From contig CAJXRQ010000005.1 in NCBI GenBank assembly GCA_913060505.1, positions 62,001 through 126,000 of the forward strand: a stretch of 64,000 bases of DNA. The letters are read 5' to 3'. Position numbers and translations under genes: made by a program. Below are positions 1 through 64,000 of the stretch, in pieces. The notes under the pieces are model-generated. The model saw nothing but the letters and a program-made list of their open reading frames with translations, made no database searches and was not told where the DNA came from. This DNA is from an uncultured Desulfovibrio sp. Lineage in GTDB: Bacteria; Desulfobacterota; Desulfovibrionia; Desulfovibrionales; Desulfovibrionaceae. Each line of letters opens with the position of its first letter. Positions within the stretch are counted from its first letter, which is position 1.

Positions 1-13
1 CCATGTTCTTGCC

Positions 14-295
14 ATGGAATTAAAACCCGATGCTGCTAAAAAATTTGTCACCCTGCGAATGACAACACCAACAATATGTATTCGTTACAGAGGCGAAGAC
101 CGATATACTAAAGACATCGTCATCACCGCCAATGGAAAGCCTCTCAAAAACGACGCACCATGCATGACCGGCTTTTCGGATCAGGCAATCATAATTCCCA
201 TTATTCGCGAAAAAGACGCCTTTGCAGCAGCGCGGCAGGTTTGCCCGGCGCTGGTTCCTGACAAAATCACCATTGACGGGCATTGGGATGAGTAA
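14..295 (+). CDS. Unrecognised small protein, possibly a 3' fragment
   Basis: The frame is open from the left edge of the window, with no stop in the 13 bases before the first ATG. The gene may therefore begin outside the window and this may be only its C-terminal part. From the ATG it gives 93 residues with no membrane segment, signal peptide or motif that I recognise, and it ends in an acidic tail. It is followed, after about 140 bp without a visible terminator, by a glycosyltransferase gene on the same strand, so the two may share a transcript. Function unknown; even the coding status is only moderately certain. Confidence 0.4.
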   Translation: MELKPDAAKKFVTLRMTTPTICIRYRGEDRYTKDIVITANGKPLKNDAPCMTGFSDQAIIIPIIREKDAFAAARQVCPALVPDKITIDGHWDE

Positions 296-437
296 AGAGC
301 AGGCTAAACAGCCCGGGCCAGCGATTGAATAATACGGTTGCAGACAAACGCGCCACCCAGTACACCCGGAAGCATTCGGATGGCTGTCTGAATCTCTTGA
401 ACATGACATGCAACAAGGCATCCCAAGGAAACGCCCG

Positions 438-1544
438 ATGAAACACGTACCTGTGACGCTCGTCAGCTATACGTATAACGACAACGCGCTGTTGGACGGC
501 TTGTTATGTCATGTGGATTCCTGGAACCTGAAGCCAACATCCATTATTCTGGTGGATGACGGCTCCAGTGAACCGTACGCTCCTGCAAAATCATTTGACA
601 ACATACCGATCCAATTGATTCGGTTTGAAACAAACAAGGGATTCTTCACAGCAAAATCAACCGGCATCAGCGCTGCAAAAACAAAATTTGTCCTGTCCAT
701 GGATGCGGACGTGCGGCTCCATGCGGATTGGCTTACACATACATTGCCTCTCGCCGCAGACAAGACTATCGGCATCGCCTCAAGTCCGCTCACCACCAGT
801 TTTTCCAATACGTACCTCTCCCGCTATGCCCAGCTGTTTTACAGCAACAACGTTGACGACACCGGCTATGTAAAGCTGATCGGCGGCGGTGTATGGCTCT
901 TCAGGAAAGAGGTATGGGACACGACCGGCGGCATGGACGGATTCAGAGGGACGGTCGGCTCGGACAACTTCTTTTGCAAAAAGCTCCTGGACAACGGCTA
1001 CCGCAACTACATCACCAAGGAGACAACAGCGACCCAGGTGAGAAAAATGAGCCACATCACCATGGCCGCAAAAGGCTGGGCAACGCAGTTCGAAGCGATA
1101 AAAGACGCTGTCGCCGCAGGAGAACCGTTTGAAAAGGCCGCTCCGGTCTGTTTGCAGGTTTTCTTCAACAAGATGAACAGCGGAAAATACGAACCGGAAT
1201 TCCTGTATTTCGACATACTCTCCGTATACCACTCCCTGCTCTCTTTTGCGGGTATGCACTTCCCGGAAAAAAAAGAGGGCTTCACCACTTCACTTCTTTC
1301 TCCATTCAAAAAACTGCTCAATATTCATACGGCGCTTGTTGCCGACCTTCAGAAACTTGGGCACGACCTGCAGCAAGAGCCTTCGCCTCACGATCCGCTT
1401 GCCGATCAAATCGTTTCCATCATGCTATCCAAAATCCCCGGAGATTGGTGGCAACCGCTTAACGATAGGCTGCCGAACATCCTTGAGCAATGTCTTGGGG
1501 AAGAAGACTTCTCCTCATATTACAAAACCACGCCAGCCGCATGA
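438..1544 (+). CDS. Family 2 glycosyltransferase
   Basis: Predicted inverting glycosyltransferase with a GT-A fold that moves a sugar from a nucleotide-sugar donor to an unknown acceptor, probably for surface polysaccharide or glycoprotein. The N-terminal half (residues 1-220) has the GT2 pattern: a strand ending in VDDGSS with DDG at residues 40-42, and the metal-binding D-A-D at 89-91. GGGVWLFRK and a following GSDNFF segment fit the acceptor side. The remaining 150 residues are not recognised. An upstream in-frame ATG at 408 has no ribosome-binding site; the ATG at 438 has AAGGA 8 bases before it, so I chose 438. There is no membrane segment. The gene converges on the nuclease-like gene on the other strand. 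Confidence 0.8.
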   Translation: MKHVPVTLVSYTYNDNALLDGLLCHVDSWNLKPTSIILVDDGSSEPYAPAKSFDNIPIQLIRFETNKGFFTAKSTGISAAKTKFVLSMDADVRLHADWLTHTLPLAADKTIGIASSPLTTSFSNTYLSRYAQLFYSNNVDDTGYVKLIGGGVWLFRKEVWDTTGGMDGFRGTVGSDNFFCKKLLDNGYRNYITKETTATQVRKMSHITMAAKGWATQFEAIKDAVAAGEPFEKAAPVCLQVFFNKMNSGKYEPEFLYFDILSVYHSLLSFAGMHFPEKKEGFTTSLLSPFKKLLNIHTALVADLQKLGHDLQQEPSPHDPLADQIVSIMLSKIPGDWWQPLNDRLPNILEQCLGEEDFSSYYKTTPAA

Positions 1545-1601
1545 AGGCACTGCCTTCTCCCGATTTGGAAAGGCACACAAGCTCCAAAGGCCCTGCCTTG
1601 C

Positions 1602-2243
1602 CTACATACCGGCAATGTCCAGCCTGACGGTTTCGACCATCTCCCGCAATCCGTCCTCATTGATATTAATGTCGGCCTTTCTCTCATCGCTCGTTTTTCC
1701 GTAGGCATTGGGATGAGGATTACCTTCAGTCAAAAACAGAAACCTATTTGTGTCCTCTATTGTTTCAAAAAGAGCTCTGTTTTCTGCCTGCAAGTCTTTG
1801 GATATATTGCCGTCGGAAATAATGACAAAATTTCGTTTCAAACCACGGAAAGTAACTTTCCTATCCTTTTCATGATTGAACTTATTCGGTATATTGCGTG
1901 TCTGGTCACGCAAATCTTTAATTTGCTGAGCGTATGGTTCAATTTTGTTTTCTTGAGCCCGTTTCCACCCAAGGTCCTGTTTCAGTTCGAAGACGGAAAG
2001 AACCTTCTTATCATGCACCAACGCGATATCCGGTTGGAAACGTTTCCTTCCGAGAGTGAACATCTGGTTCACATAGATATCGACATCTTCAATTCTCTCA
2101 GCAATATAATTCGCAAAAAGATCTTCCGTAGCGGAGGATATGGAACCGTTTGTGCCTCGCCGTATCCGCTTGCTGACATAATGGGGATTGCGAGCTCCCT
2201 CATACAAATCAATGACCCTGTGAACCAACTCTTCTTCCGTCAT
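1602..2243 (-). CDS. PD-(D/E)XK nuclease-like protein of unknown role
   Basis: A 213-residue soluble protein with no family name that I recognise. Residues 40-88 match the PD-(D/E)XK nuclease core: E40 in a helix, then P71-D72, and E86-L87-K88 at the end of the next strand. It has no recognisable DNA-recognition domain or partner methyltransferase, so it could be a repair or anti-phage nuclease, or an inactive relative. An ATG four codons earlier (2255) exists, but GGAGG lies 6 bases before the ATG at 2243, which decides the start. Its upstream region is AT-rich and it stands alone. The nuclease fold is inferred from the motif only. Confidence 0.6.
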   Translation of the reverse strand: MTEEELVHRVIDLYEGARNPHYVSKRIRRGTNGSISSATEDLFANYIAERIEDVDIYVNQMFTLGRKRFQPDIALVHDKKVLSVFELKQDLGWKRAQENKIEPYAQQIKDLRDQTRNIPNKFNHEKDRKVTFRGLKRNFVIISDGNISKDLQAENRALFETIEDTNRFLFLTEGNPHPNAYGKTSDERKADININEDGLREMVETVRLDIAGM

Positions 2244-2678
2244 TGCAACCTCCATGTTTTATGCAACAGTCGAAATAGCTAAAATAAAATACCTATTCAA
2301 TTCGCTAAAAATATTCCCAAAGCCTTGAGGCAACATTTGCGATTGACAACTCGCCCTTTTTTCGAAAAATAGCCTCATTGCTATTTGCAAAGGAGATTTT
2401 ATGTATTGCCAGTCAATGGATCTTGTGCCCTTCCACGTGGAAGCATAGGGCAAATCACAGGTCTAAACTGCCTTTTATCCGTATTCCGGTACGGAACGAA
2501 TTCGGCTGATTCCAGCCTGTCTTGATTTGCTTCGCCCGAAGCAGGTCTTTTGTTGTGCCCACGCTTGCACCTCCATTCACCATCGTATGAATCCGCCAAC
2601 AGGTAACCTTCGATTACCGGTTGGCTTCTCATGACAATTTATGCTCGATGCATACCATCGACCCGATAGGTGAAAGTA
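2244..2678. other. Intergenic region with a 15-codon ORF behind a strong ribosome-binding site
   Basis: About 435 bp separate the nuclease-like gene from rsgA. At 2401-2448 on the plus strand there is a 15-codon frame (M-Y-C-Q-S-M...) preceded by AAGGAG at a 6-base distance, with a TTGACA at 2343-2348 upstream. The palindrome CTTCCACGTGGAAG (2430-2443) covers the end of that frame. After its stop the three plus-strand frames are all broken, so it is either a small peptide, a leader, or the stub of a decayed gene. A 77-codon minus-strand frame also exists here, but nothing supports it. No terminator or RNA gene seen. Confidence 0.35.
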
Positions 2679-3782
2679 ATGACCTTTCAAAATACTTTAG
2701 AGACAACTCGCCCCAATAATACGGAACAGCTCCGTAAACTCGGCTGGAACGACCATTTCGAACAACAGCTCGCCGCCATGCAGATGGAACGCGAACAGGC
2801 AGTCCGCGTGCTCAGCGTACAGCGCGGACAATTTCTGGTGGGCAACGGCGAAAAAGAATGGCTGTGCGCTCCGACAGGCAAACTGTTGCATCAAAGCGTG
2901 GAGTATCCTGTCACGGGTGACTGGGCGACAGCCAACGAAACCGTCTTGTCACGCGTCATCCCCCGAAAAAACATCCTTTGCCGCGGCGAGTCCGGTTCCC
3001 GCAGCAAGCACAATCAAGCGGCAACGCAGGATCAACCCATAGGCGCGAATATAGACACGGTGTTCATCGTCTGCGGACTGGATCGCGACTACAACCTGCG
3101 CCGGTTGGAACGATATCTGGCGCTGATATACAACTGCGGCATCAGCCCGGTAATCGTGCTGACCAAGGCCGATCTCCACGAAGCCCCGGAAACGTTTCGA
3201 TACGAGGTTGAAGACATCGCCTTTGGCGTGCCCGTCGTTCTGAGTTCCATACTGACCGGAAGCGGCGTCAACGAGCTGCACACGTATCTTGCGCCCGGCC
3301 AGACGGTTGCCATGCTCGGTTCTTCCGGGGCCGGGAAATCCACGTTGACCAATATGCTGCACGGCAGTGAGATTCAGGCCACGGCCGAAGTGAGCAGCAA
3401 AGTGGGCAAAGGGCGGCACACCACAACAACGCGGGAACTCATCCAAATGCCGCAGGGCGGAATGTTGCTGGATAATCCCGGCATCCGCGAAATCGCCTTT
3501 TATACGGACGGGGACGGCCTTGAGACCGCCTTTCCGGAAATTCAATTGCTTTCGGAATCATGCCGTTTTGCGGATTGTTCCCATGAACAGGAACCGGGGT
3601 GTGCTGTGCTGCGCGCCGTTGAGTCGGGAGAATTGCCGATGGACCGGTTTGAAAGCTACCGCAAGATGAAGCGCGAGATGGAATACGTTGCGGCCCGGAG
3701 CGAAAAGAGTGCGAACCGCGTTGAAAAGGAGCGCTGGAAAAAAATAGCGCTCAGAATAAGGCAGATGGAAAACATCAAATAA
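2679..3782 (+). CDS. rsgA: Ribosome small subunit-dependent GTPase RsgA
   Basis: Circularly permuted GTPase that helps late assembly of the 30S ribosomal subunit. The order of GTPase motifs is the permuted one of the YjeQ/RsgA family: TKAD (G4) comes first at about residue 163, then GSSGAGKS (Walker A, G1) at about 213, then DNPG (G3). The C-terminal zinc site C-x5-C-x-H-x5-C is present (CRFADCSHEQEPGC), followed by a helical tail. The N-terminal OB-fold domain contains the usual GDW. A GTG three codons earlier is in frame, but AGGTGA sits 5 bases before the ATG at 2679. Length (367 aa) is normal for the family. It is monocistronic and followed by a terminator. Confidence 0.95.
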   Translation: MTFQNTLETTRPNNTEQLRKLGWNDHFEQQLAAMQMEREQAVRVLSVQRGQFLVGNGEKEWLCAPTGKLLHQSVEYPVTGDWATANETVLSRVIPRKNILCRGESGSRSKHNQAATQDQPIGANIDTVFIVCGLDRDYNLRRLERYLALIYNCGISPVIVLTKADLHEAPETFRYEVEDIAFGVPVVLSSILTGSGVNELHTYLAPGQTVAMLGSSGAGKSTLTNMLHGSEIQATAEVSSKVGKGRHTTTTRELIQMPQGGMLLDNPGIREIAFYTDGDGLETAFPEIQLLSESCRFADCSHEQEPGCAVLRAVESGELPMDRFESYRKMKREMEYVAARSEKSANRVEKERWKKIALRIRQMENIK

Positions 3783-3834
3783 AAAACGTCCGGCAAGGGA
3801 CTTGTACCCCGCCAGACATGAACGGCTCACTCAT

Positions 3835-3880
3835 AACAGGCAAGCTTTGGATATTCGTTCGAGGCTTGCCTGTTTTTCTT
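3835..3880 (+). terminator. Intrinsic terminator of rsgA
   Basis: Perfect 11-bp stem AACAGGCAAGC / GCTTGCCTGTT (3835-3845 with 3864-3874), 18-base loop, followed by TTTTCTT on the plus strand. It lies 53 bp after the rsgA stop. Confidence 0.85.
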
Positions 3881-3889
3881 ATAAAGGCA

Positions 3890-4720
3890 CTATTCAATGC
3901 ACAAAAAATACGGCTTCAGTTCCGGCGGCAGTCCGGCCTGATCATAATACTGATCATACAGCCCTTCCCTACGCATCGCCCGCAGTTGGTTGGCTATTGG
4001 TTCCAACAATCTTTGGTGGGATTTGTTGAGCCATGTGTAGATAGCCAGTTTATCCCATGTTCCAAGATGTCTTATCGTTCCGAGGGAGTCTTGGTTTCTG
4101 ATATATTCCTTACCGGCTTTCGTTTCCAGAAAGGAATAATACTGGCTTCTGGTGGTCACGAAAATATCGATCCGGCCGATCACCAACATCCTGAAACCAT
4201 TGTCGGAGCTGGAAACACGCTCGACCACCACACTCGGCCCCAACTCCGCGAGCCGCTCCTCGGCAAAACGCATGCCCCGGAAAACACCGACCCTATACTC
4301 CTTGCCAGCCAAATCCTGCCACGAATGGATCGGCTCCTTCACTCTGATGGAGAAAGCACTGTGTCCAAAGCAGTAATTTCGCGCAGGAACCTGAACCAGA
4401 TCGGGATAAACTGCATTATATCCGGCCAAGCGAATCAACTCTCCATCCACCTCGCCATCATTGGCCAGCATGCTCGCTCTCCGAGCCGGGACATTTACGT
4501 ACTTGAACGTGTACCCAAGCCGCCTGAGAGCCTCGGTATAAAGAAGGATAAGAAAACGTGTTTTCGGGATATCTTCATGATACAGGCTGACAAAGGTCAG
4601 CGTATGCGATTCCGGCGGAGTGGCCGTTTGCGCCATGCACGGAACGGCCGCCAAGAAAAGACACAAGAGCACTCCATAGAACGCAAATGGCGGCCTGAAT
4701 TTATTGTACAAGCATGACAT
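3890..4720 (-). CDS. Exported solute-binding protein, family 3 type
   Basis: Periplasmic protein of the amino-acid-binding (SBP_bac_3) class, 276 residues. An N-terminal signal peptide is visible: basic start, hydrophobic core FYGVLLCLFLAAV, then a cleavage site near CMAQ. The rest has the two-lobe pattern, with a KEYRVGVFRGMRF segment as the second-lobe opening strand and R-I-D-I-F near the hinge. I chose the ATG at 4720 because the longer frame would put 27 extra residues before the signal peptide. No permease or ATPase gene is adjacent, so it is an orphan and may serve a receptor or a distant transporter. Its ligand cannot be told from sequence. It lies downstream of the amidohydrolase on the same strand. 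Confidence 0.7.
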   Translation of the reverse strand: MSCLYNKFRPPFAFYGVLLCLFLAAVPCMAQTATPPESHTLTFVSLYHEDIPKTRFLILLYTEALRRLGYTFKYVNVPARRASMLANDGEVDGELIRLAGYNAVYPDLVQVPARNYCFGHSAFSIRVKEPIHSWQDLAGKEYRVGVFRGMRFAEERLAELGPSVVVERVSSSDNGFRMLVIGRIDIFVTTRSQYYSFLETKAGKEYIRNQDSLGTIRHLGTWDKLAIYTWLNKSHQRLLEPIANQLRAMRREGLYDQYYDQAGLPPELKPYFLCIE

Positions 4721-4819
4721 ACGCCTAATATAGCAGACGAATTGTCCCATATGAATTATATTCAAAACCAAAACGGTGCACCGATCACGCAAACATTCCA
4801 TAAACGGCAGATTCCCATA

Positions 4820-4849
4820 TACTATGGGGAGAGTTGTCCCCCCATAGTA
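4820..4849 (-). terminator. Hairpin after the amidohydrolase gene
   Basis: Perfect 10-bp stem TACTATGGGG / CCCCATAGTA with a 10-base loop, 19 bp past the amidohydrolase stop. There is no U-tract on either strand, so it may be a weak terminator or a message-stabilising hairpin. Confidence 0.45.
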
Positions 4850-4867
4850 CCGTCAGCTGTTATGCGT

Positions 4868-6478
4868 TCATGACTTTCCGTTTTTTATCACCCTTTGGCC
4901 ACTGATCCATGTTTCCAAGACTGTCGGATTATTCTCCGTAAAGTCGGCAGGATCCAGCGTATACAGGTCGCGCTCAAAGCGTACCATATCGGCCTTCATG
5001 CCCGGAAAGAGCGTTCCCACGTCGCCCTTGCCTGTTGTTGCGGCGCTTCCCTGAGTCAACCCGCAGATGACATCCTGCATTGTCAACGGATTGCGCCCGG
5101 AACCATTGCCAAGCATGGCGATATTCATGATCTTTGTCGGGGCGCTCAACTCCTCCGGGGAAACGAAGAAATCCGTGCTGATTCCGGTTGGAATCCCGGC
5201 TTCGATCAATTGCTTGACGGGATAGGAGGACTCGTTCTTCGGGCCGTAGTAGCGGTCCAGCCCCTCCTCGGCCACCCAGAATGCAGGCTCAACAGTAGTG
5301 ACCACCTTGCCGTTGAATCTGACGATACGCTGTATTTGATCGGGCCGGGGAAACGCCAGATGAATAAGCGTATGCACACAACGCAATCCGTCCGTTTTGG
5401 CTGCGGCAGCCTCCAGCGCACACAGGATCAGGTCCAGCGCCAAGTCGCCCTGAACATGATAGTGGCAGTTGAGGCCAAGCTCTTCAAGGCGTTCAACAAT
5501 GCGGTAAATGTTCTGATTCTTGCCCATGGAGTCGTCGCCGCTGACCGTATGCAGACCGTGATCACCATGTTCGTTTTCCCAGGTGGTCCATGCCTGTCCT
5601 CCGGCGTATGCCCCGTCCACAAAGAGCTTGTTGCCAACAAAACGCACCAGATCAGTATCATTGCCCATTTCCTTGAGGCCGTCCTCAAGATCTTCAAGGC
5701 CAAAGAACGTATGGTTGTAGTTCACGCGAAGAGGCAAAACACCCTGCCGCTCCATTTTCCGGCACATTTCCGCATGCTGGATAGGCCCGATGGGAGCGCC
5801 CATGAGATCCACTATACCGGTATAGCCCATTGCGGCCCACGTATTCATGAAGCCAAGCACGTCATTCTGGATCATATCATCGGTAAAAAGCGGAAGGAGC
5901 GGATATCCGGCAAGGGTCATGGCTTCTTCACGCAGCATGCCGGTGGGCTGGTTATCACAGTTGGTAACGATCCTGCCGCCTGCCGGAACTTCCGTATCGG
6001 CCGTGATTCCGGCCTGTTTCATGGCTGCGGAATTCACAATCAGATTATGGCCGAGATCATCAACCAACAGCACAATTCGATCTCCAGTCGCGGAGTCTAG
6101 ATCTTGCAAATTTTTTACGGTCCAATCTTCATCATAGTTTTTCAAAGAAAACGCAGCACCAAAAAAAGGTTCGTCTTCCGGATGATTACCAATGGCTTGT
6201 TTCACTCCCTTGATGATCTCAGCCGGGGTGTTTTTACCGCTCAGATCCGCACCGCTGAACGCAACCCCGGCCTCCACCAAGTGCACATGGCTATCGCAAA
6301 AGCCGGGATACAGGGCGTTCCCTTTCAGATCGATCTCCTCGGCATCCTTGTGCTCAGAGGGATTCACGTTAAAGGCTGCGACTCGATCCCCTTTTACAAG
6401 AAGGTTCTCCACGCGGTGGACAGCGTCTTGATAAATCCGGCCATTGACGAACAGTTTCGACATAGTCTCATTACCCAT
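4868..6478 (-). CDS. Metal-dependent amidohydrolase, YtcJ-like
   Basis: Member of the amidohydrolase 3 family: a TIM-barrel metal hydrolase acting on C-N bonds of an unknown cyclic or acylated substrate. The metal-binding H-x-H is H64/H66 in D-S-H-V-H-L. A later H-Y-H-V-Q-G-D strand, an L-I-H-L strand and S-T-D-F (the catalytic Asp) complete the barrel. The N-terminal 55 residues and the last 60 form the usual beta-sandwich. It is 536 aa, normal for YtcJ-like proteins, and has no signal peptide. GAGG 5 bases before the ATG at 6478 supports this start; a second ATG five codons inside is weaker. It probably stands alone. Confidence 0.85.
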   Translation of the reverse strand: MGNETMSKLFVNGRIYQDAVHRVENLLVKGDRVAAFNVNPSEHKDAEEIDLKGNALYPGFCDSHVHLVEAGVAFSGADLSGKNTPAEIIKGVKQAIGNHPEDEPFFGAAFSLKNYDEDWTVKNLQDLDSATGDRIVLLVDDLGHNLIVNSAAMKQAGITADTEVPAGGRIVTNCDNQPTGMLREEAMTLAGYPLLPLFTDDMIQNDVLGFMNTWAAMGYTGIVDLMGAPIGPIQHAEMCRKMERQGVLPLRVNYNHTFFGLEDLEDGLKEMGNDTDLVRFVGNKLFVDGAYAGGQAWTTWENEHGDHGLHTVSGDDSMGKNQNIYRIVERLEELGLNCHYHVQGDLALDLILCALEAAAAKTDGLRCVHTLIHLAFPRPDQIQRIVRFNGKVVTTVEPAFWVAEEGLDRYYGPKNESSYPVKQLIEAGIPTGISTDFFVSPEELSAPTKIMNIAMLGNGSGRNPLTMQDVICGLTQGSAATTGKGDVGTLFPGMKADMVRFERDLYTLDPADFTENNPTVLETWISGQRVIKNGKS

Positions 6479-6857
6479 GCAGACCTCACAGTGTGTTGAT
6501 TTCCCGTGGGAAATTTATTTTTCCTGCGCCATCTCCAGACCAATCCCGAACAAAGGCGCAATTACCACACTCTATATTCCTTCGACGATTTACGGTCCAT
6601 GCGCATCCACAAAAAATAAGGGGAAACGGTTCGGAGAGGGGCAGAGAGTATGGTCAACTTGGGTACAGGAAGGGGGTATAATTGTTTGTGAAGAAAAAAG
6701 ATGGTTCCTGAACAAGATTGCCAGGATCTTTGGTCGGCTTAATTTCAAAGTCACTTGAACCTGTGCGGAACATATTCTTCAGGCTTTATCTTTTCTGGCC
6801 TTGGCTTTTTATAGACAGACAAGTATGTTTCAACAACCATCTGAAAAAGAGTAACTT
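6479..6857. other. Intergenic region between divergent genes
   Basis: About 380 bp between the amidohydrolase (minus) and an unknown gene (plus). Short frames here lack ribosome-binding sites and hit stops quickly. It must hold two promoters, but I see no convincing operator, RNA gene or repeat. Confidence 0.4.
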
Positions 6858-7811
6858 ATGGAAAAATCATACCATTCCAGACCGATACTGGCTCCCCATA
6901 CTATTTTTGCTGTTCACCTATCTGGCGAGGATGGCTGGAGGGTTGGGACTCGTCCTGTAACGTCGGACCTTCTCGAGCAAACATTGAAAGTCGAAGGAAA
7001 AAACTTCGACGAGATCAGAATTATTTTCGCGCATGAAACTCATGTCGGGTTGGGAGAACATTTCATCTTAGAACATGCCTCAGGCATGGGATGGTTGTAC
7101 GATTACATCGGAGAGACTTGGAGAGGGCCCAATGAACCAATAACTCCACCACCAGCATTGCCGGAAAAAGGAACCTTGAAACTGTCCATCGATGAGCTAG
7201 GCTACAACAAGGTATGGTTCTCAATCTTCTCTGGCCCATCATCCGTCTCCATATTCGGCGACGAGTGTACATGCGACCCTTTCCCCTTGCTCGTTCGCCT
7301 TGTGGATAGGCTCAAGGAAGGCAAGGAAGGACACGCCTCTTCCAATGATGGAAGAGGCAACTCATATGAGATGCACATCTTCAATCACACAGAAGAAAAC
7401 TCCATTAGAATAATCGTTCGTGTTCATGACCAGGAAGATAAATGTACTTGGATTGATTTTTGGACGGACAGAATCCAGGCTTATCAAGCTTTGACAAACT
7501 TCTTAAACGACCTTTCGAATCACCCTGATTTTGTTCATCAGTTTTTACTTAGCGAAATGACAGACGAAGAAGAATGGGAAAAGGCATACGACCTTGCTGA
7601 GCAAATGTTTGCACAGGCTGTCGCTTCTGGTGAGTTGGGCAAAGATGACTATGATTCTAAGATCGCACTGGAACACAAGGTTGTCCGCGAACATGTTTCC
7701 ATCCCAGAAAAAGAGAAACCATACGTTGAAAAGTATCTTGCAATGCTCAGGACGTTAGAAGTTCCTGAAACTTGGTTCAATTGGGAGAAAAGGCTGAAAA
7801 ATGACTCCTAA
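6858..7811 (+). CDS. Hypothetical protein, 317 aa
   Basis: No family recognised. The protein is soluble, acidic and AT-rich in codon use compared with the molybdenum block. Residues 1-120 look like beta strands (I-I-F-A-H-E-T-H-V-G-L-G-E-H-F); the middle has a single C-T-C pair (E-C-T-C-D-P-F-P), and the C-terminal 100 residues are predicted helical and charged. AAAGAG lies before the ATG. It stands alone between the amidohydrolase and a convergent solute-binding protein. Codon use and the lack of a recognised family suggest accessory DNA, but this is inference. Confidence 0.7.
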   Translation: MEKSYHSRPILAPHTIFAVHLSGEDGWRVGTRPVTSDLLEQTLKVEGKNFDEIRIIFAHETHVGLGEHFILEHASGMGWLYDYIGETWRGPNEPITPPPALPEKGTLKLSIDELGYNKVWFSIFSGPSSVSIFGDECTCDPFPLLVRLVDRLKEGKEGHASSNDGRGNSYEMHIFNHTEENSIRIIVRVHDQEDKCTWIDFWTDRIQAYQALTNFLNDLSNHPDFVHQFLLSEMTDEEEWEKAYDLAEQMFAQAVASGELGKDDYDSKIALEHKVVREHVSIPEKEKPYVEKYLAMLRTLEVPETWFNWEKRLKNDS

Positions 7812-7815
7812 GAAA

Positions 7816-7838
7816 TTGGGAATATACCCTTTTCCCAA
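7816..7838. terminator. Small hairpin between convergent genes
   Basis: TTGGGAA / TTCCCAA stem (7 bp, 9-base loop) in the 55-bp gap between the unknown gene and the convergent solute-binding protein. It could end transcription from either side, but the U-tracts are short. Confidence 0.4.
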
Positions 7839-7866
7839 CCAACTTGCTGAACTTCCTTAAACCAAC

Positions 7867-8622
7867 TCAATTCACATATCGTTCTATAGCTCGCTCTCTG
7901 AGGCCGGTTGCCATGACCCCTTCCAAAGATTGCTGGACCTTTACGATGATGTCAGCAGGTGTCTCCTTGTTTGCCACCATGTAATAGCCGCCTTCGTCCG
8001 AGATAAAATAGGTAACTTCAAGCTCCGAAAATTTGGCCCCCGCCCGCTTCATTTGGTAGGCCAAATCCACAGGGTCGCCAGGAATAAGATCGAGCCGGCC
8101 TATAAGTAGCATTTTCAATAATTGTTCAGAGTAGTTGACTAAATGATACTCATCATCAGAAAGCCCATTGTTGATAAAAAATTGTTCAACGGACCCTCCT
8201 GAAAGAACTCCCGTACGATACTTTTTAATGTCTTCTAAATCATCAACCTGAATGTCGGTTCGATTCTTCAATTTAAAAAGAAATACTTTTCTTGGATGAA
8301 GAGGACCAATCCATGCAAATTCATTTTCGCGTTGCGGAATTCGCGCCACAGTATAGAGCATCGTGTAGGGAGTGCTCTGGACAGTGATTAAGCCTCGTTT
8401 AAAAGGATATTTTACAAGCTTGTACTGAATGTTGGCCTTTTGTAGCGCTGTTTCGATCAACTCCGTGCTAATCCCAACAATCTTATCGTTTTTTACAAAG
8501 TTATATGGGGGCCAGTTATCTACATAAATTGTAAGTTCCTGAGCTTTCGCCGTTCCTACAACACCAAACAATAGAATGATCATTAATAGTTTGAACGAGC
8601 TCATGTTTTTATGAAAATTCAT
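7867..8622 (-). CDS. Exported solute-binding protein, family 3
   Basis: Periplasmic amino-acid-type binding protein, 251 residues. The signal peptide is clear (M-N-F-H-K... then LLMIILLFGVVGTAKAQ, cleaved after A-K-A). The mature start E-L-T-I-Y-V-D-N-W-P-P-Y-N-F and K-I-V-G-I-S-T-E-L match the first lobe of SBP_bac_3; G-R-L-D-L-I-P-G-D is near the hinge. As with the 3890-4720 gene, no transport partner is adjacent, so it is another orphan. The gene is AT-rich and ends convergently with the unknown gene. Confidence 0.8.
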   Translation of the reverse strand: MNFHKNMSSFKLLMIILLFGVVGTAKAQELTIYVDNWPPYNFVKNDKIVGISTELIETALQKANIQYKLVKYPFKRGLITVQSTPYTMLYTVARIPQRENEFAWIGPLHPRKVFLFKLKNRTDIQVDDLEDIKKYRTGVLSGGSVEQFFINNGLSDDEYHLVNYSEQLLKMLLIGRLDLIPGDPVDLAYQMKRAGAKFSELEVTYFISDEGGYYMVANKETPADIIVKVQQSLEGVMATGLRERAIERYVN

Positions 8623-9032
8623 TTGTTACCCCTTTCGCTCAACCCCTTACTATCAAACTGATACACTTTTTCGATGATATATTTATATGGTTTCCTGACA
8701 AATTAGATTGATTATCAGCAGCAACCCAAAACGACAAATGGTCATAACTATTTATTTTAATTATCTCATTACAAATGAAACATGATACCATCATTGCAGT
8801 AATATACTCCCTTCCAAGGCCACAGACAAAAGAAGAAGGACACCAATCGATTTGATTGATGTCCTAGTTCTTTTAGAGGCGGAGCCGACGAGACTCGGAC
8901 TCGCGACTTTCAATATACCCCCCCTTGAGCAAACTTTGGACAAATTGACATCTTCCCTTTTGCTGGACTATTTTAAAACAGAATAAAATTAGTTATAATT
9001 TAAACTTAAATAAAACTGCCAAAAGGGCTAAT
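8623..9032. other. AT-rich intergenic region containing a tRNA-Asp fragment
   Basis: About 410 bp before the island glycosyltransferase. 8623-8822 is AT-rich with no gene seen. 8823-8906 is the repeat described separately. After it come a C-run (near 8921-8927) and AT-rich sequence that should hold the promoter of the glycosyltransferase gene. Confidence 0.5.
8823..8906 (-). repeat. Direct repeat copy 1: decayed tRNA-Asp 3' end plus terminator (att-like)
   Basis: This 84-bp stretch matches 11850-11936. The part at 8877-8905 equals the last 29 bases of tRNA-Asp, apart from a changed CCA end and one T-loop base. The part at 8838-8864 is a hairpin equivalent to the tRNA-Asp terminator (GGACACCAATC / GATTGATGTCC). 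It lacks the rest of the tRNA, so it is not a functional tRNA gene. Orientation and position relative to the intact tRNA fit the far attachment site of an element inserted at the tRNA 3' end. Confidence 0.8.
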
Positions 9033-9842
9033 ATGGCTGATCTAATATCTGTTGTGGTAGCAACGTTCAATCAAGCGAAGTATCTACCCGCCTGCCTTGA
9101 TTCTATTTGGTTCCAAGATTATCCAGAAATAGAAATTATTGTAGTCAACGATGGTTCAACTGACAATACCCGAGAAGAACTCCAAAAGTACCTAAGAGAT
9201 GTTGAAACTGAAGAAACATCATACGCAGCCTGCTACAACCCACACTCGCAAACGGTTGATCGCATCAAACATAGACGCTACCCTCCAGAAGGGCGTAAGC
9301 TGTACATTATTAATAGTGAAACCAATATGGGTTTGAGTAAAGCACTAAATATTGGATTTAAAGCTGCGAAGGGAGACTATTGCACATTTATAGCTTCAGA
9401 CGATATACTCTTGCCTTCTATGTGTTCCACCCTACATCACAGTATCCGTAAAAACAACGCAGATTTCGCGTATGCTGACATGCACATATTTGATGATAAT
9501 GGCAGAATTCTTCGCCACTTTTCACTACCTGATTATACTTTTGAACAGTCTTTTTGTAACTGGTATCTTTGCGGAGTATGCAAACTGTACAAGCGTGAAT
9601 TACATGAAAAACATGGATTTTACAGCGCTGACCACGTTTCTCAAGACCACGAAATGTATTTGCGTTTTGCCATGGGAGGAGCAAAATTTATACACATACC
9701 AAAAGTATTAGCCCATGTCAGAATTCACGAAAAGGATCGGAAGGTGGGTAATCATACAATAGAAAAGGAGTCCAGGCAGATTCAAGATAGCATTGAACTC
9801 ACATTACAGGCGAGAAGATATTTCAAAAAAACTAGGGGTTGA
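9033..9842 (+). CDS. Family 2 glycosyltransferase (island)
   Basis: GT-A fold glycosyltransferase of 269 residues. S-V-V-V-A-T-F-N-Q-A opens the fold; V-V-N-D-G-S-T-D (N-D-G) and A-S-D-D-I-L are the nucleotide-sugar and metal-binding motifs; S-Q-D-H-E-M-Y-L-R is the acceptor-side E/D-x-Y-L-R. It has an insert after the first motif (S-Y-A-A-C-Y-N-P-H-S-Q-T-V-D-R) that is also found in the broken gene at 38608-39128, so the two are paralogs. The gene is much more AT-rich than the core genes and lies inside the repeat-bounded segment. Substrate unknown; a surface glycan is likely. Confidence 0.85.
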   Translation: MADLISVVVATFNQAKYLPACLDSIWFQDYPEIEIIVVNDGSTDNTREELQKYLRDVETEETSYAACYNPHSQTVDRIKHRRYPPEGRKLYIINSETNMGLSKALNIGFKAAKGDYCTFIASDDILLPSMCSTLHHSIRKNNADFAYADMHIFDDNGRILRHFSLPDYTFEQSFCNWYLCGVCKLYKRELHEKHGFYSADHVSQDHEMYLRFAMGGAKFIHIPKVLAHVRIHEKDRKVGNHTIEKESRQIQDSIELTLQARRYFKKTRG

Positions 9843-10186
9843 TCCGGACCTTAACGGATGAATACTAGACGCATTGCCCATACTGCATTGACGACCACCA
9901 AAGACTTTAAAATCAAATTCTTTTCTCTCATTACCACTCAATTATTCCTTGTAGACGAGCCGCCCCAATACCCTCATGGTATATTTGCTAGCTATCCGTC
10001 TGAAAACACTTTTGGTTGATTGATAACCTTTTTTGCCTTGTAAGGTTTCACCTAATCCATAGATCGAATAACCAAGGGTCGGGACGAAAGTTCCGGCCCT
10101 TTATTTATCCCCAACTATCAGCTAACAACTAGAAAAGACCTTGTTAACAGCTATGAATTAAATCAACTAAAAGAGTAGGATTAATT
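9843..10186. other. Intergenic region with an internal terminator
   Basis: About 340 bp between the two island genes. Apart from the terminator at 10074-10108 I see no gene. The 230 bp between the glycosyltransferase stop and that terminator are unexplained and could be a long 3' untranslated region, a small RNA or gene debris. Confidence 0.4.
10074..10108 (+). terminator. Probable intrinsic terminator
   Basis: AAGGGTCGGGAC / GTTCCGGCCCTT pairs over 12 bp with two G-U pairs and a GAAA tetraloop, followed by TTATTTAT. It lies far (about 230 bp) after the glycosyltransferase. Confidence 0.65.
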
Positions 10187-11320
10187 GTGAAGATTCAGAA
10201 AGGTGAAGCAATTAATTTCATACGTCAAAAAGACTATGAATTCATCAAAGAACTCGGCCAAGGGGGCTGTGGTAAAACAGTCCTACTTCGAGACCCTATA
10301 ATTGATGAAGAGTTCGTATGTAAAAAGTATTCACCCTACTACGAAGAGTTGATGGACGAATTATTTCCTAACTTCATTAGAGAGATTAAGATTCTTCACA
10401 AACTTTACCATCGTAACATTGTGAGGGTTTTCAATTACCACTTGTATCAAGAACAAAAAACAGGATTCATACTAATGGAAAGAATCCGAGGAGACGATGT
10501 TGAAGATTATATCAAGGAGAATCCTGATTCAATCAACGATTTATTTGTTCAAGCAATAGATGCTTTCTCATATTTAGAAAAGAACGGTATTTTGCATAGA
10601 GACATCAGACCTCAAAACATTCTTGTCTCTAACAATGGCGTACTTAAGGTGATTGATTTTGGATTTGGAAAAATTGCAAACAGAAAACAAGATTTTGATA
10701 AAAGTATTAGCATAAACTGGTGGTGTGAACCACCGGATGACTTTGAGCAAGAGTCGTATAGTCACTGTACCGAAATATACTTTCTTGGAAAATTATTTGA
10801 AAAAGTAATCCAAGATCACAACATCGACTCCTTTAAACATCTCACTATACTACGTGGAATGAACAAGCTGGATCCGGCAGACAGAGTAGAAAGTTTCTCT
10901 GAGATACAAAACAACCTTCTTTCAAACAGCTTTGATGAAGTAGATTTCACTCATAGTGAACTAATAGCTTATCGTGAGTTCTCGAACCTGATGTACTATC
11001 ACATTGCTAAAACAAATCCTGACACAAAGTACCGAGATGAAGTTTTAGATGCCCTTTCGATGTTAGAGTCTGCATATAGAAGCTTTATGCTAGAAGAAGA
11101 AGTCCCCAATGCATCCGTTGTGATTAATTGTTTCATATTGGGGGACTATAGCTATCGTCCAAAGGGTATGGATGTCGGGAAGGTTAAAGCATTTATCGAC
11201 GTACTAAAGTCTGTAACGAGCGAAAAACAACGCATCATTCTGGCAAACCTCCACACGAAGTTTGACTCAATCGAACGTGACACTAAATATAGTGGGATGA
11301 TGGCTGATGTTCCATTCTAA
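10187..11320 (+). CDS. Eukaryotic-like Ser/Thr protein kinase (island)
   Basis: A 377-residue cytoplasmic protein kinase. The catalytic domain (about 17-275) has every key residue: glycine loop G24-Q-G-G-C-G-K-T, the VAIK-type lysine at K46/K47, the alpha-C Glu66 (R-E-I-K-I-L), H137-R-D139, N144 and D157-F-G159. It should therefore be active. There is no membrane segment or PASTA domain, unlike PknB. Residues 280-377 form a C-terminal domain that I do not recognise. The start is GTG, with a weak TAGGA before it. It is AT-rich and lies within the tRNA-bounded segment. Stand-alone kinases in such places can be abortive-infection factors (Stk2 type), but this is only inference. Confidence 0.85.
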   Translation: MKIQKGEAINFIRQKDYEFIKELGQGGCGKTVLLRDPIIDEEFVCKKYSPYYEELMDELFPNFIREIKILHKLYHRNIVRVFNYHLYQEQKTGFILMERIRGDDVEDYIKENPDSINDLFVQAIDAFSYLEKNGILHRDIRPQNILVSNNGVLKVIDFGFGKIANRKQDFDKSISINWWCEPPDDFEQESYSHCTEIYFLGKLFEKVIQDHNIDSFKHLTILRGMNKLDPADRVESFSEIQNNLLSNSFDEVDFTHSELIAYREFSNLMYYHIAKTNPDTKYRDEVLDALSMLESAYRSFMLEEEVPNASVVINCFILGDYSYRPKGMDVGKVKAFIDVLKSVTSEKQRIILANLHTKFDSIERDTKYSGMMADVPF

Positions 11321-11384
11321 CACCATAAACAACTCACCCCACAAAAAATGAGTTCGAACCTCCCCCACCGCCAAAATTTCATCA

Positions 11385-11737
11385 TTAGGTTTCATCGGAA
11401 AGAAACAGGCAGATCGCTTTGGAAGAAGCAGAATCAACCACCACCTCTCCTTCACATGATACCTTTTCGAAAGAAGGAGATGCAAAGGTTTGAAACAACA
11501 CATCAAACACAACATGTTGTCCATTCCATCGTTTTGCAGCGGCAAATTTGAATGCCATCAGAACGTCCTCTAGATGATCGCCTACCTCTGGAACATCAAA
11601 GCATTTCTCGTATAGATCACATGAGAGCAGTACAGGAGTTTTAAGCCCATATTTTTGGCAACTTCGGAAACGTCAACAAACTCACCTTCCTCAACAAAAC
11701 TCTTACCACCAGACAAAGAGCCATCAACAATACTCAC
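11385..11737 (-). pseudogene. Frameshifted small gene, resembling a plasmid/phage DUF6573-type protein
   Basis: Reading the minus strand from a GTG at 11737 (GGGAGG 5 bases before) gives M-S-I-V-D-G-S-L... then F-V-D-V-S-E-V-A-K-N-M-G-L-K. Near 11645, in a run of A (AAAA on the minus strand), the frame is lost. One base back the protein continues as P-V-L-L-S-C-D-L-Y-E-K-C, L-E-D-V-L-M-A-F-K, V-V-F-D-V-L-F-Q-T and stops at 11385. The total of 353 bases is one short of 118 codons, so a single-base deletion explains it. The V-D-V-S-E-x-A and x-D-V-L-x-M-A pattern recalls a small family common on plasmids and phages. I am not certain of the name. Confidence 0.6.
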
Positions 11738-11849
11738 GGGGACCTCCCTTTCAAACAGAAATGTTGAAAACAAAGGATAGTCCCAAAGGAAAGTAACTTC
11801 ACGAAAGATGTGGGGTGTTGAGAAGTAGATTCGGATGTGTCCAATCAAT

Positions 11850-11979
<130 letters not shown>

Positions 11980-11984
11980 GCACT

Positions 11985-12060
11985 TGGTGGGCGGTACAGG
12001 GCTCGAACCTGTGACCCTCGGCTTGTAAGGCCGATGCTCTCCCAGCTGAGCTAACCGCCC
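11985..12060 (-). tRNA. tRNA-Val (TAC)
   Basis: A 76-base cloverleaf with acceptor GGGCGGT / ACCGCCC, discriminator A and encoded CCA. Anticodon TAC (in C-T-TAC-A-A) reads valine. It is first in the two-tRNA transcript. Confidence 0.97.
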
Positions 12061-12071
12061 AAGAGAGGCAG

Positions 12072-12100
12072 TGTATATCCGCATACAAGGCGTCTGTCAA
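12072..12100 (-). promoter_or_regulatory. Sigma-70 promoter of the tRNA operon
   Basis: Minus strand: TTGACA (12100-12095), a 17-base spacer, then TATACA (12077-12072), placing the start a few bases before tRNA-Val. Confidence 0.8.
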
Positions 12101-12146
12101 CGGCTTTGAATGCCATTGGCACACGCAATTAAACATTGAGGTCACT

Positions 12147-13313
12147 TTATCCTATCGCGGCCATGAAATCCATCCGCAATTCAAGGGTCGCCGGGTCGCA
12201 TCCGGCCTCAGCCATGAACCGCTCATTAACCTCCCGGGCGCGTTGCTGCCGATTTTCTATGGCGGCGCGGGCTTCGGGGTCATGTCCGTAGCGCTCCAGC
12301 TTGACGGCATAGCGAGCACCCAGCGCCGTACACGCCCTGCCCTGCACGAACTTGTCGGCCAGAAAAACAATCTCCCGCTCACGCAAGGGCTGATCAGGAA
12401 CAAGCGTCAGGTCCACATGATCGGCCACAATGGGTGCCGCAAGAAAAAATCCCAACGCCTCCAGCATTTCCGCGCCCACGCGCGCATGATGCCGATTGCC
12501 CTTGCCGATATCGTGCGTCAAGGCTGCACCCACCACCAGACCGGCGTCCAGTTGGTCAGCCGGTTCGCGCCGGGTGTTGAGCACCTCGGTCATGGCAAGG
12601 GCCAATCCGGCCACGGTAGCGTGGTGTTCCCGCAGAGCAGCACAGATATCCAGCCCGTCCCACAGGGCGCGGCACTCCGCTGGCTGCGGATATCCGCAAT
12701 CAACCATGGCCACGGCCCGTTTGTAGTCAGTTGGACGGTCCATATCCAGCATGGTGCCCATGTCCGCGACCGCAACCTCGCGAGTTTCCTGTTCGCAGGA
12801 CTCCAGCACAGTGCGCAATCCTCCGGTCCCGTCATGATCCAGAATGTCAGGGATCAGGTCCGCCCGAATCAGCGGGGGATGCCCCCGCTCACCCAAAAAA
12901 GTAGGATAGGTCACAGCCGCTTTGTGTTCGGAAAATTCCGCAACCAGCGACAAAACCGTGGCAGGCCGAACAAGAGCAATATCCGCAGGCAGGGCAAAAA
13001 AGGCGGTGCAATTCTCATTGATCGCGGACACACCGGTCTGGAAGGAACCGAACATGCCATCTTCGAACGCAGCATTGTGTGCCACACGTGCTCCCGCGGC
13101 TTCGGCTTCCCGGCCCACTTCATCCGCCCTGTGTCCGGTGACCACCACGATATCGGTAATGCCAACCTGTTGGAACAAGCGAACGCACCTGACCAGCACC
13201 CGAGTATCGCCCAGCGGCAGCAGCGGCTTGAGCTTACCCATGCGCGAGGAGAATCCTGCGGCCGGGATCAGGGCCGAAATGCCGGGCGGTGTCGCTGCAA
13301 CCGGCTTCAGCAT
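12147..13313 (-). CDS. MobA-like nucleotidyltransferase fused to an HD domain
   Basis: Two-domain protein of 388 residues. Residues 12-195 are an NTP transferase of the MobA/MocA type: L-I-P-A-A-G-F-S-S-R-M-G-K-L-K-P, then F-A-L-P-A-D as the metal site. MocA-type enzymes transfer CMP or GMP to molybdopterin, making the dinucleotide cofactor of molybdenum hydroxylases. Residues 215-380 hold an HD hydrolase domain (L-T-H-D-I-G-K-G-N, then A-D-H-V-D). The same fusion is found beside aldehyde oxidoreductase in Desulfovibrio, where I recall it as the DVU_1551 family. It is the last gene of the accessory run and overlaps xdhC by 7 bp. The HD part might control cofactor turnover; that is inference. 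Confidence 0.9.
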   Translation of the reverse strand: MLKPVAATPPGISALIPAAGFSSRMGKLKPLLPLGDTRVLVRCVRLFQQVGITDIVVVTGHRADEVGREAEAAGARVAHNAAFEDGMFGSFQTGVSAINENCTAFFALPADIALVRPATVLSLVAEFSEHKAAVTYPTFLGERGHPPLIRADLIPDILDHDGTGGLRTVLESCEQETREVAVADMGTMLDMDRPTDYKRAVAMVDCGYPQPAECRALWDGLDICAALREHHATVAGLALAMTEVLNTRREPADQLDAGLVVGAALTHDIGKGNRHHARVGAEMLEALGFFLAAPIVADHVDLTLVPDQPLREREIVFLADKFVQGRACTALGARYAVKLERYGHDPEARAAIENRQQRAREVNERFMAEAGCDPATLELRMDFMAAIG

Positions 13314-14377
13314 ACGGAATCCCGCACCCCGGCGCGGACGGCCACCAGCTCCGAAATGATGCTCAAGGCGATCTCTTCGGGCGTTTGCGCGCCGATACTC
13401 AAACCGATGGGGCTGAACGTGCGGTCAATGTCCTGCTGCGAAACCCCTTCCTTAAGCAGGGCTTCGTAGATGGCGTCACGCTTGCGCTTGCTGCCGATCA
13501 TGCCCACATAGCACGCTGGTGTTTTCAGGGCTTGGTCAAGAGTGGTCTTGTCGTGCACGTGCCCACGAGTGAAGATGACGATATAGGCCTCGGAATCAAC
13601 TTCCTGCCCGGCAAAAGTCTTGTCAAAGGAATCCACCACAACGACTTCGTCCGCCTCCGGGAAACGTTCCTCGTTGGCAAAATCGGCGCGGTCGTCGATG
13701 ACCACCACACGGAAATTCACTGTGGCCGCAATATGCGCTGTTGCGCGCGAAACATGCCCGGCTCCCAGCAGATACAACGGTGCAGGAGGAATGAACGCCT
13801 CGGCAAACACATGGACTCCGTTCACTTTTTCCGCAGCCCCGCCCTTGGCCAAGGCGCGATCAAACAGGTCGCGCGCCAGATCTGCATCAAGGCCATACGT
13901 ATTCGGCACATCCTCGATTCGCTCGCCAATACTGCGCCCCTTTACGCATACGGTGTCGTCATCCGAGGAGCAGTCTTCCAAAGCCGTAAACATGACGGCC
14001 CGTTTGCCTCGCCGCATCAAGCCGTCCAAAGCCTGATAGCAGTCGGCGGCCTCGGACCCCGGTTCCACGGTTTCCATGAACAGCGTGAGATCGCCGCCGC
14101 AAATCATATCGGTTCCGGAAGCCAGATCACTGTTCAGGTTCATCTGCGACAACACGGCAGACTGGCCGCCACGCTCCAGTAAACCGGCCGCGCAACGGCA
14201 GGCTTTTGCCTCCACGATACCGCCGCCGACCGTGCCCTCGATTTTTCCATCCCGACGCACGGCCATCTTGGCCCCGGAGGAACGAGGCGTTGAACCGCTG
14301 CTGTCCACCACCGTGGCCAGAGCCACGCTTTCACCAGCGTCAAGCAGTCGTACTATTTTCCTGACAAAATTCTTCAT
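13307..14377 (-). CDS. XdhC/CoxI-family molybdenum hydroxylase maturation protein
   Basis: XdhC-type chaperone that binds molybdenum cofactor, helps its sulfuration and inserts it into xanthine dehydrogenase-family enzymes. The N-terminal XdhC/CoxI domain has S-G-S-T-P-R-S-S-G-A-K-M and G-T-V-G-G-G-I-V-E-A. The C-terminal Rossmann domain begins at L-Y-L-L-G-A-G-H-V, and Y-V-G-M-I-G-S-K-R-K and F-S-P-I-G-L-S-I-G-A follow. 356 aa is typical for the long form. It overlaps its neighbours on both sides (4 bp with the ligase gene, 7 bp with the transferase-HD gene), so translation is probably coupled. Confidence 0.92.
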   Translation of the reverse strand: MKNFVRKIVRLLDAGESVALATVVDSSGSTPRSSGAKMAVRRDGKIEGTVGGGIVEAKACRCAAGLLERGGQSAVLSQMNLNSDLASGTDMICGGDLTLFMETVEPGSEAADCYQALDGLMRRGKRAVMFTALEDCSSDDDTVCVKGRSIGERIEDVPNTYGLDADLARDLFDRALAKGGAAEKVNGVHVFAEAFIPPAPLYLLGAGHVSRATAHIAATVNFRVVVIDDRADFANEERFPEADEVVVVDSFDKTFAGQEVDSEAYIVIFTRGHVHDKTTLDQALKTPACYVGMIGSKRKRDAIYEALLKEGVSQQDIDRTFSPIGLSIGAQTPEEIALSIISELVAVRAGVRDSVC

Positions 14378-15699
14378 GAGGCATCATTTCCGTTTGCGGT
14401 TGCAATGCATCGCTTGGCCAGCCCCGGCTCGGCAGGACCGCCCTGTGCGACGACGTAAAATTCGATTTGTTTCAGCCCTATGCGCTCCAAAGCCGTCCGG
14501 GTTTGCTTCTCAGCCTGTTCCGCTCCTGTATGCGGCATGACGCTCAGCCCGATACGCAACACCGACTCTTTCCCCGATTCAGCCGGGACAAGCTGCGCGG
14601 TGAAATCCGCGATACAAGGAACCCCGTATACGGCATCCGCCACAGTACCATACTCCATTGATCCATTTTCCCCAAGAGGCAATGCACCATCCAGCCTGCC
14701 GGGAATCCGGTCCAAACGGGGTGCCGCATGCCCACAATTACAGAGGCCGGGCAACAGGCGGCCACGATCACCAGTGGCATAACGGATCAACGGCATACCC
14801 CGACGGCTCAGGGTGGTCACAACAACTTCGCCCCACTCGCCGTCCTGCATGTTGGCTCCGGTTTTCGGATCCGCAATCTGCACCAGAATATCCGCAGCCC
14901 GTACATGCATTCCAGAACCGGGAGCACAGGAAACGGCTCCGCCCAGTCCCGTTTCCACCATGCCCCAATGCTCGAACACGCGACAGCCGAACGCCTCTTC
15001 CACATTCCGGGCCACGGCAGGTAAAATGGAATCCCAACACAGCAGCACGCTCTCGATGGTGAAACGGTCCAAACCGCGCCGTTGCCATGCCCGCGCCAGC
15101 ACGTTCAACTGAGCCGGCGAACCGACGAGCGTCGAAATTCCCTTGGCCAATATGCGATCGACAACCTCGTCCTCATGGCCGGGTGTCCCGAATTCCAACG
15201 GACCGAACAGGTCCGGCCGTATGCCCAAGCGGGAAAGGGACTCGCCCAACAGCCGGGCTACGCCGCCTTGCGTACTGCCGGGCAAAAGAACCATGACACC
15301 CTGACCGGAATGGGCAATTGCGCTGAAGCCGTGGGCAAAAAAATCGGTGGTTCGTTCCAGATCGCCCTGTGTATGAAAAATACGCTTGGGTTGCCCGGTT
15401 GTGCCGGAACTTTGCAGGGTCACGATACGGGCGATTTCATCCCGCGATATGCACAGGAATGCGTCCGAATTTTCCCGCAAATCTACAGGACGGGTCACAG
15501 GCAATGATGCGAGCGCTTTCAGGGAGGTGATATCATCCGGCTGAACGTCCGCAAAATGTTCAGCATAAAAAGGGCTATTTTTTTGGGCATGGTCCACAGT
15601 GCGGCGCACCTGTTCCAATTGCCATGAAACCAGCGTTTCCGGCGTGGGAACAAAGCCCATGCGCCGGGCCAGCCATTGGTCAAGAAGCGGGTTGCCCAT
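14374..15699 (-). CDS. AMP-forming CoA ligase-like adenylate enzyme (PaaK-like)
   Basis: An ANL-superfamily enzyme of 441 residues that should activate a carboxylate with ATP. S-S-G-T-T-G-Q-P-K-R is the AMP-binding P-loop; E-H-W-G-M-V-E-T-G and Y-A-T-G-D-R are the later adenylate motifs. It resembles phenylacetate-CoA ligases, but its place inside a molybdenum hydroxylase maturation operon makes catabolism of phenylacetate unlikely. I recall the same gene in Desulfovibrio (DVU_1553 family). Its real substrate is unknown and might be a cofactor or protein carboxylate. It overlaps xdhC (4 bp) and the radical SAM gene (20 bp). Confidence 0.85.
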   Translation of the reverse strand: MGNPLLDQWLARRMGFVPTPETLVSWQLEQVRRTVDHAQKNSPFYAEHFADVQPDDITSLKALASLPVTRPVDLRENSDAFLCISRDEIARIVTLQSSGTTGQPKRIFHTQGDLERTTDFFAHGFSAIAHSGQGVMVLLPGSTQGGVARLLGESLSRLGIRPDLFGPLEFGTPGHEDEVVDRILAKGISTLVGSPAQLNVLARAWQRRGLDRFTIESVLLCWDSILPAVARNVEEAFGCRVFEHWGMVETGLGGAVSCAPGSGMHVRAADILVQIADPKTGANMQDGEWGEVVVTTLSRRGMPLIRYATGDRGRLLPGLCNCGHAAPRLDRIPGRLDGALPLGENGSMEYGTVADAVYGVPCIADFTAQLVPAESGKESVLRIGLSVMPHTGAEQAEKQTRTALERIGLKQIEFYVVAQGGPAEPGLAKRCIATANGNDAS

Positions 15700-17065
15700 G
15701 TGCAGCTATGCCTTTTTTTACGCCCGGAGTCGGTCGATACAGGGTCTCGCCCTGCATGGAACTGAGGTTGTATGCACAGAACGGCACCAACTTCCCGCCC
15801 GGACCGGCGATATGGATGCAGCACCCTTTGACCCGGTCAAGATCCATGGTCCACGCATCCTGAAAAGCCATACCGGAAACCGCCAGAATATGCGTGGAGG
15901 CACGAGCCAGAAAACGATCCAGATCGTCCACGGGCTTGTCCTGCAAAGCGACAGGTTCGGGAGCGGCAGCCCATTGACGGCTCACGAACCCCTTGGCCTT
16001 GTCCGCGCCCTTGCTGGCAACCTGCGGTTCGGACTTGCAGCCGCAGCCGCTACGATTGGCGGAAAGCCGCTTGAGCAAGCCGTCTTCCATGACCAGATAG
16101 TTGGCATGGAAAGAACATTGAAAATGCTCGCAACCGGGAGGCAAAAAATCTTCGGCATGGACCATGCCATTGGTTTGTATTTCCAAGGCTGTCATAACCT
16201 CCGGTAGCGTAATGCGAGAGGCGTCTTCCGGCTGGGCGGGATAACGACCGAAATAACTTACCGGCTGGAAATGCACACCTCGCACACCCGGCACGTTTTC
16301 CGCGGCCAAACGCAGGATATCACCAACATTGTCGGCGTTCACCCCCGGGACAACAGTGGGTACGAGCACAACGCCGATACCGGCGTCGATGAACCGCTTC
16401 AAAGCGGTCTGTTTTTCACTCAGCAACCGCTGTCCGCGCAAGGATTCATAAATGTCGTCGCGAGTCCCGTCGAACTGGAAAAAGGCCGAATCCAGACCGG
16501 CCTCTGCCAACCGGACGGCAAAATCCGGTTCCAATGCGGCACGGCGGCCATTGGTGTTCAGCTGCACAAAGGGAAAACCCATCTCCTTGGCCACTCGAAT
16601 CATTTCACACAATTCGGGATGAACGGACGGCTCGCCCCCGGAAAACTGAATATTGCACTTCCCGGAAACACGCATCACACCGGCCAGAATCTCACGCACT
16701 TCCTCCACACTGCGGTCCGGCCGGGCTTCCTTTTCTCCTGCCACGGCAAAACAGACCGGACAATGAAGGTTGCACCGCTCGGTAATTTCGATAACAGCTG
16801 TACAGGTGTGTTGCCGATGGTCCGGGCACAAACCGCAATCAAAAGGACATCCATCGCCTCGGCCCGTGGCGGGTTGTGCGGGATATGAAGGAATCTTGTC
16901 CCGCCGCCAGAGGTCAAGCGAAGGCTGGCTGCGCCAGATCACGGCACGAAATTCCCCATGCTCAGGACATTCCTTGACCAGATAAACATCGTCGCCCTGT
17001 TGTTCATGCCGGGCCGGAATACGCTTCAAACAGACAGGGCAAACGCTCTCGCGTTCATATTCCAT
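15680..17065 (-). CDS. Radical SAM protein, TrsS-like
   Basis: Radical SAM enzyme of 461 residues. The N-terminus has zinc-like C-P-V-C and C-P-F-D-C-G-L-C pairs. The cluster motif is C-N-L-H-C-P-V-C (CX3CX2C), then Q-F-S-G-G-E-P-S for SAM binding; more cysteines (G-C-G-C-K, G-C-C-I-H) lie in the C-terminal half. It matches what I recall as TrsS, a radical SAM (seleno)protein next to selenium-dependent molybdenum hydroxylase genes; here every motif position is Cys, with no in-frame TGA. GAGGGG lies 6 bases before the ATG at 17065, inside the end of the previous gene, so the start is set there. The reaction is unknown. Confidence 0.85.
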   Translation of the reverse strand: MEYERESVCPVCLKRIPARHEQQGDDVYLVKECPEHGEFRAVIWRSQPSLDLWRRDKIPSYPAQPATGRGDGCPFDCGLCPDHRQHTCTAVIEITERCNLHCPVCFAVAGEKEARPDRSVEEVREILAGVMRVSGKCNIQFSGGEPSVHPELCEMIRVAKEMGFPFVQLNTNGRRAALEPDFAVRLAEAGLDSAFFQFDGTRDDIYESLRGQRLLSEKQTALKRFIDAGIGVVLVPTVVPGVNADNVGDILRLAAENVPGVRGVHFQPVSYFGRYPAQPEDASRITLPEVMTALEIQTNGMVHAEDFLPPGCEHFQCSFHANYLVMEDGLLKRLSANRSGCGCKSEPQVASKGADKAKGFVSRQWAAAPEPVALQDKPVDDLDRFLARASTHILAVSGMAFQDAWTMDLDRVKGCCIHIAGPGGKLVPFCAYNLSSMQGETLYRPTPGVKKGIAAHGQPAS

Positions 17066-17522
17066 CGTCATCCCCTCTGCCCTGTGCAGGATCAAATCCG
17101 TTCTCCGCAAGAATGGCACGCACCAACGCATAGGTCTCGCTCAAAAGCGCACCGCAAATCGACGGATTCGGCGCGGAACAATCACCATTCATGATCTGGC
17201 CGCAGGCAATGCCGCCATGCGGCTCATCACAACGCTGCCGAAACCAGTCGTTCAATTCTTCCATCATCAGGTCAAAATGCTCTTCCGGCTGTTCCATGTC
17301 GTGGCCCTTTCCCGTATGCAGACCAAGTACGCAGGCTGCCCCCGCAAGCACGCCGCAAGGACCGGAACAGTCTCCCATACCACGGCACAGTCCGGCCATG
17401 GCACGCACCAGATCCGGGTTGTCGCGCCCCATTTCATCAAGGGCCAGTTTCACGAAAATCTGGCTGCAACAATATCCGGCACCCGAAAGGCGCAGCATTT
17501 CCAAACCGATATCATCAAGCAT
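17055..17522 (-). CDS. C_GCAxxG_C_C-family redox protein
   Basis: A small cysteine-rich protein (155 aa) of the C_GCAxxG_C_C family, thought to bind Fe-S or act in thiol redox chemistry. G-Y-C-C-S-Q opens the motif, D-C-S-G-P-C-G-V-L-A-G-A is the core, and further cysteines follow (R-C-D-E, A-C-G-Q, D-C-S-A, I-C-G). It overlaps both the methyltransferase gene and the radical SAM gene by about 10 bp. I recall the position-equivalent Desulfovibrio gene as the DVU_1555 family. The specific role is unknown. Confidence 0.85.
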   Translation of the reverse strand: MLDDIGLEMLRLSGAGYCCSQIFVKLALDEMGRDNPDLVRAMAGLCRGMGDCSGPCGVLAGAACVLGLHTGKGHDMEQPEEHFDLMMEELNDWFRQRCDEPHGGIACGQIMNGDCSAPNPSICGALLSETYALVRAILAENGFDPAQGRGDDDGI

Positions 17523-18186
17523 GGCGGTCGTCCTTTTTACGAGCTAAAATGAAAACGTATCCGGAAGGCGTACCGCACGGCGACCCTCCCGCCAGCACAA
17601 TGCGTGCGGCCAATTCCTTGAGCAGCCGGGAATGGTCTTCCCGGACCACTATCTCGAATCCGGCTTCCCTGACCATATCCTCCAACAGCCCGGCGCCAAA
17701 GGCACCCTGTGCGCAGCCGCAGGACTGCCCGGAGCCGCAGGACGCACCGGACAACGCATAAAGATCGGAAAGAGCCAGGTATCCGCCCGAACGCAACACG
17801 CGAAGAAATTCCATCAGGGCTTTTCGGGAATGAGGCAACAGGGAAAGGACACATTCGCAAAAGACCATATCCATGCTGCCGGAAGCAACGGCAAGCCTTT
17901 CACCATCGGCACATAGCACAGGCAGGGACTTTTCCCGAGCTGCGGCAAGCTGGCCCATGTCGGCATCCGCACCCACCGCGAACACCCCGAAACGCGAACG
18001 CAGACGGCGCACAGTGGCCCCGGTGCCACAGCCCGTATCCAACACACGCGCTCCCGGAGCAAGACCGGCCAATTCAGCCGCCCTGTCCGTAAGCATAAAA
18101 CCACCCGGACGCAGGGTTTCGCCCGCTGCGGCCTTCATGTACGGCTGGCGCCAATGCGGCTCACGCGGTCGGGCCGCGTCGGTCAC
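17515..18186 (-). CDS. SAM-dependent methyltransferase, TrsM-like
   Basis: Class I methyltransferase of 223 residues. V-L-D-T-G-C-G-T-G-A is the SAM-binding motif I, and V-G-A-D-A-D is motif II. A cysteine-rich insert (S-C-G-S-G-Q-S-C-G-C) sits near residue 150, which is unusual for the family and suggests a metal or substrate thiol. The start is GTG at 18186, whose GTGA overlaps the stop of the upstream gene, with GGAGG 5 bases before it; the longer frame overlaps the upstream gene too far. The pairing with the radical SAM gene matches the TrsM/TrsS pair. Confidence 0.85.
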   Translation of the reverse strand: MTDAARPREPHWRQPYMKAAAGETLRPGGFMLTDRAAELAGLAPGARVLDTGCGTGATVRRLRSRFGVFAVGADADMGQLAAAREKSLPVLCADGERLAVASGSMDMVFCECVLSLLPHSRKALMEFLRVLRSGGYLALSDLYALSGASCGSGQSCGCAQGAFGAGLLEDMVREAGFEIVVREDHSRLLKELAARIVLAGGSPCGTPSGYVFILARKKDDRHA

Positions 18187-18398
18187 TTGTCCTCCAGCAA
18201 CTTTTCCACTTCGAGCATCTTGCCCATGGCCAATTCCTCGGAGATAAGGGCTATCCCGCATTTGGCGCAAAACGGCAATTCCACGGTAAAACGGCTGTCC
18301 ATATATTCCAGATTCACCGGAGTCGGCTTCAACTCTTCCCCGCAACGATCACAGGACCAACCGCCGGCATCGGCCTCAGGCACTCGAATCACGCTCAT
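18183..18398 (-). CDS. Small rubredoxin-like zinc/iron protein
   Basis: A 71-residue protein with two C-x2-C pairs (W-S-C-D-R-C-G and F-C-A-K-C-G), spaced as in a zinc ribbon or rubredoxin. I recall it as the DVU_1557 family redox protein. ATGA overlaps the upstream stop, and GGAGG lies 6 bases before the ATG at 18398; the longer frame has no such support. Translational coupling to both neighbours suggests a fixed ratio with the methyltransferase and the large flavoprotein. Confidence 0.8.
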   Translation of the reverse strand: MSVIRVPEADAGGWSCDRCGEELKPTPVNLEYMDSRFTVELPFCAKCGIALISEELAMGKMLEVEKLLEDK

Positions 18399-20662
18399 GC
18401 CGCACCTCCTGCCACGCGCATGCGGTGGCACCATGCGTTATGTACAAAATATTCGCCGTCCTTTTCCTCGAACTCAACCCAGTAGGTCACGGCAACCGGC
18501 CTGTACGTGGCCCGGAGCCGTCCGGTTTCCTTATGGACCAGCCGTTGCCCCGTGTCACGGGAATGAAGCAGGGTCTTGCGCACGTCGCTCTCCAGAATAC
18601 GACGCTCCTCCATGACGGACAGCGCCGCATCCGAAAAGGAGACTGCAAGCTCATCGTATGGTTTGGGCGGAGCACCCGGCTCCTGCCAAAGATCACGCAA
18701 AAGCTCCTCGCGCAGATGGGCACGATTTTCGCGCCGCCTTGAATATCCCGGAACAGGACGGGCAGCCATGTCACCCACGGCAGCGTCCGGGAAAAGGATG
18801 TCCAGAACATGGCTAATGCGTGCGCCGCCCTTGGACAACATATCCCGGCACATGGCGCAGTAGGTTACGACCTCACCGGACAGGGCATCGGCCCGCCGTT
18901 TGGCCACATCCGATCCCAGTTTGGGATTTGCTTCGGCAAGCAGGCCTCCGAAACCGCAACATTCCGTCAGTTCCCCGCTCATTTCCACTTCATTCAACTG
19001 TGCGCCCACGGACTCCAACATGGTTCTTGCCTGTTGGCGCAATTCCGGCTCATGACGGGCCGTACAGGGATCATGCACGGTCAGTTCCATGCCGACGTTC
19101 TTGGCGGATTCGGGCAACCCCGTATCCTGCAATACCTGCCACAATGAACTCACCGAGGCTCCTGGCAGTGCGCTCCGGATCATGCCCTGGCACGTAGGAC
19201 AAGCGCAAACAATCTCCGGCTGTCCCAGCGATTCCCATTGAGAACGCAGTTCGCTTATGGCCCTGTCATACTCACTGACCTGCCCGGACCATTCCGCGGG
19301 AGCGCCGCAACAACGAAGCATGATTCCCATGCCCGGGATATTGTGGCGCAAATGGTCATAGACCGAACGCACGGCATCAGGACGCGAGGCCGTCAACTGG
19401 CAGCCCGGAAAAAAAAGATGTGTACTGGCCTTGGTTCCCGGGGCACTCCGCGCCAGACTACAGTCCGGCCCATTGGCAAAATTCATGTCGCGCAGGGCGA
19501 ATTCATGCGCAGACTGCGGCATATGCCCTTGTTCCACCAGATCCCGCCGGGCGTGAAGGCAAAGATCTTCCATGGAGAAATCACCGGGGCACAAGGTCTC
19601 GCACAGGCCGCACAATGTGCAGGAGTTGATGAGGGAGTTTGCCATCCTCGTACCCATGACGATGGTCTGGTTATTGTATATCTGACGGGCATAAACCTTT
19701 GGGTACGAACCGAACTGCTCCAGATACTCACAGTGCTTCACGCACTCCAGACATTCACAGTGGATGCAGCGCCCTGCTTCGGCCTTTGCCTGCTCGACAT
19801 CATAACCGTCTTCGGGAACTGCCACGGGATCAACAGGGGCAACTCCATCCAGATTGGTGTGTAGCAGGCTCTCGTATGATCCTTCACGATCACGGCCCGC
19901 CACCATGGATGCGCCCTGCATGAACCGCTCGGACGAAAGCGCTGCTTTACGTCCCGATGCGGCCTGAAAAATTGGTTCACCTTCCACTCCGGCAATGAAA
20001 AGCCCCGGCAGACTTGTACCAAGGGTGACCGCATCCGGCTCATCCAGATTCAGGGGAGCAATATCCTGTTCCGTCCGGTCGATCACCACGGCGTCGAACT
20101 CCTCCAGCAAGGATTCGCATTCCGCGCGGGAGACATTGATGGCAGGCTGAAAATCAACACCAAGCTTGGCAAGCCGTTCCAACTCGCTTTCCAATATGCC
20201 GGAAGGGAGTGGAGAGGAGTCGGCCTCGGCCAGTTCCAAACCCGGCTTTGACGAGTGCAGTACGACCTTGATCCCCTTGCGCACCAGATCGGAGGCCGCG
20301 CTCAGTCCGGCAAGTCCGCCGCCCAGAACGCAAACACGTTTCCCCTTGGCAGGCATGGGAATACTGCGGACAGGTTTGGTAACCTGAACGGCACAAAACC
20401 GTTCCAACGCAGGGAGATTGATGGCTCCACCCTTTTTCGAGCGCAAACAGGCATCCATGCATGGACCGTGACATAGACGTGAAAGCACACCGGGTAAGGG
20501 TAATGTGCGGGTCAGAATACCCCATGCTTTGCTCCAATTGCCCTCGTTCATCAATGTGCAAAAGGTCCGGGCATCAACATGCAGCGGACACTCCGCCGTG
20601 CAGGAAGGCGGCTCTTCCTGGACACATTGCGCTTCCAGTTTTCTCAATCCTGCCTGATCCAT
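18395..20662 (-). CDS. Large FAD / Fe-S (dicluster, CCG-domain) oxidoreductase
   Basis: A 755-residue redox protein made of several parts. The N-terminus resembles the GltD/dicluster-binding domain (C-T-A-E-C-P-L-H, C-H-G-P-C-M-D-A-C). A FAD-binding Rossmann motif follows (V-C-V-L-G-G-G-L-A-G-L-S). Two 4Fe-4S sets come next (C-I-H-C-E-C-L-E-C, C-T-L-C-G-L-C-E-T-L-C-P-G). Two CCG domains follow (F-F-P-G-C-Q...R-C-C-G-A, and D-P-C-T-A-R...E-C-C-G-F-G-G). It probably passes electrons to or from aldehyde oxidoreductase or its maturation chemistry. I recall the equivalent as DVU_1558. GAGG precedes the ATG at 20662; the upstream ATG lacks support. Confidence 0.85.
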   Translation of the reverse strand: MDQAGLRKLEAQCVQEEPPSCTAECPLHVDARTFCTLMNEGNWSKAWGILTRTLPLPGVLSRLCHGPCMDACLRSKKGGAINLPALERFCAVQVTKPVRSIPMPAKGKRVCVLGGGLAGLSAASDLVRKGIKVVLHSSKPGLELAEADSSPLPSGILESELERLAKLGVDFQPAINVSRAECESLLEEFDAVVIDRTEQDIAPLNLDEPDAVTLGTSLPGLFIAGVEGEPIFQAASGRKAALSSERFMQGASMVAGRDREGSYESLLHTNLDGVAPVDPVAVPEDGYDVEQAKAEAGRCIHCECLECVKHCEYLEQFGSYPKVYARQIYNNQTIVMGTRMANSLINSCTLCGLCETLCPGDFSMEDLCLHARRDLVEQGHMPQSAHEFALRDMNFANGPDCSLARSAPGTKASTHLFFPGCQLTASRPDAVRSVYDHLRHNIPGMGIMLRCCGAPAEWSGQVSEYDRAISELRSQWESLGQPEIVCACPTCQGMIRSALPGASVSSLWQVLQDTGLPESAKNVGMELTVHDPCTARHEPELRQQARTMLESVGAQLNEVEMSGELTECCGFGGLLAEANPKLGSDVAKRRADALSGEVVTYCAMCRDMLSKGGARISHVLDILFPDAAVGDMAARPVPGYSRRRENRAHLREELLRDLWQEPGAPPKPYDELAVSFSDAALSVMEERRILESDVRKTLLHSRDTGQRLVHKETGRLRATYRPVAVTYWVEFEEKDGEYFVHNAWCHRMRVAGGAA

Positions 20663-20675
20663 AGGTGCCTCGCTA

Positions 20676-20710
20676 AAAAGCGGGGCGGCGGTCCGCAAAC
20701 CACCGCCCCG
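20676..20710 (-). terminator. Terminator between aldehyde oxidoreductase and its accessory genes
   Basis: Minus strand: a 12-bp GC-rich stem (20710-20699 with 20692-20681) and a 6-base loop, followed by CTTTTTAG. It lies in the 63-bp gap, so accessory genes would be read only by partial read-through or from an unseen promoter. Confidence 0.8.
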
Positions 20711-20725
20711 AGTTGTTGTTCCATT

Positions 20726-23443
20726 CTAGCCTTTGAGGCCGGCCAGAATCTTTTCAGGCCGTGCGGGGAGTTCCCTGATGCGAACGCCGCAGGCGTTGTA
20801 GATGCCGTTGATGATGGCCGGGTGCGGACCGCAGAGCGGCACTTCGCCGACGCCGGAGGCGCCGAACGGGCCATCGGCACGCGGGGTTTCCACGTAGATG
20901 ATGTCCATCTTGTCCGGGATATCCTTGATGTACGGAAGACCGGCGCCCACCATGGTGGAGTGCTTTTTGATGTCTTCGTAATCTTCGGTCAGGGCCAGGC
21001 CGATACCCTGGGCCAGGCCGCCGTAGATCTGGCCGTCGACCAGCAGGAAGTTGTTGACCGTGCCGATGTCGGCAACCATGGTCATGCCTTCCACTGAGGT
21101 CTTGCCGGTAGCGAGTTCCACGGCAACTTCGGCCATGAACACGCCGTACATGTAGCAGCAGAACGGGTTGCCCTGTCCGTTTTCGTCGCAGTCGTTGGCC
21201 GGGGCGGTGAACTTGCCGTAGTAGCGCAGTTCCTTCTTGTCGGCCACCATCTCTTCATAGGTGCGGAAGCCGCCTTCGGGCTTTTTCATGGCCGCAACGA
21301 GCTGGTCGCAGGCGTTCTTGGTGGCCTGTCCGACCATGACCTGCGAACGGGAACCGCCAGCCGGGCCGGCGTTGGGGGCCTTGCTGGTGTCGCCGATGAC
21401 GATGTGGATCTGCTCGGGGCTCAGGCCCAGAGGACGCAGGGCTTCGTGGGCAGTACCCAGGGAACCCATGTCCGCGCCCTGACCGTGGTCACCCCAGCAG
21501 GTGTAGATGGTCACGGTGCCGTCTTCGTTCAGAGCGGCATCGGCTTCCGCGGTGTCCGGTCCGTCAAGGCCGGAGGCGTATACGGCCACGGCAACACCCA
21601 CGCCGCGCTTGATGGCGTCCGTGGAGTCCTGCTCGGCCTTTTTCTTGGCTTCTTCATATTTGGGACGCAGCTTGTCGATCATCTCGGGCAGGCTGTAGAC
21701 TTCGGGATCCTGGCCGGTTGGCGTGGTGGAACCTTCGCGGTACACGTTCTTGTAACGCAGTTCCAGCGGGTCCATGCCCAGTTTTTCGGCCAGCTCGTCC
21801 ATCAGCACTTCGGACGGGAACTCGGCTTCCGGTCCGCCGTAGCCGCGGAATGCTGCACCCCAGCAGTGGTTGGTGCACACGGTGCGGCCTTCACCACGGA
21901 TGGACGGGATGTCGTAACCGGCACCGATGAACTGTGCGCCGCGCAGGGTCAGCAGGTCACCGAATTCCGAGTACGGGCCGTGGTCCACGGTCCAGTCGGT
22001 TTCCATGCCCAGCAGCTTGCCGTCATTGGTGGCGGCCATGCGCACGGAGGTGAACTGCGGCGAGCGCTTACCGGTGTAGGTCTGCTGCTGGTGCCAGTCA
22101 TAGTTCAGGTAGCACAGGCGGCCGGTAGCCATGGAGGCCACGCCCACCAACGCTTCCATGGTCGGCGAGAACTTGTACCCGAAGGTGCCGCCCGTGGGGT
22201 TCTGGACCATGACGATATTTTCAGGCTCCACGCCGATGCCCGGAGCGATCATGTACAGGTGCAGGTGCAGGCCGATGGACTTGGAATGGATGACCAGCTT
22301 GCCCTCGTCGTTTTCGTAGGCGAATCCCACGTCCGGCTCGATGGGCATGTGCGGCTGGCGCTGCGTGTAGTAGTCGCCTTCCACGACCACGTCGGCCTTG
22401 TCGAAGATCGGCTTGGTGTCGTCACCCTTGGCGACCTTCTGGATGTAGTAAACGTTGGGTGTGCCCGGATGGATTTCGATGGCGTCGTCGGCCATGGCTT
22501 CCGGGGCGCTCATGTATTCGGGGAGCTGTTCCAGCTCGACCTTGACCTTCTTGGCCGCGGCACGGGCGTTTTCATCCGTGTCCGCGCACACGATGGCAAT
22601 GGCGTCGCCGTACTGGAACACCTTTTCGTCGCAAAGGATCGGACGATCCCAACCGTCACCCTTGTTGGTGGGGAAGGTGATCAGGCCCGTGATGCGGTTC
22701 TTGCCCTTGACGTCCTTGTGCGTCACCACCTTGAACACGCCGGGCATGGCCTCGGCTTCGCTGGTGTCGATGGACAAAATGTTTGCGTGGGAGACTTCCG
22801 CCTGAACCAGCGCGCAATGCAGGCTGCCCGGGGGCAGGTGCAGGCCCAGGTCGGCGCCGAAGTCCCAGGTGCCGGTAACCTTGGCCACGGCGTTCGGACG
22901 CGGGTACTTGGTACCCCAGATGCGGCCGTCTTCGGGAAGCTTGAAAATCAGGTCGTCCATGGTCTTTTCGCCACGCATGACTTCCGCGGCGGCCATGACA
23001 GCGTCCACCAGCGGCTTGTAGCCCGTGCAACGGCAGGCGTTGCGATGCTTCTGGAACCAGTCGCGAACTTCCTCACGAGTCGGGGACGGATTGGATTCCA
23101 GCAGCGCCACCGTGGATACGATGAAGCCCGGAGAACAGAAACCGCACTGGGCTCCGCCGTAAGCAATCCAAGACATCTGAACCGGATGCAGACGATCCGG
23201 ACTGCCAACACCCTCAAGCGTGCGGATCTGGGAGTATTCCTTGATCCGTTTCCATTTGCGAGTGCACGAACGGATCACTTTGCCGTCCATGATGATCGAA
23301 CAGCTACCGCACTGGCCCGTGCCGCAACCGACCTTTACACTCGTCAGACCCAGGTTCTCGCGCAGGACCAGAGCCAGGGATTTGTCACCCTCGGCCACAA
23401 CCATGCGTTCGACACCGTTGACCTTGATCGTTTTCTTGAGCAT
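20726..23443 (-). CDS. mop: Molybdenum aldehyde oxidoreductase (MOP type)
   Basis: Single-chain enzyme of the xanthine oxidase family that oxidises aldehydes to carboxylates, with two [2Fe-2S] clusters and molybdopterin cytosine dinucleotide. C40, C45, C48, C60 (plant-type cluster) and C100, C103, C137, C139 (second cluster) fall at the same numbers as in the Desulfovibrio gigas enzyme, and the 905-aa length is nearly the same. G-V-G-E-V-P near the C-terminus carries the catalytic Glu. It has no FAD domain and no signal peptide, so it is cytoplasmic. The codon use is strongly biased towards GC-ending codons, which fits high expression. It has its own terminator. Confidence 0.96.
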   Translation of the reverse strand: MLKKTIKVNGVERMVVAEGDKSLALVLRENLGLTSVKVGCGTGQCGSCSIIMDGKVIRSCTRKWKRIKEYSQIRTLEGVGSPDRLHPVQMSWIAYGGAQCGFCSPGFIVSTVALLESNPSPTREEVRDWFQKHRNACRCTGYKPLVDAVMAAAEVMRGEKTMDDLIFKLPEDGRIWGTKYPRPNAVAKVTGTWDFGADLGLHLPPGSLHCALVQAEVSHANILSIDTSEAEAMPGVFKVVTHKDVKGKNRITGLITFPTNKGDGWDRPILCDEKVFQYGDAIAIVCADTDENARAAAKKVKVELEQLPEYMSAPEAMADDAIEIHPGTPNVYYIQKVAKGDDTKPIFDKADVVVEGDYYTQRQPHMPIEPDVGFAYENDEGKLVIHSKSIGLHLHLYMIAPGIGVEPENIVMVQNPTGGTFGYKFSPTMEALVGVASMATGRLCYLNYDWHQQQTYTGKRSPQFTSVRMAATNDGKLLGMETDWTVDHGPYSEFGDLLTLRGAQFIGAGYDIPSIRGEGRTVCTNHCWGAAFRGYGGPEAEFPSEVLMDELAEKLGMDPLELRYKNVYREGSTTPTGQDPEVYSLPEMIDKLRPKYEEAKKKAEQDSTDAIKRGVGVAVAVYASGLDGPDTAEADAALNEDGTVTIYTCWGDHGQGADMGSLGTAHEALRPLGLSPEQIHIVIGDTSKAPNAGPAGGSRSQVMVGQATKNACDQLVAAMKKPEGGFRTYEEMVADKKELRYYGKFTAPANDCDENGQGNPFCCYMYGVFMAEVAVELATGKTSVEGMTMVADIGTVNNFLLVDGQIYGGLAQGIGLALTEDYEDIKKHSTMVGAGLPYIKDIPDKMDIIYVETPRADGPFGASGVGEVPLCGPHPAIINGIYNACGVRIRELPARPEKILAGLKG

Positions 23444-23489
23444 CCGAAAGTCCTCCTTGTTCGGATTTGAGCTTTCAACCTATCATCAC

Positions 23490-23507
23490 CCCCTCCTGCA
23501 GGAGGGG
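23490..23507. repeat. Perfect 18-base palindrome upstream of aldehyde oxidoreductase
   Basis: CCCCTCCTGCAGGAGGGG in the 71-bp gap between the molybdopterin-binding protein gene and mop. No U-tract follows on the minus strand. It may be an operator or an RNA hairpin that separates the two genes. Confidence 0.5.
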
Positions 23508-23514
23508 TCTATCG

Positions 23515-24537
23515 CTATACCGCCTTGCCGAACGGGCAAATCGGGAACCGGCAGGTCTCGCAGCCAGCGCAAAAACCACCGTGACCAAGCGCCACGATGT
23601 CTTCACGGGTGACCTTCTCACCCACCAGTATGCGGGGAACTATCAAATCGAAAATCGAAGCGCGGTAATACATCACGCAGCCGGGCAGGCCCACGATGGG
23701 CACGCCGTTCAGATACGCCAGCATGAACATCGCTCCCGGGAACGTGGGAGAACCGTAGGTCACCACCTCCGCGCCCGTGGCACGGATGGCCGCTGGCGTC
23801 TGGTCGTCCGGGTCCACGGACATGCCGCCCGTCAGAACGACCATGGTCGCGCCGTTGTCGATGAACTCCAGAACCGCGTCACGAGCCATTTCAAGCTTGT
23901 CGTCCACAAACACCTGACCAGCGATCTTCGAGCCCATGGACTCGAACTTGCGCCGCACCACCGGACCGAAACGGTCCCGGATGCGTCCGTGAAAGACTTC
24001 GCTCCCCGTCGTCACAACGCCAACGTTGTACTCAAGGAACGGCTTGACCCGAAGCACCGGGCCGGTCTCGCTACAGATCTCCTCCACCCGGCGGACACGC
24101 TCCTCGTCCACCACCAGAGGAACCACACGGGTTCCCGCTATGGCCCGCGGCTCCTTCACCAAAAGCCCGTCGTGCATCGTGGCCACAACGACCTCTTCCA
24201 CCGAGTTCACCCGGTTCAAAGCCGCCACGTCCACACGCAAAAGGCCGGGAGATGCCGTCAGGTTCACCCGCCCCTCGCACACGCTGCTCAGGCTCAATCC
24301 CGGACCTGCCACCGCACTGGCGATCCGGCGTGCTGCCTCGTTTTCATGAATCTGACCCTCAGCCAGATCAAGCACGTAAATGTGCTCCTTGCCTATCTCC
24401 AGAAGCAGGGGAATGTCCTCCTCGCTGATGACATGCCCCTTCCGAAAGGCCGGCCCTTTGGACTCGCCGGGTACGATGCGCGTCATGTCATGACACAGCA
24501 CCATGCCCACGGCCTCTTCTACAGCAACCGTTTTCAT
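23515..24537 (-). CDS. Molybdopterin-binding (MoeA/MogA-domain) protein with C-terminal Cys cluster
   Basis: A 340-residue protein. Residues 165-305 form the molybdopterin-binding fold shared by MoeA, MogA and CinA: V-G-V-V-T-T-G-S-E-V, V-V-L-T-G-G-M-S-V-D-P-D-D, and F-P-G-A-M. The N-terminal 160 residues differ from MoeA and may bind a partner. The tail has four cysteines (F-C-A-G-C-E-T-C-R-F-P-I-C), probably a metal or Fe-S site, which normal MoeA lacks. It sits directly upstream of mop on the same strand, so it likely delivers or finishes the cofactor for that enzyme. Confidence 0.88.
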   Translation of the reverse strand: MKTVAVEEAVGMVLCHDMTRIVPGESKGPAFRKGHVISEEDIPLLLEIGKEHIYVLDLAEGQIHENEAARRIASAVAGPGLSLSSVCEGRVNLTASPGLLRVDVAALNRVNSVEEVVVATMHDGLLVKEPRAIAGTRVVPLVVDEERVRRVEEICSETGPVLRVKPFLEYNVGVVTTGSEVFHGRIRDRFGPVVRRKFESMGSKIAGQVFVDDKLEMARDAVLEFIDNGATMVVLTGGMSVDPDDQTPAAIRATGAEVVTYGSPTFPGAMFMLAYLNGVPIVGLPGCVMYYRASIFDLIVPRILVGEKVTREDIVALGHGGFCAGCETCRFPICPFGKAV

Positions 24538-24617
24538 GTTTAAAAACCCCGTAACGTATGTTCAAATTGCGGCGCACCCCCGTGTCGCCGCGCAAACCAG
24601 CCCCAAATGGAAAATAA

Positions 24618-24634
24618 ATATAGTTAAACTATAT
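24618..24634. promoter_or_regulatory. Candidate operator, ATATAGTT-A-AACTATAT
   Basis: A 17-base inverted repeat with perfect 8-base arms, 81 bp before the molybdopterin-binding protein gene. AT-rich palindromes of this kind are used by molybdate/tungstate regulators of the ModE type; assignment to the nearby TunR-like protein is inference. Confidence 0.45.
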
Positions 24635-24652
24635 CAATACTATATTATTATT

Positions 24653-24668
24653 ATGCCTTAAAAGGCAT
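24653..24668. promoter_or_regulatory. Second palindrome, ATGCCTT-AA-AAGGCAT
   Basis: A 16-base inverted repeat with 7-base arms, 18 bp from the first palindrome and in the same promoter region. It could be a separate operator; no U-tract, so not a terminator. Confidence 0.35.
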
Positions 24669-24713
24669 ATCCGGTCAATGACGTTCTCAATTGGTTTGCC
24701 CGTCCTGTCCCCC

Positions 24714-24752
24714 AAAAAAAAAGTGCGACCACGGTAACTCCGTGGTCGCACT
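24714..24752 (-). terminator. Terminator of the mod transport operon
   Basis: Minus strand: perfect 13-bp stem (arms at 24752-24740 and 24734-24722), 5-base loop, then a run of nine T. It lies 29 bp past the DUF364 gene. Confidence 0.92.
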
Positions 24753-24781
24753 CAATATTTGTAGACTTCGCTTGGCGGGAA

Positions 24782-25528
24782 TTAAGTGCTCATGGGACAA
24801 AAACGGTTCCAGCCCATGAGGTCGCATGCCGCGGCGATGGTGGTGCCGTAAAAAAGAACAGGGGCTCCGGTGACGCCCACTCCCTCGGCATCGATAAAAT
24901 CGTCGATGGTGGCGTTGGCCAGAGTCGTTCCGGTAACCATAAGTAATTCCGCCCATTCAATGGCTTCGGCGGCCGTATCCTCACCCTCGACAAGCACACC
25001 ACGCCGAACCTGGCCCACGTTGTCCGGATCAAGGTCCAAAACGCGCAATTCAAACGTTTTGCCCATGGCTTCAATCATGGCAGGCTGGAAACCCACCTGG
25101 GTGATACGGGGATTGCCGTAGCTATGGCGCACATATTCGGGCAGTTTTGCGGCACAGTCACGCGGTCCACAGTCCTTGCAGTGTACGGTATTGTCCACCC
25201 GTCCAAGACTGCGCATGGCCGCATTGAAGGCGGCAACGAATACGGAGCGGTTAAAATTGGAATCAAGGGAAAGCCCGGCAATCTCACCAAGGGTTGCGCT
25301 GAACGTACCGAAATCGTCGGTAAACGCCTGTCCCCGGGCATCGCCAATCACGGCTTCCATAAGCTTTTCCTTACCCTTCTGGATGGGGAAATCATTACCG
25401 TCCGGAACGCCGATGGCCTGTTTCACGGTCAATGGCCCGGCCATGACCTGCACACTCTGCCCTAAAATATCTTCCTGTTTCCAAACATCCACGGCCCGGT
25501 CCCGGACCGCCGCGAGAATCGCGCTCAT
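24782..25528 (-). CDS. DUF364-family protein of the mod operon
   Basis: A 248-residue cytoplasmic protein of the DUF4213/DUF364 type, a Rossmann-like fold found near metal transport and molybdenum genes and sometimes called a heavy-metal chelation protein. H-C-K-D-C-G-P-R-D-C-A is a cysteine motif that could bind metal; L-L-M-V-T-G-T-T-L-A-N and F-Y-G-T-T-I fit the DUF364 core. The ATG at 25528 has GGAG 5 bases before it; the longer frame would run back into modB2. It is the last gene of the mod operon. Its exact function is not known. Confidence 0.75.
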   Translation of the reverse strand: MSAILAAVRDRAVDVWKQEDILGQSVQVMAGPLTVKQAIGVPDGNDFPIQKGKEKLMEAVIGDARGQAFTDDFGTFSATLGEIAGLSLDSNFNRSVFVAAFNAAMRSLGRVDNTVHCKDCGPRDCAAKLPEYVRHSYGNPRITQVGFQPAMIEAMGKTFELRVLDLDPDNVGQVRRGVLVEGEDTAAEAIEWAELLMVTGTTLANATIDDFIDAEGVGVTGAPVLFYGTTIAAACDLMGWNRFCPMST

Positions 25529-25551
25529 GCCAGCTCCTTTTCCTTTTGGGC

Positions 25552-26220
25552 TCAGACCGCGGACAATCGCCTGAGCACCATATACAGGGCAAGGGAAACC
25601 ACCCCGATGACGCACGACAGGACTATGGCCCGGTCAAATTCGCCGCTGAAAACGGCGTTGTAAATCTCCAAAGACAACGTGTTGGTCTTTCCGATGACAT
25701 TGCCGCCGAGCATGAGCGTCATGCCCACCTCGCCCAGACAACGTCCGAGGGCCAGCAACCAACCGGCCAATACACTCCGGCGAACACTGGGCAAAAGCAC
25801 CTGTGCAAACGTTTGCCACTCGTTCTTGCCCAGCACATAGGCGGCTTCGGCCAGTTTGCGGCCATGACCGCGCAAGGCTGCCTCCACAGGCTTGACCATG
25901 AGCGGCAAACCGGCCACGAACGAAGCCAGCACCACTCCGGGAAAGCTGAAAACCAGCTCAACGCCGGTCAACCGCCCCACAGGGCCGTCCCTGCCGAAAA
26001 AAAGCAGCAGGGCAAAACCTGTGGCAATGGGCGGAAACACCAGAGGCAACGTAACCAGAAAGTCCACAACCGGCCGCAAACGCGACCGGCTTTGGGTCAG
26101 ATAGTAAGCGATCAGCACGCCGACCACAAGTAACATAATCCCTGCAACGGCTATGACCCGGGCTGTAAGCAGCAGCGGCCCCCATGTGGAGGCGTCAAGC
26201 AGAATCGCCTGCCAATGCAC
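25552..26220 (-). CDS. Second molybdate/tungstate-type ABC permease (ModB-like)
   Basis: Inner-membrane permease of 222 residues with five or six membrane segments. The EAA-loop region reads A-A-Y-V-L-G-K-N-E-W...L-P-S-V-R-R, followed by E-V-G-M-T-L-M-L-G-G-N, the pattern of ModB. It is the second ModB in this operon, paired with the solute-binding protein just upstream (3-bp gap). No second ATPase gene is present, so it probably shares the single ModC. It may carry tungstate or another oxyanion; the substrate is not readable from sequence. Confidence 0.85.
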   Translation of the reverse strand: MHWQAILLDASTWGPLLLTARVIAVAGIMLLVVGVLIAYYLTQSRSRLRPVVDFLVTLPLVFPPIATGFALLLFFGRDGPVGRLTGVELVFSFPGVVLASFVAGLPLMVKPVEAALRGHGRKLAEAAYVLGKNEWQTFAQVLLPSVRRSVLAGWLLALGRCLGEVGMTLMLGGNVIGKTNTLSLEIYNAVFSGEFDRAIVLSCVIGVVSLALYMVLRRLSAV

Positions 26221-26223
26221 GGC

Positions 26224-26952
26224 TTACAATCCGTTATCCCGAATGATTTTCCGTGCAACGTCCGTTTTCAGGAAGTGGAAGAAATCCTCGACCTGCTGCG
26301 GATGGGTAGCTGTTTTCAGTTGGCCGGCCATAATGGTGATGGCGTCGTATTTATCCAGGGGAAGCTCCATGAAACCACCGAGCGAATCACGAACGTTCAG
26401 CGCATGGGTCAGGTTCAGGAAACCGAGGTCTACCTCATTGATGCTCAGATAGGAAAACACTTGCGGCACGGTCGCCACAACCACGATGCGCTTCTCGACA
26501 TCCGGCAGTAATCCGGTGCGTTCCAGATATTGGTGCGCGGCACGTCCGTAAATGGCCTTGGCCGGATCAGGATGGGCAATACGTTTAGCGGATGCCGCTT
26601 TGAGCATGGCGGCAGGATCCTTGCCGCCGGGCGCGCCCTTGGGCCATGCCAGCACCAGACGACCCCGCCCCAACTCCAAACTCTGGGCAAAGTCCAGTTT
26701 GGTGCGAGTGAAAAAGAACTCGGCACCTACGACCATGTCCACGGCGCCACTGGTCTTTGCCTGCGCCGTAACCCGGCCCATGTTGCCATACACGAGCTGC
26801 ACGTCCTTGCCGGTTTCGGCCTTGTATGCCTTGGCGAGGGCATTGACCATCTTCTTGTAACCACCACCGGCGGCCAGAACCATGTTATCACCCGCGAAAG
26901 CCGGAGTAGCAAAAAGAACAAGCGCGGCAATCAGGCACAAAATGCGTTTCAT
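26224..26952 (-). CDS. Second oxyanion-binding protein (ModA-like)
   Basis: Periplasmic binding protein of 242 residues with a signal peptide (M-K-R-I-L-C-L-I-A-A-L-V-L-F-A-T-P-A-F-A). The mature part starts with V-L-A-A-G-G-G-Y-K-K-M-V and has Y-G-N-M-G-R-V where ModA has a Ser-rich oxyanion loop, so ligand residues differ from the first ModA of the operon. ATGA overlap with modC and GGGAG before the ATG at 26952 fix the start. The divergence suggests a distinct ligand such as tungstate. Confidence 0.82.
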   Translation of the reverse strand: MKRILCLIAALVLFATPAFAGDNMVLAAGGGYKKMVNALAKAYKAETGKDVQLVYGNMGRVTAQAKTSGAVDMVVGAEFFFTRTKLDFAQSLELGRGRLVLAWPKGAPGGKDPAAMLKAASAKRIAHPDPAKAIYGRAAHQYLERTGLLPDVEKRIVVVATVPQVFSYLSINEVDLGFLNLTHALNVRDSLGGFMELPLDKYDAITIMAGQLKTATHPQQVEDFFHFLKTDVARKIIRDNGL

Positions 26953-27656
26953 AAGGAACTCCCTTGGTAGATTGAAGAATGCATGCTGCGCAGGGAGCAC
27001 ATCTGCCCACTGAACCAGTCGGGCGAAACATGCCCATGGTCCACGGCCAAAATGGAATCGCCGAGGTATTCGGCTTCTTCCAGGTCGTGAGTCACGTGCA
27101 GCACCGGAATATCCAGTTCACTTTTGATGTCTTTCAATTCGCTGCGCAGGCTGCGCCGTGTTCCGGCGTCCAGCGCGGAAAAAGGTTCGTCCAGCAGCAA
27201 AAGTACGGGGTCGCGGGCAAGGGCCTGACAAAAGGCCGCACGCTGGCGCTCTCCGCCGGAAATGGCTGAAGGACGCTTGTCCGCGAGGTGGCTGATCCCG
27301 AACAGGCTCATGAGCCGATCCACGCGGTCCTGATCTGAAGCGGCAAAAGCCACGTTTTTACGCACGTTGAGATGCGGAAAAAGCGTATATTCCTGAAAAA
27401 CCAGACCAAGCTTACGTTTGCGCGCATGCAGAAACACGCCGGAATCAGTATCGGTCCAGCAGGTATCGCCAAGACAAACCTGTCCCGAGTCGGGACGTTC
27501 AAGCCCTGCGATAATGCGGATAAGCGTGGTCTTGCCAGCGCCGGACGGACCGACGACTGCAGTGAGACTGCCCGCCTCACAGGTGAAGTCCACGTCAAGA
27601 TCATAATGGTCGAGCGACTTTTGTACTGCCACGCTCAGGGTCGAAGTTTTTGCCAT
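26949..27656 (-). CDS. modC: Molybdate ABC transporter ATPase
   Basis: ATPase of the molybdate importer, 235 residues. G-P-S-G-A-G-K-T-T is Walker A, V-F-Q-E-Y the Q loop, S-G-G-E-R-Q-R the signature, L-L-L-L-D-E-P Walker B and H-V-T-H-D the switch His. It lacks the C-terminal TOBE/MOP domain of E. coli ModC; regulation by metal therefore probably rests on the TunR-like protein. It lies between the two ModA/ModB sets, overlapping modB by 1 bp and the second modA by 4 bp, and likely energises both. Confidence 0.92.
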   Translation of the reverse strand: MAKTSTLSVAVQKSLDHYDLDVDFTCEAGSLTAVVGPSGAGKTTLIRIIAGLERPDSGQVCLGDTCWTDTDSGVFLHARKRKLGLVFQEYTLFPHLNVRKNVAFAASDQDRVDRLMSLFGISHLADKRPSAISGGERQRAAFCQALARDPVLLLLDEPFSALDAGTRRSLRSELKDIKSELDIPVLHVTHDLEEAEYLGDSILAVDHGHVSPDWFSGQMCSLRSMHSSIYQGSSL

Positions 27657-28309
27657 TACCGCCTCCTGTTGATGCGGTTGATAAGGACCAGAACCAGAAA
27701 ACTGACCGGAACCAGAGCCGCGGACATGAGAAACGCATCGTCAAAGCGCAAGGCTTCAACGGCCTCGAAAATGGCCACGGACGCCACCTTGGTTTCTCCG
27801 GGTATGGACCCGCCTACCATGAGTATGACGCCGAACTCACCCAAACTGTGGGCAAAGACCAGAATCGAAGATGCCGCCAGTCCGCCGAGGCTATTGGGAA
27901 TTATGACCCGCACAAAGGCCTGTGTCCGCGAGAGCCCCAGTATGGAGGCACTTTCCAAAAGTCTGTGGTCAAGCTTTTCAAAGGCGGCCCGCAGGGGTTG
28001 CACTGCAAATGGCAGATTGAACACCAGCGAGGCCAGGAGGATACCTGTGAAACTGAACACAAGCCTTTGGCCGGTCACATTTTCCCAGAGCATGCCCAGT
28101 GTCCCTTGAGGCCCCATGATCACCAATAGCCAGAAACCCAGTACGGTGGGTGGCAGCACCATGGGGAGGGAAACCAGGGCGTCCACCGCGCTCTTGCCCG
28201 CAAACCGGCCAAAGGCCAGCATGCAGGCAATGGGAGCGGCGATGAACGGAATAATCAGCATGGTCCAGAAGGCCAGCTTTGCCGAAAGGTAAAACGGCTC
28301 CAATTCCAT
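27656..28309 (-). CDS. modB: Molybdate ABC transporter permease
   Basis: Inner-membrane permease, 217 residues, with five to six membrane segments. L-P-P-T-V-L-G-F-W-L, S-A-S-I-L-G-L-S-R-T-Q (EAA loop) and S-L-G-E-F-G-V-I-L-M-V-G-G-S-I-P-G are typical ModB sequences. Three bases separate it from modA and one base overlaps modC. Confidence 0.93.
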   Translation of the reverse strand: MELEPFYLSAKLAFWTMLIIPFIAAPIACMLAFGRFAGKSAVDALVSLPMVLPPTVLGFWLLVIMGPQGTLGMLWENVTGQRLVFSFTGILLASLVFNLPFAVQPLRAAFEKLDHRLLESASILGLSRTQAFVRVIIPNSLGGLAASSILVFAHSLGEFGVILMVGGSIPGETKVASVAIFEAVEALRFDDAFLMSAALVPVSFLVLVLINRINRRR

Positions 28310-28312
28310 GCG

Positions 28313-29047
28313 CTATTTATACCCGTACTTCTTTTTGATGGCCTTCACTTCGTCCGAACCCAGGAACTCTATGAATTGCGCAGCGGTTTCGGCATGGGTG
28401 GATTTCTTCAACAGGCAGGCGGCCTGAATTACCGGCGGAGCAAGGTCGACGACGGTGTAGCAACCTTTTTTCCCTTCATCCGTAAAGACGGAGGAAAATG
28501 CGCACAGGCCTACATCGGCAGCACCTGTGGATGCAAACTGGAAGACCTGCGCGATGGACTGTCCGTAAACCAATTCGGATTCCATTTTATCCCAGAGTCC
28601 TGCGGATTTCAGGGCGTTCATGGCTGAAGTACCGTAAGGAGCAGTCTCCGTATTTGCTATTGCGATCTTGGAAATGGAAGGATCCTGCAGGGCCTTGATC
28701 CATCCCATTTCGCAAAGGGCCTTGTTCTTGGTCCAAAGCACGACCTGTCCCTTGGCGTACACGAACGGCTTTTCACAGAGACCTTTTGCGAACAGGGCAT
28801 CGGGTCTGCGCTGATCGGCAGCCAGAAACACATCAAAAGGCGCGCCATTGATGATCTGTCCATACAGCTTGCCGGTGGAGGTATAGGTGGCCTGCACGGT
28901 AAGGCCTGTTTTGGCCTTGAAAGCGGGAATGATTTCCTTCATGGCGGGCATGAAGTTGGCGGCCTGAGCCACCACGAGGTCTGCGGCGAACACCGAGGAA
29001 GGCAGCAACAGCACCAGAGCGAGAACAAAAGGTACAATACGTTTCAT
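28313..29047 (-). CDS. modA: Molybdate-binding protein
   Basis: Periplasmic molybdate-binding protein, 244 residues, with a signal peptide (R-I-V-P-F-V-L-A-L-V-L-L-L-P-S-S-V-F-A). Y-T-S-T-G-K-L-Y-G-Q-I, G-A-P-F-D-V-F-L-A-A-D and the A-P-Y-G-T-S-A segment are ModA motifs contributing oxyanion ligands. Two adjacent ATGs follow AAGGAG; the second (29047) has the better spacing of 6. First gene of the mod operon, divergent from the TunR-like gene. Confidence 0.93.
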   Translation of the reverse strand: MKRIVPFVLALVLLLPSSVFAADLVVAQAANFMPAMKEIIPAFKAKTGLTVQATYTSTGKLYGQIINGAPFDVFLAADQRRPDALFAKGLCEKPFVYAKGQVVLWTKNKALCEMGWIKALQDPSISKIAIANTETAPYGTSAMNALKSAGLWDKMESELVYGQSIAQVFQFASTGAADVGLCAFSSVFTDEGKKGCYTVVDLAPPVIQAACLLKKSTHAETAAQFIEFLGSDEVKAIKKKYGYK

Positions 29048-29075
29048 CATCTTCTCCTTAGTGAGCACGAATTTA

Positions 29076-29093
29076 CAAGAGACGTTTCTCTTG
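29076..29093. promoter_or_regulatory. Candidate operator in the modA / TunR-like divergent promoter
   Basis: CAAGAGA-CGTT-TCTCTTG is a perfect 7-base inverted repeat lying 29 bp from the modA start, between the divergent genes. It is well placed for a repressor binding to the mod promoter. Confidence 0.5.
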
Positions 29094-29130
29094 ATAATCA
29101 ATAGGTATAAGATCACCCAATCTCAACCCG

Positions 29131-29156
29131 GTCACGCCTCCGGGGAAAAGCGTGAC
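29131..29156. promoter_or_regulatory. Inverted repeat over the TunR-like start codon
   Basis: GTCACGC (29131-29137) and GCGTGAC (29150-29156) form perfect 7-base arms; the right arm includes the proposed GTG start. It could be an autoregulatory operator or an RNA hairpin limiting translation. Confidence 0.4.
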
Positions 29157-30222
29157 ACACGGCACTGACATGACCGCACCCGACAAACTTCTGACTCCCG
29201 GCGAAGTCTTCACCGTTCCAGAAGGTATCCGCCTGCTCGACCAGCAGCAGATGGCCCGGCTGGAAACGGCTTTCGACCTCTGGAGAGACAAGGCATCGCG
29301 AGCCGACCACCTGCGTGCGCGAGAGCGCATGCGCCTCATCTTTCTTCTGTTGCGCCACACCGGAGCCCGGTTGGGCGAAGTCCTGGCCTTAAACCATCAG
29401 ACGGACATTGACCTGCAACGCAGCGTGGCGCTTTTCGGCAAAAACGGAAACCAGAGGGAAGTGCCCTTGCCCGAAGGATTGCTTCGCGACCTGCGGCGAG
29501 TACTGGAAAGTCCCATGGCGGCAGGATGCAACGGACATTTTCTGAACGCGGATCAGGGACAGGTCCGCCGTGCTTTTTATGCCCGGGCCGACCAATGTGG
29601 CGTGCCCCGGGAATTGGCAACGGCCAGAGCCTTACGCAATACCCGGGCCGTGGAGATGTTGCGCAACGGTGTTCCCCTTGCCGTGGTGCAGGGCGTACTC
29701 GGCCAGTCTTCACCGGAACTGACTGCGGTCCTTCAACGCTATTCAAGCAGGGACGCCACCAGCATCGTACGCAGGCTGGCATTGGACGACCTTCGGGACA
29801 AAACCAGCGCACGCAACACATTCGCCTGCCGAATCACGGAAATCGTGCGTGATCCCGTCATGGCCGAAATCATGCTGGAAACGGCCTACGGCCAGCAGCT
29901 TGGGGCGGTCATCACCGTGGAAAGCCTGAACACACTGGCACTGGAACCGGGATCTCCCGTGGCCGCTTCGGTCAAGGCCCCCATGGTGGCGGTTTGCGCC
30001 GATCCATCCCATTCCGCTCGCAGCCGCCGCAACAGGTTGGATGCTACGGTCACATCAGTTCGCACCACACCGGTCATTACGGAAATCTCCGCGCAAACAG
30101 AATTCGGACAGGAAGTCTGTGCACTGATATCCACCCATGCAGCAAAGGCCATGAACATTGAAAGCGGCGCCAAGGCCCGTTTTTCCTTCAAAGCCCTTTC
30201 CGTAATCCTGAATACGTTCTGA
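29152..30222 (+). CDS. tunR: TunR-like regulator: recombinase-fold DNA-binding domain plus two MOP domains
   Basis: A 356-residue regulator. Residues 20-215 resemble the catalytic domain of tyrosine recombinases (T-G-A-R73-L-G-E, G-K97-N-G, A-L-R162-N-T, L-G-Q185-S-S). The HxxR histidine is lost, Gln185 replaces the box III His/Trp, and Leu194 stands where the Tyr nucleophile belongs, so it should bind but not cut DNA. Residues 220-290 and 292-356 are two MOP/TOBE domains that bind molybdate or tungstate. This is the layout reported for TunR, the tungstate-responsive repressor of mod genes in Desulfovibrio. The GTG at 29152 follows GGGGA; the ATG at 29170 is an alternative. Divergent from modA. 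Confidence 0.88.
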   Translation: MTHGTDMTAPDKLLTPGEVFTVPEGIRLLDQQQMARLETAFDLWRDKASRADHLRARERMRLIFLLLRHTGARLGEVLALNHQTDIDLQRSVALFGKNGNQREVPLPEGLLRDLRRVLESPMAAGCNGHFLNADQGQVRRAFYARADQCGVPRELATARALRNTRAVEMLRNGVPLAVVQGVLGQSSPELTAVLQRYSSRDATSIVRRLALDDLRDKTSARNTFACRITEIVRDPVMAEIMLETAYGQQLGAVITVESLNTLALEPGSPVAASVKAPMVAVCADPSHSARSRRNRLDATVTSVRTTPVITEISAQTEFGQEVCALISTHAAKAMNIESGAKARFSFKALSVILNTF

Positions 30223-30254
30223 CAGGACAAACACCATCTCACACAGGATCCGCC

Positions 30255-30878
30255 ATGCAAAAACTTTTTCTTCTCCGACACGGACAGGTTCCCCAAATTA
30301 CACCGCGCCGCTTTATTGGCTGCACGGATGTTCCACTCGATGCCACCGGCCGCAAACAGGCGTCGGCCATGGGCCTTGTGCTGAAGAACGTGCCGCTGGA
30401 CAAAATTCTTTGCAGTGACCTTGGCCGGACCAAACATACGGCCAAGCTGGTATTGGAAGCGCGAGGCACAGCTCAGAAAGCCGTACCCATGCCCTTGTTG
30501 CGCGAAATCAATCTGGGACGGTGGGAAGGTTTGACCAAAGCGGAAGTGGAAGACGTCTTTCCCGGTCAGTTTGAACAGCGAGGCCGGGATATGGGCGGAT
30601 TCGCCCCGGAACAGGGTGAAAGCTTCGCGCAGGTTCAATCCCGCGCCGCGCACTTTCTTGCCGCCATGGAAAAGGAAACGGCCAATACTGTGCTGGCCGT
30701 GAGCCATGCAGGATTCATCCGCACCCTGCTTTGCCGTGTGCAGGATATCCCGCTTGCGAACATGTTCGACGTGGAGCAGGACTATTGCCACCTGAACCTG
30801 CTTGAACTTGTTGACGGCCAATGGATGGTGCGTTTCAGCAATCAGCACGCCGAAGCTGTTGCCGCCCGGCTCGCATAA
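30255..30878 (+). CDS. Histidine phosphatase superfamily protein
   Basis: A 207-residue phosphatase of the phosphoglycerate mutase/CobC type. L-L-R-H-G-Q carries the catalytic His, D-L-G-R-T-K-H-T is the second Arg motif, and V-S-H-A-G-F holds the second His. The substrate is unknown; such proteins next to mod genes could act in cofactor salvage. It follows the TunR-like gene by 32 bp on the same strand and may be co-transcribed. Confidence 0.85.
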   Translation: MQKLFLLRHGQVPQITPRRFIGCTDVPLDATGRKQASAMGLVLKNVPLDKILCSDLGRTKHTAKLVLEARGTAQKAVPMPLLREINLGRWEGLTKAEVEDVFPGQFEQRGRDMGGFAPEQGESFAQVQSRAAHFLAAMEKETANTVLAVSHAGFIRTLLCRVQDIPLANMFDVEQDYCHLNLLELVDGQWMVRFSNQHAEAVAARLA

Positions 30879-31186
30879 CCGGTAAACGCATCTCCAACAT
30901 TTTCCAGCCCTCCTCGTCGCCCCCATCCCTCCTGGACCCAAAAACGAGCTTCCGGACATTTCATCTCAAGGCATATTTTACGCACATCTTTATCAAAAAA
31001 AATCGATTTTCTTTCATTTCGCAAAATTGGCCCTCTAAAAATATCAACGGTTCCAAACACCTCGATATCAAAACTGAGTGACCACTCAGTTTCGGCAATT
31101 CCTTTGACATTTCAAGCGCGTGCTAATAATCACAAGACACTGAGTGATCACTCGGTTTTTTTGCCGAACACTCAAGGAAAGATGCA
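30879..31186. other. Intergenic region before the tetR gene
   Basis: About 310 bp. The first 190 bp are AT-rich and show no gene. The last 120 bp hold the operators and promoter described separately. Confidence 0.5.
31071..31158 (+). promoter_or_regulatory. Promoter flanked by two TetR-type operators
   Basis: Operator 1 at 31071-31092 has arms ACTGAGTG / CACTCAGT; operator 2 at 31139-31156 is ACTGAGTGA / TCACTCGGT with one mismatch. Between them are TTGACA (31104-31109) and AATAAT (31125-31130), 15 bases apart. A repressor on both sites would cover the promoter of the tetR-sulP operon. Confidence 0.8.
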
Positions 31187-31783
31187 ATGAAAAAAAAGGA
31201 AGCAATTCTCAAAGTCGCCACCGTGCTCTTCGCAAACAAGGGCTACCCGGATACGTCCATGCAGGAATTATCCAGGCTGACCGGTGCGGCCGAGGGGACC
31301 ATTTTCTATCACTTCGGCACCAAGGAGGGCCTGCTGCTGGCCATCCTGAAGCAGACCAGAGAAACCATCGTGCGCCAGTTCGAGGAGTTTCTTGAAGCCC
31401 GGGAGTTCGGTTCGGGGTTGAGCCGTGTGGAGGAGACCGTTTCCTTTTATCTGTATCTTGCGGGATTTCTGGAGGATCAATTCCTGTTGCTGCACAGGCA
31501 CCATGTATATCAATTTTCCGAGACCAATCCCGAATTCCGGGAACATCTTGAGGAAATATACAATTGCCTGACCGACTTCTTCGAATGGGCGATCATCGCC
31601 GGACAGGAAGACGGATCCATCAACCCGGAGCTGCATCCAAGAAAAACCGCATTGATCCTGTTTACCATGGTGGATGGTCTTGTGAGGTTCAAGAACTACA
31701 ATCTGTACGACGCAGGCGCCCTGTTCAACGAATTGATGAACGCGTGCCGCACAATGCTGCAGGCTCCCCAGAGGAACAATTGA
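31187..31783 (+). CDS. TetR-family repressor
   Basis: A 198-residue regulator. The N-terminal helix-turn-helix domain is canonical (A-T-V-L-F-A-N-K-G-Y...T-S-M-Q-E-L...G-T-I-F-Y-H-F-G-T-K-E-G-L-L). The C-terminal ligand domain is aromatic and His-rich (L-L-H-R-H-H-V-Y-Q-F). It is first in the operon with sulP (1-bp gap) and probably represses itself through the two operators upstream. The inducer is unknown. Confidence 0.92.
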   Translation: MKKKEAILKVATVLFANKGYPDTSMQELSRLTGAAEGTIFYHFGTKEGLLLAILKQTRETIVRQFEEFLEAREFGSGLSRVEETVSFYLYLAGFLEDQFLLLHRHHVYQFSETNPEFREHLEEIYNCLTDFFEWAIIAGQEDGSINPELHPRKTALILFTMVDGLVRFKNYNLYDAGALFNELMNACRTMLQAPQRNN

Positions 31784-31784
31784 G

Positions 31785-33908
31785 ATGGTTAAGAAAATTT
31801 TTCCTTTCCTTGGCTGGTTCAAGGGCTACGACATGGCTTCGCTCAGGGCGGACGCCATATCCGGCCTGACAGTCGCTCTTGTGCTCATTCCGCAGTCCAT
31901 GGCGTATGCCCAGCTGGCAGGCATGCCAGCCTATTATGGACTGTACGCATCGTTTCTCCCGCCTCTCATCGCGGCCCTGTTCGGTTCCAGCCGCCAGCTG
32001 GCAACGGGACCGGTGGCCGTTGTTTCCCTGATGACAGCAGCATCGCTTGAACCGTTGGCAACCGCAGGCAGCGAAGGTTACATTGCCTATGCCATCCTGC
32101 TGGCGCTCATGGTGGGTGTCTTCCAGTTCCTGCTTGGCGTGCTGCGTCTCGGCCTTGTGGTCAACTTCCTGTCGCACCCCGTAGTCAACGGCTTTACCAA
32201 TGCAGCCGCGTTGATCATCGCTTCCTCCCAGCTTTCCAAGATGTTCGGGGTCTATGTGGACAAGGCAGAGCACTACTATCAAACCATCATCAATGTTTTC
32301 CAAAGTGCGATGCACTACACGCACCTCCCCTCGTTGGGCATGGGGGTGCTCGCCTTCGGCGTCATGATCATTCTCAAACGCATTAATCCTAAAATTCCCA
32401 ACGTATTGGTGGCGGTCGTGATTACAACGGGCCTGTCCTGGGGAATCGGTTTTAACCATGATGCAAAAATTGCTCTGGAAGCCATCAACGCCCCACACGT
32501 GCAGCAGAATGTACTGGACTTCAACCAGACTATCCATTCCATAGACGATTTGGCCACCCAACGCACGGCGCTGACCTCGGTTCTCGAAAAAGCCAAGGCT
32601 GCCGGTGACAAGGTCGCCGTACTGGACGTACAGCACGATCTCAGCGTGCTTAATGTTAGAATCTCTCGCCTCAAACATGAATCGCATCTGTTACGCGAAG
32701 ATCTGCGCGCCACGCTTTTCGACGGTGTTGAAGACGGCGGCACCCTGTTGCTTTATCCCCAAGGCACGGCACCGCAGGGAATGGCCACGGATGGGCGCAC
32801 ATGGCGCATCAAAGTGGGCAATACGGCCCTCGACACCACCGGCATGAAAGCCATGGGCGGCGGCGCTGTCGTCGGAACGGTCCCTTCGGGCATCCCGTCC
32901 CTCAGCGTGCCCAAACTGGACCTCAAGATCATGCTGCACCTGATTCCGTTTGCAGCCATCATCTCACTGCTCGGATTCATGGAAGCCATCTCCATCGCCA
33001 AGGCCATGGCAGCCAAAACCGGCCAGCGGCTTGACCCGAATCAGGAGCTTATCGGCCAGGGACTCGGAAACATCCTCGGTGCATGCGGCAAGAGTTACCC
33101 AGCTTCAGGATCGTTCTCCCGCTCGGCTGTCAACCTGCAAGCCGGAGCCATCAGCGGCCTTTCCAGCGTGTTCACCTCCGTCATGGTAGTCATCGTGCTC
33201 ATGTTCTTCACGCCGCTGCTCTACCATCTGCCTCAGGCCGTGCTGGCAGCGGTCATCATGATGGCGGTCATCGGATTGATCAACGCCTCCGGTTTCATCC
33301 ATGCATGGAAAGCCCAATGGTATGACGGAGCCATCTCCATTCTCACCTTCGTCTGTACGCTGGCTTTTGCTCCGCATCTGGACAAGGGCATCATGGTCGG
33401 CGTGGCTCTTTCCCTGGGCGTTTTCCTGTACAAAAGCATGCGTCCCAAGGTTGCGGATCTCTCACGTTCCGAAGACGAATCCCTGCGTGACGCCACGGTT
33501 CACGGCCTTCGCCAGTGCGAACACATTGCCGTGGTCCGCTTCGATGGTCCGCTCTTCTTCGCCAACGCCAGTTTCCTTGAAGACCAGATCACGGATCGCA
33601 TGATATCCAACAAGAAACTCCGGCACATCATCATCGTTGCCAACGGCATCAACGACATGGACGCATCCGGCGAGGAAGCCCTGTCCCTGATCGTGGACCG
33701 GGTTCGCAGCACCGGAGTGGACATCTCGCTCAGCGGCGTCAACGAGTCGGTCATGGCCGTACTGGAGCGCACTCACCTGCTGGAAAAAATCGGCAAGGAC
33801 CATGTTTATGCGACAATGGAAACCGCCCTGTGCGCCACGCATGAGCAGGCACACAAGGACGGCGAAGAAGAATCCTGCCCTCTTACCTCTGTCTGCCACC
33901 TCGCCTAG
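31785..33908 (+). CDS. SulP-family anion transporter with STAS domain and a long insert
   Basis: Inner-membrane transporter of 707 residues. The SulP signature A-L-V-L-I-P-Q-S-M-A-Y-A-Q-L-A-G is at residues 31-46, and a STAS domain (V-V-R-F-D-G-P-L-F-F-A-N-A...M-D-A-S-G) ends the protein. Between about residues 225 and 370, inside the membrane domain, is a hydrophilic insert: a helical charged stretch (L-A-T-Q-R-T...E-K-A-K-A-A) and a short beta-rich part. Usual SulP proteins are 550-600 aa. The substrate may be sulfate, bicarbonate or another anion. It sits between a TetR repressor and signalling genes, so it may also act as a sensor part. Confidence 0.9.
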   Translation: MVKKIFPFLGWFKGYDMASLRADAISGLTVALVLIPQSMAYAQLAGMPAYYGLYASFLPPLIAALFGSSRQLATGPVAVVSLMTAASLEPLATAGSEGYIAYAILLALMVGVFQFLLGVLRLGLVVNFLSHPVVNGFTNAAALIIASSQLSKMFGVYVDKAEHYYQTIINVFQSAMHYTHLPSLGMGVLAFGVMIILKRINPKIPNVLVAVVITTGLSWGIGFNHDAKIALEAINAPHVQQNVLDFNQTIHSIDDLATQRTALTSVLEKAKAAGDKVAVLDVQHDLSVLNVRISRLKHESHLLREDLRATLFDGVEDGGTLLLYPQGTAPQGMATDGRTWRIKVGNTALDTTGMKAMGGGAVVGTVPSGIPSLSVPKLDLKIMLHLIPFAAIISLLGFMEAISIAKAMAAKTGQRLDPNQELIGQGLGNILGACGKSYPASGSFSRSAVNLQAGAISGLSSVFTSVMVVIVLMFFTPLLYHLPQAVLAAVIMMAVIGLINASGFIHAWKAQWYDGAISILTFVCTLAFAPHLDKGIMVGVALSLGVFLYKSMRPKVADLSRSEDESLRDATVHGLRQCEHIAVVRFDGPLFFANASFLEDQITDRMISNKKLRHIIIVANGINDMDASGEEALSLIVDRVRSTGVDISLSGVNESVMAVLERTHLLEKIGKDHVYATMETALCATHEQAHKDGEEESCPLTSVCHLA

Positions 33909-33932
33909 GCGCGGCGCAAAAGGAGCATGAAA

Positions 33933-35147
33933 ATGTCCGTAATTACAGTATTCAACGGTCTATTCTCCGAAGCTGGCCCCGTGGTCAAGCGTGTGCTCGA
34001 CGCCACGGAACACCGCCTCGTCACGGATCAGGATATCGTAGCCGACGCTGCCAAGCTCTCCGGCATGGCCGAATCGGCAATTGCCCGTGCCTTTTCTTCA
34101 AACTCGTCCGTATTCAACAAATTCAGTCACGAAAAGGAGCGGGCCATTGCATGGTTGCGTTTGGCCACGGCCCATAAGCTTGAGAACGCCGACAACCTGC
34201 TCATTTCAGGCTTTGTTTCGCAACTCGCAGATAAAAACATCAGTCACATATTGCGTGTATGCCTTATCTCCGACATGCAGGGCCGCCTCTCCGTGGCCGA
34301 AAAGGAAGAAGGCTACGCCGAGAAGCATGCACACCGGCTGATCCGCAAGGATGACGAAGACCGCGCAGCATGGGTCAAAACCGTGGCCGGCGTTGAGGAT
34401 CCCTGGGCAGAGAGCCTGTACGACATGGTGCTGCCCGTGGCAGTCACTGGCGTGGAGCGAAGCGCCGACCTGATTGTTGAGCAACTCGATAACAAGGCGC
34501 TGACCATAACTGATGCCAGCCGCCAGGCTGTGCGGGACTTCCTGCTGGCTGCCACAGTGGAAACGCTTCTTGCAGCAGAAGGCCACAACGTGAGCGCCCA
34601 AGCCCACAAGGGCAAGGTTACCTTGACGATCAACAAGCATGTGCTCATGCTGGAGCGTTTGGAACGGGAGCTCAAGGAAATCGTTTCCGGTGTGGACGGC
34701 GTGAACGAAGTGGCTACGCAGGTAGGCAAGGAGTTCCACCAGACGGACATTTACCGCAAGGTTGATTTCGCCCTGCCGTCCAAAGTGCTGCTGGTTGATG
34801 ACGAACGCGAATTCGTACAGACGCTCTCAGAAAGACTTCTCCTGCGTGACATGGGGTCCGCCGTGGTCTATGATGGCGAGTCCGCCCTGAATCTCATGGA
34901 AGACGACGAGCCGGAAGTCATGATCCTGGACCTCAAAATGCCTGGCATCGACGGCATCGAGGTACTCAGGCGAGTCAAACACTCCCGGCCCGAAATCGAA
35001 GTCATCATCCTCACAGGGCATGGATCGGAAAAAGACCGCGAGATATGCATGGACCTTGGCGCGTTTGCCTACCTTCACAAGCCGGTGGATATCGACGTGC
35101 TCAGCGACACGCTGAAAAAGGCCAACGAAAAAATACGCAACGGTTAA
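33933..35147 (+). CDS. Cytidylate kinase-like domain fused to a receiver domain
   Basis: A 404-residue signalling protein. Residues 1-180 resemble the cytidylate kinase-like family (V-I-T-V-F-N-G-L-F-S-E-A-G at the start, then the D-Q-D-I-V region), but the Gly-Lys of a true P-loop is missing. Residues 185-275 contain a short segment like a BON domain (V-T-L-T-I-N...G-V-D-G-V-N-E-V). Residues 285-400 are a receiver: V-D-D-E, phospho-accepting Asp in I-L-D-L-K-M-P-G, T in I-L-T-G-H-G and K in L-H-K-P-V-D. AAGGAG suits the second ATG (33933) best. No output domain follows. It lies 24 bp after sulP. Confidence 0.8.
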   Translation: MSVITVFNGLFSEAGPVVKRVLDATEHRLVTDQDIVADAAKLSGMAESAIARAFSSNSSVFNKFSHEKERAIAWLRLATAHKLENADNLLISGFVSQLADKNISHILRVCLISDMQGRLSVAEKEEGYAEKHAHRLIRKDDEDRAAWVKTVAGVEDPWAESLYDMVLPVAVTGVERSADLIVEQLDNKALTITDASRQAVRDFLLAATVETLLAAEGHNVSAQAHKGKVTLTINKHVLMLERLERELKEIVSGVDGVNEVATQVGKEFHQTDIYRKVDFALPSKVLLVDDEREFVQTLSERLLLRDMGSAVVYDGESALNLMEDDEPEVMILDLKMPGIDGIEVLRRVKHSRPEIEVIILTGHGSEKDREICMDLGAFAYLHKPVDIDVLSDTLKKANEKIRNG

Positions 35148-35168
35148 CAACAGGAGACGGGTGGCGCA

Positions 35169-36908
35169 ATGTCCTTTCTGAAGCGGTTCAAACCGGACTT
35201 CTGGGATACGAATCCGGAAGCCGGACCGCACAAGAGCCTGTTCAATTACAGGCGAACCTGGAGGCAGGCCATAGCCTTGCTGACAGTGGTCGCTCTTGTG
35301 CCGCTTCTGATAATGACCTTTCTGGACTACAACGTCACCCGCCGCTCCCTGGAATCAGAAAATATTCTTCGCCTGACGCGAGTCACGTCCAACACGCGTC
35401 GCTCGGTGGCCTATTTTCTGGATGAACGCAAAAGCGCTCTCCAGTTCATCGTCCAGCGCGAAACCGTGAAGAATCTGCATGACACCACACGGCTCGGAAA
35501 CATACTTCGCGGACTCAAAAACAGTTTTGGCGGGTTTGTCGACATCGGGCTGATAGAAGGCAGTGGCAGGCAGGTCGCGTATGTCGGCCCCTATGAACTG
35601 CAGGGACGCGACTACGGAGACCAACACTGGTTCAGCCGTACGTTGGAAAAGGGATCATACATCAGCAATGTCTTCCGGGGCTACCGGGACGAGCCGCATC
35701 TCATCGTAGCCGTACGCTGCCCCGGGAACGGCCCGGACGGTCCATTTGTATTGCGGGCCACGCTGGATACTGCCCGGTTCAACTCGCTGCTGGCCTCACT
35801 TGACCTCGATCCGGGCGACGACGTGTTCATAACCAGCCATTCGGGCACGATCCAGACCCCGACGCGCTGGCACGGAACTGTACTTTCGGACCTTGGACTG
35901 CCTGTCCCGGAATACTCGGCCAAAACCACCGTGCTGGAAGCCGGAGAAAAGGACGGAACCGACGTGTTGGTGGGCTACGCCTTCATCACGGACACGCCGT
36001 TCGTACTCATGATCGTCAAGGTTACTGCGGAAGTCATGCAACCATGGGAAACCATCCGCATGGAACTGCTCTGGTTGCTGCTGGTCAGCATTGTGGTCAT
36101 ATTGCTGGTCATCGTGGGGGTGGCAACCCGCATGGTTTCCAAAATTTTCATTGCCGACCAGACACGGGCCAAGACCCTGCACCACATGGAGCATACCAAC
36201 CGCATGGCCTCCATCGGCAGGCTTGCCGCAGGCGTTGCTCATGAGATCAACAACCCGCTGGCCATCATCAACGAAAAAGCCGGGCTGATAAAAGACATCT
36301 TCACTTTCGGCAAAGAATATGACAAAGACGATCGTCTGGTTCGCAACGTGGACTCCATACTGAAGTCGGTAAACCGATGCGGCACCATCACGAAGCGGCT
36401 GTTGAGCTTTGCCCGCCACATAGACGTGGCCATGGAGCAAATAGAGTTCAAAGAGCTGGCCTCCGAAGTTATCGGATTCCTGAACAAGGAGGCCGAATAC
36501 CGCAGCATATCCATTATCATGGACATCCCCGACGACTTGCCGGAATTCACCTCGGACAGGGGCAAGCTGCAACAGATTTTCCTGAATCTGATCAACAACG
36601 CTTTTCAGGCCATGAACGACGGCGGCGCTCTGACGATCACGGCCCTTCGCAGCGGTCCGAACGAATTGCAATTTTCAGTTGGCGACGATGGTTGCGGCAT
36701 CCCCGAAGAGGACTGCAAGCGCATTTTCGAGCCGTTCTTCTCCACCAAGAAGAAACGTGGCGGCACAGGCCTTGGCCTGTCCATCACCTACGGTCTGGTG
36801 CAGGAGCTGGGCGGCGACATGGCCGTTGCGAGTGAAGTGGGCAAGGGGACGGTTTTCACCATCACCCTGCCTGTGACACCAACTATCAACAAGGCTGAAC
36901 AGGCATGA
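35169..36908 (+). CDS. Membrane sensor histidine kinase
   Basis: A 579-residue kinase. One membrane segment at about 34-52, a periplasmic Cache-type sensor domain (to about 295), and a second membrane segment (L-L-W-L-L-L-V-S-I-V-V-I-L-L-V-I-V-G). HisKA has the H box G-V-A-H-E-I-N-N-P-L; the ATPase domain shows N-L-I-N-N-A, D-D-G-C-G-I and G-G-T-G-L-G-L-S. All catalytic residues are present. It is encoded between two receiver genes and overlaps the next by 4 bp. The ligand is unknown. Confidence 0.92.
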   Translation: MSFLKRFKPDFWDTNPEAGPHKSLFNYRRTWRQAIALLTVVALVPLLIMTFLDYNVTRRSLESENILRLTRVTSNTRRSVAYFLDERKSALQFIVQRETVKNLHDTTRLGNILRGLKNSFGGFVDIGLIEGSGRQVAYVGPYELQGRDYGDQHWFSRTLEKGSYISNVFRGYRDEPHLIVAVRCPGNGPDGPFVLRATLDTARFNSLLASLDLDPGDDVFITSHSGTIQTPTRWHGTVLSDLGLPVPEYSAKTTVLEAGEKDGTDVLVGYAFITDTPFVLMIVKVTAEVMQPWETIRMELLWLLLVSIVVILLVIVGVATRMVSKIFIADQTRAKTLHHMEHTNRMASIGRLAAGVAHEINNPLAIINEKAGLIKDIFTFGKEYDKDDRLVRNVDSILKSVNRCGTITKRLLSFARHIDVAMEQIEFKELASEVIGFLNKEAEYRSISIIMDIPDDLPEFTSDRGKLQQIFLNLINNAFQAMNDGGALTITALRSGPNELQFSVGDDGCGIPEEDCKRIFEPFFSTKKKRGGTGLGLSITYGLVQELGGDMAVASEVGKGTVFTITLPVTPTINKAEQA

Positions 36909-37258
36909 CAATATTGCTGGTTGACGATGAACAGGAACTGGTTTCCGCCATGGCCGAACGGCTGGACATGCGCGGCATACACGCGGAGTTTGCCTGTTGC
37001 GGCACGGACGCCATCAGAATGGCGCAGAAAAAATGCTATGATGTAGCCGTGCTGGACATGAAAATGCCCCGCATGAGCGGCCTGGAACTACGCCGGGAAC
37101 TTTCGGCCCTGTGTCCGGACATGCGTTTCATATTTCTTTCCGGCCACGGGTCCGAAGAGGACTTCAAGGCCGGTTCGGCAGAAGCGGCAAGCTACCTGAT
37201 CAAACCCGTGGATATTGAAGACCTCATGGAAACCATACGCACGGTCATGGAGCAATAG
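36905..37258 (+). CDS. Single-domain response regulator
   Basis: A 117-residue receiver with no output domain: L-V-D-D-E-Q, phospho-Asp in V-L-D-M-K-M-P, S in F-L-S-G-H-G, K in L-I-K-P-V-D. ATGA overlaps the kinase stop. It probably moves phosphate between kinase and other receivers or proteins. Confidence 0.9.
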   Translation: MTILLVDDEQELVSAMAERLDMRGIHAEFACCGTDAIRMAQKKCYDVAVLDMKMPRMSGLELRRELSALCPDMRFIFLSGHGSEEDFKAGSAEAASYLIKPVDIEDLMETIRTVMEQ

Positions 37259-37259
37259 C

Positions 37260-37895
37260 ATGAGCGATACATCCCAGCGAGACGACCTCAAGTTCTTCGG
37301 CCAGGTAAGTGCAACCATCTCGCACGACCTCAAAAACGTGCTTGCAGTCATCAATGAAGGCGCAGGCCTGCTGGATGACCTGTGCATGCTGGCGGGCAAA
37401 GGTCGTCCCATAGAACCGGAGCGGCTGGCCTCTGTTGCCAAGTCCATCCTGGGGCAAGTGCGGCGCGGGGATGCCATTATCAAAAACATGAACACCTTTG
37501 CCCATAGCGTGGACGAGGATGTTCGCTCCATGGATATGGGCGAGATGCTGACGCTCATGGGCGAGTTGTGCAGCCGCCCCGTCAAGGCTGCGGGAGCCTC
37601 GCTGGAGGTCACTCCCTGCGAATGCCACTTGCGCGCCGACCCATATGGGGTTGAGCGTGTTTTGCACGGCATGATCCTCTGCGCGCTCAAAAATGCACAG
37701 CAGGGAACTGCTTTGACACTTTCCGCCACAATGGAAGCCGAAGGATTGCGGATCCTGCTTGCAGGTTTGCCCCAGGAACCGCATCCGGAAGAACAACTAC
37801 ACGAAACAGCCCGGGCTCTCGGTGCGCAATTCCACGTACGCAACCGATCATTGGAGTTGACCCTCCCGACTCAGCCACCGGAAACGGGCAATTAA
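37260..37895 (+). CDS. Degenerate histidine kinase / phosphotransfer protein
   Basis: A 211-residue soluble protein. The first helix keeps a kinase-like H box (T-I-S-H-D-L-K-N-V-L-A-V-I-N). The C-terminal half has the rough outline of an ATPase domain, but the Asn and Gly boxes (D-x-G-x-G, G-T-G-L-G-L) are missing. It may thus be a phosphotransfer dimer that works between the receivers encoded on both sides, rather than a kinase. The ATG at 37260 has GGAG 7 bases upstream and lies one base after the previous stop. Confidence 0.75.
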   Translation: MSDTSQRDDLKFFGQVSATISHDLKNVLAVINEGAGLLDDLCMLAGKGRPIEPERLASVAKSILGQVRRGDAIIKNMNTFAHSVDEDVRSMDMGEMLTLMGELCSRPVKAAGASLEVTPCECHLRADPYGVERVLHGMILCALKNAQQGTALTLSATMEAEGLRILLAGLPQEPHPEEQLHETARALGAQFHVRNRSLELTLPTQPPETGN

Positions 37896-37935
37896 TACAC
37901 TTCATTCAATGAATGCCATATAAGGAGACCCCCAG

Positions 37936-38364
37936 ATGGCTGAAAAAGTACTGCTCATCGACGACGAGACTGAATTTCTGCAAAACCTTTCCGACCGCAT
38001 GACCATTCGCGGCATGGAAGTTACCACGGCACAGGACGGCAATGCTGCGCTGAACGCCGTAAACAACGATTCGTTCGACGCCGTTGTCCTGGACTTGCAA
38101 ATGCCGGGCATGGACGGCATTGAGGTACTCAAGCGCATCAAAACCGAGCGGCCCAACATGCAAATCATTCTGCTCACAGGGCATGCATCGCTGGAAAAAG
38201 GCGTGGAAGCAATGCGCCTTGGCGCCATGGACTTCATGGAAAAGCCGGCGGACATCAACTCCCTGGCAGAAAAAATCCATAAGGCCCAAGCCAGAAAAAT
38301 GCTGCTTGTAGAGCGTGAGACGGAAGCCAAGATGAAAGAAATCATCGGCAGCCGAGGCTGGTAA
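37936..38364 (+). CDS. Single-domain response regulator
   Basis: A 142-residue receiver: I-D-D-E-T, phospho-Asp in V-L-D-L-Q-M-P-G-M-D, T in L-L-T-G-H-A, K in M-E-K-P-A-D. A 25-residue charged helical tail follows. AAGGAG precedes the ATG. It ends the operon before a terminator. Its D-Q-M-P and T-G-H blocks are very similar to those of the 33933-35147 receiver, so they may be duplicates. Confidence 0.9.
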   Translation: MAEKVLLIDDETEFLQNLSDRMTIRGMEVTTAQDGNAALNAVNNDSFDAVVLDLQMPGMDGIEVLKRIKTERPNMQIILLTGHASLEKGVEAMRLGAMDFMEKPADINSLAEKIHKAQARKMLLVERETEAKMKEIIGSRGW

Positions 38365-38413
38365 AAACCGGCCTCATCACGTCCTGACATACGAATTTTA
38401 CGGGACGGGAAAA

Positions 38414-38448
38414 GGGCTTCAGGCTTTTTGCCTGGAGTCCTTTTCTTT
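38414..38448 (+). terminator. Terminator of the sulP signalling operon
   Basis: GGGCTTCAGGC / GCCTGGAGTCC pairs over 11 bp with two G-U pairs, loop TTTTT, followed by TTTTCTTTT. Confidence 0.85.
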
Positions 38449-38607
38449 TGGCAAAAACAAGACGCTGCTCAGTAAATCCTAATCACACCATGAGCTGAGA
38501 GCAACAACGTTGACAGCACGAAGAAAAAAACAACTATCATTCCAAAATACTTTATCTTGTTGCGGTCTTGATAGCCAAGGATACGTCCTGAGAACCGGAG
38601 AATGACC

Positions 38608-39128
38608 ATGAAAAAAATATCCGTTATCGTGCCCAGCTACAACCACGCCCAGTACATTGAAGCGTGTTTGGACTCCATTCTCTTTCGGGACCACGACAAC
38701 ATTGAACTCATCATCGTGAACGATTGTTCTGCGGACGAGTCCCGTCAAGTCATCACAGACTAACTTCACAGGGTAAAAAACGACACGGCCTCCTATGCCG
38801 CGCATTACAATGAGAAAACCCATACGGTAGAACGAGCGGAACACCCACGTTCCCCACAAAAGGGCCGCACTGTCAAAGCGCTTTTCAATGAAGAAAAATG
38901 GGATCCACGTGGACGTACAATCGAGGCTTCCAGGAAGCCACGGGGAAATTCTACGTCTTCGTGGTCTGGGATGACATCTGCACATCCCCAAAACCGTCTA
39001 CAGGGTTCGTTCCCACCACAACCGGGAGGTGGGACTGCACGACCCGAGAGCCCTTTAATGGTTTGTTGGAATACTCTACGCAGCTGGCGATGAAGGCCCG
39101 GAAATGGCTTGATAATAAGATCTTCTAG
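38608..39128 (+). pseudogene. Broken family 2 glycosyltransferase gene
   Basis: The frame from the ATG at 38608 (GGAG before it) starts as a GT2 enzyme (I-S-V-I-V-P-S-Y-N-H-A, I-V-N-D-C-S-A-D) but hits TAA at 38761. Past the stop the same frame continues with S-Y-A-A-H-Y-N-E-K-T-H-T-V-E-R, which matches the insert of the island glycosyltransferase. Near 38895 the homology moves to another frame (Y-N-R-G-F-Q-E-A-T-G-K, V-V-W-D-D-I). Then about 100 residues are missing before a matching C-terminus (L-A-M-K-A-R-K-W-L-D). A stop, a frameshift and a deletion make it clearly dead. Confidence 0.85.
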
Positions 39129-39291
39129 GTCAGCTTTCCCAGGAGATTCTCTACGTCCAACAACTCAAATTCATTAGCTGGCGAATGTTGATTCATTTTT
39201 GCCAAGCTGTTTTCAGGGTAAACACTTCTCATAAAATACTCTCTCAAACCGAAAGAAATAAAAAGGGTTCATCCGGCTAAAGGGCATACTC

Positions 39292-39326
39292 AAAAAAGCC
39301 CGGCCCCCAGAGAAGGGAGACCGGGC
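39292..39326 (-). terminator. Terminator of the peroxiredoxin gene
   Basis: Minus strand: GCCCGG / CCGGGC stem extended by G/C-rich pairs (39326-39298), then TTTTTT. 27 bp past the peroxiredoxin stop. Confidence 0.85.
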
Positions 39327-39352
39327 CTGAAGGCTCTTCAGCAATCAGTCAG

Positions 39353-39994
39353 TTAGATGTCCTTGTGGCAGAACCACCAATCGTAACCTTCGAACTCATC
39401 CATCCGTTTCTTGGCGGATTCCACGTCCTGTGCGGGCGGAATAATCACCCTGTCTTTAATCAATTCGTTCTCGGGCCACCCGGCCGGAATGGCAACACCG
39501 TGTGCGTCTGAAGTTTGCATTCCTTTTACCGCACGCAGAATTTCATCCATATTGCGGCCCAGTTCCTGCGGATAGTAAAAGATAATGCGCACGGTGCCTT
39601 TGTCGTCCACAATGAACACGGCCCGCACCGTATTGGTTCCCTTGCCCGGATGAATCATGCCCAGAGTCTTGGCCACGTTGCCCATGTCGTCAGCAATGAC
39701 CGGGAACTCAATTTCAACGCCAAGCTTTTCATTGATCCACTCCATCCACTTGATATGTGAAAACACCTGATCAATGGACAGGCCAACCAGCTCGCAATTC
39801 AGGGCGCGAAATTCCTCATACCGTTTCTGAAAGGCCACGAACTCCGTGGTGCACACAGGAGTGTAATCCGCCGGATGGGAGAAAAGCACAAACCACTTGC
39901 CTTTCATATCGTCCGGCAAGGTCATCTGTCCTTTGGTCGTGGTTACAGTAATAGACGGTAATTTGTCTCCAATGAGAGGGAATGAATTTTCCAT
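39353..39994 (-). CDS. Peroxiredoxin, Prx6-type
   Basis: Thiol peroxidase of 213 residues that reduces hydrogen peroxide and alkyl hydroperoxides. The peroxidatic Cys is C48 in [13 protein letters not shown]. The long C-terminal arm ends in W-W-F-C-H-K-D, typical of the archaeal/anaerobe Prx6 group, where the late Cys acts in resolution. AAGGAG 7 bases before the ATG at 39994 sets the start; a longer frame adds 25 unlikely residues. It is monocistronic. Confidence 0.95.
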
Positions 39995-40127
39995 ATGAAT
40001 TCTCCTTTCTGTCTGGAGCGAAGCATCCGGCATCAACCGGTAACGGGTTTCAAACTGAGATTGTTCCATACCACGAAGGGGAATTTAATAGCAAGAAGAC
40101 AACAAAGGAATTACGCTACAACTTTGC

Positions 40128-40163
40128 AAAAATAGGATGCAGGTTAAAATAAAACCCGCATCC
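40128..40163 (-). terminator. Terminator of the FmdE-like gene
   Basis: Minus strand: GGATGCGGGT / ACCTGCATCC (10 bp, one G-U), 9-base loop, then TATTTTTG. Confidence 0.8.
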
Positions 40164-40174
40164 CATTATTACGG

Positions 40175-41290
40175 CTACATTTTTTGCAACAATCCTATCA
40201 AATCTACTCCGGGCTGAAGAAGAGTTTTTGGTGTCTTCCCGGAAGCAAGCGTAAAATCCTTAAGTGGCTGGACCAGAGACTCGGCCCTTTCCATATTCTC
40301 CAAAAACCAGATGTCGGCATGCAGCTTGTCGAGCACGGAGTTTCCAAAACTCTTGGTGCCATACGCCTTCTTGGCCTGAGCGAAATCAAATCCCAACATA
40401 TGTCCATGCCAAGGTTGTCCCTTTTGTTGCGTAAAGATCACCGTACAAACTTTATTCAAGGGTTCCGGCCATGCTGCTTGCTGCTTTTTAGTAGGATATA
40501 ACACTCCATACGCGCGCTTGCCCGGCGTTGCATTGAGCAGCGACGTCAGGGCGTCCTCCTTGCACCAGGGGGTGAGGCTGAGAACAAAACAATTGGTATT
40601 CGGAGATTGCAGTAACCTATGACGTATATAGTTGGCCATGACGATGCCGGAAGTAACGCCCGGACAAAAATGGTCATGCACTTGAACGGCTTTCAGAATA
40701 TCACTGCCACAATTGCGCGCCGCTGCATTGACCGTCGTCACAATACGAAAAGCATTCCTGCCGAAAAGCCCCTTTTTCAACGCTGCTGAAAATTCATCCG
40801 GATGCGCGAAAAGGTATTTTGCATCGATTCTGGCCACCTGTGATACCACGGTATTTTTCACTTCGGTTTCCACGCCACCCAAAACTTTGGCAACGACATC
40901 CGTTTTGTACTCAAGATACGCGCACTGGCCGGTCTTGCGCACAAAAAAGGCAAACCACAGCGGCTGGTCAAAACGGCTTTGCAACGTCAAAAGCGTTGAG
41001 GAGCCGACAGTGGCACCAGTTGCATCAGAAATTCCATCCAAACAGCCCTTGGTCGAATGTTCGCCCGGCATGGCATAGCCGGCGTTGGTCACAACGATAA
41101 CTCCCGACGCAGGCCATTCGACATTCAGCATCCTCCGGGCCTGATCGCTTGCCGAATGCCCCAGCGAGACAGCATCTTCATAGTCGGCCGTTGCAGCAAA
41201 AGCCGGAACAAAAAGGCAAATGGAAAGCACCAACCCCATCAGACCTGTTCCGGCACCATCCATGAAAAAACGATTATTCTTTTTCCCCAC
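40175..41290 (-). CDS. Exported FmdE-family protein
   Basis: A 371-residue protein with an FmdE-type domain. H-D-H-F-C-P-G-V-T-S-G (near residue 205) is the FmdE metal-site motif (H-x-H-x-C-P-G), known from the operon for formylmethanofuran dehydrogenase. Unlike that protein it has a signal peptide (G-L-M-G-L-V-L-S-I-C-L-F-V-P-A-F-A), so it works outside the cytoplasm. There is an extra N-terminal region of about 150 residues with cysteines (K-G-C-L-D, G-Q-C-A-Y). The start is GTG with GGAGG 7 bases before it. Function in sulfate reducers unknown; it may bind a metal or pterin. Confidence 0.8.
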   Translation of the reverse strand: MGKKNNRFFMDGAGTGLMGLVLSICLFVPAFAATADYEDAVSLGHSASDQARRMLNVEWPASGVIVVTNAGYAMPGEHSTKGCLDGISDATGATVGSSTLLTLQSRFDQPLWFAFFVRKTGQCAYLEYKTDVVAKVLGGVETEVKNTVVSQVARIDAKYLFAHPDEFSAALKKGLFGRNAFRIVTTVNAAARNCGSDILKAVQVHDHFCPGVTSGIVMANYIRHRLLQSPNTNCFVLSLTPWCKEDALTSLLNATPGKRAYGVLYPTKKQQAAWPEPLNKVCTVIFTQQKGQPWHGHMLGFDFAQAKKAYGTKSFGNSVLDKLHADIWFLENMERAESLVQPLKDFTLASGKTPKTLLQPGVDLIGLLQKM

Positions 41291-41699
41291 GAGACCACCT
41301 CCACATTTTCAGGCAACAGACACAGTTGGCACAGCGGTCAAAGAATCCATCTGTGCAACGACAAGCCATCGGCACAAAAAATATTTTATAACGCTTAAAA
41401 AGCGTACAGACCAAAGACAGCTTCAACAGCGCAAAATTCTATCAACAACTCCGAACAATCACATAACGCGGGACACCTTGAAACCAGGATGTCCCGCGTG
41501 TTGTTCCGGCCAACGGGGTGAGTTGCTTGCCTCGCACACGAAAGGTTCTGCATGGGGGGTGAACCGATTATGCGCCGAGACAAAACCAAATGCGGCAGAC
41601 ATGACATCAGCCGGAGCTTCACCTCGCCAGTAACATGAATATAAAATTCGTGTCAAAGGCTGTATTTTTATTTCTGCACATCGAAACTACAGCCTTTTG
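41291..41699. other. Intergenic region with one long hairpin
   Basis: About 410 bp between two minus-strand genes. A perfect 10-bp hairpin (ACGCGGGACA / TGTCCCGCGT, 41466-41499, 14-base loop) is present without a U-tract. No gene with a ribosome-binding site was seen; the rest is AT-rich. Confidence 0.45.
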
Positions 41700-42185
41700 T
41701 TAAATATACAGCACGGTAAATGTCCGGTGCAGCTTTCGGACACGTTCAAGTTCATGCAGTCCGACACCCACCGTCCGTTCAAGGCTGCGTACCAAATACT
41801 TGCGGCGGACATCCCGCCTCATCGAACGAACAATTTCGCCCCCGTTCGTCTCCAAAGAAATTTCAAACTTCATCAGCGTTTCCGGCTTGGCAAAATCCTG
41901 TCCCTCCGCAGGGGAAAGGTGAACATCGATTCCTTTGAACTCGGTGCAGGCCTGACGCGCGCATCGATTCAGTCGAATGAGTTCTTTCCGGGTGAGTTCA
42001 AGGTGTGAAACTTTGACGGGTCCGTCAAAAGAATACTCCGCAGCAAGCTTGACAGGCTTCAGTTCGCGCGGACCGCGACGCCCGGGATCGGCCATATAGC
42101 CAGTTCCCAATCCGCCGGCAACGGCAAAAAGGCAAAACAGCGCGGCCCACAATAGCCCCATCCAGACGCTTCCCTTGTCATTCAT
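41700..42185 (-). CDS. Small membrane-anchored protein of unknown function
   Basis: A 161-residue protein with one N-terminal membrane segment (W-M-G-L-L-W-A-A-L-F-C-L-F-A-V-A-G-G-L) and a mainly basic soluble domain, probably periplasmic. It has few Cys (C-A-R-Q-A-C) and no motif that I know. GAGGG 6 bases before the ATG at 42185 sets the start; TTG two codons earlier is in frame. It is divergent from the cytochrome c gene and shares its upstream region with the CsoR-type operators, so it might be under the same control. Confidence 0.65.
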   Translation of the reverse strand: MNDKGSVWMGLLWAALFCLFAVAGGLGTGYMADPGRRGPRELKPVKLAAEYSFDGPVKVSHLELTRKELIRLNRCARQACTEFKGIDVHLSPAEGQDFAKPETLMKFEISLETNGGEIVRSMRRDVRRKYLVRSLERTVGVGLHELERVRKLHRTFTVLYI

Positions 42186-42388
42186 CGTCAACCCTCATCC
42201 TGACTTTTTCGCCATACAGGGCACTCATCAGGCAAAAAAATAACAGTTCACCAATGGAAAATAATCTCACCGGTACTAAAAATAGTGTTCTCTTGAAAGC
42301 ATACAAATACCCTTTTGTGGATTTTCCCCCTTTCCATCAACTTTTTACCATAAAAGGAGACATTCTCCGGGCATTTTCTTTCACCCAC

Positions 42389-42440
42389 TTGACACATATA
42401 CCCCGCATGGGTATATTCTACCTATACCCTGCATGGGTAT
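42389..42440 (+). promoter_or_regulatory. Promoter overlapped by two CsoR/CstR-type operators
   Basis: TTGACA (42389-42394), 17-base spacer, TATATT (42412-42417). The spacer is filled by ATATACCC-N5-GGGTATAT (42396-42416, perfect 8-base arms). A second site, ATACCC-N5-GGGTAT (42424-42440 region), follows. C-runs flanked by ATA are the operator type of the CsoR/CstR repressor family, one member of which is encoded at 49549. Confidence 0.85.
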
Positions 42441-42471
42441 CTTAACTGAAAGCCGAATTCGGAGGAATCTT

Positions 42472-42795
42472 ATGAAACGCAAGGCGATCATTTTTACAGG
42501 CGCACTGTTGCTCACATTGGCTGCTGTGAGCATGGCCTTTGCCTTTGGCGGCGGCAACGGGCGAAAGGGCAAGTTTCTTTATAGGAAAAGCTGCCGCTCC
42601 TGCCATGGCAAAACAGCTTCCGACCTGAGTCCTGCCACCAAAACCCAGGCGGAATGGACCGCGCTGTTCAAGGATGTGTCCAAGCTCCCCTGTAACAAGG
42701 AATGGCAAGGGCTTCCAGACAAGGATTTGAACGACATTTTCACGTATCTGCATGATTATGCAAAGGATTCCCCGACTCCCGCCAAGTGCAGCTAG
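42472..42795 (+). CDS. Exported monohaem cytochrome c
   Basis: A 107-residue c-type cytochrome. Signal peptide (I-I-F-T-G-A-L-L-L-T-L-A-A-V-S-M-A-F-A), then the single haem site C41-R-S-C-H45; the axial Met is not obvious. GGAGG 6 bases before the ATG at 42472 supports this start. It is the first gene after the operator-controlled promoter and should carry electrons for the molybdoenzyme that follows. Confidence 0.9.
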   Translation: MKRKAIIFTGALLLTLAAVSMAFAFGGGNGRKGKFLYRKSCRSCHGKTASDLSPATKTQAEWTALFKDVSKLPCNKEWQGLPDKDLNDIFTYLHDYAKDSPTPAKCS

Positions 42796-42878
42796 CAGGC
42801 AGACGACGGGCCGTATCAGTCTTTGCGATGGATGCGGCCCAAATTGTCTGATCAATGTCGAATCCACAGGGAGGTATG

Positions 42879-45065
42879 ATGGCGAGTAACAAGGGCGCAT
42901 CGCTTTCTCGCAGGGACTTTTTCAAGGCTTCCGGCCTTGCCGTGGGAGGAGGGCTGCTGGGCGGACTGGCACCGTCCGTCGCAAAGGCTGCCGTGCCGGA
43001 CTCGAAATGGGAATCGCACTTTTCCGCCTGCGACATGTGCTTCAACAAATGTGGGTTGGTGGCCCGGGTCAGGGACGGCGTGGTCACCAAACTGGACCCG
43101 AATCCGAAATTTCTCAAATCTCGCGGCATGCTTTGTGCCCGCGGCAACGCCGGCATTGCCCAGCTCTACGATCCGGACAGGCTCAAGCATCCCCTGATCC
43201 GCGTGGGAGACCGGGGCGAAGGCAAATGGCAACGCATCCCATGGGATGAAGCTCTGGATATGGCTGCACGAAAGATGCAGGAAATCCGCAAAAAATATAC
43301 TCCGTGCGGGCATCTCTTCAGCGCGGGAGCCGACTTGCAGACTCAATTTGTGACCCGCTTTGCCGAGGTATACGGCTCCTACAACATTACGTCCCATGAA
43401 TCCCTGTGCCTGCTCAGTGGCACGCGCGGCTTTCTGGATACATTCGGGGAGGTGCCGTTCGCGGACGTGCTGAACTCCCGCTATGTGATCATGGCCGGTG
43501 CCAACCGATTTGAGGCATTGGTAACGCCTGATTCCATGGATCTCATGACGGCCATGAAGGACGGCTGCAAACTGGTAGTGCTGGACCCGCGCTTCACCAA
43601 AACGGCAGCTCTGGCCCACGAATGGCACCCCATTCGCCCCGGAACCGACATGATCTTCATGCTGGCCCTCATGCACATAATTATTGGCGAAAAACTTTTC
43701 GATCCTGAATGGATTGCGGAAAAGACCTCTGGCATTGAAAAATTGACAGAACACGTCCGCCAATACACTCCCCAGGCTGCCGCAGACCAATGCGGCATAC
43801 CGCGTGAAGACATCGTGCGTATTGCCCGTGAACTGGCTGAAGCCGCCCCCCGATCCATGGTCTATCCGGGGCGCCGCACCTCTGATTATGAAAACTCTAC
43901 GCAAATTCGGCGCAGTTTCGCGTTGGTCAACGCACTGCTCGGTAACTGGGACCGCCCCGGAGGTTTGTTGGCGGCTCGCCAGGTAGGTCTCAAGGGCGTT
44001 CCCTACGATCCGCCATGGTACGACGAAAACCCGGATGATCGCGTGGACGCGCACAAAGTGCCGGGCATGTTCGAGCATGAGGGTTCATTCGTAATCACTC
44101 GTGACGCAGTCCTCAAGGGCGAGCCGTATCCGATCAAGGGCTGGTTCGTGTACAAGACCAATCCGCTGGTCAACGCCCCCAACCGCAAAAAAAGCATTGA
44201 AATGGCCAAGGCAATGGAATTCATGACCGTGGTGGACATCACCATGAGCGATACCGCATGGATGGCCGACCTCGTACTCCCTGCCCCCAGTTATCTGGAG
44301 CGGCAGGATCCGTGCTCGGGCTTGCAGGGTTCTGTTGCCTGCGCCTGTGTGGTCAAACGCGACCCCGTGGTTGAGCCACTCTACAAGACACGCCCGGTGT
44401 TCGATATCCTCAAATCCATTGCCGACCGTCTGGAACTGGGCGAACACTTCGACTTCTCCATGGACGAATACCGCGACCAGCAATTGCGAGGCCTGCCCGA
44501 CGCCATGGACGCACTGGACCGGGACGGGGTCTACTACAATCCCAGTAAGGTATACGGCATTTATGACGGCAGGATCTACAAAACCACCAGCCACAAGATC
44601 GAACTCTACAACAAGCGGTATGAACAGATGGGCCAAGATCCCATGCCCGTGTATACGCCGCCGTCCTCTGTTCCGGAAAACCACTTTCGGCTGGTTATCG
44701 GACGCAATGCCTACCTGACACACGGCTCTACCTGTAACAATGCCATGTTGCATGAACTGGTGCCGGAAAACGAATTGTGGCTTCACCCCTCTGCCGCAAC
44801 AAAGCAGGGCATTGATACCGGGGACACAGTGCTGGTGAGCAGCGCGGTCGGACAGGGAGAAATCAAGGTTCGTGTCACAGAAAAAATACGGGAGGACACC
44901 GTCTACATGCTCACGGGATTCGGCCCGCTTTCCAAAGGTCTCAGCCTGATTCAGGATTCGGGTGCGAGCATCGCGGACATTCTGGAAGATCGCTTTGACA
45001 CCATCTCCGGCAATGCTTCCATGCATGAAACCATAGTTTCCGTAACAAGGAAGGTGCCCGCATGA
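42879..45065 (+). CDS. Tat-exported molybdopterin oxidoreductase, polysulfide/thiosulfate reductase catalytic subunit type
   Basis: Catalytic subunit of a membrane-bound molybdoenzyme (CISM family), 728 residues. Twin-arginine signal S-R-R-D-F-F-K (residues 10-16). A 4Fe-4S site is formed by C51, C54, C58 and C86. The Mo ligand is probably the Cys in S-H-E-S-L-C-L-L-S-G. G-W-F-V-Y-K-T-N-P and the C-terminal L-H-P-S-A-A...G-D-T-V are typical of the PsrA/PhsA branch, but arsenate or tetrathionate reductases are close; the rhodanese neighbours favour sulfur compounds. Start chosen at the second of two ATGs after GGGAGG. The next gene overlaps by 4 bp. Confidence 0.88.
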   Translation: MASNKGASLSRRDFFKASGLAVGGGLLGGLAPSVAKAAVPDSKWESHFSACDMCFNKCGLVARVRDGVVTKLDPNPKFLKSRGMLCARGNAGIAQLYDPDRLKHPLIRVGDRGEGKWQRIPWDEALDMAARKMQEIRKKYTPCGHLFSAGADLQTQFVTRFAEVYGSYNITSHESLCLLSGTRGFLDTFGEVPFADVLNSRYVIMAGANRFEALVTPDSMDLMTAMKDGCKLVVLDPRFTKTAALAHEWHPIRPGTDMIFMLALMHIIIGEKLFDPEWIAEKTSGIEKLTEHVRQYTPQAAADQCGIPREDIVRIARELAEAAPRSMVYPGRRTSDYENSTQIRRSFALVNALLGNWDRPGGLLAARQVGLKGVPYDPPWYDENPDDRVDAHKVPGMFEHEGSFVITRDAVLKGEPYPIKGWFVYKTNPLVNAPNRKKSIEMAKAMEFMTVVDITMSDTAWMADLVLPAPSYLERQDPCSGLQGSVACACVVKRDPVVEPLYKTRPVFDILKSIADRLELGEHFDFSMDEYRDQQLRGLPDAMDALDRDGVYYNPSKVYGIYDGRIYKTTSHKIELYNKRYEQMGQDPMPVYTPPSSVPENHFRLVIGRNAYLTHGSTCNNAMLHELVPENELWLHPSAATKQGIDTGDTVLVSSAVGQGEIKVRVTEKIREDTVYMLTGFGPLSKGLSLIQDSGASIADILEDRFDTISGNASMHETIVSVTRKVPA

Positions 45066-45805
45066 CCAAGAAGCAACTCGCCATGGTAATCGATTCGGGC
45101 GCATGTATCGACTGCAAGGCCTGCGTAATTTCCTGCAAGGTGGCCAACAAGGTTCCCGGCGCATTTTCCAGAAACTGGATCAAGGAACAGGCTCCCGATT
45201 TTTCCGGCACGGCAAGACCGTCCATGCACTTCCAGCCCGGCGCATGCATGCATTGCGACACTCCCACCTGTGTTGCCGCATGTCCCACCGGAGCAACCTA
45301 CAAGGATTTGGAAACCGGCATCGTCGAAATAGACAAGGGCTTGTGCATCGGCTGCGGCAATTGCATTCCTGCCTGCCCATACGGAGCGCGCTACCGCAAC
45401 CCGGAAACGTGCAAGGCGGACAAATGCGACTATTGCCCGGAACGAAGGGCTGCCGGACTGCCGCCAGCCTGTGTGGATACCTGTCCGACCAAGGCCCGCG
45501 TGTTCGGGGACATCAACGACCCCATGTCCGAAGCGCACCAACTGCTCAAGAGCGGTAAAAATCCCATTGTCACGGTCGTCAACGAAGTTACAGATACCAA
45601 ACCCAACATGTACTACCTGGACAAGACCGCTCCCGGAGATTGGACAGAACCGGCAGTGGTTCCGGCATCCATGACGGCCATGAAACAGCTCACCCCACTG
45701 GTCAAGGGCATCGTCGGCCTTTCCGGGCTGGGCGTGCTGGCCATGCTCGGCAGGCAGCTTCTTGTCGGAGATTCCCATGAACAGGAGGAGAACCACCATG
45801 ACTAG
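45062..45805 (+). CDS. Four-cluster ferredoxin subunit with C-terminal membrane anchor
   Basis: Electron-transfer subunit of the molybdoenzyme, 247 residues. Four cysteine groups are visible: C-I-D-C-K-A-C-V-I-S-C, C-M-H-C-D-T-P-T-C-V-A-A-C-P, C-I-G-C-G-N-C-I-P-A-C-P and C-D-Y-C-P...C-V-D-T-C-P. A hydrophobic segment (G-I-V-G-L-S-G-L-G-V-L-A-M-L) near residue 225 should anchor it, as in FdnH or HybA. It has no signal and is exported with its Tat partner. ATGA overlap with the catalytic subunit. Confidence 0.93.
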   Translation: MTKKQLAMVIDSGACIDCKACVISCKVANKVPGAFSRNWIKEQAPDFSGTARPSMHFQPGACMHCDTPTCVAACPTGATYKDLETGIVEIDKGLCIGCGNCIPACPYGARYRNPETCKADKCDYCPERRAAGLPPACVDTCPTKARVFGDINDPMSEAHQLLKSGKNPIVTVVNEVTDTKPNMYYLDKTAPGDWTEPAVVPASMTAMKQLTPLVKGIVGLSGLGVLAMLGRQLLVGDSHEQEENHHD

Positions 45806-46535
45806 ACAATTCAAGCGGCATGACCGCTCGGACATCTTCATGCACTGGTTCAACGCCGCATGTTGGATCATCCTCCTTGTTACAGGCGTAGGGTTGATCG
45901 GCAATCCGGATTTGGACCCCGTGGGTAGTTGGTATCCACGCACATTACGAGCTCTAGTCGGCGGCGGAGCCAACCTGTTGAACATTCATCTGGCCGTCGG
46001 CTTTATCTGGATATTCGCATTCGTGGGCTATCTGGCAATCAACGCGCGTGGAGCACTCTTCTTCCTGCGGGAAATATTCATGGTATCCCCGGCCCGGGAC
46101 ATGGGTTGGATGATTCGAAAAATGGTGATCATGACACTGGGCCCCAAGGTGCTGCGCAAACTGGGCATGAATCCGGACCTTCCGGCACAGGGATTCTACA
46201 ACATGGGGCAAAAGGCTTTTGCACAGGCAAGCGTTGTCGGCGGCGTGATCATCGCCGTAACGGGCATCATCATGTTCCTGTCCGACAAGGTCTTCACGGC
46301 ACAGGGCACCTGGATCGTAAGCTGGTCCATCACCCTGCACTTCGTGGCTGTAGGGTTGGTGTTTGCCGGATTGCTGGTGCACATATACATGGCAGCCATT
46401 TCCCCGGAAGAACGACCAGGATTCAAATCCATGTTCACAGGCAGTGTTCCTGAAGATTATGCCAGGCACCACCACGGCCTCTGGTATGACTCCGTTAAGT
46501 CGGAAAACGCCTCTACAGGCGATGAAACGGGATAA
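45798..46535 (+). CDS. Cytochrome b membrane subunit
   Basis: Di-haem cytochrome b of 245 residues with four membrane segments, of the formate dehydrogenase gamma / thiosulfate reductase cytochrome b type. H-W-F-N-A-A-C-W and L-N-I-H-L-A-V-G-F carry probable haem histidines in helices 1 and 2; T-L-H-F-V-A-V and L-L-V-H-I-Y-M lie in helix 4. It should link the enzyme to the quinone pool. The ATG at 45798 has GGAGG upstream and overlaps the ferredoxin gene by 8 bp. Confidence 0.9.
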   Translation: MTRQFKRHDRSDIFMHWFNAACWIILLVTGVGLIGNPDLDPVGSWYPRTLRALVGGGANLLNIHLAVGFIWIFAFVGYLAINARGALFFLREIFMVSPARDMGWMIRKMVIMTLGPKVLRKLGMNPDLPAQGFYNMGQKAFAQASVVGGVIIAVTGIIMFLSDKVFTAQGTWIVSWSITLHFVAVGLVFAGLLVHIYMAAISPEERPGFKSMFTGSVPEDYARHHHGLWYDSVKSENASTGDETG

Positions 46536-46597
46536 CAGGGAGGAAGCGGAACGTCATGGGAACGTCCGCGAAAAGGAACATTCAACAAGGAGCCGTT

Positions 46598-47704
46598 ATG
46601 CTTGCACGAAAAAACATCTCCATGCTCGGCGCGTTGCTGACGTGCCTTGCGATTCTGGCGTCGTATCCGGCCATATCCCAGGCCGAAGAAGCTAAAAGCT
46701 TCAAGAAGTACCCGGCAATAGCGGATTACAGCCTCGTGGCAAAGTACGCAAAGGTGCCCAAACCCAAAGGGGCGATGATCATTGATTCGCGGCCGTACAA
46801 ACCCAAGTATGTGGCAGGCTACATCCCGACAGCCGTGAGCATCCCCGCATCGCAGTTCGACAAGATGACCGACCAATTGCCCTCGGATAAAGGCACCCTG
46901 CTCATATTCTATTGTGGTGGCCTGAAATGCCCGCTGTCCCACAAGTCGGCTTTCAAAGCACAGGCGCTCGGCTACACCAATATCAAAGTCTACGCGAAAG
47001 GATTCCCGGACTGGAAAAAACATGCCCCTTATTATTCCGTAGGACTTGAAACCCTGAACAAAATGTTGGCGGACGGCGACGACTATATGTTGGTGGACGC
47101 ACGCCCTCACAAAAAATTCCTGAAAGGTGCGATTCCTTCATCCATCAGCATTCCGGACCGCCTGTTCGCACAAAAGCGTGGTCTTTTGCCTACAGAAAAG
47201 AAGAACACCATGCTGATCTATTACTGCGGTGGTTACAAGTGCCTTCTGTCCCACAAGTCCGCCATCAAGGCGCGTGCTTTGGGCTACAGAAAAGTCATGG
47301 TGGCCGAAGCTGGTTATCCGGGCTGGAAGGAAATGTACGGTGCTGGTTCGGGCATGGTCGTACAGGCTGGAGAAGTGGAAGGTTCCATTGATGTGGAACA
47401 GTTCAAAAAGGCATTATCCGAAAATCCCGAAGCCATGCAGGTTATCGACGTACGCGATCCGGCCGAATTTTCGGACGGGCACCTCCCTGGAGCCGTGAAC
47501 ATGACGGTGGACCAGATCGAAAAAAATCCCGAAGCCATTGCCTCGGACAAACCCGTGGTGTTCGTTTGCTCCACGGGCGCACGGAGCGGCGAAGCGTATT
47601 ACATGATTCGCGAAATGCGTCCCGAACTTGAGGAAGTATTCTATCTGGAAGCCGAATGCTCGTATAATCCCGATGGATCGTATGACATCAAGCCCAACAA
47701 GTAA
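46598..47704 (+). CDS. Exported triple-rhodanese protein
   Basis: Sulfurtransferase of 368 residues with a signal peptide and three rhodanese domains in a row. The active-site loops are C106-G-G-L-K-C, C210-G-G-Y-K-C and C324-S-T-G-A-R. Domains 1 and 2 share the C-G-G-x-K-C loop with a second Cys and are likely duplicates; domain 3 has the more usual loop. AAGGAG is 5 bases before the ATG at 46598. It lies 62 bp after the cytochrome b gene. It probably carries persulfide sulfur in the periplasm for the molybdoenzyme; this is inference from context. Confidence 0.9.
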   Translation: MLARKNISMLGALLTCLAILASYPAISQAEEAKSFKKYPAIADYSLVAKYAKVPKPKGAMIIDSRPYKPKYVAGYIPTAVSIPASQFDKMTDQLPSDKGTLLIFYCGGLKCPLSHKSAFKAQALGYTNIKVYAKGFPDWKKHAPYYSVGLETLNKMLADGDDYMLVDARPHKKFLKGAIPSSISIPDRLFAQKRGLLPTEKKNTMLIYYCGGYKCLLSHKSAIKARALGYRKVMVAEAGYPGWKEMYGAGSGMVVQAGEVEGSIDVEQFKKALSENPEAMQVIDVRDPAEFSDGHLPGAVNMTVDQIEKNPEAIASDKPVVFVCSTGARSGEAYYMIREMRPELEEVFYLEAECSYNPDGSYDIKPNK

Positions 47705-47808
47705 CGGATAGCCCGTGACCGGGTTCTGCTCAGGTGGATCCCGGCCGGGCATGTTCCCGGTAACGGTTTCCGGCAAACGGAATCCGAAACGGAGCAGGGA
47801 GGCTGGGT

Positions 47809-48807
47809 GTGCGCAGAACTGCAGTCGTCTTAGCGGTCATGATTGTCATGGCCGAGGCCACTTTCCTCCTTGCTCTCCGGACATACGCCGGGGACTTTCT
47901 CGATGATGCGCGCATCAAGGCAGCCGATCAGGGATATGCCATAGCAGACAGTCAGGAACTGGACGTTCTGCTTGGTCAGCACCCCACACCGCTGATCATC
48001 GACGTCCGGCCCGATTATGAATTCAACGCAGGGCATATTCCGAACGCCCGAAATCTGGAATTCGACCTTGGCGACACCCATACCCTGAACAGCGACAAGA
48101 AAACCCGCTTCCTTGCCCTGGCTGGGACGGACAAAACCATTCCCCTGATTTTCTACTGTCGAAGCGTCAGCTGCATACGCAGTGAGATTGCGGCCCGATG
48201 GGCCGTACGGCTGGGATACTCCAAAGTGATTCGTTATCCTTTTGGTTGGCACGGCTGGAAGGAACACCACCCGGAAACGTCTGTGGCCACATCCACAGTC
48301 AGGATTCTGGGCACAGGAGACCGTTTTCCCGAATGCAGGCTGGCCATGCTGGGCAAAGATGCGGACAGAAAATACCTGAGCATGATCCCGGACAACCGCT
48401 GGCTTACGCTTCAGGATGTTCCTGCACCCTATGTTCTGGTCGCATTCTACAACAGCCTGTGTGTGGATTGCGTCAGACAAATGGCCGTTACCAACGAAAT
48501 CTTCAGGGAGGTGGAAAACGATACGCAGCTCAAGGCCCGGCTGCGTATCATCGGCATCGGCGTTTACAACACCAAACTTGAAACCCGGCGTTTTCGCAAA
48601 CGCCACAAGGTGCTCTTTCCGCTTTTTTCGGACAGGGACGGATTGGTCTTCGAATGTCTGGGGCAGACCAAGCTTCCGCTGGCATATCTGGTACGCCGCG
48701 ACGCCGCCGGCAATCGGATCATTGCATTGGTCCGCAACGATTTCAGTAGCCCCGGGCAGGATCTTCTCGATCAGATCCGGGCAGTGGTGGACAATGAAAC
48801 CCCGTAA
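47809..48807 (+). CDS. Membrane-anchored rhodanese-thioredoxin fusion
   Basis: A 332-residue protein facing the periplasm. An N-terminal membrane anchor (A-V-V-L-A-V-M-I-V-M-A-E-A-T-F-L-L-A-L) is followed by a rhodanese domain (residues 50-150) with active loop C-R-S-V-S-C, and then a redoxin/TlpA-like domain (165-320) with C-V-D-C in the thioredoxin position. Such a pairing could reduce protein persulfides formed on the rhodanese Cys. Start is GTG with GGGAGG 6 bases upstream. It is convergent with the chaperone gene (5-bp gap). Confidence 0.85.
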   Translation: MRRTAVVLAVMIVMAEATFLLALRTYAGDFLDDARIKAADQGYAIADSQELDVLLGQHPTPLIIDVRPDYEFNAGHIPNARNLEFDLGDTHTLNSDKKTRFLALAGTDKTIPLIFYCRSVSCIRSEIAARWAVRLGYSKVIRYPFGWHGWKEHHPETSVATSTVRILGTGDRFPECRLAMLGKDADRKYLSMIPDNRWLTLQDVPAPYVLVAFYNSLCVDCVRQMAVTNEIFREVENDTQLKARLRIIGIGVYNTKLETRRFRKRHKVLFPLFSDRDGLVFECLGQTKLPLAYLVRRDAAGNRIIALVRNDFSSPGQDLLDQIRAVVDNETP

Positions 48808-48811
48808 GGAC

Positions 48812-49435
48812 TCAGTTCGACGCTCCTGCCACAGCTTCCAGCACCATCCCCAGCACAGTGCAGGATTTGTCGTAGAGGCTGTCCGGTTCGGCCCCGGACA
48901 CGGCCTGAGCGAACACCCGTGTCCACGGAAGCATCACGTCACGAGCAAAAGCCGAGGCATCGGAAAATCTGGCGTTGGAAAACAGATAGTACAGATACTC
49001 CAGCTCAATACACAAATGGTCCGGCGGCTCGTTGGAATCCCCCACCGGTTCCAGTCCTTCCCTTTCCAGCCGTTGCCGCATCCGAACCGCGGGTTCGCCC
49101 ATAACCGCCTCTCCTCCGGCAACGTGGCAGGATTCATACGGCGGAGCGGGAATTCCGTCTTTGGCATTAATGAACAAACGCACATAATGGATTTCCTGCT
49201 CGGCACACCATTGTTCGGAAGCTTCGCTTTCAGGAACCATGCAGGCGATGCTCATGAGCGTCTGCTTCAACCCGGAAAGGGAGTCAGGACAACTTTCGGC
49301 CAGTTGGCACGCGCCGAGGCTGATCATGTCCGGACACCATTCGGTAACCGGTCCACGAAACACACGTACCAGGAATTCAATACCATCAAGCAGCAACACC
49401 TGATTGTTCCTGTCGACTTCAAGCCCCCCCACCAT
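48812..49435 (-). CDS. TorD/DmsD-family molybdoenzyme chaperone
   Basis: A 207-residue all-helical chaperone that binds the Tat signal of a molybdoenzyme and helps cofactor loading. Y-V-R-L-F-I-N and P-A-P-P-Y-E-S-C-H, then P-P-D-H-L-C-I-E-L-E-Y-L-Y-Y-L, are family signatures. It very likely serves the Tat molybdoenzyme at 42879. GGAG is 7 bases before the ATG. It is transcribed against the cluster and divergently from the CsoR-type gene. Confidence 0.9.
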   Translation of the reverse strand: MVGGLEVDRNNQVLLLDGIEFLVRVFRGPVTEWCPDMISLGACQLAESCPDSLSGLKQTLMSIACMVPESEASEQWCAEQEIHYVRLFINAKDGIPAPPYESCHVAGGEAVMGEPAVRMRQRLEREGLEPVGDSNEPPDHLCIELEYLYYLFSNARFSDASAFARDVMLPWTRVFAQAVSGAEPDSLYDKSCTVLGMVLEAVAGASN

Positions 49436-49548
49436 TTTGTCACTCCTCGTGTATCCAGACTCATGTTCAAGGTTGAAGGTTTGCCGAGTCTAGGCTATTT
49501 CCCAACATCGAACAACCGCCATACCCATACCCCTCAGGAGCATACAGC

Positions 49549-49851
49549 ATGGTCGACAACACCGAACTGATCAAGGAACAGGAAAAACTGAAGGACAACG
49601 TGCTCTCACGCTTGAAAAGGATTGAGGGGCAGGTGCGGGGCATCCAGCGGATGATCAACGAAGGCAAGGAATGCCGGGATATCCTCGTGCAGATGCGGGC
49701 TGTGCACTCGGCACTGCAATCCACCAACACGCAAATTCTCAAACGCTACATGATCAAGTGCCACGCAGACGCCATCAGTGAAGATGAGAATGGCCGCTAT
49801 GAAAAGCTGGAAGAACTCATCAAAGTGCTGGCAAATTTTCTGGATGGATAG
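49549..49851 (+). CDS. CsoR-family repressor, CstR-like
   Basis: A 100-residue DUF156 (CsoR/RcnR) repressor, all helical: R-L-K-R-I-E-G-Q-V-R-G-I-Q-R-M. Cys42 and Cys71 are 29 residues apart, as in the Cys pair of CsoR and CstR, but the CsoR copper-ligand His position is Tyr67. Cys-Cys without that His is the CstR pattern, which senses persulfides rather than Cu(I). ATACCC half-sites lie just upstream of the gene, suggesting autoregulation. Its likely main target is the pair of operators at 42396-42440. Confidence 0.88.
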   Translation: MVDNTELIKEQEKLKDNVLSRLKRIEGQVRGIQRMINEGKECRDILVQMRAVHSALQSTNTQILKRYMIKCHADAISEDENGRYEKLEELIKVLANFLDG

Positions 49852-49930
49852 CGGCAAGCAATTCCACCCCAAAACCGGAGATAACTATAACACCATTGCG
49901 ACCAGAGGCAGGGCTCCCCTATTGTGGGGC

Positions 49931-50764
49931 ATGATTAATGGCAGCCTCGCAACTGCGCCCCGGATCGCACTGCAACATTCACCCCTGTTATCTATTGTTA
50001 TATGGGCGTTTGCGCTGATGCTTGCGCCTGCCCTGCCGGGAGCGCGGCCTGCCGTGGCACAGGAAAAACAGATATTCCGCGTGGCCGTGGAAGACCACTA
50101 CCCGCCTTTCAGCATGCTCGACGAAAGCAACCAGCCCCACGGGTTCAATGTGGACATGGCCTTTGCCCTGGGCAAAACCATGAACATGCCGTGCACGGTA
50201 TGTGCCTTGCCATGGCACGAACTCCTGCCGGCCCTGCTTGAAAACCGGGTTGATGCGGTCATCGCAAACATGGCCAAAACCCCGGAACGATGCAATATAG
50301 TATCCTTTACCAAGCCCTACCAGCGCTCCAAGACCGGATTTGTGGCCCGGCAGGGACAATCGCTTCAAGTGAATCCGCAAAATGTCGCCGGGAAACGCAT
50401 TTGTACACAAGCGGATACCATGCAGTACCAATACCTCAAGAGAAAGTACGGCGAAGTTGTTACACTACAGGGCATGGCGACAATGAAAGATGGGTTGATT
50501 GCCGTCGCAAACGGCACATGCGACCTGGCATTGACACCGCTGTTGACGGCGTTCGATTTTCTGCAGTCGGAGGAAGGGCGCCAGTGTGAACTGGCAGGAG
50601 ATGCGCTCAGCCTGAAGGAATTTCCATACAGCACTTCACACATAGCCGTGCGCAAAACCGACACAGATCTCCGAAAAGAGCTGGACGAAGCCATTGATTC
50701 GATCTGTGCGTCCGGTGAACACTATACCATCAGCCGCAAATATTTCCCTTTCAGCGCCCTGTAG
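49931..50764 (+). CDS. Exported solute-binding protein, family 3
   Basis: Periplasmic binding protein of 277 residues. Signal peptide hydrophobic core (L-L-S-I-V-I-W-A-F-A-L-M-L-A-P-A-L) ends at A-V-A-Q. The mature start F-R-V-A-V-E-D-H-Y-P-P-F-S and F-N-V-D-M-A-F-A-L-G, then V-D-A-V-I-A-N-M-A, are typical. Four extra cysteines may form disulfides. The ATG at 49931 is chosen because it gives a proper signal peptide; an earlier in-frame ATG overlaps the repressor gene. No permease is nearby. It starts 80 bp after the CsoR-type gene. Confidence 0.8.
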   Translation: MINGSLATAPRIALQHSPLLSIVIWAFALMLAPALPGARPAVAQEKQIFRVAVEDHYPPFSMLDESNQPHGFNVDMAFALGKTMNMPCTVCALPWHELLPALLENRVDAVIANMAKTPERCNIVSFTKPYQRSKTGFVARQGQSLQVNPQNVAGKRICTQADTMQYQYLKRKYGEVVTLQGMATMKDGLIAVANGTCDLALTPLLTAFDFLQSEEGRQCELAGDALSLKEFPYSTSHIAVRKTDTDLRKELDEAIDSICASGEHYTISRKYFPFSAL

Positions 50765-50805
50765 AAAAGCATCCGCGCATGGGAAATAAAAAAAACGTAA
50801 AGCCC

Positions 50806-50834
50806 TTGCCTTTGTCTGCGCAGAAAGCTATGAG
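50806..50834 (+). promoter_or_regulatory. Promoter of the ilvBN leader transcript
   Basis: TTGCCT (50806-50811), a 17-base spacer and TATGAG (50829-50834) put the RNA start about 12 bases before leader peptide 1. Confidence 0.65.
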
Positions 50835-50852
50835 ATTTTGAAGAGAAAAATC

Positions 50853-50948
50853 ATGAAGCACTCAATGACGCATACCCACTCCTACGGCGAAAGCCTATCC
50901 ATTATTTCTGTAGTAGTAGTACGTCATTTACTCCGGGCAGTGCCTTAG
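50853..50948 (+). CDS. Leader peptide 1 of ilvBN attenuator
   Basis: A 31-residue peptide with I-I-S-V-V-V-V-R-H-L-L-R-A-V-P at its C-terminus: two Ile, five Val and two Leu codons close together, the substrates needed to sense branched-chain aminoacyl-tRNA. AAGAGA lies before the ATG. Its last codons (50936-50946) are perfectly complementary to the apex of terminator 1 (50980-50990), which is the base-pairing expected for attenuation. Confidence 0.88.
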   Translation: MKHSMTHTHSYGESLSIISVVVVRHLLRAVP

Positions 50949-50970
50949 GTTTTTCGGTTCATTCGAAAAC

Positions 50971-51004
50971 AAACCCCCGAAGGCACTGCCTCCGGGGGTT
51001 TTTC
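50971..51004 (+). terminator. Attenuator terminator 1
   Basis: AAACCCCCG / CGGGGGTTT stem (50971-50979 with 50993-51001), extended by AGGC / GCCT around ACT, ending in TTTTTC. 22 bp after leader 1. Confidence 0.92.
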
Positions 51005-51038
51005 AGTTTCAAGGGACAAAACGGACGAGGAACAGGAC

Positions 51039-51113
51039 ATGATCATCATCACCGCAACAGTAGTAGTAACCGTACTAGTAGTAGCTCTCCCGATTATTCG
51101 GGCAGCGCCGTAG
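51039..51113 (+). CDS. Leader peptide 2 of ilvBN attenuator
   Basis: A 24-residue peptide, M-I-I-I-T-A-T-V-V-V then V-L-V-V-A-L-P-I-I-R-A-A-P. Fifteen of its residues or fewer are other than Ile, Val and Leu: it has five Ile, six Val and two Leu. GAGG precedes the ATG. The last codons (CGGGCAGCGCCGTAG) resemble the end of leader 1 (CGGGCAGTGCCTTAG), so the second module may be a duplicate. The end (51100-51109) can pair with the apex of terminator 2 (51151-51161). Confidence 0.88.
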   Translation: MIIITATVVVTVLVVALPIIRAAP

Positions 51114-51142
51114 CGGAGTGGGCAAACAGCAACACGAACTTC

Positions 51143-51179
51143 CCCCGCCAGGCGCAAGCCCGGCGGGGTTTCTTTTTTT
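51143..51179 (+). terminator. Attenuator terminator 2
   Basis: CCCCGCC / GGCGGGG stem (51143-51149 with 51162-51168) and a TTTCTTTTTTT tail, 23 bp before the ilvB start codon. Confidence 0.92.
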
Positions 51180-51201
51180 CACCAAATCGAGGAGCAACAT
51201 C

Positions 51202-52872
51202 ATGAAACGGACCGGAGCACAAATTATCACTACTCTGCTGGAGCGGCAGGGCGTCACCTCCATTGCAGGCATACCTGGGGGAGCCACGTTGCCGCTGTAT
51301 GACGCACTGATTGAATCCAAAATCAACCATATTCTCACGCGCCATGAGCAGGGAGCAGGATTCATCGCCCAGGGACAGGCCCGAATCACGGGCAAGGCCG
51401 GAGTCTGTCTGGCCACATCGGGCCCGGGAGCAACAAACCTGCTCACGGCCATTGCCGATGCGCGGCTGGACTCCATCCCCATGGTAGCCATCACCGGACA
51501 GGTGACACTGCCCATGATCGGAACGGACGCTTTTCAGGAAGTGGACACCTACGGCCTGACCTTGCCCATCACCAAGCACAACTTTCTGGTACGCAGTACC
51601 GAAGAACTTCTGGAAGTCATTCCCGAAGCTTTTTCCATTGCCGAATCAGGCCGCCCCGGACCGGTATGCGTTGATATTCCCAAGGACGTGCAGACAGCGG
51701 AAATCGAGTTCGACGCATGGCCCGAACCGGGGCAGAAAATACCGCCCATGCAACCGGAGCCCTCGGATATCGAAGCGCTGGCCGCCATGCTCAACAAGGC
51801 CGAACGCCCCATTCTCTATGTCGGAGGAGGCATCACGGCCGCACATTGCTGTTCGGAATTGCAGCAACTCGCACGGCAAAACAACATCCCCGTGGCCTGT
51901 ACGCTCATGGGGCTGGGCACCATTCCCGCGGATGATCCGCTTTTTCTGGGCATGCTCGGCATGCACGGCTCACGCAGCACAAACTACGCCCTGCAGGAAG
52001 CCGATCTCCTGCTGGCCATCGGTGTTCGCTTCGATGATCGCGCAACAGGCAAACTGGAAGAATTCTGCCCGGACGCCGCCATTGCCCATGTAGACATAGA
52101 TCGCTCGGAAATCGGTAAACTTCGTGCGACCAATCTCTCGGTAGCTGCGGATGCAGGGCTGGTTGTGCGGCAACTTCTGCCACTTACGAACCGTGCAAAC
52201 CGTGCGGAATGGCTCCAGCGCATAGCCGAACTCAAGGCCATGGACCCCAAAATGCACAGGCACGAGGACACACATCCCCTTGGCATCATCGAGCGCGTGT
52301 CGGAAATCATGGGCGAAGGAAGCGTCATCACCACGGACGTGGGGCAGCACCAGATGTGGGTTGCCCAGCACTATCCGTTCCGCAAGCCGCGCACCCTGCT
52401 GACGTCGGGCGGGCTGGGAACCATGGGCTTTGGACTGCCGACAGCCATTGGCGCTGCCATGGCCTCACCGGGCAAACGGGTGGTCTGTTTCAGCGGCGAC
52501 GGCTCGATCCTCATGAACATTCAGGAACTGGCCACGCTGGCGGACCTGAACCTTCCCGTGACCGTCATCATCATGAACAACCACCATCTCGGGCTGGTGC
52601 GGCAGCAACAAGAACTCTTTTATGGCAACAGGATCAATGCATCGCGCTTTGAAACGGTCCCGGACTTTGCGGCACTGGCCCGGACCTTTGGAGTGCGGGG
52701 TACCAACCTTGGCAGTGAAACCGACCCGAAATCGGCTCTGGCGGACGCCTTGAGCGGTTCCGGTCCCTGCATTGTGGACATGCCCATCGACCATGTCCGC
52801 AACGTCTATCCCATGGTTCCTCCCGGAGCCGCAAACTACCAAACGCTGGAAGGAGCCGCCCATGACTACTAA
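51202..52872 (+). CDS. ilvB: Acetolactate synthase large subunit
   Basis: Thiamine-diphosphate enzyme (556 aa) that makes acetolactate or acetohydroxybutyrate, the first common step of valine, leucine and isoleucine synthesis. R-H-E-Q-G-A-G-F holds the catalytic Glu; G-D-G-S-I-L-M-N...M-N-N is the TPP/Mg site; T-G-Q-V and F-Q-E-V-D follow the usual order. GAGGAG 7 bases before the ATG at 51202 sets the start, clear of the attenuator. It overlaps ilvN by 11 bp and is controlled by the double attenuator. Confidence 0.96.
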   Translation: MKRTGAQIITTLLERQGVTSIAGIPGGATLPLYDALIESKINHILTRHEQGAGFIAQGQARITGKAGVCLATSGPGATNLLTAIADARLDSIPMVAITGQVTLPMIGTDAFQEVDTYGLTLPITKHNFLVRSTEELLEVIPEAFSIAESGRPGPVCVDIPKDVQTAEIEFDAWPEPGQKIPPMQPEPSDIEALAAMLNKAERPILYVGGGITAAHCCSELQQLARQNNIPVACTLMGLGTIPADDPLFLGMLGMHGSRSTNYALQEADLLLAIGVRFDDRATGKLEEFCPDAAIAHVDIDRSEIGKLRATNLSVAADAGLVVRQLLPLTNRANRAEWLQRIAELKAMDPKMHRHEDTHPLGIIERVSEIMGEGSVITTDVGQHQMWVAQHYPFRKPRTLLTSGGLGTMGFGLPTAIGAAMASPGKRVVCFSGDGSILMNIQELATLADLNLPVTVIIMNNHHLGLVRQQQELFYGNRINASRFETVPDFAALARTFGVRGTNLGSETDPKSALADALSGSGPCIVDMPIDHVRNVYPMVPPGAANYQTLEGAAHDY

Positions 52873-53158
52873 AAACAATACCGCCAAACAGGATAATCCG
52901 GTCATAGAACTGCATGTCAAAAACCACCCCGGCGTCATGTCCCATATAACGGGGCTGTTCGCACGCCGAGCCTTCAATCTGGAAGGCATTCTGTGCGGAG
53001 CAATGGGGGACGGACGTACCAGCCGAATGTTCCTCATGGTCAATGAGGACAAACGCCTGAATCAGCTGATTCGAGAACTGGAACGCCTGCATGACACCAT
53101 TTGTGTAACCATGCGCAATGATGTCCATGTGGACGCCTTCAATCCTCTACACATCTAA
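52862..53158 (+). CDS. ilvN: Acetolactate synthase regulatory subunit
   Basis: A 98-residue ACT-domain subunit that gives valine feedback control. H-P-G-V-M-S-H-I-T-G-L-F-A-R-R-A-F-N and G-D-G-R-T-S-R-M are the ACT fold. It is the short IlvN type, as in E. coli ilvBN, not the long IlvH type. The start overlaps ilvB, with GGAG 6 bases upstream. Confidence 0.95.
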   Translation: MTTKNNTAKQDNPVIELHVKNHPGVMSHITGLFARRAFNLEGILCGAMGDGRTSRMFLMVNEDKRLNQLIRELERLHDTICVTMRNDVHVDAFNPLHI

Positions 53159-53169
53159 TTAATTCCTCT

Positions 53170-53200
53170 TCCTGCCCCGGTAAATCCGGGGCAGGATTTT
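53170..53200 (+). terminator. Terminator of ilvBN
   Basis: Perfect 11-bp stem TCCTGCCCCGG / CCGGGGCAGGA with a TAAAT loop, then TTTT. Confidence 0.92.
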
Positions 53201-53395
53201 ACTTTTCCAAACCTTCGTCGATTGCCTAATTTTACATTGTATAAAACTTGAATTTAATAATTTTATTAGAGACAAACCGTTTATCAACTACCTTTATTAG
53301 AAGAAAATCTTGCAAAAAATGGTCATTCGGTCTACTGACCCAAAGGTTTTGCGGACAATCTTTCCAATCAGAAACAGGGTGGTAACGGTTTTTCA

Positions 53396-54757
53396 ATGGC
53401 TACTTCACATTGCACGCGAGACGGTTTTGCGACCCGCCTCGGAGTACTGACGGCAACGCTCGGCTCCGCCGTGGGCCTCGGCAATATCTGGAAATTTCCA
53501 TACATGACCGGCGAAAACGGCGGCGCGACATTTTTGGTGGTCTACATTCTGGCAACGCTGGTCGTCGGACTGCCGGTCATGATTTCAGAAATCATGCTCG
53601 GTCGATACGGCAAGGCCAACATCATCGCCACATGGAAAAAACTGACCCCGAACCGGATCTGGATGCTGGCAGGCGTCGGCGGCGTAATCGCGGCCGTAGC
53701 CCTCATGGCCTTTTACTCCGGCGTCGTCGGCTGGGTTTTCGGTTATGTGGTCAAGGCGATTACCGGCCAGTTGAACACCACGGATCCCGTAGTGGCTTCA
53801 TCCATTTACAACGGCATGGTCTCCGATACGTGGAGCGCGCTTGGTTGGCAGTGGCTGGTGTTGGCAGTGGTGAGCGTCATCATCATTGCCGGAGTGTCCA
53901 AGGGGATTGAGAAAGTTACCAAAACCCTCATGCCCATCCTTTTCATCATGCTGCTCATTGTCTGCGCACGCGCGCTCACCTTGCCCAAAGCGGCAGAAGG
54001 ACTGGCGTTCCTGTTCACACCGGACTTCTCCAAAGTGAATATAGAAGTGGTTTACATGGCTCTCGGCCTGGCCTTCTTCAAACTCTCACTGGGCGTGGGA
54101 ACCATGATGACATACGGCAGCTATTTCCGCGACGATGCCAACATTCCCCTGACCGCAGTCCGTGTTATGCTTGCGGACCTGACGGTGTCCCTGCTGGCAG
54201 GCATCGCAATCTTCCCGGCAGTATTCAACTACGGCTTTGAACCCTCCGCCGGACCGGGCCTTTTGTTCATGACCATCCCGGCAGTGTTCAGTTCCATGCC
54301 GGGTGGCCAGTTGTTCATGTCCATTTTCTTTGTACTCACGGCCATCGCCACAATCGGCGCCATGCTTTCCATCATCGAAGTGCCGGTGGCGTTCATGACC
54401 GAAACATGGACGCGCTGTTCGCGCAAAACAGCGACCATCGTGACATCATCGGTGCTGGCATTGTTCGGCATACCGGCCACCATGTCATTTGGCGTTCTGG
54501 CGAACACGAAATATTACGGCAAAACCATTTTCGAATGTTATGACTTCCTGTCCTCGAATATCCTTATGCCCAGTGTGGGACTGACTCTTTGCGTTTTTGT
54601 TGGCTGGTTCTGGGGCAAGGACCGTGTGACCAAAGCGCTCTCGAACAAGGGCCTTCTGGACAACGCAACGATTGCCAACATCTACTTCCCGCTGGTGCGT
54701 TTCGTGTCTCCTGTTCTGGTAGCCGTCGTCTTGCTCAAGGGGCTGGACGTGTTTTAA
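53396..54757 (+). CDS. Sodium-dependent transporter of the SNF family
   Basis: Inner-membrane sodium symporter of 453 residues with 11-12 membrane helices, related to LeuT. G-S-A-V-G-L-G-N-I-W-K-F-P-Y in helix 1 is the sodium and substrate site. Bacterial members carry amino acids or amines; this one follows ilvBN and might carry branched-chain or other amino acids, but the substrate is not readable. The 237 bp before it are AT-rich with no gene and probably hold its own promoter. Confidence 0.92.
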   Translation: MATSHCTRDGFATRLGVLTATLGSAVGLGNIWKFPYMTGENGGATFLVVYILATLVVGLPVMISEIMLGRYGKANIIATWKKLTPNRIWMLAGVGGVIAAVALMAFYSGVVGWVFGYVVKAITGQLNTTDPVVASSIYNGMVSDTWSALGWQWLVLAVVSVIIIAGVSKGIEKVTKTLMPILFIMLLIVCARALTLPKAAEGLAFLFTPDFSKVNIEVVYMALGLAFFKLSLGVGTMMTYGSYFRDDANIPLTAVRVMLADLTVSLLAGIAIFPAVFNYGFEPSAGPGLLFMTIPAVFSSMPGGQLFMSIFFVLTAIATIGAMLSIIEVPVAFMTETWTRCSRKTATIVTSSVLALFGIPATMSFGVLANTKYYGKTIFECYDFLSSNILMPSVGLTLCVFVGWFWGKDRVTKALSNKGLLDNATIANIYFPLVRFVSPVLVAVVLLKGLDVF

Positions 54758-54779
54758 TCATTTGCATTTGCCACATGAA

Positions 54780-54812
54780 AAGAGGGCCGCACCATTTTGG
54801 TACGGCCCTCTT
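54780..54812. terminator. Bidirectional terminator
   Basis: AAGAGGGCCG / CGGCCCTCTT (10 bp, 13-base loop) between convergent genes, with a T-rich tail on each strand (TCTTTTC and TTTTCATG). Confidence 0.88.
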
Positions 54813-54832
54813 CTTTTCGCTGTACAATACAA

Positions 54833-55483
54833 TCAACCAAGCAAGTGCCGTGGAAAATCCTTTGGCGTCCGAAGCACAAAATCAACTTTCGGCAAAGATG
54901 CGTCCTGTTCCATGGGCCACGCGCAAACAACACAACCGGCGGCACGAGCTGAAATCAGCCCCACATTGGAATCTTCCACAGCAAGACATTGTGCCGGATC
55001 AAAACCCGCTCTTTCGGCCGCGGCCAGATACGGATCGGCATGAGGCTTGCCCTTGTCAACGTCATGACTGCAAATGTAAAAATTCATGCAGTCTTCCAGT
55101 TCAACGATACGCAGATTGGCTTCCACCACCTCGGGATCGCCGTTGGACACACAAGCCTGCACGACTCCTCTGGCCGCCAGCTCCCGCACGACCTTGGCCG
55201 TATCGTCACGCCGCATGGAAGCATCGAGCCGTTTCAGGTATTCCTGCGCGCACCATTGTTCAAACAGGTGAAACTCAGCCTGCGCATCCAGTTTTGATCG
55301 CAATAGACGCCACTTCTCGGTCATCGTTTTGCCGAGAAGCCCTTCATTGGCCTCCTCGGTCAATGCATACCCATGTCCGGCGCACCAATCGCGAGCCACT
55401 TCATAATGCAAGAATTCCGTATCGATAAGCGTACCGTCCATATCCCAAAAAACGGCACGTATTGTTTCCTGAGTACGAATCAT
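54833..55483 (-). CDS. HAD-superfamily phosphatase, beta-phosphoglucomutase-like
   Basis: A 216-residue HAD hydrolase with helical cap. F-W-D14-M-D16-G-T is the nucleophile and acid/base motif; V-S-N-G is motif II, K-G-K-P-H-A-D-P motif III and V-E-D-S-N-V-G motif IV. It may dephosphorylate a sugar phosphate taken up by the adjacent transporter. ATGA overlap with the SorC-type regulator gene (4 bp); last gene of the ugp-type operon. Confidence 0.9.
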   Translation of the reverse strand: MIRTQETIRAVFWDMDGTLIDTEFLHYEVARDWCAGHGYALTEEANEGLLGKTMTEKWRLLRSKLDAQAEFHLFEQWCAQEYLKRLDASMRRDDTAKVVRELAARGVVQACVSNGDPEVVEANLRIVELEDCMNFYICSHDVDKGKPHADPYLAAAERAGFDPAQCLAVEDSNVGLISARAAGCVVCAWPMEQDASLPKVDFVLRTPKDFPRHLLG

Positions 55484-56442
55484 GCCTGTACTCCAGCAGG
55501 TGCTTCGCCCAGCAGGGACTGTGCGGTCAGTTCATCCGTAACCAACACATCCACATAACCGCCCGCCAAAGCGGCCCGAAGCACAGGAACCTTGTGCAAA
55601 CCGCCCGCAGCAAGGATCTTGGAGGCCAAGTCCGGCAGCCTGTCAAAGGGAGGCCCCATAAACCGGCGATTCAGCGGATGGTCCACCCTGTTGCCGTCCT
55701 GATCCAGCAAAACACCGAACACTTCACCCACGGCTCCGGCATCGCGCAACGAGATTCGTTCCTCTTCCGAGATGGCTCCCAAATTGACGTTGGTGGAACG
55801 GTTGGTCAGATCGCCCACACCCACCAGAGCGATATCCACCTCGGAAGCCAATTCGAAAATGGAGGCAAACATCGTCTGCTTCATGAGCGTCTTGCGCATC
55901 TCTTCGGAGGGTGCGTACATGGGCGCGGCAATGTAATAGCACTCCTTGGCGTTAAGCCGCCGGGAAAAAACCGAGGCCACGTCATAAGGCGTGGTGGTGG
56001 AACTGGTAGGCAAGCCGCCGAACAGCGAGACGATGCGGATACCGCCCGGATCGCGCTGAACCAGGGAACGGCCACTGGCACGCAGGGTGGTTCCCCAACC
56101 AAGGCCAAGCGTCTGGCCATCACGGATACGCGAGGAAAGATAGGTTCCGGCCGCCCTGCCGATGGCCGTATACAAATGGCTTTCCCGAGCCGGAGACGGT
56201 ACGACTATAACCTTGGAAAGACCGAATTTCTTTTCCAGACCGTGTTCGGCGTCGGCACATCCCGTCACCTCGGAATTGATGATGATCTGCACCAGTCCGG
56301 TCATTCTGCATTCCTGCAAAATGCGGTTGATCCGAGCCCGGGTCATTCCCATGCGCTCCGCTATCTCGGCCTGCGTCAATTCTTCATTGTAGTAGGCCCA
56401 TGCGACACGCGCATACAGCTCCTCATCCTGATATTCACTCAT
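55480..56442 (-). CDS. SorC/DeoR-family sugar-binding transcription regulator
   Basis: A 320-residue regulator. The N-terminal helix-turn-helix (L-T-Q-A-E-I-A-E-R-M-G-M-T-R-A-R-I-N-R-I-L) is followed by a sugar-phosphate-binding domain (G-L-G-W-G-T-T-L, L-F-G-G-L, G-V-G-D-L). Such proteins bind phosphorylated sugars as inducers. It is inside the ugp-type operon and likely controls it. Confidence 0.9.
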   Translation of the reverse strand: MSEYQDEELYARVAWAYYNEELTQAEIAERMGMTRARINRILQECRMTGLVQIIINSEVTGCADAEHGLEKKFGLSKVIVVPSPARESHLYTAIGRAAGTYLSSRIRDGQTLGLGWGTTLRASGRSLVQRDPGGIRIVSLFGGLPTSSTTTPYDVASVFSRRLNAKECYYIAAPMYAPSEEMRKTLMKQTMFASIFELASEVDIALVGVGDLTNRSTNVNLGAISEEERISLRDAGAVGEVFGVLLDQDGNRVDHPLNRRFMGPPFDRLPDLASKILAAGGLHKVPVLRAALAGGYVDVLVTDELTAQSLLGEAPAGVQA

Positions 56443-56467
56443 GAATTTCCCTTCATTGGGGCTTTTA

Positions 56468-57562
56468 TCAATTATTACAAACCATCACACCGTCCACGCG
56501 AGCGCCTGTATCAGCATCAAAAAGGTGTACGGCCTCGGGACGAAGGTACAGGTTCACCACCGAACCTTCACAGATATCCTCATCGGGATGCAGCCGCACG
56601 ACGATATCCTGATTCAATGCGCCATTGACGCGACAATGCACCACGGTATCACCGCCCAACGGTTCAATCAGGTCCACGTGCACGGCCAGGGTACAGTAGG
56701 CGACCTCATCCTCTTTGCGCAACGACAAATGCTCGGGCCGGATGCCCAGATTGACCGATTCAGCAGAAAAATCTCCCGACACGGGAATGTGTGTGGCGTC
56801 TCCCAGAGCGATTCCGCCATCGGCAACCTGTCCGGAAAGAATATTCATGGCCGGAGCTCCCATGAACGAAGCCACGAATTCCGTGGCTGGGCTATGGTAA
56901 ATTTCCTCGGGCGTTCCGATCTGTTCCACATAGCCCCCGCGCATAACCATGATGCGCTGGCCCAGCGTCATGGCCTCAACCTGATCGTGCGTTACGTAGA
57001 TAAACGTATTGTTCAACCGCTGGTGCAACCGTTTGAGTTCCACCCGCATCTGGTTGCGCAACTTGGCGTCGAGGTTGGAAAGCGGCTCGTCCAGCAAAAA
57101 CACGCTTGGATCGCGCACAATGGCCCGGCCCATGGCCACGCGCTGGCGCTGACCGCCGGAAAGGGCTTTGGGCTTACGCTCCAAAAAAGGCTCAAGGCCG
57201 AGAATCTCGGCGGCTTCCCGCACGCGGCGATCAATCTCCGCTGCCGGCGTTTTGCGGACCTTCAGACCATAGGCCATGTTCCGGTAAACACTCATGTGCG
57301 GGTACAGGGCGTAATTCTGAAAAACCATGGCGATATCACGCTCCCCGGGTTCCAGATCATTCACCTTTCGCCCGGCAATGTTCAATTCGCCGGAGGTGAT
57401 GGTTTCCAGCCCGGCGATCATGCGCAGAATGGTCGATTTGCCGCATCCGGACGGCCCCACCAACACGAGAAATTCACCGTCTTCTATCTCCAGATCCACG
57501 CCGTGCACGGCACGAACATCGCCGTAATGCTTGGTTATGCCCTTGAGGCTGAGTTCAGCCAT
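56468..57562 (-). CDS. ugpC: ABC transporter ATPase, UgpC/MalK type
   Basis: ATPase of 364 residues: Walker A G-P-S-G-C-G-K-S-T, Q loop V-F-Q-N-Y-A-L-Y-P-H, signature L-S-G-G-Q-R-Q-R, Walker B F-L-L-D-E-P-L-S-N-L-D and H switch V-T-H-D. The C-terminal TOBE domain (G-I-R-P-E-H-L) is complete. It drives the UgpA/UgpE-type permease encoded just upstream in the operon. Confidence 0.92.
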   Translation of the reverse strand: MAELSLKGITKHYGDVRAVHGVDLEIEDGEFLVLVGPSGCGKSTILRMIAGLETITSGELNIAGRKVNDLEPGERDIAMVFQNYALYPHMSVYRNMAYGLKVRKTPAAEIDRRVREAAEILGLEPFLERKPKALSGGQRQRVAMGRAIVRDPSVFLLDEPLSNLDAKLRNQMRVELKRLHQRLNNTFIYVTHDQVEAMTLGQRIMVMRGGYVEQIGTPEEIYHSPATEFVASFMGAPAMNILSGQVADGGIALGDATHIPVSGDFSAESVNLGIRPEHLSLRKEDEVAYCTLAVHVDLIEPLGGDTVVHCRVNGALNQDIVVRLHPDEDICEGSVVNLYLRPEAVHLFDADTGARVDGVMVCNN

Positions 57563-57572
57563 GATTCACTCC

Positions 57573-58418
57573 CTACTTTTCCGTTTCCACAAGGCCCTTG
57601 ACGAACAGACGTTGCATGCCCACCACCACCGCAACCGGTGGCAACATGGCCAACACGGCCGTGGCCATAATCAAATTCCACTCAGGCTCGGTGTCCACCA
57701 CCGCCACCAGCCGTTGTCTGCCCATAACCACGGTGTACATATTCTCATCCGTCGTCACGAGCAGCGGCCAGAGATACTGGTTCCAGCCGTAGATAAACAG
57801 AATCACGAACAATGCCGCTATATTGGTGCGCGAAAGCGGCAAAACCACGTCGAAGAAGAAACGTACCGGCCCGGCTCCGTCGATCCGGGCGGCATCTGCC
57901 AGTTCTTCCGGGATGGTCATGAAGAATTGCCGGAACAGAAATGTGGCCGTGGCCGAAGCGATAAGAGGTATGGTCAGGCCCCAGTAGGAGTCCAGCATGT
58001 TCAGATTGGCCACCACTTCATAGGTCGGCACGATACGTACTTCCACCGGCAGCATGAGTGTGAGAAAAATCATCCAGAAACAGAGGTTTCGGAATGGAAA
58101 CCGAAAAAAGACAATGGCATATGCGGCCATGAGGGAAATGATAATCTTGCCCACCGTAATTCCCATGGCCATGACCAGACTGTTGAACATCTGCCGCCCC
58201 ACGGAGGCAATACCCATTTCCTGAAGCCGGGTGCCGAGAATGGCACTGTAATTGTCGGAGCCGTGCGAACCGAACCAGAGCGGCAGCCGCCCAAGCAGAT
58301 CCGAAGCGTCATGCGTTGAAGCGACCAGCGCCACGTAGATGGGCGTGACCACAAGTGCCACCCCGAAAATCAGAACAAGATGCGAAAAAATCTTTCGCAG
58401 ACCTTTGCGTTCGACCAT
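57573..58418 (-). CDS. ugpE: ABC permease, UgpE type
   Basis: Six-helix permease of 281 residues. L-P-V-E-V-R-I-V-P-T-Y and E-E-L-A-D-A-A-R-I-D-G-A-G-P (the EAA loop) match UgpE of the glycerol-3-phosphate importer. It sits 10 bp after ugpA. Confidence 0.9.
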   Translation of the reverse strand: MVERKGLRKIFSHLVLIFGVALVVTPIYVALVASTHDASDLLGRLPLWFGSHGSDNYSAILGTRLQEMGIASVGRQMFNSLVMAMGITVGKIIISLMAAYAIVFFRFPFRNLCFWMIFLTLMLPVEVRIVPTYEVVANLNMLDSYWGLTIPLIASATATFLFRQFFMTIPEELADAARIDGAGPVRFFFDVVLPLSRTNIAALFVILFIYGWNQYLWPLLVTTDENMYTVVMGRQRLVAVVDTEPEWNLIMATAVLAMLPPVAVVVGMQRLFVKGLVETEK

Positions 58419-58427
58419 GTTCCCCCC

Positions 58428-59309
58428 CTAGTAATTGACCCTGCGTTCCACATAACGGAACTGCAGGACGGTCAAGGTGCAGACGATGATCATCAAAATG
58501 ACGGACTGTGCCGCACTGCCTCCGAAGTCCAAGCCGATGAACCCGTCATTGAAGACCTTGTAAATAAGGGTCTCCGTGGCCTTGGCCGGTCCGCCCTGTG
58601 TCACCGCATGGATGATGCCGAAAGTATCAAAGAAGGCATAAATGACATTGACCACCATGAGAAAAAACGTGGTGGGAGAAAGCAGGGGGAAGATGATCGT
58701 CCAAAAACGGCGAGACGGCCCGGCACCGTCAATGGCCGCCGCTTCCACCAATGAATGTGGTATGGCCTGCAACCCGGCCAGGAAGAACAGAAAGTTGTAT
58801 GAAATCTGTTTCCATGCCGCGGCGATGACCACAAGGGCCATGGCCTGATTGCCGTTGAGCAGATGATTCCACTCGTATCCCATGCCCTGCAAGGCATAGG
58901 CGATAACCCCACAGCCCGGATGGAACATGAACAGCCACAATATGCCGGCCAGCGGCGGGGCCACGGCATATGGCCAGATGATGAACGTTTTGTAGATGGT
59001 CGAGCCTTTGATCACGGAATCGGCCATAACGGCCATGAGCAGGGATACTCCCATGCTCATGAGCATGGTCAGCAGGCTGAAAACCAGCGTGGTCCTGAGC
59101 GAATGGAGATAATAGTCGTCCGCAAACAGGGTTGCAAAATTTTGCAGGCCAATGAACTCGCGCGACAGGCCGAAGGCATCCTCCATGAAAAAGGACATAT
59201 TCAACGCCTTGTAGGCCGGCCAAATGAAAAAGACCAGCGTGATGACCAATTGCGGCAACACGAAAAGATATGGAAGAAACTTGTTGTTGAAAACCGCTCG
59301 CCTTTGCAT
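58428..59309 (-). CDS. ugpA: ABC permease, UgpA type
   Basis: Six-helix permease of 293 residues; [12 protein letters not shown] is the EAA loop and Y-V-E-R-R-V-N-Y the C-terminus seen in UgpA. The ATG at 59309 has GGAG before it; an earlier frame adds 11 unlikely residues. Confidence 0.9.
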
Positions 59310-59395
59310 GGTTCTCCAGTGAATGGGCAGCCGGGGCCACACGCTTCGTGCGGCCCCGGCCCGTTTTTCGGATGGAAGATCTCCGTCTTGTTGCT

Positions 59396-60712
59396 TTACT
59401 TGTTGGCCCTTTCGAACTTGCGCAGCAGCTTGTTGCCCCGCTCAACAGCGGAATCAAGCGCGGCCTTGGCCGTTTTCTCGCCGGTCCAGACTGCTTCCAG
59501 TTCCTCGTTGATGATATCCCGGACCTGCACATAGTTGCCGAAGCGAAGGCCCTTGGAGTTGGCCGTGGGCTTGTGCAGGGTCATCTGCCTGATGGCCGTA
59601 TCCGTGCCCGGATTCTTCCCGTAAAAGCCCTGTTTCTTGCTCAATTCGTAAGCCGCGTAGGTTACGGGCAGATAGCCGGTAAACTGGTGCCAGTCCGCCT
59701 GAATCTCGGGAGAGGAAAGGAAATCGAAGAACGTGGCAACGCCCTTGTATTCCGCTTTCTTGTGACCGGTGAGCACCCACAGGGTTGCCCCGCCGATGAT
59801 GGTGTTCTGGGGAGCGCCCTTCACGCCGGGCCAATACGGCAGCATAGCAATACCCAAATCAAATTTGGCGTTGGCCTTGATGCCGGCATATGAGGCCGAG
59901 GAGTCGGTATACATTGCGGTTTCGCCGTTAAAGAACATGGGCTTTGCCAGGGAGCGGCGTCCGCCGTACTTGAACACGCCGTCCTTCTGCCATTCGGCCA
60001 GCTGGGCAATGTGCTTCACATGCAGAGGGCTGTTGAATCTGAAAACCGTATCCAGCCCGTCAAAACCATTGCTGCGCGTTCCGATGGGAACATTGTGCCA
60101 CGCCGAAAAGTTCTCGATCTGTACCCAGGATTGCCATCCTGTCGTAAAACCGTACTTCGCTCCCTTGGCCGCAATAATCTTGTGAGCGGCCTCGGCGAGT
60201 TCCGGCCATGTTTTGGGCGGATTTTCAGGATCAAGACCGGCTTTGCGAAAGGCATCCTTGTTGTAATACAGCACGGGAGTGGAGCTGTTGAAAGGAATGG
60301 AAAGCATCTTGCCGTCCGAGGTGGTGTAGTATCCGGCAACGGATTCCAGATACTTGCCCGGATCAAACTTGTGGCCCAGGTCGCTCATGAGCTTGTAAAC
60401 CGGATAGACAGCGCCCTTGGCGGCCATCATGCTGGCTGTTCCAACCTCGAAGACCTGCACGATGTGCGGCTGCTTGCCAGCGCGGAACGCAGCAATGGCA
60501 TTGGTCATGGTTTCAGGATAACTGCCCTTGTAGGTGGGAATGATCTTGTACTCGGACTGGGAAGCGTTAAACTTCTCGCAAATTTCGTTCACCTTCTCCC
60601 CGAGTTTGCCACCCATGGCATGCCACCAGTGGATTTCCGTAGCTGCCATCGCCGAGGTCGCAAAAAACGCAACCATCAGAACCGCTGCAAGCACGCTGCG
60701 CAACTTAGCCAT
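59396..60712 (-). CDS. ugpB: ABC solute-binding protein, UgpB type
   Basis: Periplasmic binding protein of 438 residues with a signal peptide ([17 protein letters not shown]). I-H-W-W-H-A-M-G-G and [13 protein letters not shown] are UgpB features for binding glycerol-3-phosphate or glycerophosphodiesters. The frame is open 83 codons further, but GGAGG 6 bases before the ATG at 60712 and the signal peptide fix the start. First gene of the operon. Confidence 0.92.
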
Positions 60713-61108
60713 TTTCTGCCTCCATGAGATTGTAGAAGTGCCGGACAGACCGTTTCGCAAACCGAACGGCCAGAAAATCAGATTCATTACGACAACAACA
60801 TTTGTATCATCAAAAAAACTATGACAACCGGCATCAACGATATTTGCATAACCGTAACAAAAGAGACTAATTGCGGGGTAATCACCAAATAAAACACAAT
60901 AAATCAATACAGTGAGAACAGAATTGGCCTTTACTATACGACATGAATACACATGCGCCACAGCCGTTCATCTGTAATATCAAAACCCACATGCACAAAG
61001 TTCCGGTTACTGCCCCGTGACATGATGCGCACGTCCTTCCCTGTCTGGACGCCAAAGGCGCAGGCATGCTATTGTGTACGGCAAACCAGCAACAGTAAGG
61101 AAACGCCC
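60713..61108. other. Divergent promoter region of ugpB and a histidine kinase
   Basis: About 395 bp. AT-rich towards ugpB, with no gene or clear terminator seen. SorC operators are expected here, but I cannot point to one with confidence. Confidence 0.4.
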
Positions 61109-62284
61109 ATGCCCAGACCGGACAAGCTCGTCATCGACAACATCATGGAAAGTCTGCCTGTAGGTATTCTGGTCATCCAACCGGACGGCATAATCGCTGC
61201 GGCCAACCCGATGGCAGCCGAAATTCTGGATCTGCCCGACCAGCTGCTTGTCGGCGTACCGTGGCGCGAACTCTTTCTTGAAAACGAAAAAGCCGAAGAA
61301 GCTTCAGGCCTGGTGGATGCCATTCTTGAAGCAGTCCAGCGCGAGGCAATAGGGTTGCGCAAAAGCATCACGCATCAGCATCCGGACGGCAGGACAGCCC
61401 ATCTGCTGGTAACCACTTCCTACATTAAGGATGGGGATCGTATCGTTGCCGTGGTCCTTCTGCTGGAAGATGAGACCGAACGCCTGGAAATGCTGCAAAG
61501 GGAAAACCTGCATCTTCGGGAAATCCACCAACTCCAGGATGAACGCGTCAAGGGATTGAACAAGCTGGCGCTTTCCGTGGCGCACCAAATACGCAATCCG
61601 CTCATGACCATCGGCGGATTCAGCACAATGCTGCTTCGTGAACTGGACGACAACTCTCCACACACCTACCACCTGAAAACCATCCTCAAGGAAGCGCATC
61701 GACTGGAAAATGTCGTTGATTCCGTTCGTGATTTCGCCAGGTTGCGTCCGGCAAGGCGCTCCCGCGTGCCGTCATGTATTCTGCTGGCCGAACTGGAACA
61801 ACATGCCAGTCAGAGGGCAGAACAGGAGAATAGAACGGTGGAATGGATAACGGCCTGCCCCATCGTGGACTTTTTCGTGGATCACGAAATGTTCCTCAAG
61901 GCCATGCAGGCACTGGTGGACAATGCTTTCGATTTCACGGAATGCCCGACCGTAGAGTTGCGGGTCATGGCCGCCTCGGAAGATGACGCCTGTGTCATAA
62001 CGGTTTGTGACAACGGCATGGGGGTTTCGCAGGAACACCTGCCCTATGCGTTCGATCCCTTTTATTCCAGCAAGCCGAATGGCACCGGCATGGGGCTTCC
62101 CACGGCTCGGCGCATCATTGCCGAGCACGGCGGCACCCTGACCTTGCACAACACGGAAAGCGGCGCTGAAGCCATGGTAACCATGGGACCGGAAGCATTG
62201 ATCTTTTCGGACTCTACGGAAAAACGGGAAATCTCGGCGGCACCGAAAAATCTCCTGAACGGGCAGGAACACAACACTCTTTAA
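61109..62284 (+). CDS. Soluble PAS-domain histidine kinase
   Basis: A 391-residue cytoplasmic kinase. PAS domain at residues 10-125 (I-I-A-A-A-N-P-M-A-A-E-I), a coiled-coil linker, H box A-L-S-V-A-H-Q-I-R-N-P-L-M, and ATPase motifs V-D-N-A, D-N-G-M-G-V and G-T-G-M-G-L. There are no membrane segments, so it senses an internal signal. AAGGAA 6 bases before the ATG at 61109 supports the start. No response regulator is adjacent. It is divergent from ugpB. Confidence 0.9.
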   Translation: MPRPDKLVIDNIMESLPVGILVIQPDGIIAAANPMAAEILDLPDQLLVGVPWRELFLENEKAEEASGLVDAILEAVQREAIGLRKSITHQHPDGRTAHLLVTTSYIKDGDRIVAVVLLLEDETERLEMLQRENLHLREIHQLQDERVKGLNKLALSVAHQIRNPLMTIGGFSTMLLRELDDNSPHTYHLKTILKEAHRLENVVDSVRDFARLRPARRSRVPSCILLAELEQHASQRAEQENRTVEWITACPIVDFFVDHEMFLKAMQALVDNAFDFTECPTVELRVMAASEDDACVITVCDNGMGVSQEHLPYAFDPFYSSKPNGTGMGLPTARRIIAEHGGTLTLHNTESGAEAMVTMGPEALIFSDSTEKREISAAPKNLLNGQEHNTL

Positions 62285-62319
62285 GCTGGTTGCCGAAACC
62301 TGTCCGATCTTCAGAACGC

Positions 62320-62934
62320 TTATCGGTCAGCTTCCGATGTATCGTCCACAAGCATGCCTTGCCGGACGGCCCGGTCCAACATTTCCAGCACCACGGGCCA
62401 AAGCTTTGGCGCTCCTTGCTGAACCTGTCCCATACGCACCAGAACGCGGCTTTTGGGGATGTTGTAGAGAGACCAAGTGCCGCCGCCGGTCTGCATGTTC
62501 TGCAAAAGTACCTGAAAGCGGTCCAGCGAATTGGCAAAACGGGCGTCCAGCGTTTCGCAGGCTTCAAACTCGTCCCAAAGCGCCCGCATCCCACGCTCCT
62601 GATCTTCGGGCAACAAGCCGAATATGCGGTCCGCGGCTGCCTGCTCCCGTTCAGCCTTATCCTCATATCCCTTGGTATCGTAGCAGAACGTGTCGTCCGC
62701 ATCGATTTCCACTACGTCGTGGATAAGCATCATCTTCATGACGTGACACTGGTCCACTCCGTCCGGGGCGTATTCCATCAGAAACATGGACATGACACTC
62801 ATGTGCCATGAATGTTCCGCACTGTTCTCACGGCGGGAGCCGTCCATGATCAGGTTGCGACGCAACACGGTCTTGAGACCATCCAGGGTGTCGGAGAATT
62901 CAATCTGGCGCAAAAGCCGTTCATTCAGGTCCAT
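62320..62934 (-). CDS. HD-domain protein, YfbR-like 5'-nucleotidase
   Basis: A 204-residue HD hydrolase: E-H-S-W-H-M, L-I-H-D-V-V-E-I-D and the late Asp in N-S-L-D-R-F form the metal site. This branch (HD_3) contains dNMP 5'-nucleotidases. The ATG at 62934 has AGGA 8 bases before it; the longer frame overlaps the nitroreductase gene. Confidence 0.85.
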   Translation of the reverse strand: MDLNERLLRQIEFSDTLDGLKTVLRRNLIMDGSRRENSAEHSWHMSVMSMFLMEYAPDGVDQCHVMKMMLIHDVVEIDADDTFCYDTKGYEDKAEREQAAADRIFGLLPEDQERGMRALWDEFEACETLDARFANSLDRFQVLLQNMQTGGGTWSLYNIPKSRVLVRMGQVQQGAPKLWPVVLEMLDRAVRQGMLVDDTSEADR

Positions 62935-63008
62935 GCTCTTTCCTGCCTGCTGTATGGGGGATGATGAGGATTGCCGGGGCTTATCAAAAACACGGATCAA
63001 AGAAAAGG

Positions 63009-63042
63009 GCCTCCCGGCGTAACAAACGCCAAAGAGGCCCGA
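63009..63042 (-). terminator. Terminator of the nitroreductase gene
   Basis: Minus strand: GGGCCTC / GAGGCCC stem with inner GGCG / CGCC pairing, then TTTTCTTTG. Confidence 0.88.
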
Positions 63043-63062
63043 AATCATTATACTTATATTTT

Positions 63063-63890
63063 TTACAACGACACACGGTGGACCGGCAACGTATCTCGCT
63101 GTATGCACCGGTGATAGGTCTCGTCCGGCTTGCCGAACAACATCACATAGCCAAGCTCGTGATCATCCGGAATTCCCAGAAGCCCCGGCAGTTCCGGCGC
63201 TATCCCCTTCATGACCCAAAAGGCAAAGCCGTCCCATAGCGTACCAAGACCGATACTGTTGGCAAACAACTCGAAATAGGAAAGGCTGATGAGACAGTCT
63301 GCCTGAGGCGTCGGGCTGCTCTTTGGTGAAGAGGCCATGATCATATGTGGCGCCCCGCGGAAAATAACGTCTATACCTCGTTCGTCCCAAAGCTTCAGAA
63401 AAGCCTCGAACTCGGCGCCCCGCTCCCTGGTGCGCCCCGCGGCAACGGCCTTGCGAATTGCCTCCATGCATGCGTTACGAACCTTGTCCATGACAGCCGG
63501 ATCATCCACCACGGTAAAATGGGTCTGCATATTGTTTTTGCCGGTGGGAGCGCTTGATATGACGTTCAACAGGCGGTCCAGCACCTCCGGCTCCACGGCC
63601 TCCTTCTTGTAACGACGCACAGTCCGGCGGCCCCGTATGAGTTGTTCCATTTGTGCGTCTGTCGGCAGATTGTCCAACGGCAGACTGTCGTCCGGGTTCC
63701 TGCCCAGAATGGAAAGTGCAGCAACCGGGCAGATTGCCAGACAGTGCTGGCAACGCAAGCAGAATTTTTCCCGGCCGTTGGCGATTACCGGAAAACCCTC
63801 TTCCCCCATGGCGATGACCCGCATGGGACATCCCGTAGCACACTCACCACACTGAACACAGCGATTCTGATCTATGGAAAATTCAAGCAT
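63063..63890 (-). CDS. Ferredoxin-nitroreductase fusion
   Basis: A 275-residue flavoprotein. Two 4Fe-4S motifs come first (C-V-Q-C-G-E-C-A-T-G-C-P and C-L-R-C-Q-H-C-L-A-I-C-P), followed by an FMN-binding nitroreductase domain (R-R-T-V-R-R-Y at about residue 88, S-S-A-P-T-G-K-N, G-L-G-T). Clostridial and sulfate-reducer proteins of this layout use ferredoxin electrons; the substrate is unknown. AAGGAG is 5 bases before the ATG. Confidence 0.92.
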   Translation of the reverse strand: MLEFSIDQNRCVQCGECATGCPMRVIAMGEEGFPVIANGREKFCLRCQHCLAICPVAALSILGRNPDDSLPLDNLPTDAQMEQLIRGRRTVRRYKKEAVEPEVLDRLLNVISSAPTGKNNMQTHFTVVDDPAVMDKVRNACMEAIRKAVAAGRTRERGAEFEAFLKLWDERGIDVIFRGAPHMIMASSPKSSPTPQADCLISLSYFELFANSIGLGTLWDGFAFWVMKGIAPELPGLLGIPDDHELGYVMLFGKPDETYHRCIQRDTLPVHRVSL

Positions 63891-64000
63891 TTTTTACTCC
63901 TTTACACGAAAAAAAGCATATCGCAGAACTCCTATCACAAATCAATGTCCGGTTAAGCAACCACTTTCCGGACAGGAGGCATCTCCCTTTACTCGATAGA

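Follow-up and report, generated by a model that had tools for sequence, protein, structure and literature searches.

Two homologous leader-peptide attenuators stand one behind the other in the ilvBN leader of an uncultured Desulfovibrio sp., within the 64,000-nt stretch of DNA analysed here (the window). The duplicated attenuator is confirmed as real and conserved within one clade, as judged from its anatomy, its presence throughout that clade, the homology of the modules and own-module pairing beyond that of shuffles. It is quite probable that the two modules are ribosome-mediated attenuators of the ivbL-ilvBN type, both directed mainly at valine and acting in series on one transcript, with read-through probabilities that would multiply. 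In textbooks, attenuation by a leader peptide is a standard switch of amino acid operons, and it is usually presented as a single unit.

Both modules lie on the plus strand between the end of the upstream gene (nt 50764) and the start of ilvB at nt 51202 (Table 1). Leader 1 translates as MKHSMTHTHSYGESLSIISVVVVRHLLRAVP and leader 2 as MIIITATVVVTVLVVALPIIRAAP. The identities of ilvB and ilvN come from NCBIfam model matches; the short IlvN (98 aa) presumably resembles the small subunit of E. coli AHAS I.

Table 1. Features of the ilvBN leader and related genes in the window.
Feature	Position (nt)	Strand	Details
Candidate promoter	50806..50834	+	TTGCCT 50806-50811, 17 nt spacer, TATGAG 50829-50834
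Distal leader peptide ORF (leader 1), 31 aa	50853..50948	+	ATG 50853, TAG 50948; four consecutive GTA Val codons
Distal antiterminator 5′ strand (leader 1 end)	50936..50946	+	11 bp with 50980-50990
Distal intrinsic terminator T1	50971..51003	+	stem 50971-51001, T run to 51003
Shine-Dalgarno GAGGA, leader 2	51027..51031	+	identical in 4/4 tandem genomes; seven bases 5′ of ATG
Proximal leader peptide ORF (leader 2), 24 aa	51039..51113	+	ATG 51039, TAG 51113; six Val codons, all GTA
Proximal antiterminator 5′ strand (leader 2 end)	51100..51109	+	partner 51151-51161
Proximal intrinsic terminator T2	51143..51179	+	stem 51143-51168, T-rich tail to 51179; z −3.90
ilvB, acetolactate synthase large subunit	51202..52872	+	TIGR00118 702.7 bits, above cut-off; best model PRK08155 833.6 bits, under cut-off 870
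ilvN, short acetolactate synthase small subunit, 98 aa	52862..53158	+	PRK08178 111 bits, under cut-off 128; E 2.3e-32
tRNA-Val, anticodon TAC, reads GTA	11985..12060	-	adjoins tRNA-Asp(GTC); same window as the GTA-rich leaders

A sequence-only reading of this DNA had described two leaders rich in Val, Ile and Leu, each followed by its own terminator, and the description holds when the ORFs are read and the terminators are compared with shuffled sequences. T1 and T2 fold at −22.4 and −22.9 kcal/mol (z −4.63 and −3.90), each better than 200/200 dinucleotide shuffles, and in both modules the intrinsic terminator lies between the leader ORF and the structural gene. A detector for a Val/Ile/Leu-rich ORF followed by a terminator gives 4 matches in the window, two of which are the leader modules, and 0, 0, 0, 0, 2 and 0 matches in six shuffled windows. 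The detector overlooks some real terminators (the proximal one of locus L003, those of genomes G014 and G055, and those of 10 of 60 family loci), and a search with model R1 gives the firmer count. The simple consensus scan lists neither T1 nor T2 as described; one listed hairpin (nt 51156–51171) overlaps T2, and the scan's terminator count of 2 is not above that of its shuffles (mean 1.3). The pair would escape such a scan. Folding of the whole leader 2 region (nt 51095–51181) is not unusual (z −0.70). Rfam yields no family at gathering score in the leader region. Matches to the Rfam His_leader on both strands near the modules, scoring 22 bits where the gathering score is 49, were set aside as hairpin look-alikes. 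The T-box covariance model has no gathering-score match in the window; of the 9 matches that nt 50760–51260 gives up to E 5, none is to this model.

The end of each leader was also said to be complementary to the apex of its terminator, which is borne out in both modules. In the distal copy of the window, nt 50936–50946 are complementary to the T1 apex, nt 50980–50990, over 11 bp with zero mismatches, and this apex forms the 3′ strand of the antiterminator. In the proximal copy, nt 51100–51109 pair with nt 51151–51161 as 4 + 5 bp flanking a small internal loop. The CGGGCAG-x-GCC reported as common to the two leader ends is present in both. The proximal copies of the four genomes that carry both modules (G000, G016, G020 and G023, the tandem genomes) have 5 core and 4 upper pairs, with one upper pair being G-C in G000 and G016 and C-G in G020 and G023. 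A CGGG after the leader stop codon in many genus copies may extend the antiterminator.

Folding of cut transcripts, ended before the 3′ arm of the terminator and with a ribosome set on the Val run, was applied to 39 modules, with four further single modules outside the test. The pairing of leader end with apex is reached by at most 5/100 shuffles in 35 of the 39, including 7 of the 8 tandem modules; the four above this threshold are the distal module of G020 (7/100 shuffles) and the modules of G003, G047 and G055. The five core antiterminator pairs are formed in 97.9% of the 195 cells of the 39 modules, and only 20–48% of cells pair when the pairing is slid. Two of these pairs are changed on both sides, a number matched by 8/500 shuffles, while the covariation score is matched by 0/500, both with shuffles that ignore relatedness. 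Covariation among related ilvB leaders, which had been proposed as a check, is thus found for the antiterminator over 39 modules and also for the T1 stem, where four pairs are changed on both sides in the four tandem genomes (10/500 shuffles equally high). It is not found beyond chance for the distal antiterminator in the four tandem genomes alone, where two pairs are changed on both sides and 124/500 shuffles score as high.

When the complete transcript is folded at equilibrium with the ribosome at Val, the terminator is mostly favoured (median P 1.0 for 31 single modules; 0.001 to 1.0 for the tandem modules), and the switch must therefore be kinetic. Equilibrium folding allows such a kinetic switch and does not prove it. 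The pairing results support an antiterminator exclusive of the terminator, with a 5′ strand that a ribosome at the stop codon could mask; equilibrium folding and the four-genome count speak to the contrary.

The proposed mechanism is as follows. In each module a ribosome would trail RNA polymerase through the Val-rich, mostly GTA, leader ORF. With plentiful Val-tRNA, the ribosome would get to the stop codon and mask the leader end, preventing its pairing with the apex, and the terminator would form and end transcription. With scarce Val-tRNA, the ribosome would stall on the Val run, and the leader end would be free to pair with the 5′ arm and apex of the newly made terminator, letting the polymerase continue. 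The switch probably stops transcription at plentiful valine. We infer that both leaders are translated, that ribosomes stall at Val and that transcription terminates at both sites. The polymerase would reach ilvBN only after clearing both modules, so that the read-through probabilities would multiply, with less leak at plentiful valine and possibly a steeper rise at shortage.

A short candidate leader ORF with a run of end-product codons is found in both modules of the four tandem genomes. Of the 11 Val codons of the window leaders, 10 are GTA. In 30 long ORFs chosen mechanically, GTA accounts for 13.5% of 990 Val codons; its share is 39/47 in the ends of the eight tandem leaders, 145/258 in single leaders and 52/1101 in 30 ilvB genes. 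The Val run lies 8 codons 5′ of the stop codon in the four distal leaders and 8–9 codons in three of the four proximal ones. Among 40 modules, 32 have VVV at codons 5–7 of the last 15, and so do 5 of the 8 tandem modules, namely all four distal and one proximal. The start, stop and VVV register of leader 1 are preserved in G016, G020 and G023. In the proximal leaders of three of the four tandem genomes the register is broken (VVA, LAA and VVA), and Leu and Ile codons occur in and around the control run, as VLVVALPII in the window and LP-x-I in 4/4.

The Leu and Ile codons of the proximal leaders would suit a true two-input gate, in which the distal module senses Val and the proximal one Val with Leu/Ile, that is, partly different branched-chain amino acids. 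The VVV register in 1/4 proximal leaders and the six Ile codons of the G020 distal leader, where Ile exceeds Val (5), point in the same direction. Such a gate is nevertheless unlikely, since Val outnumbers both Leu and Ile in 7/8 tandem leaders (counted from the translations), and a ribosome stalled at those Leu/Ile codons that are closer to the stop would be expected to keep the leader end covered. The modules are homologous and both Val-rich, with Ile and Leu codons also present, which in the proximal leaders may add a partly different input. Rather than an 'AND-like' response, as suggested earlier, the two modules more plausibly sample largely one signal twice.

The duplicate is confined to a small clade. 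There are ilvB matches in 60/60 relatives. Both modules are present in 4 of the 35 genus genomes examined, namely the four tandem genomes; a 36th, G029, has a partial distant ilvB copy only and falls outside the 35. Two leaders, each with a detected terminator, are seen in G000, G016 and G020, whereas G023 shows both leaders but a detected terminator for only one; with model R1 both modules are recovered in each of the four. The sequence-only reading had set conservation of both modules in homologous genomes as its own trial: within the clade they are in 4/4 genomes, but outside it two modules occur in 0/114 ilvB loci (31 from the genus, 79 from other family genera and 4 from another family of the order), each with one sense-strand R1 match. 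The match is full-length and exactly one in 35/35 of the genus loci and those of the other family, 31 of which were used in building R1. In 60 genomes of other family genera, chosen for having an R1 match, there is likewise one full-length sense-strand match each, with an ilvB-like gene downstream in 59/60 (G150 unconfirmed); the detector picks up a single module in 50 of the 60 and nothing in the other 10. Twenty further ilvB loci from 19 new genomes have one module and one sense-strand R1 match each, partial in eight. In a family-wide R1 search (199 genomes, G023 excluded), close full-length pairs occur, among the matches listed, only in G000, G016 and G020. Across the phylum, R1 has matches at E 1e-5 in 19 of 395 genomes, and G000 is the only one of these with a close full-length pair. 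Among other bacteria, 78 of 80 ilvB-type loci were scanned (2 dropped because the match lay close to the start of the contig); a module is present in 30 of these, and two distinct terminators in none.

Across the family, a lone ivbL-like attenuator before ilvB is common (loci L005–L030, L116–L124 and L156–L235). Eleven stretches 5′ of distant ilvB copies (paralogues and order outgroups) show no leader-terminator module. A second, more distant ilvB, about 47% identical (L125–L127, L134 and L135), likewise has no such module in the stretches examined. Searching the DNA of the genus with the window leader returned a short match in G033, 88% over 39 bases.

The four tandem genomes form one clade in a quick RpoB tree of 27 of the 36 genus genomes and 3 others (SH-aLRT 100), split into (G000,G016) and (G020,G023). 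In a tree of 36 module units, excluding G014, three of another family, G009, G031 and G051, the distal copies (87/94) and the proximal copies (100/97) form separate groups, apart from the single modules. Since the two kinds of copy group separately, one duplication before the split of the four, with both copies kept, is indicated. The earlier suspicion that one module is a duplicate agrees with this grouping and with the presence of both modules throughout one clade. By the sequences at hand the modules are homologous and stem from a single old duplication of which neither half was lost.

A duplicate may also decay, with one module alone regulating. The two modules seen in 0/114 other loci would fit this, as would the broken Val register in the proximal leader of 3/4 genomes and the little sign of codon-level selection in the distal leader, where changes by codon position number 21, 22 and 27, with little third-position excess, and codon changes are 8 synonymous and 32 non-synonymous. 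In the proximal leaders the changes number 19, 22 and 44, the third position being favoured. Decay is nonetheless improbable, because both copies in 4/4 genomes retain a start and a stop codon, a Val-rich stretch, a terminator and pairing within the module, even though 7/100 shuffles reach the distal pairing of G020.

The tandem clade may have exchanged its ilvBN genes for a set from outside, or these genes may have evolved fast. IlvB is 73–84% identical to that of the window within the clade vs 54–61% in other genus members, and class-wide (348 genomes) the identity of the next IlvB beyond the four is 62%. A quick IlvB tree places E. coli-type sequences with the single-module IlvB of the genus, away from the four, but it has one very long outgroup branch and this placement is unsure. 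No such gap is seen for an aldehyde oxidoreductase encoded in the window, its best full-length matches being 79–80% in G020 and G023 and 70–84% in most single-module species, except for a distant match only in G004 and a split match in G009. This molybdopterin-dependent enzyme of 905 aa has two copies, one at nt 20729–23443 of the window on the minus strand and one outside it but on the same contig (C5:55787–58501), at a distance of about 24 kb, with 100% identity as listed.

Two other arrangements can be weighed briefly. The proximal module might serve a promoter of its own inside or after the distal module, with no series on one RNA. The upstream candidate promoter is itself weak, below the threshold of a simple consensus scan that finds no sigma-70 site in nt 50400–51500, and this would favour a separate one; CTTGC, the following TTT and the CTA at the second hexamer are invariant across the four tandem genomes. 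The same scan finds no promoter-like site for the proximal module, T1 and leader 2 are only about 35 nt apart, and a separate promoter is very improbable. Equally slight are the prospects that the leaders act otherwise (translation-coupled decay, Rho or peptide arrest) with the hairpins as plain terminators: candidate control codons before ilvB of Streptomyces coelicolor are reported to have been altered without effect (PMC1262725), but the leader end-apex complementarity in 35/39 modules and the pair changes over 39 are what attenuation predicts.

With serial attenuation preferred, we lean towards the view that the clade retains the same-signal duplicate as a pseudo-cooperative device. For every ilvBN transcript, two ribosomes would have to stall, each independently, on GTA codons decoded by tRNA-Val(UAC), and the response to valine would be multiplicative, with a steeper slope and less leak.

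The serial 'double-lock' idea as such is already known from mefA/msrD and tandem T-boxes. A duplicated same-amino-acid leader-peptide attenuator was not found in the openly licensed PMC literature, older subscription papers being outside this scope. A survey of Actinobacteria treats ilvB leader peptides, and the terms 'tandem' and 'duplicat' are absent from its text. Two leader peptides are reported for ermB (PMC8274638). The mefA/msrD operon of streptococci has two ribosome-mediated transcription attenuators, both macrolide-responsive, which its authors call a 'double-lock system' against basal expression (PMC10314930). Its leader peptides are dissimilar, the second attenuator is located 3′ of mefA and acts on msrD alone, and the signal is a drug rather than charged tRNA (PMC10314930), whereas the window modules are homologous and adjacent within one leader. 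Salmonella mgtCBR has two leader ORFs in one mRNA leader, responding to ATP and proline, 'a singular example' in the words of the paper (PMC3641672); its signals differ, while the window modules are homologous and, it appears, mainly Val-directed. Pseudo-cooperative tandem riboswitches place two complete same-ligand switches in series and are argued to steepen the dose response (PMC9481103); the window leader, unlike these, is without a metabolite aptamer. Tandem T-boxes of Bacillota, before ilvB and other branched-chain amino acid genes, make two consecutive terminator decisions on uncharged tRNA (PMC12452182). T-boxes bind tRNA directly, whereas the proposed sensor in the window, which has no T-box match, is a translating ribosome. 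If true, the duplicated attenuator would be a case of convergence with tandem T-boxes before ilvB, a peptide-attenuator counterpart.

The closest likeness is to ivbL-ilvBN of E. coli (L041) and other Enterobacteriaceae, which has a Val-rich leader ending in -AP, the closely similar terminator CCCCGCCGGCGCAAACCGGGCGGGG and ilvB downstream, and which R1 matches at E 1.4e-11; it has one module vs two in the window. Relatives in the genus and family, with their single ilvB attenuator, share the kind of leader and the terminator core, and differ in having one module. Since the natural duplicate occurs beside close single-module species that share its genus, its gene and its class of sensor, one step and two become comparable, and whether serial attenuators sharpen the response or merely cut leak is directly measurable there.
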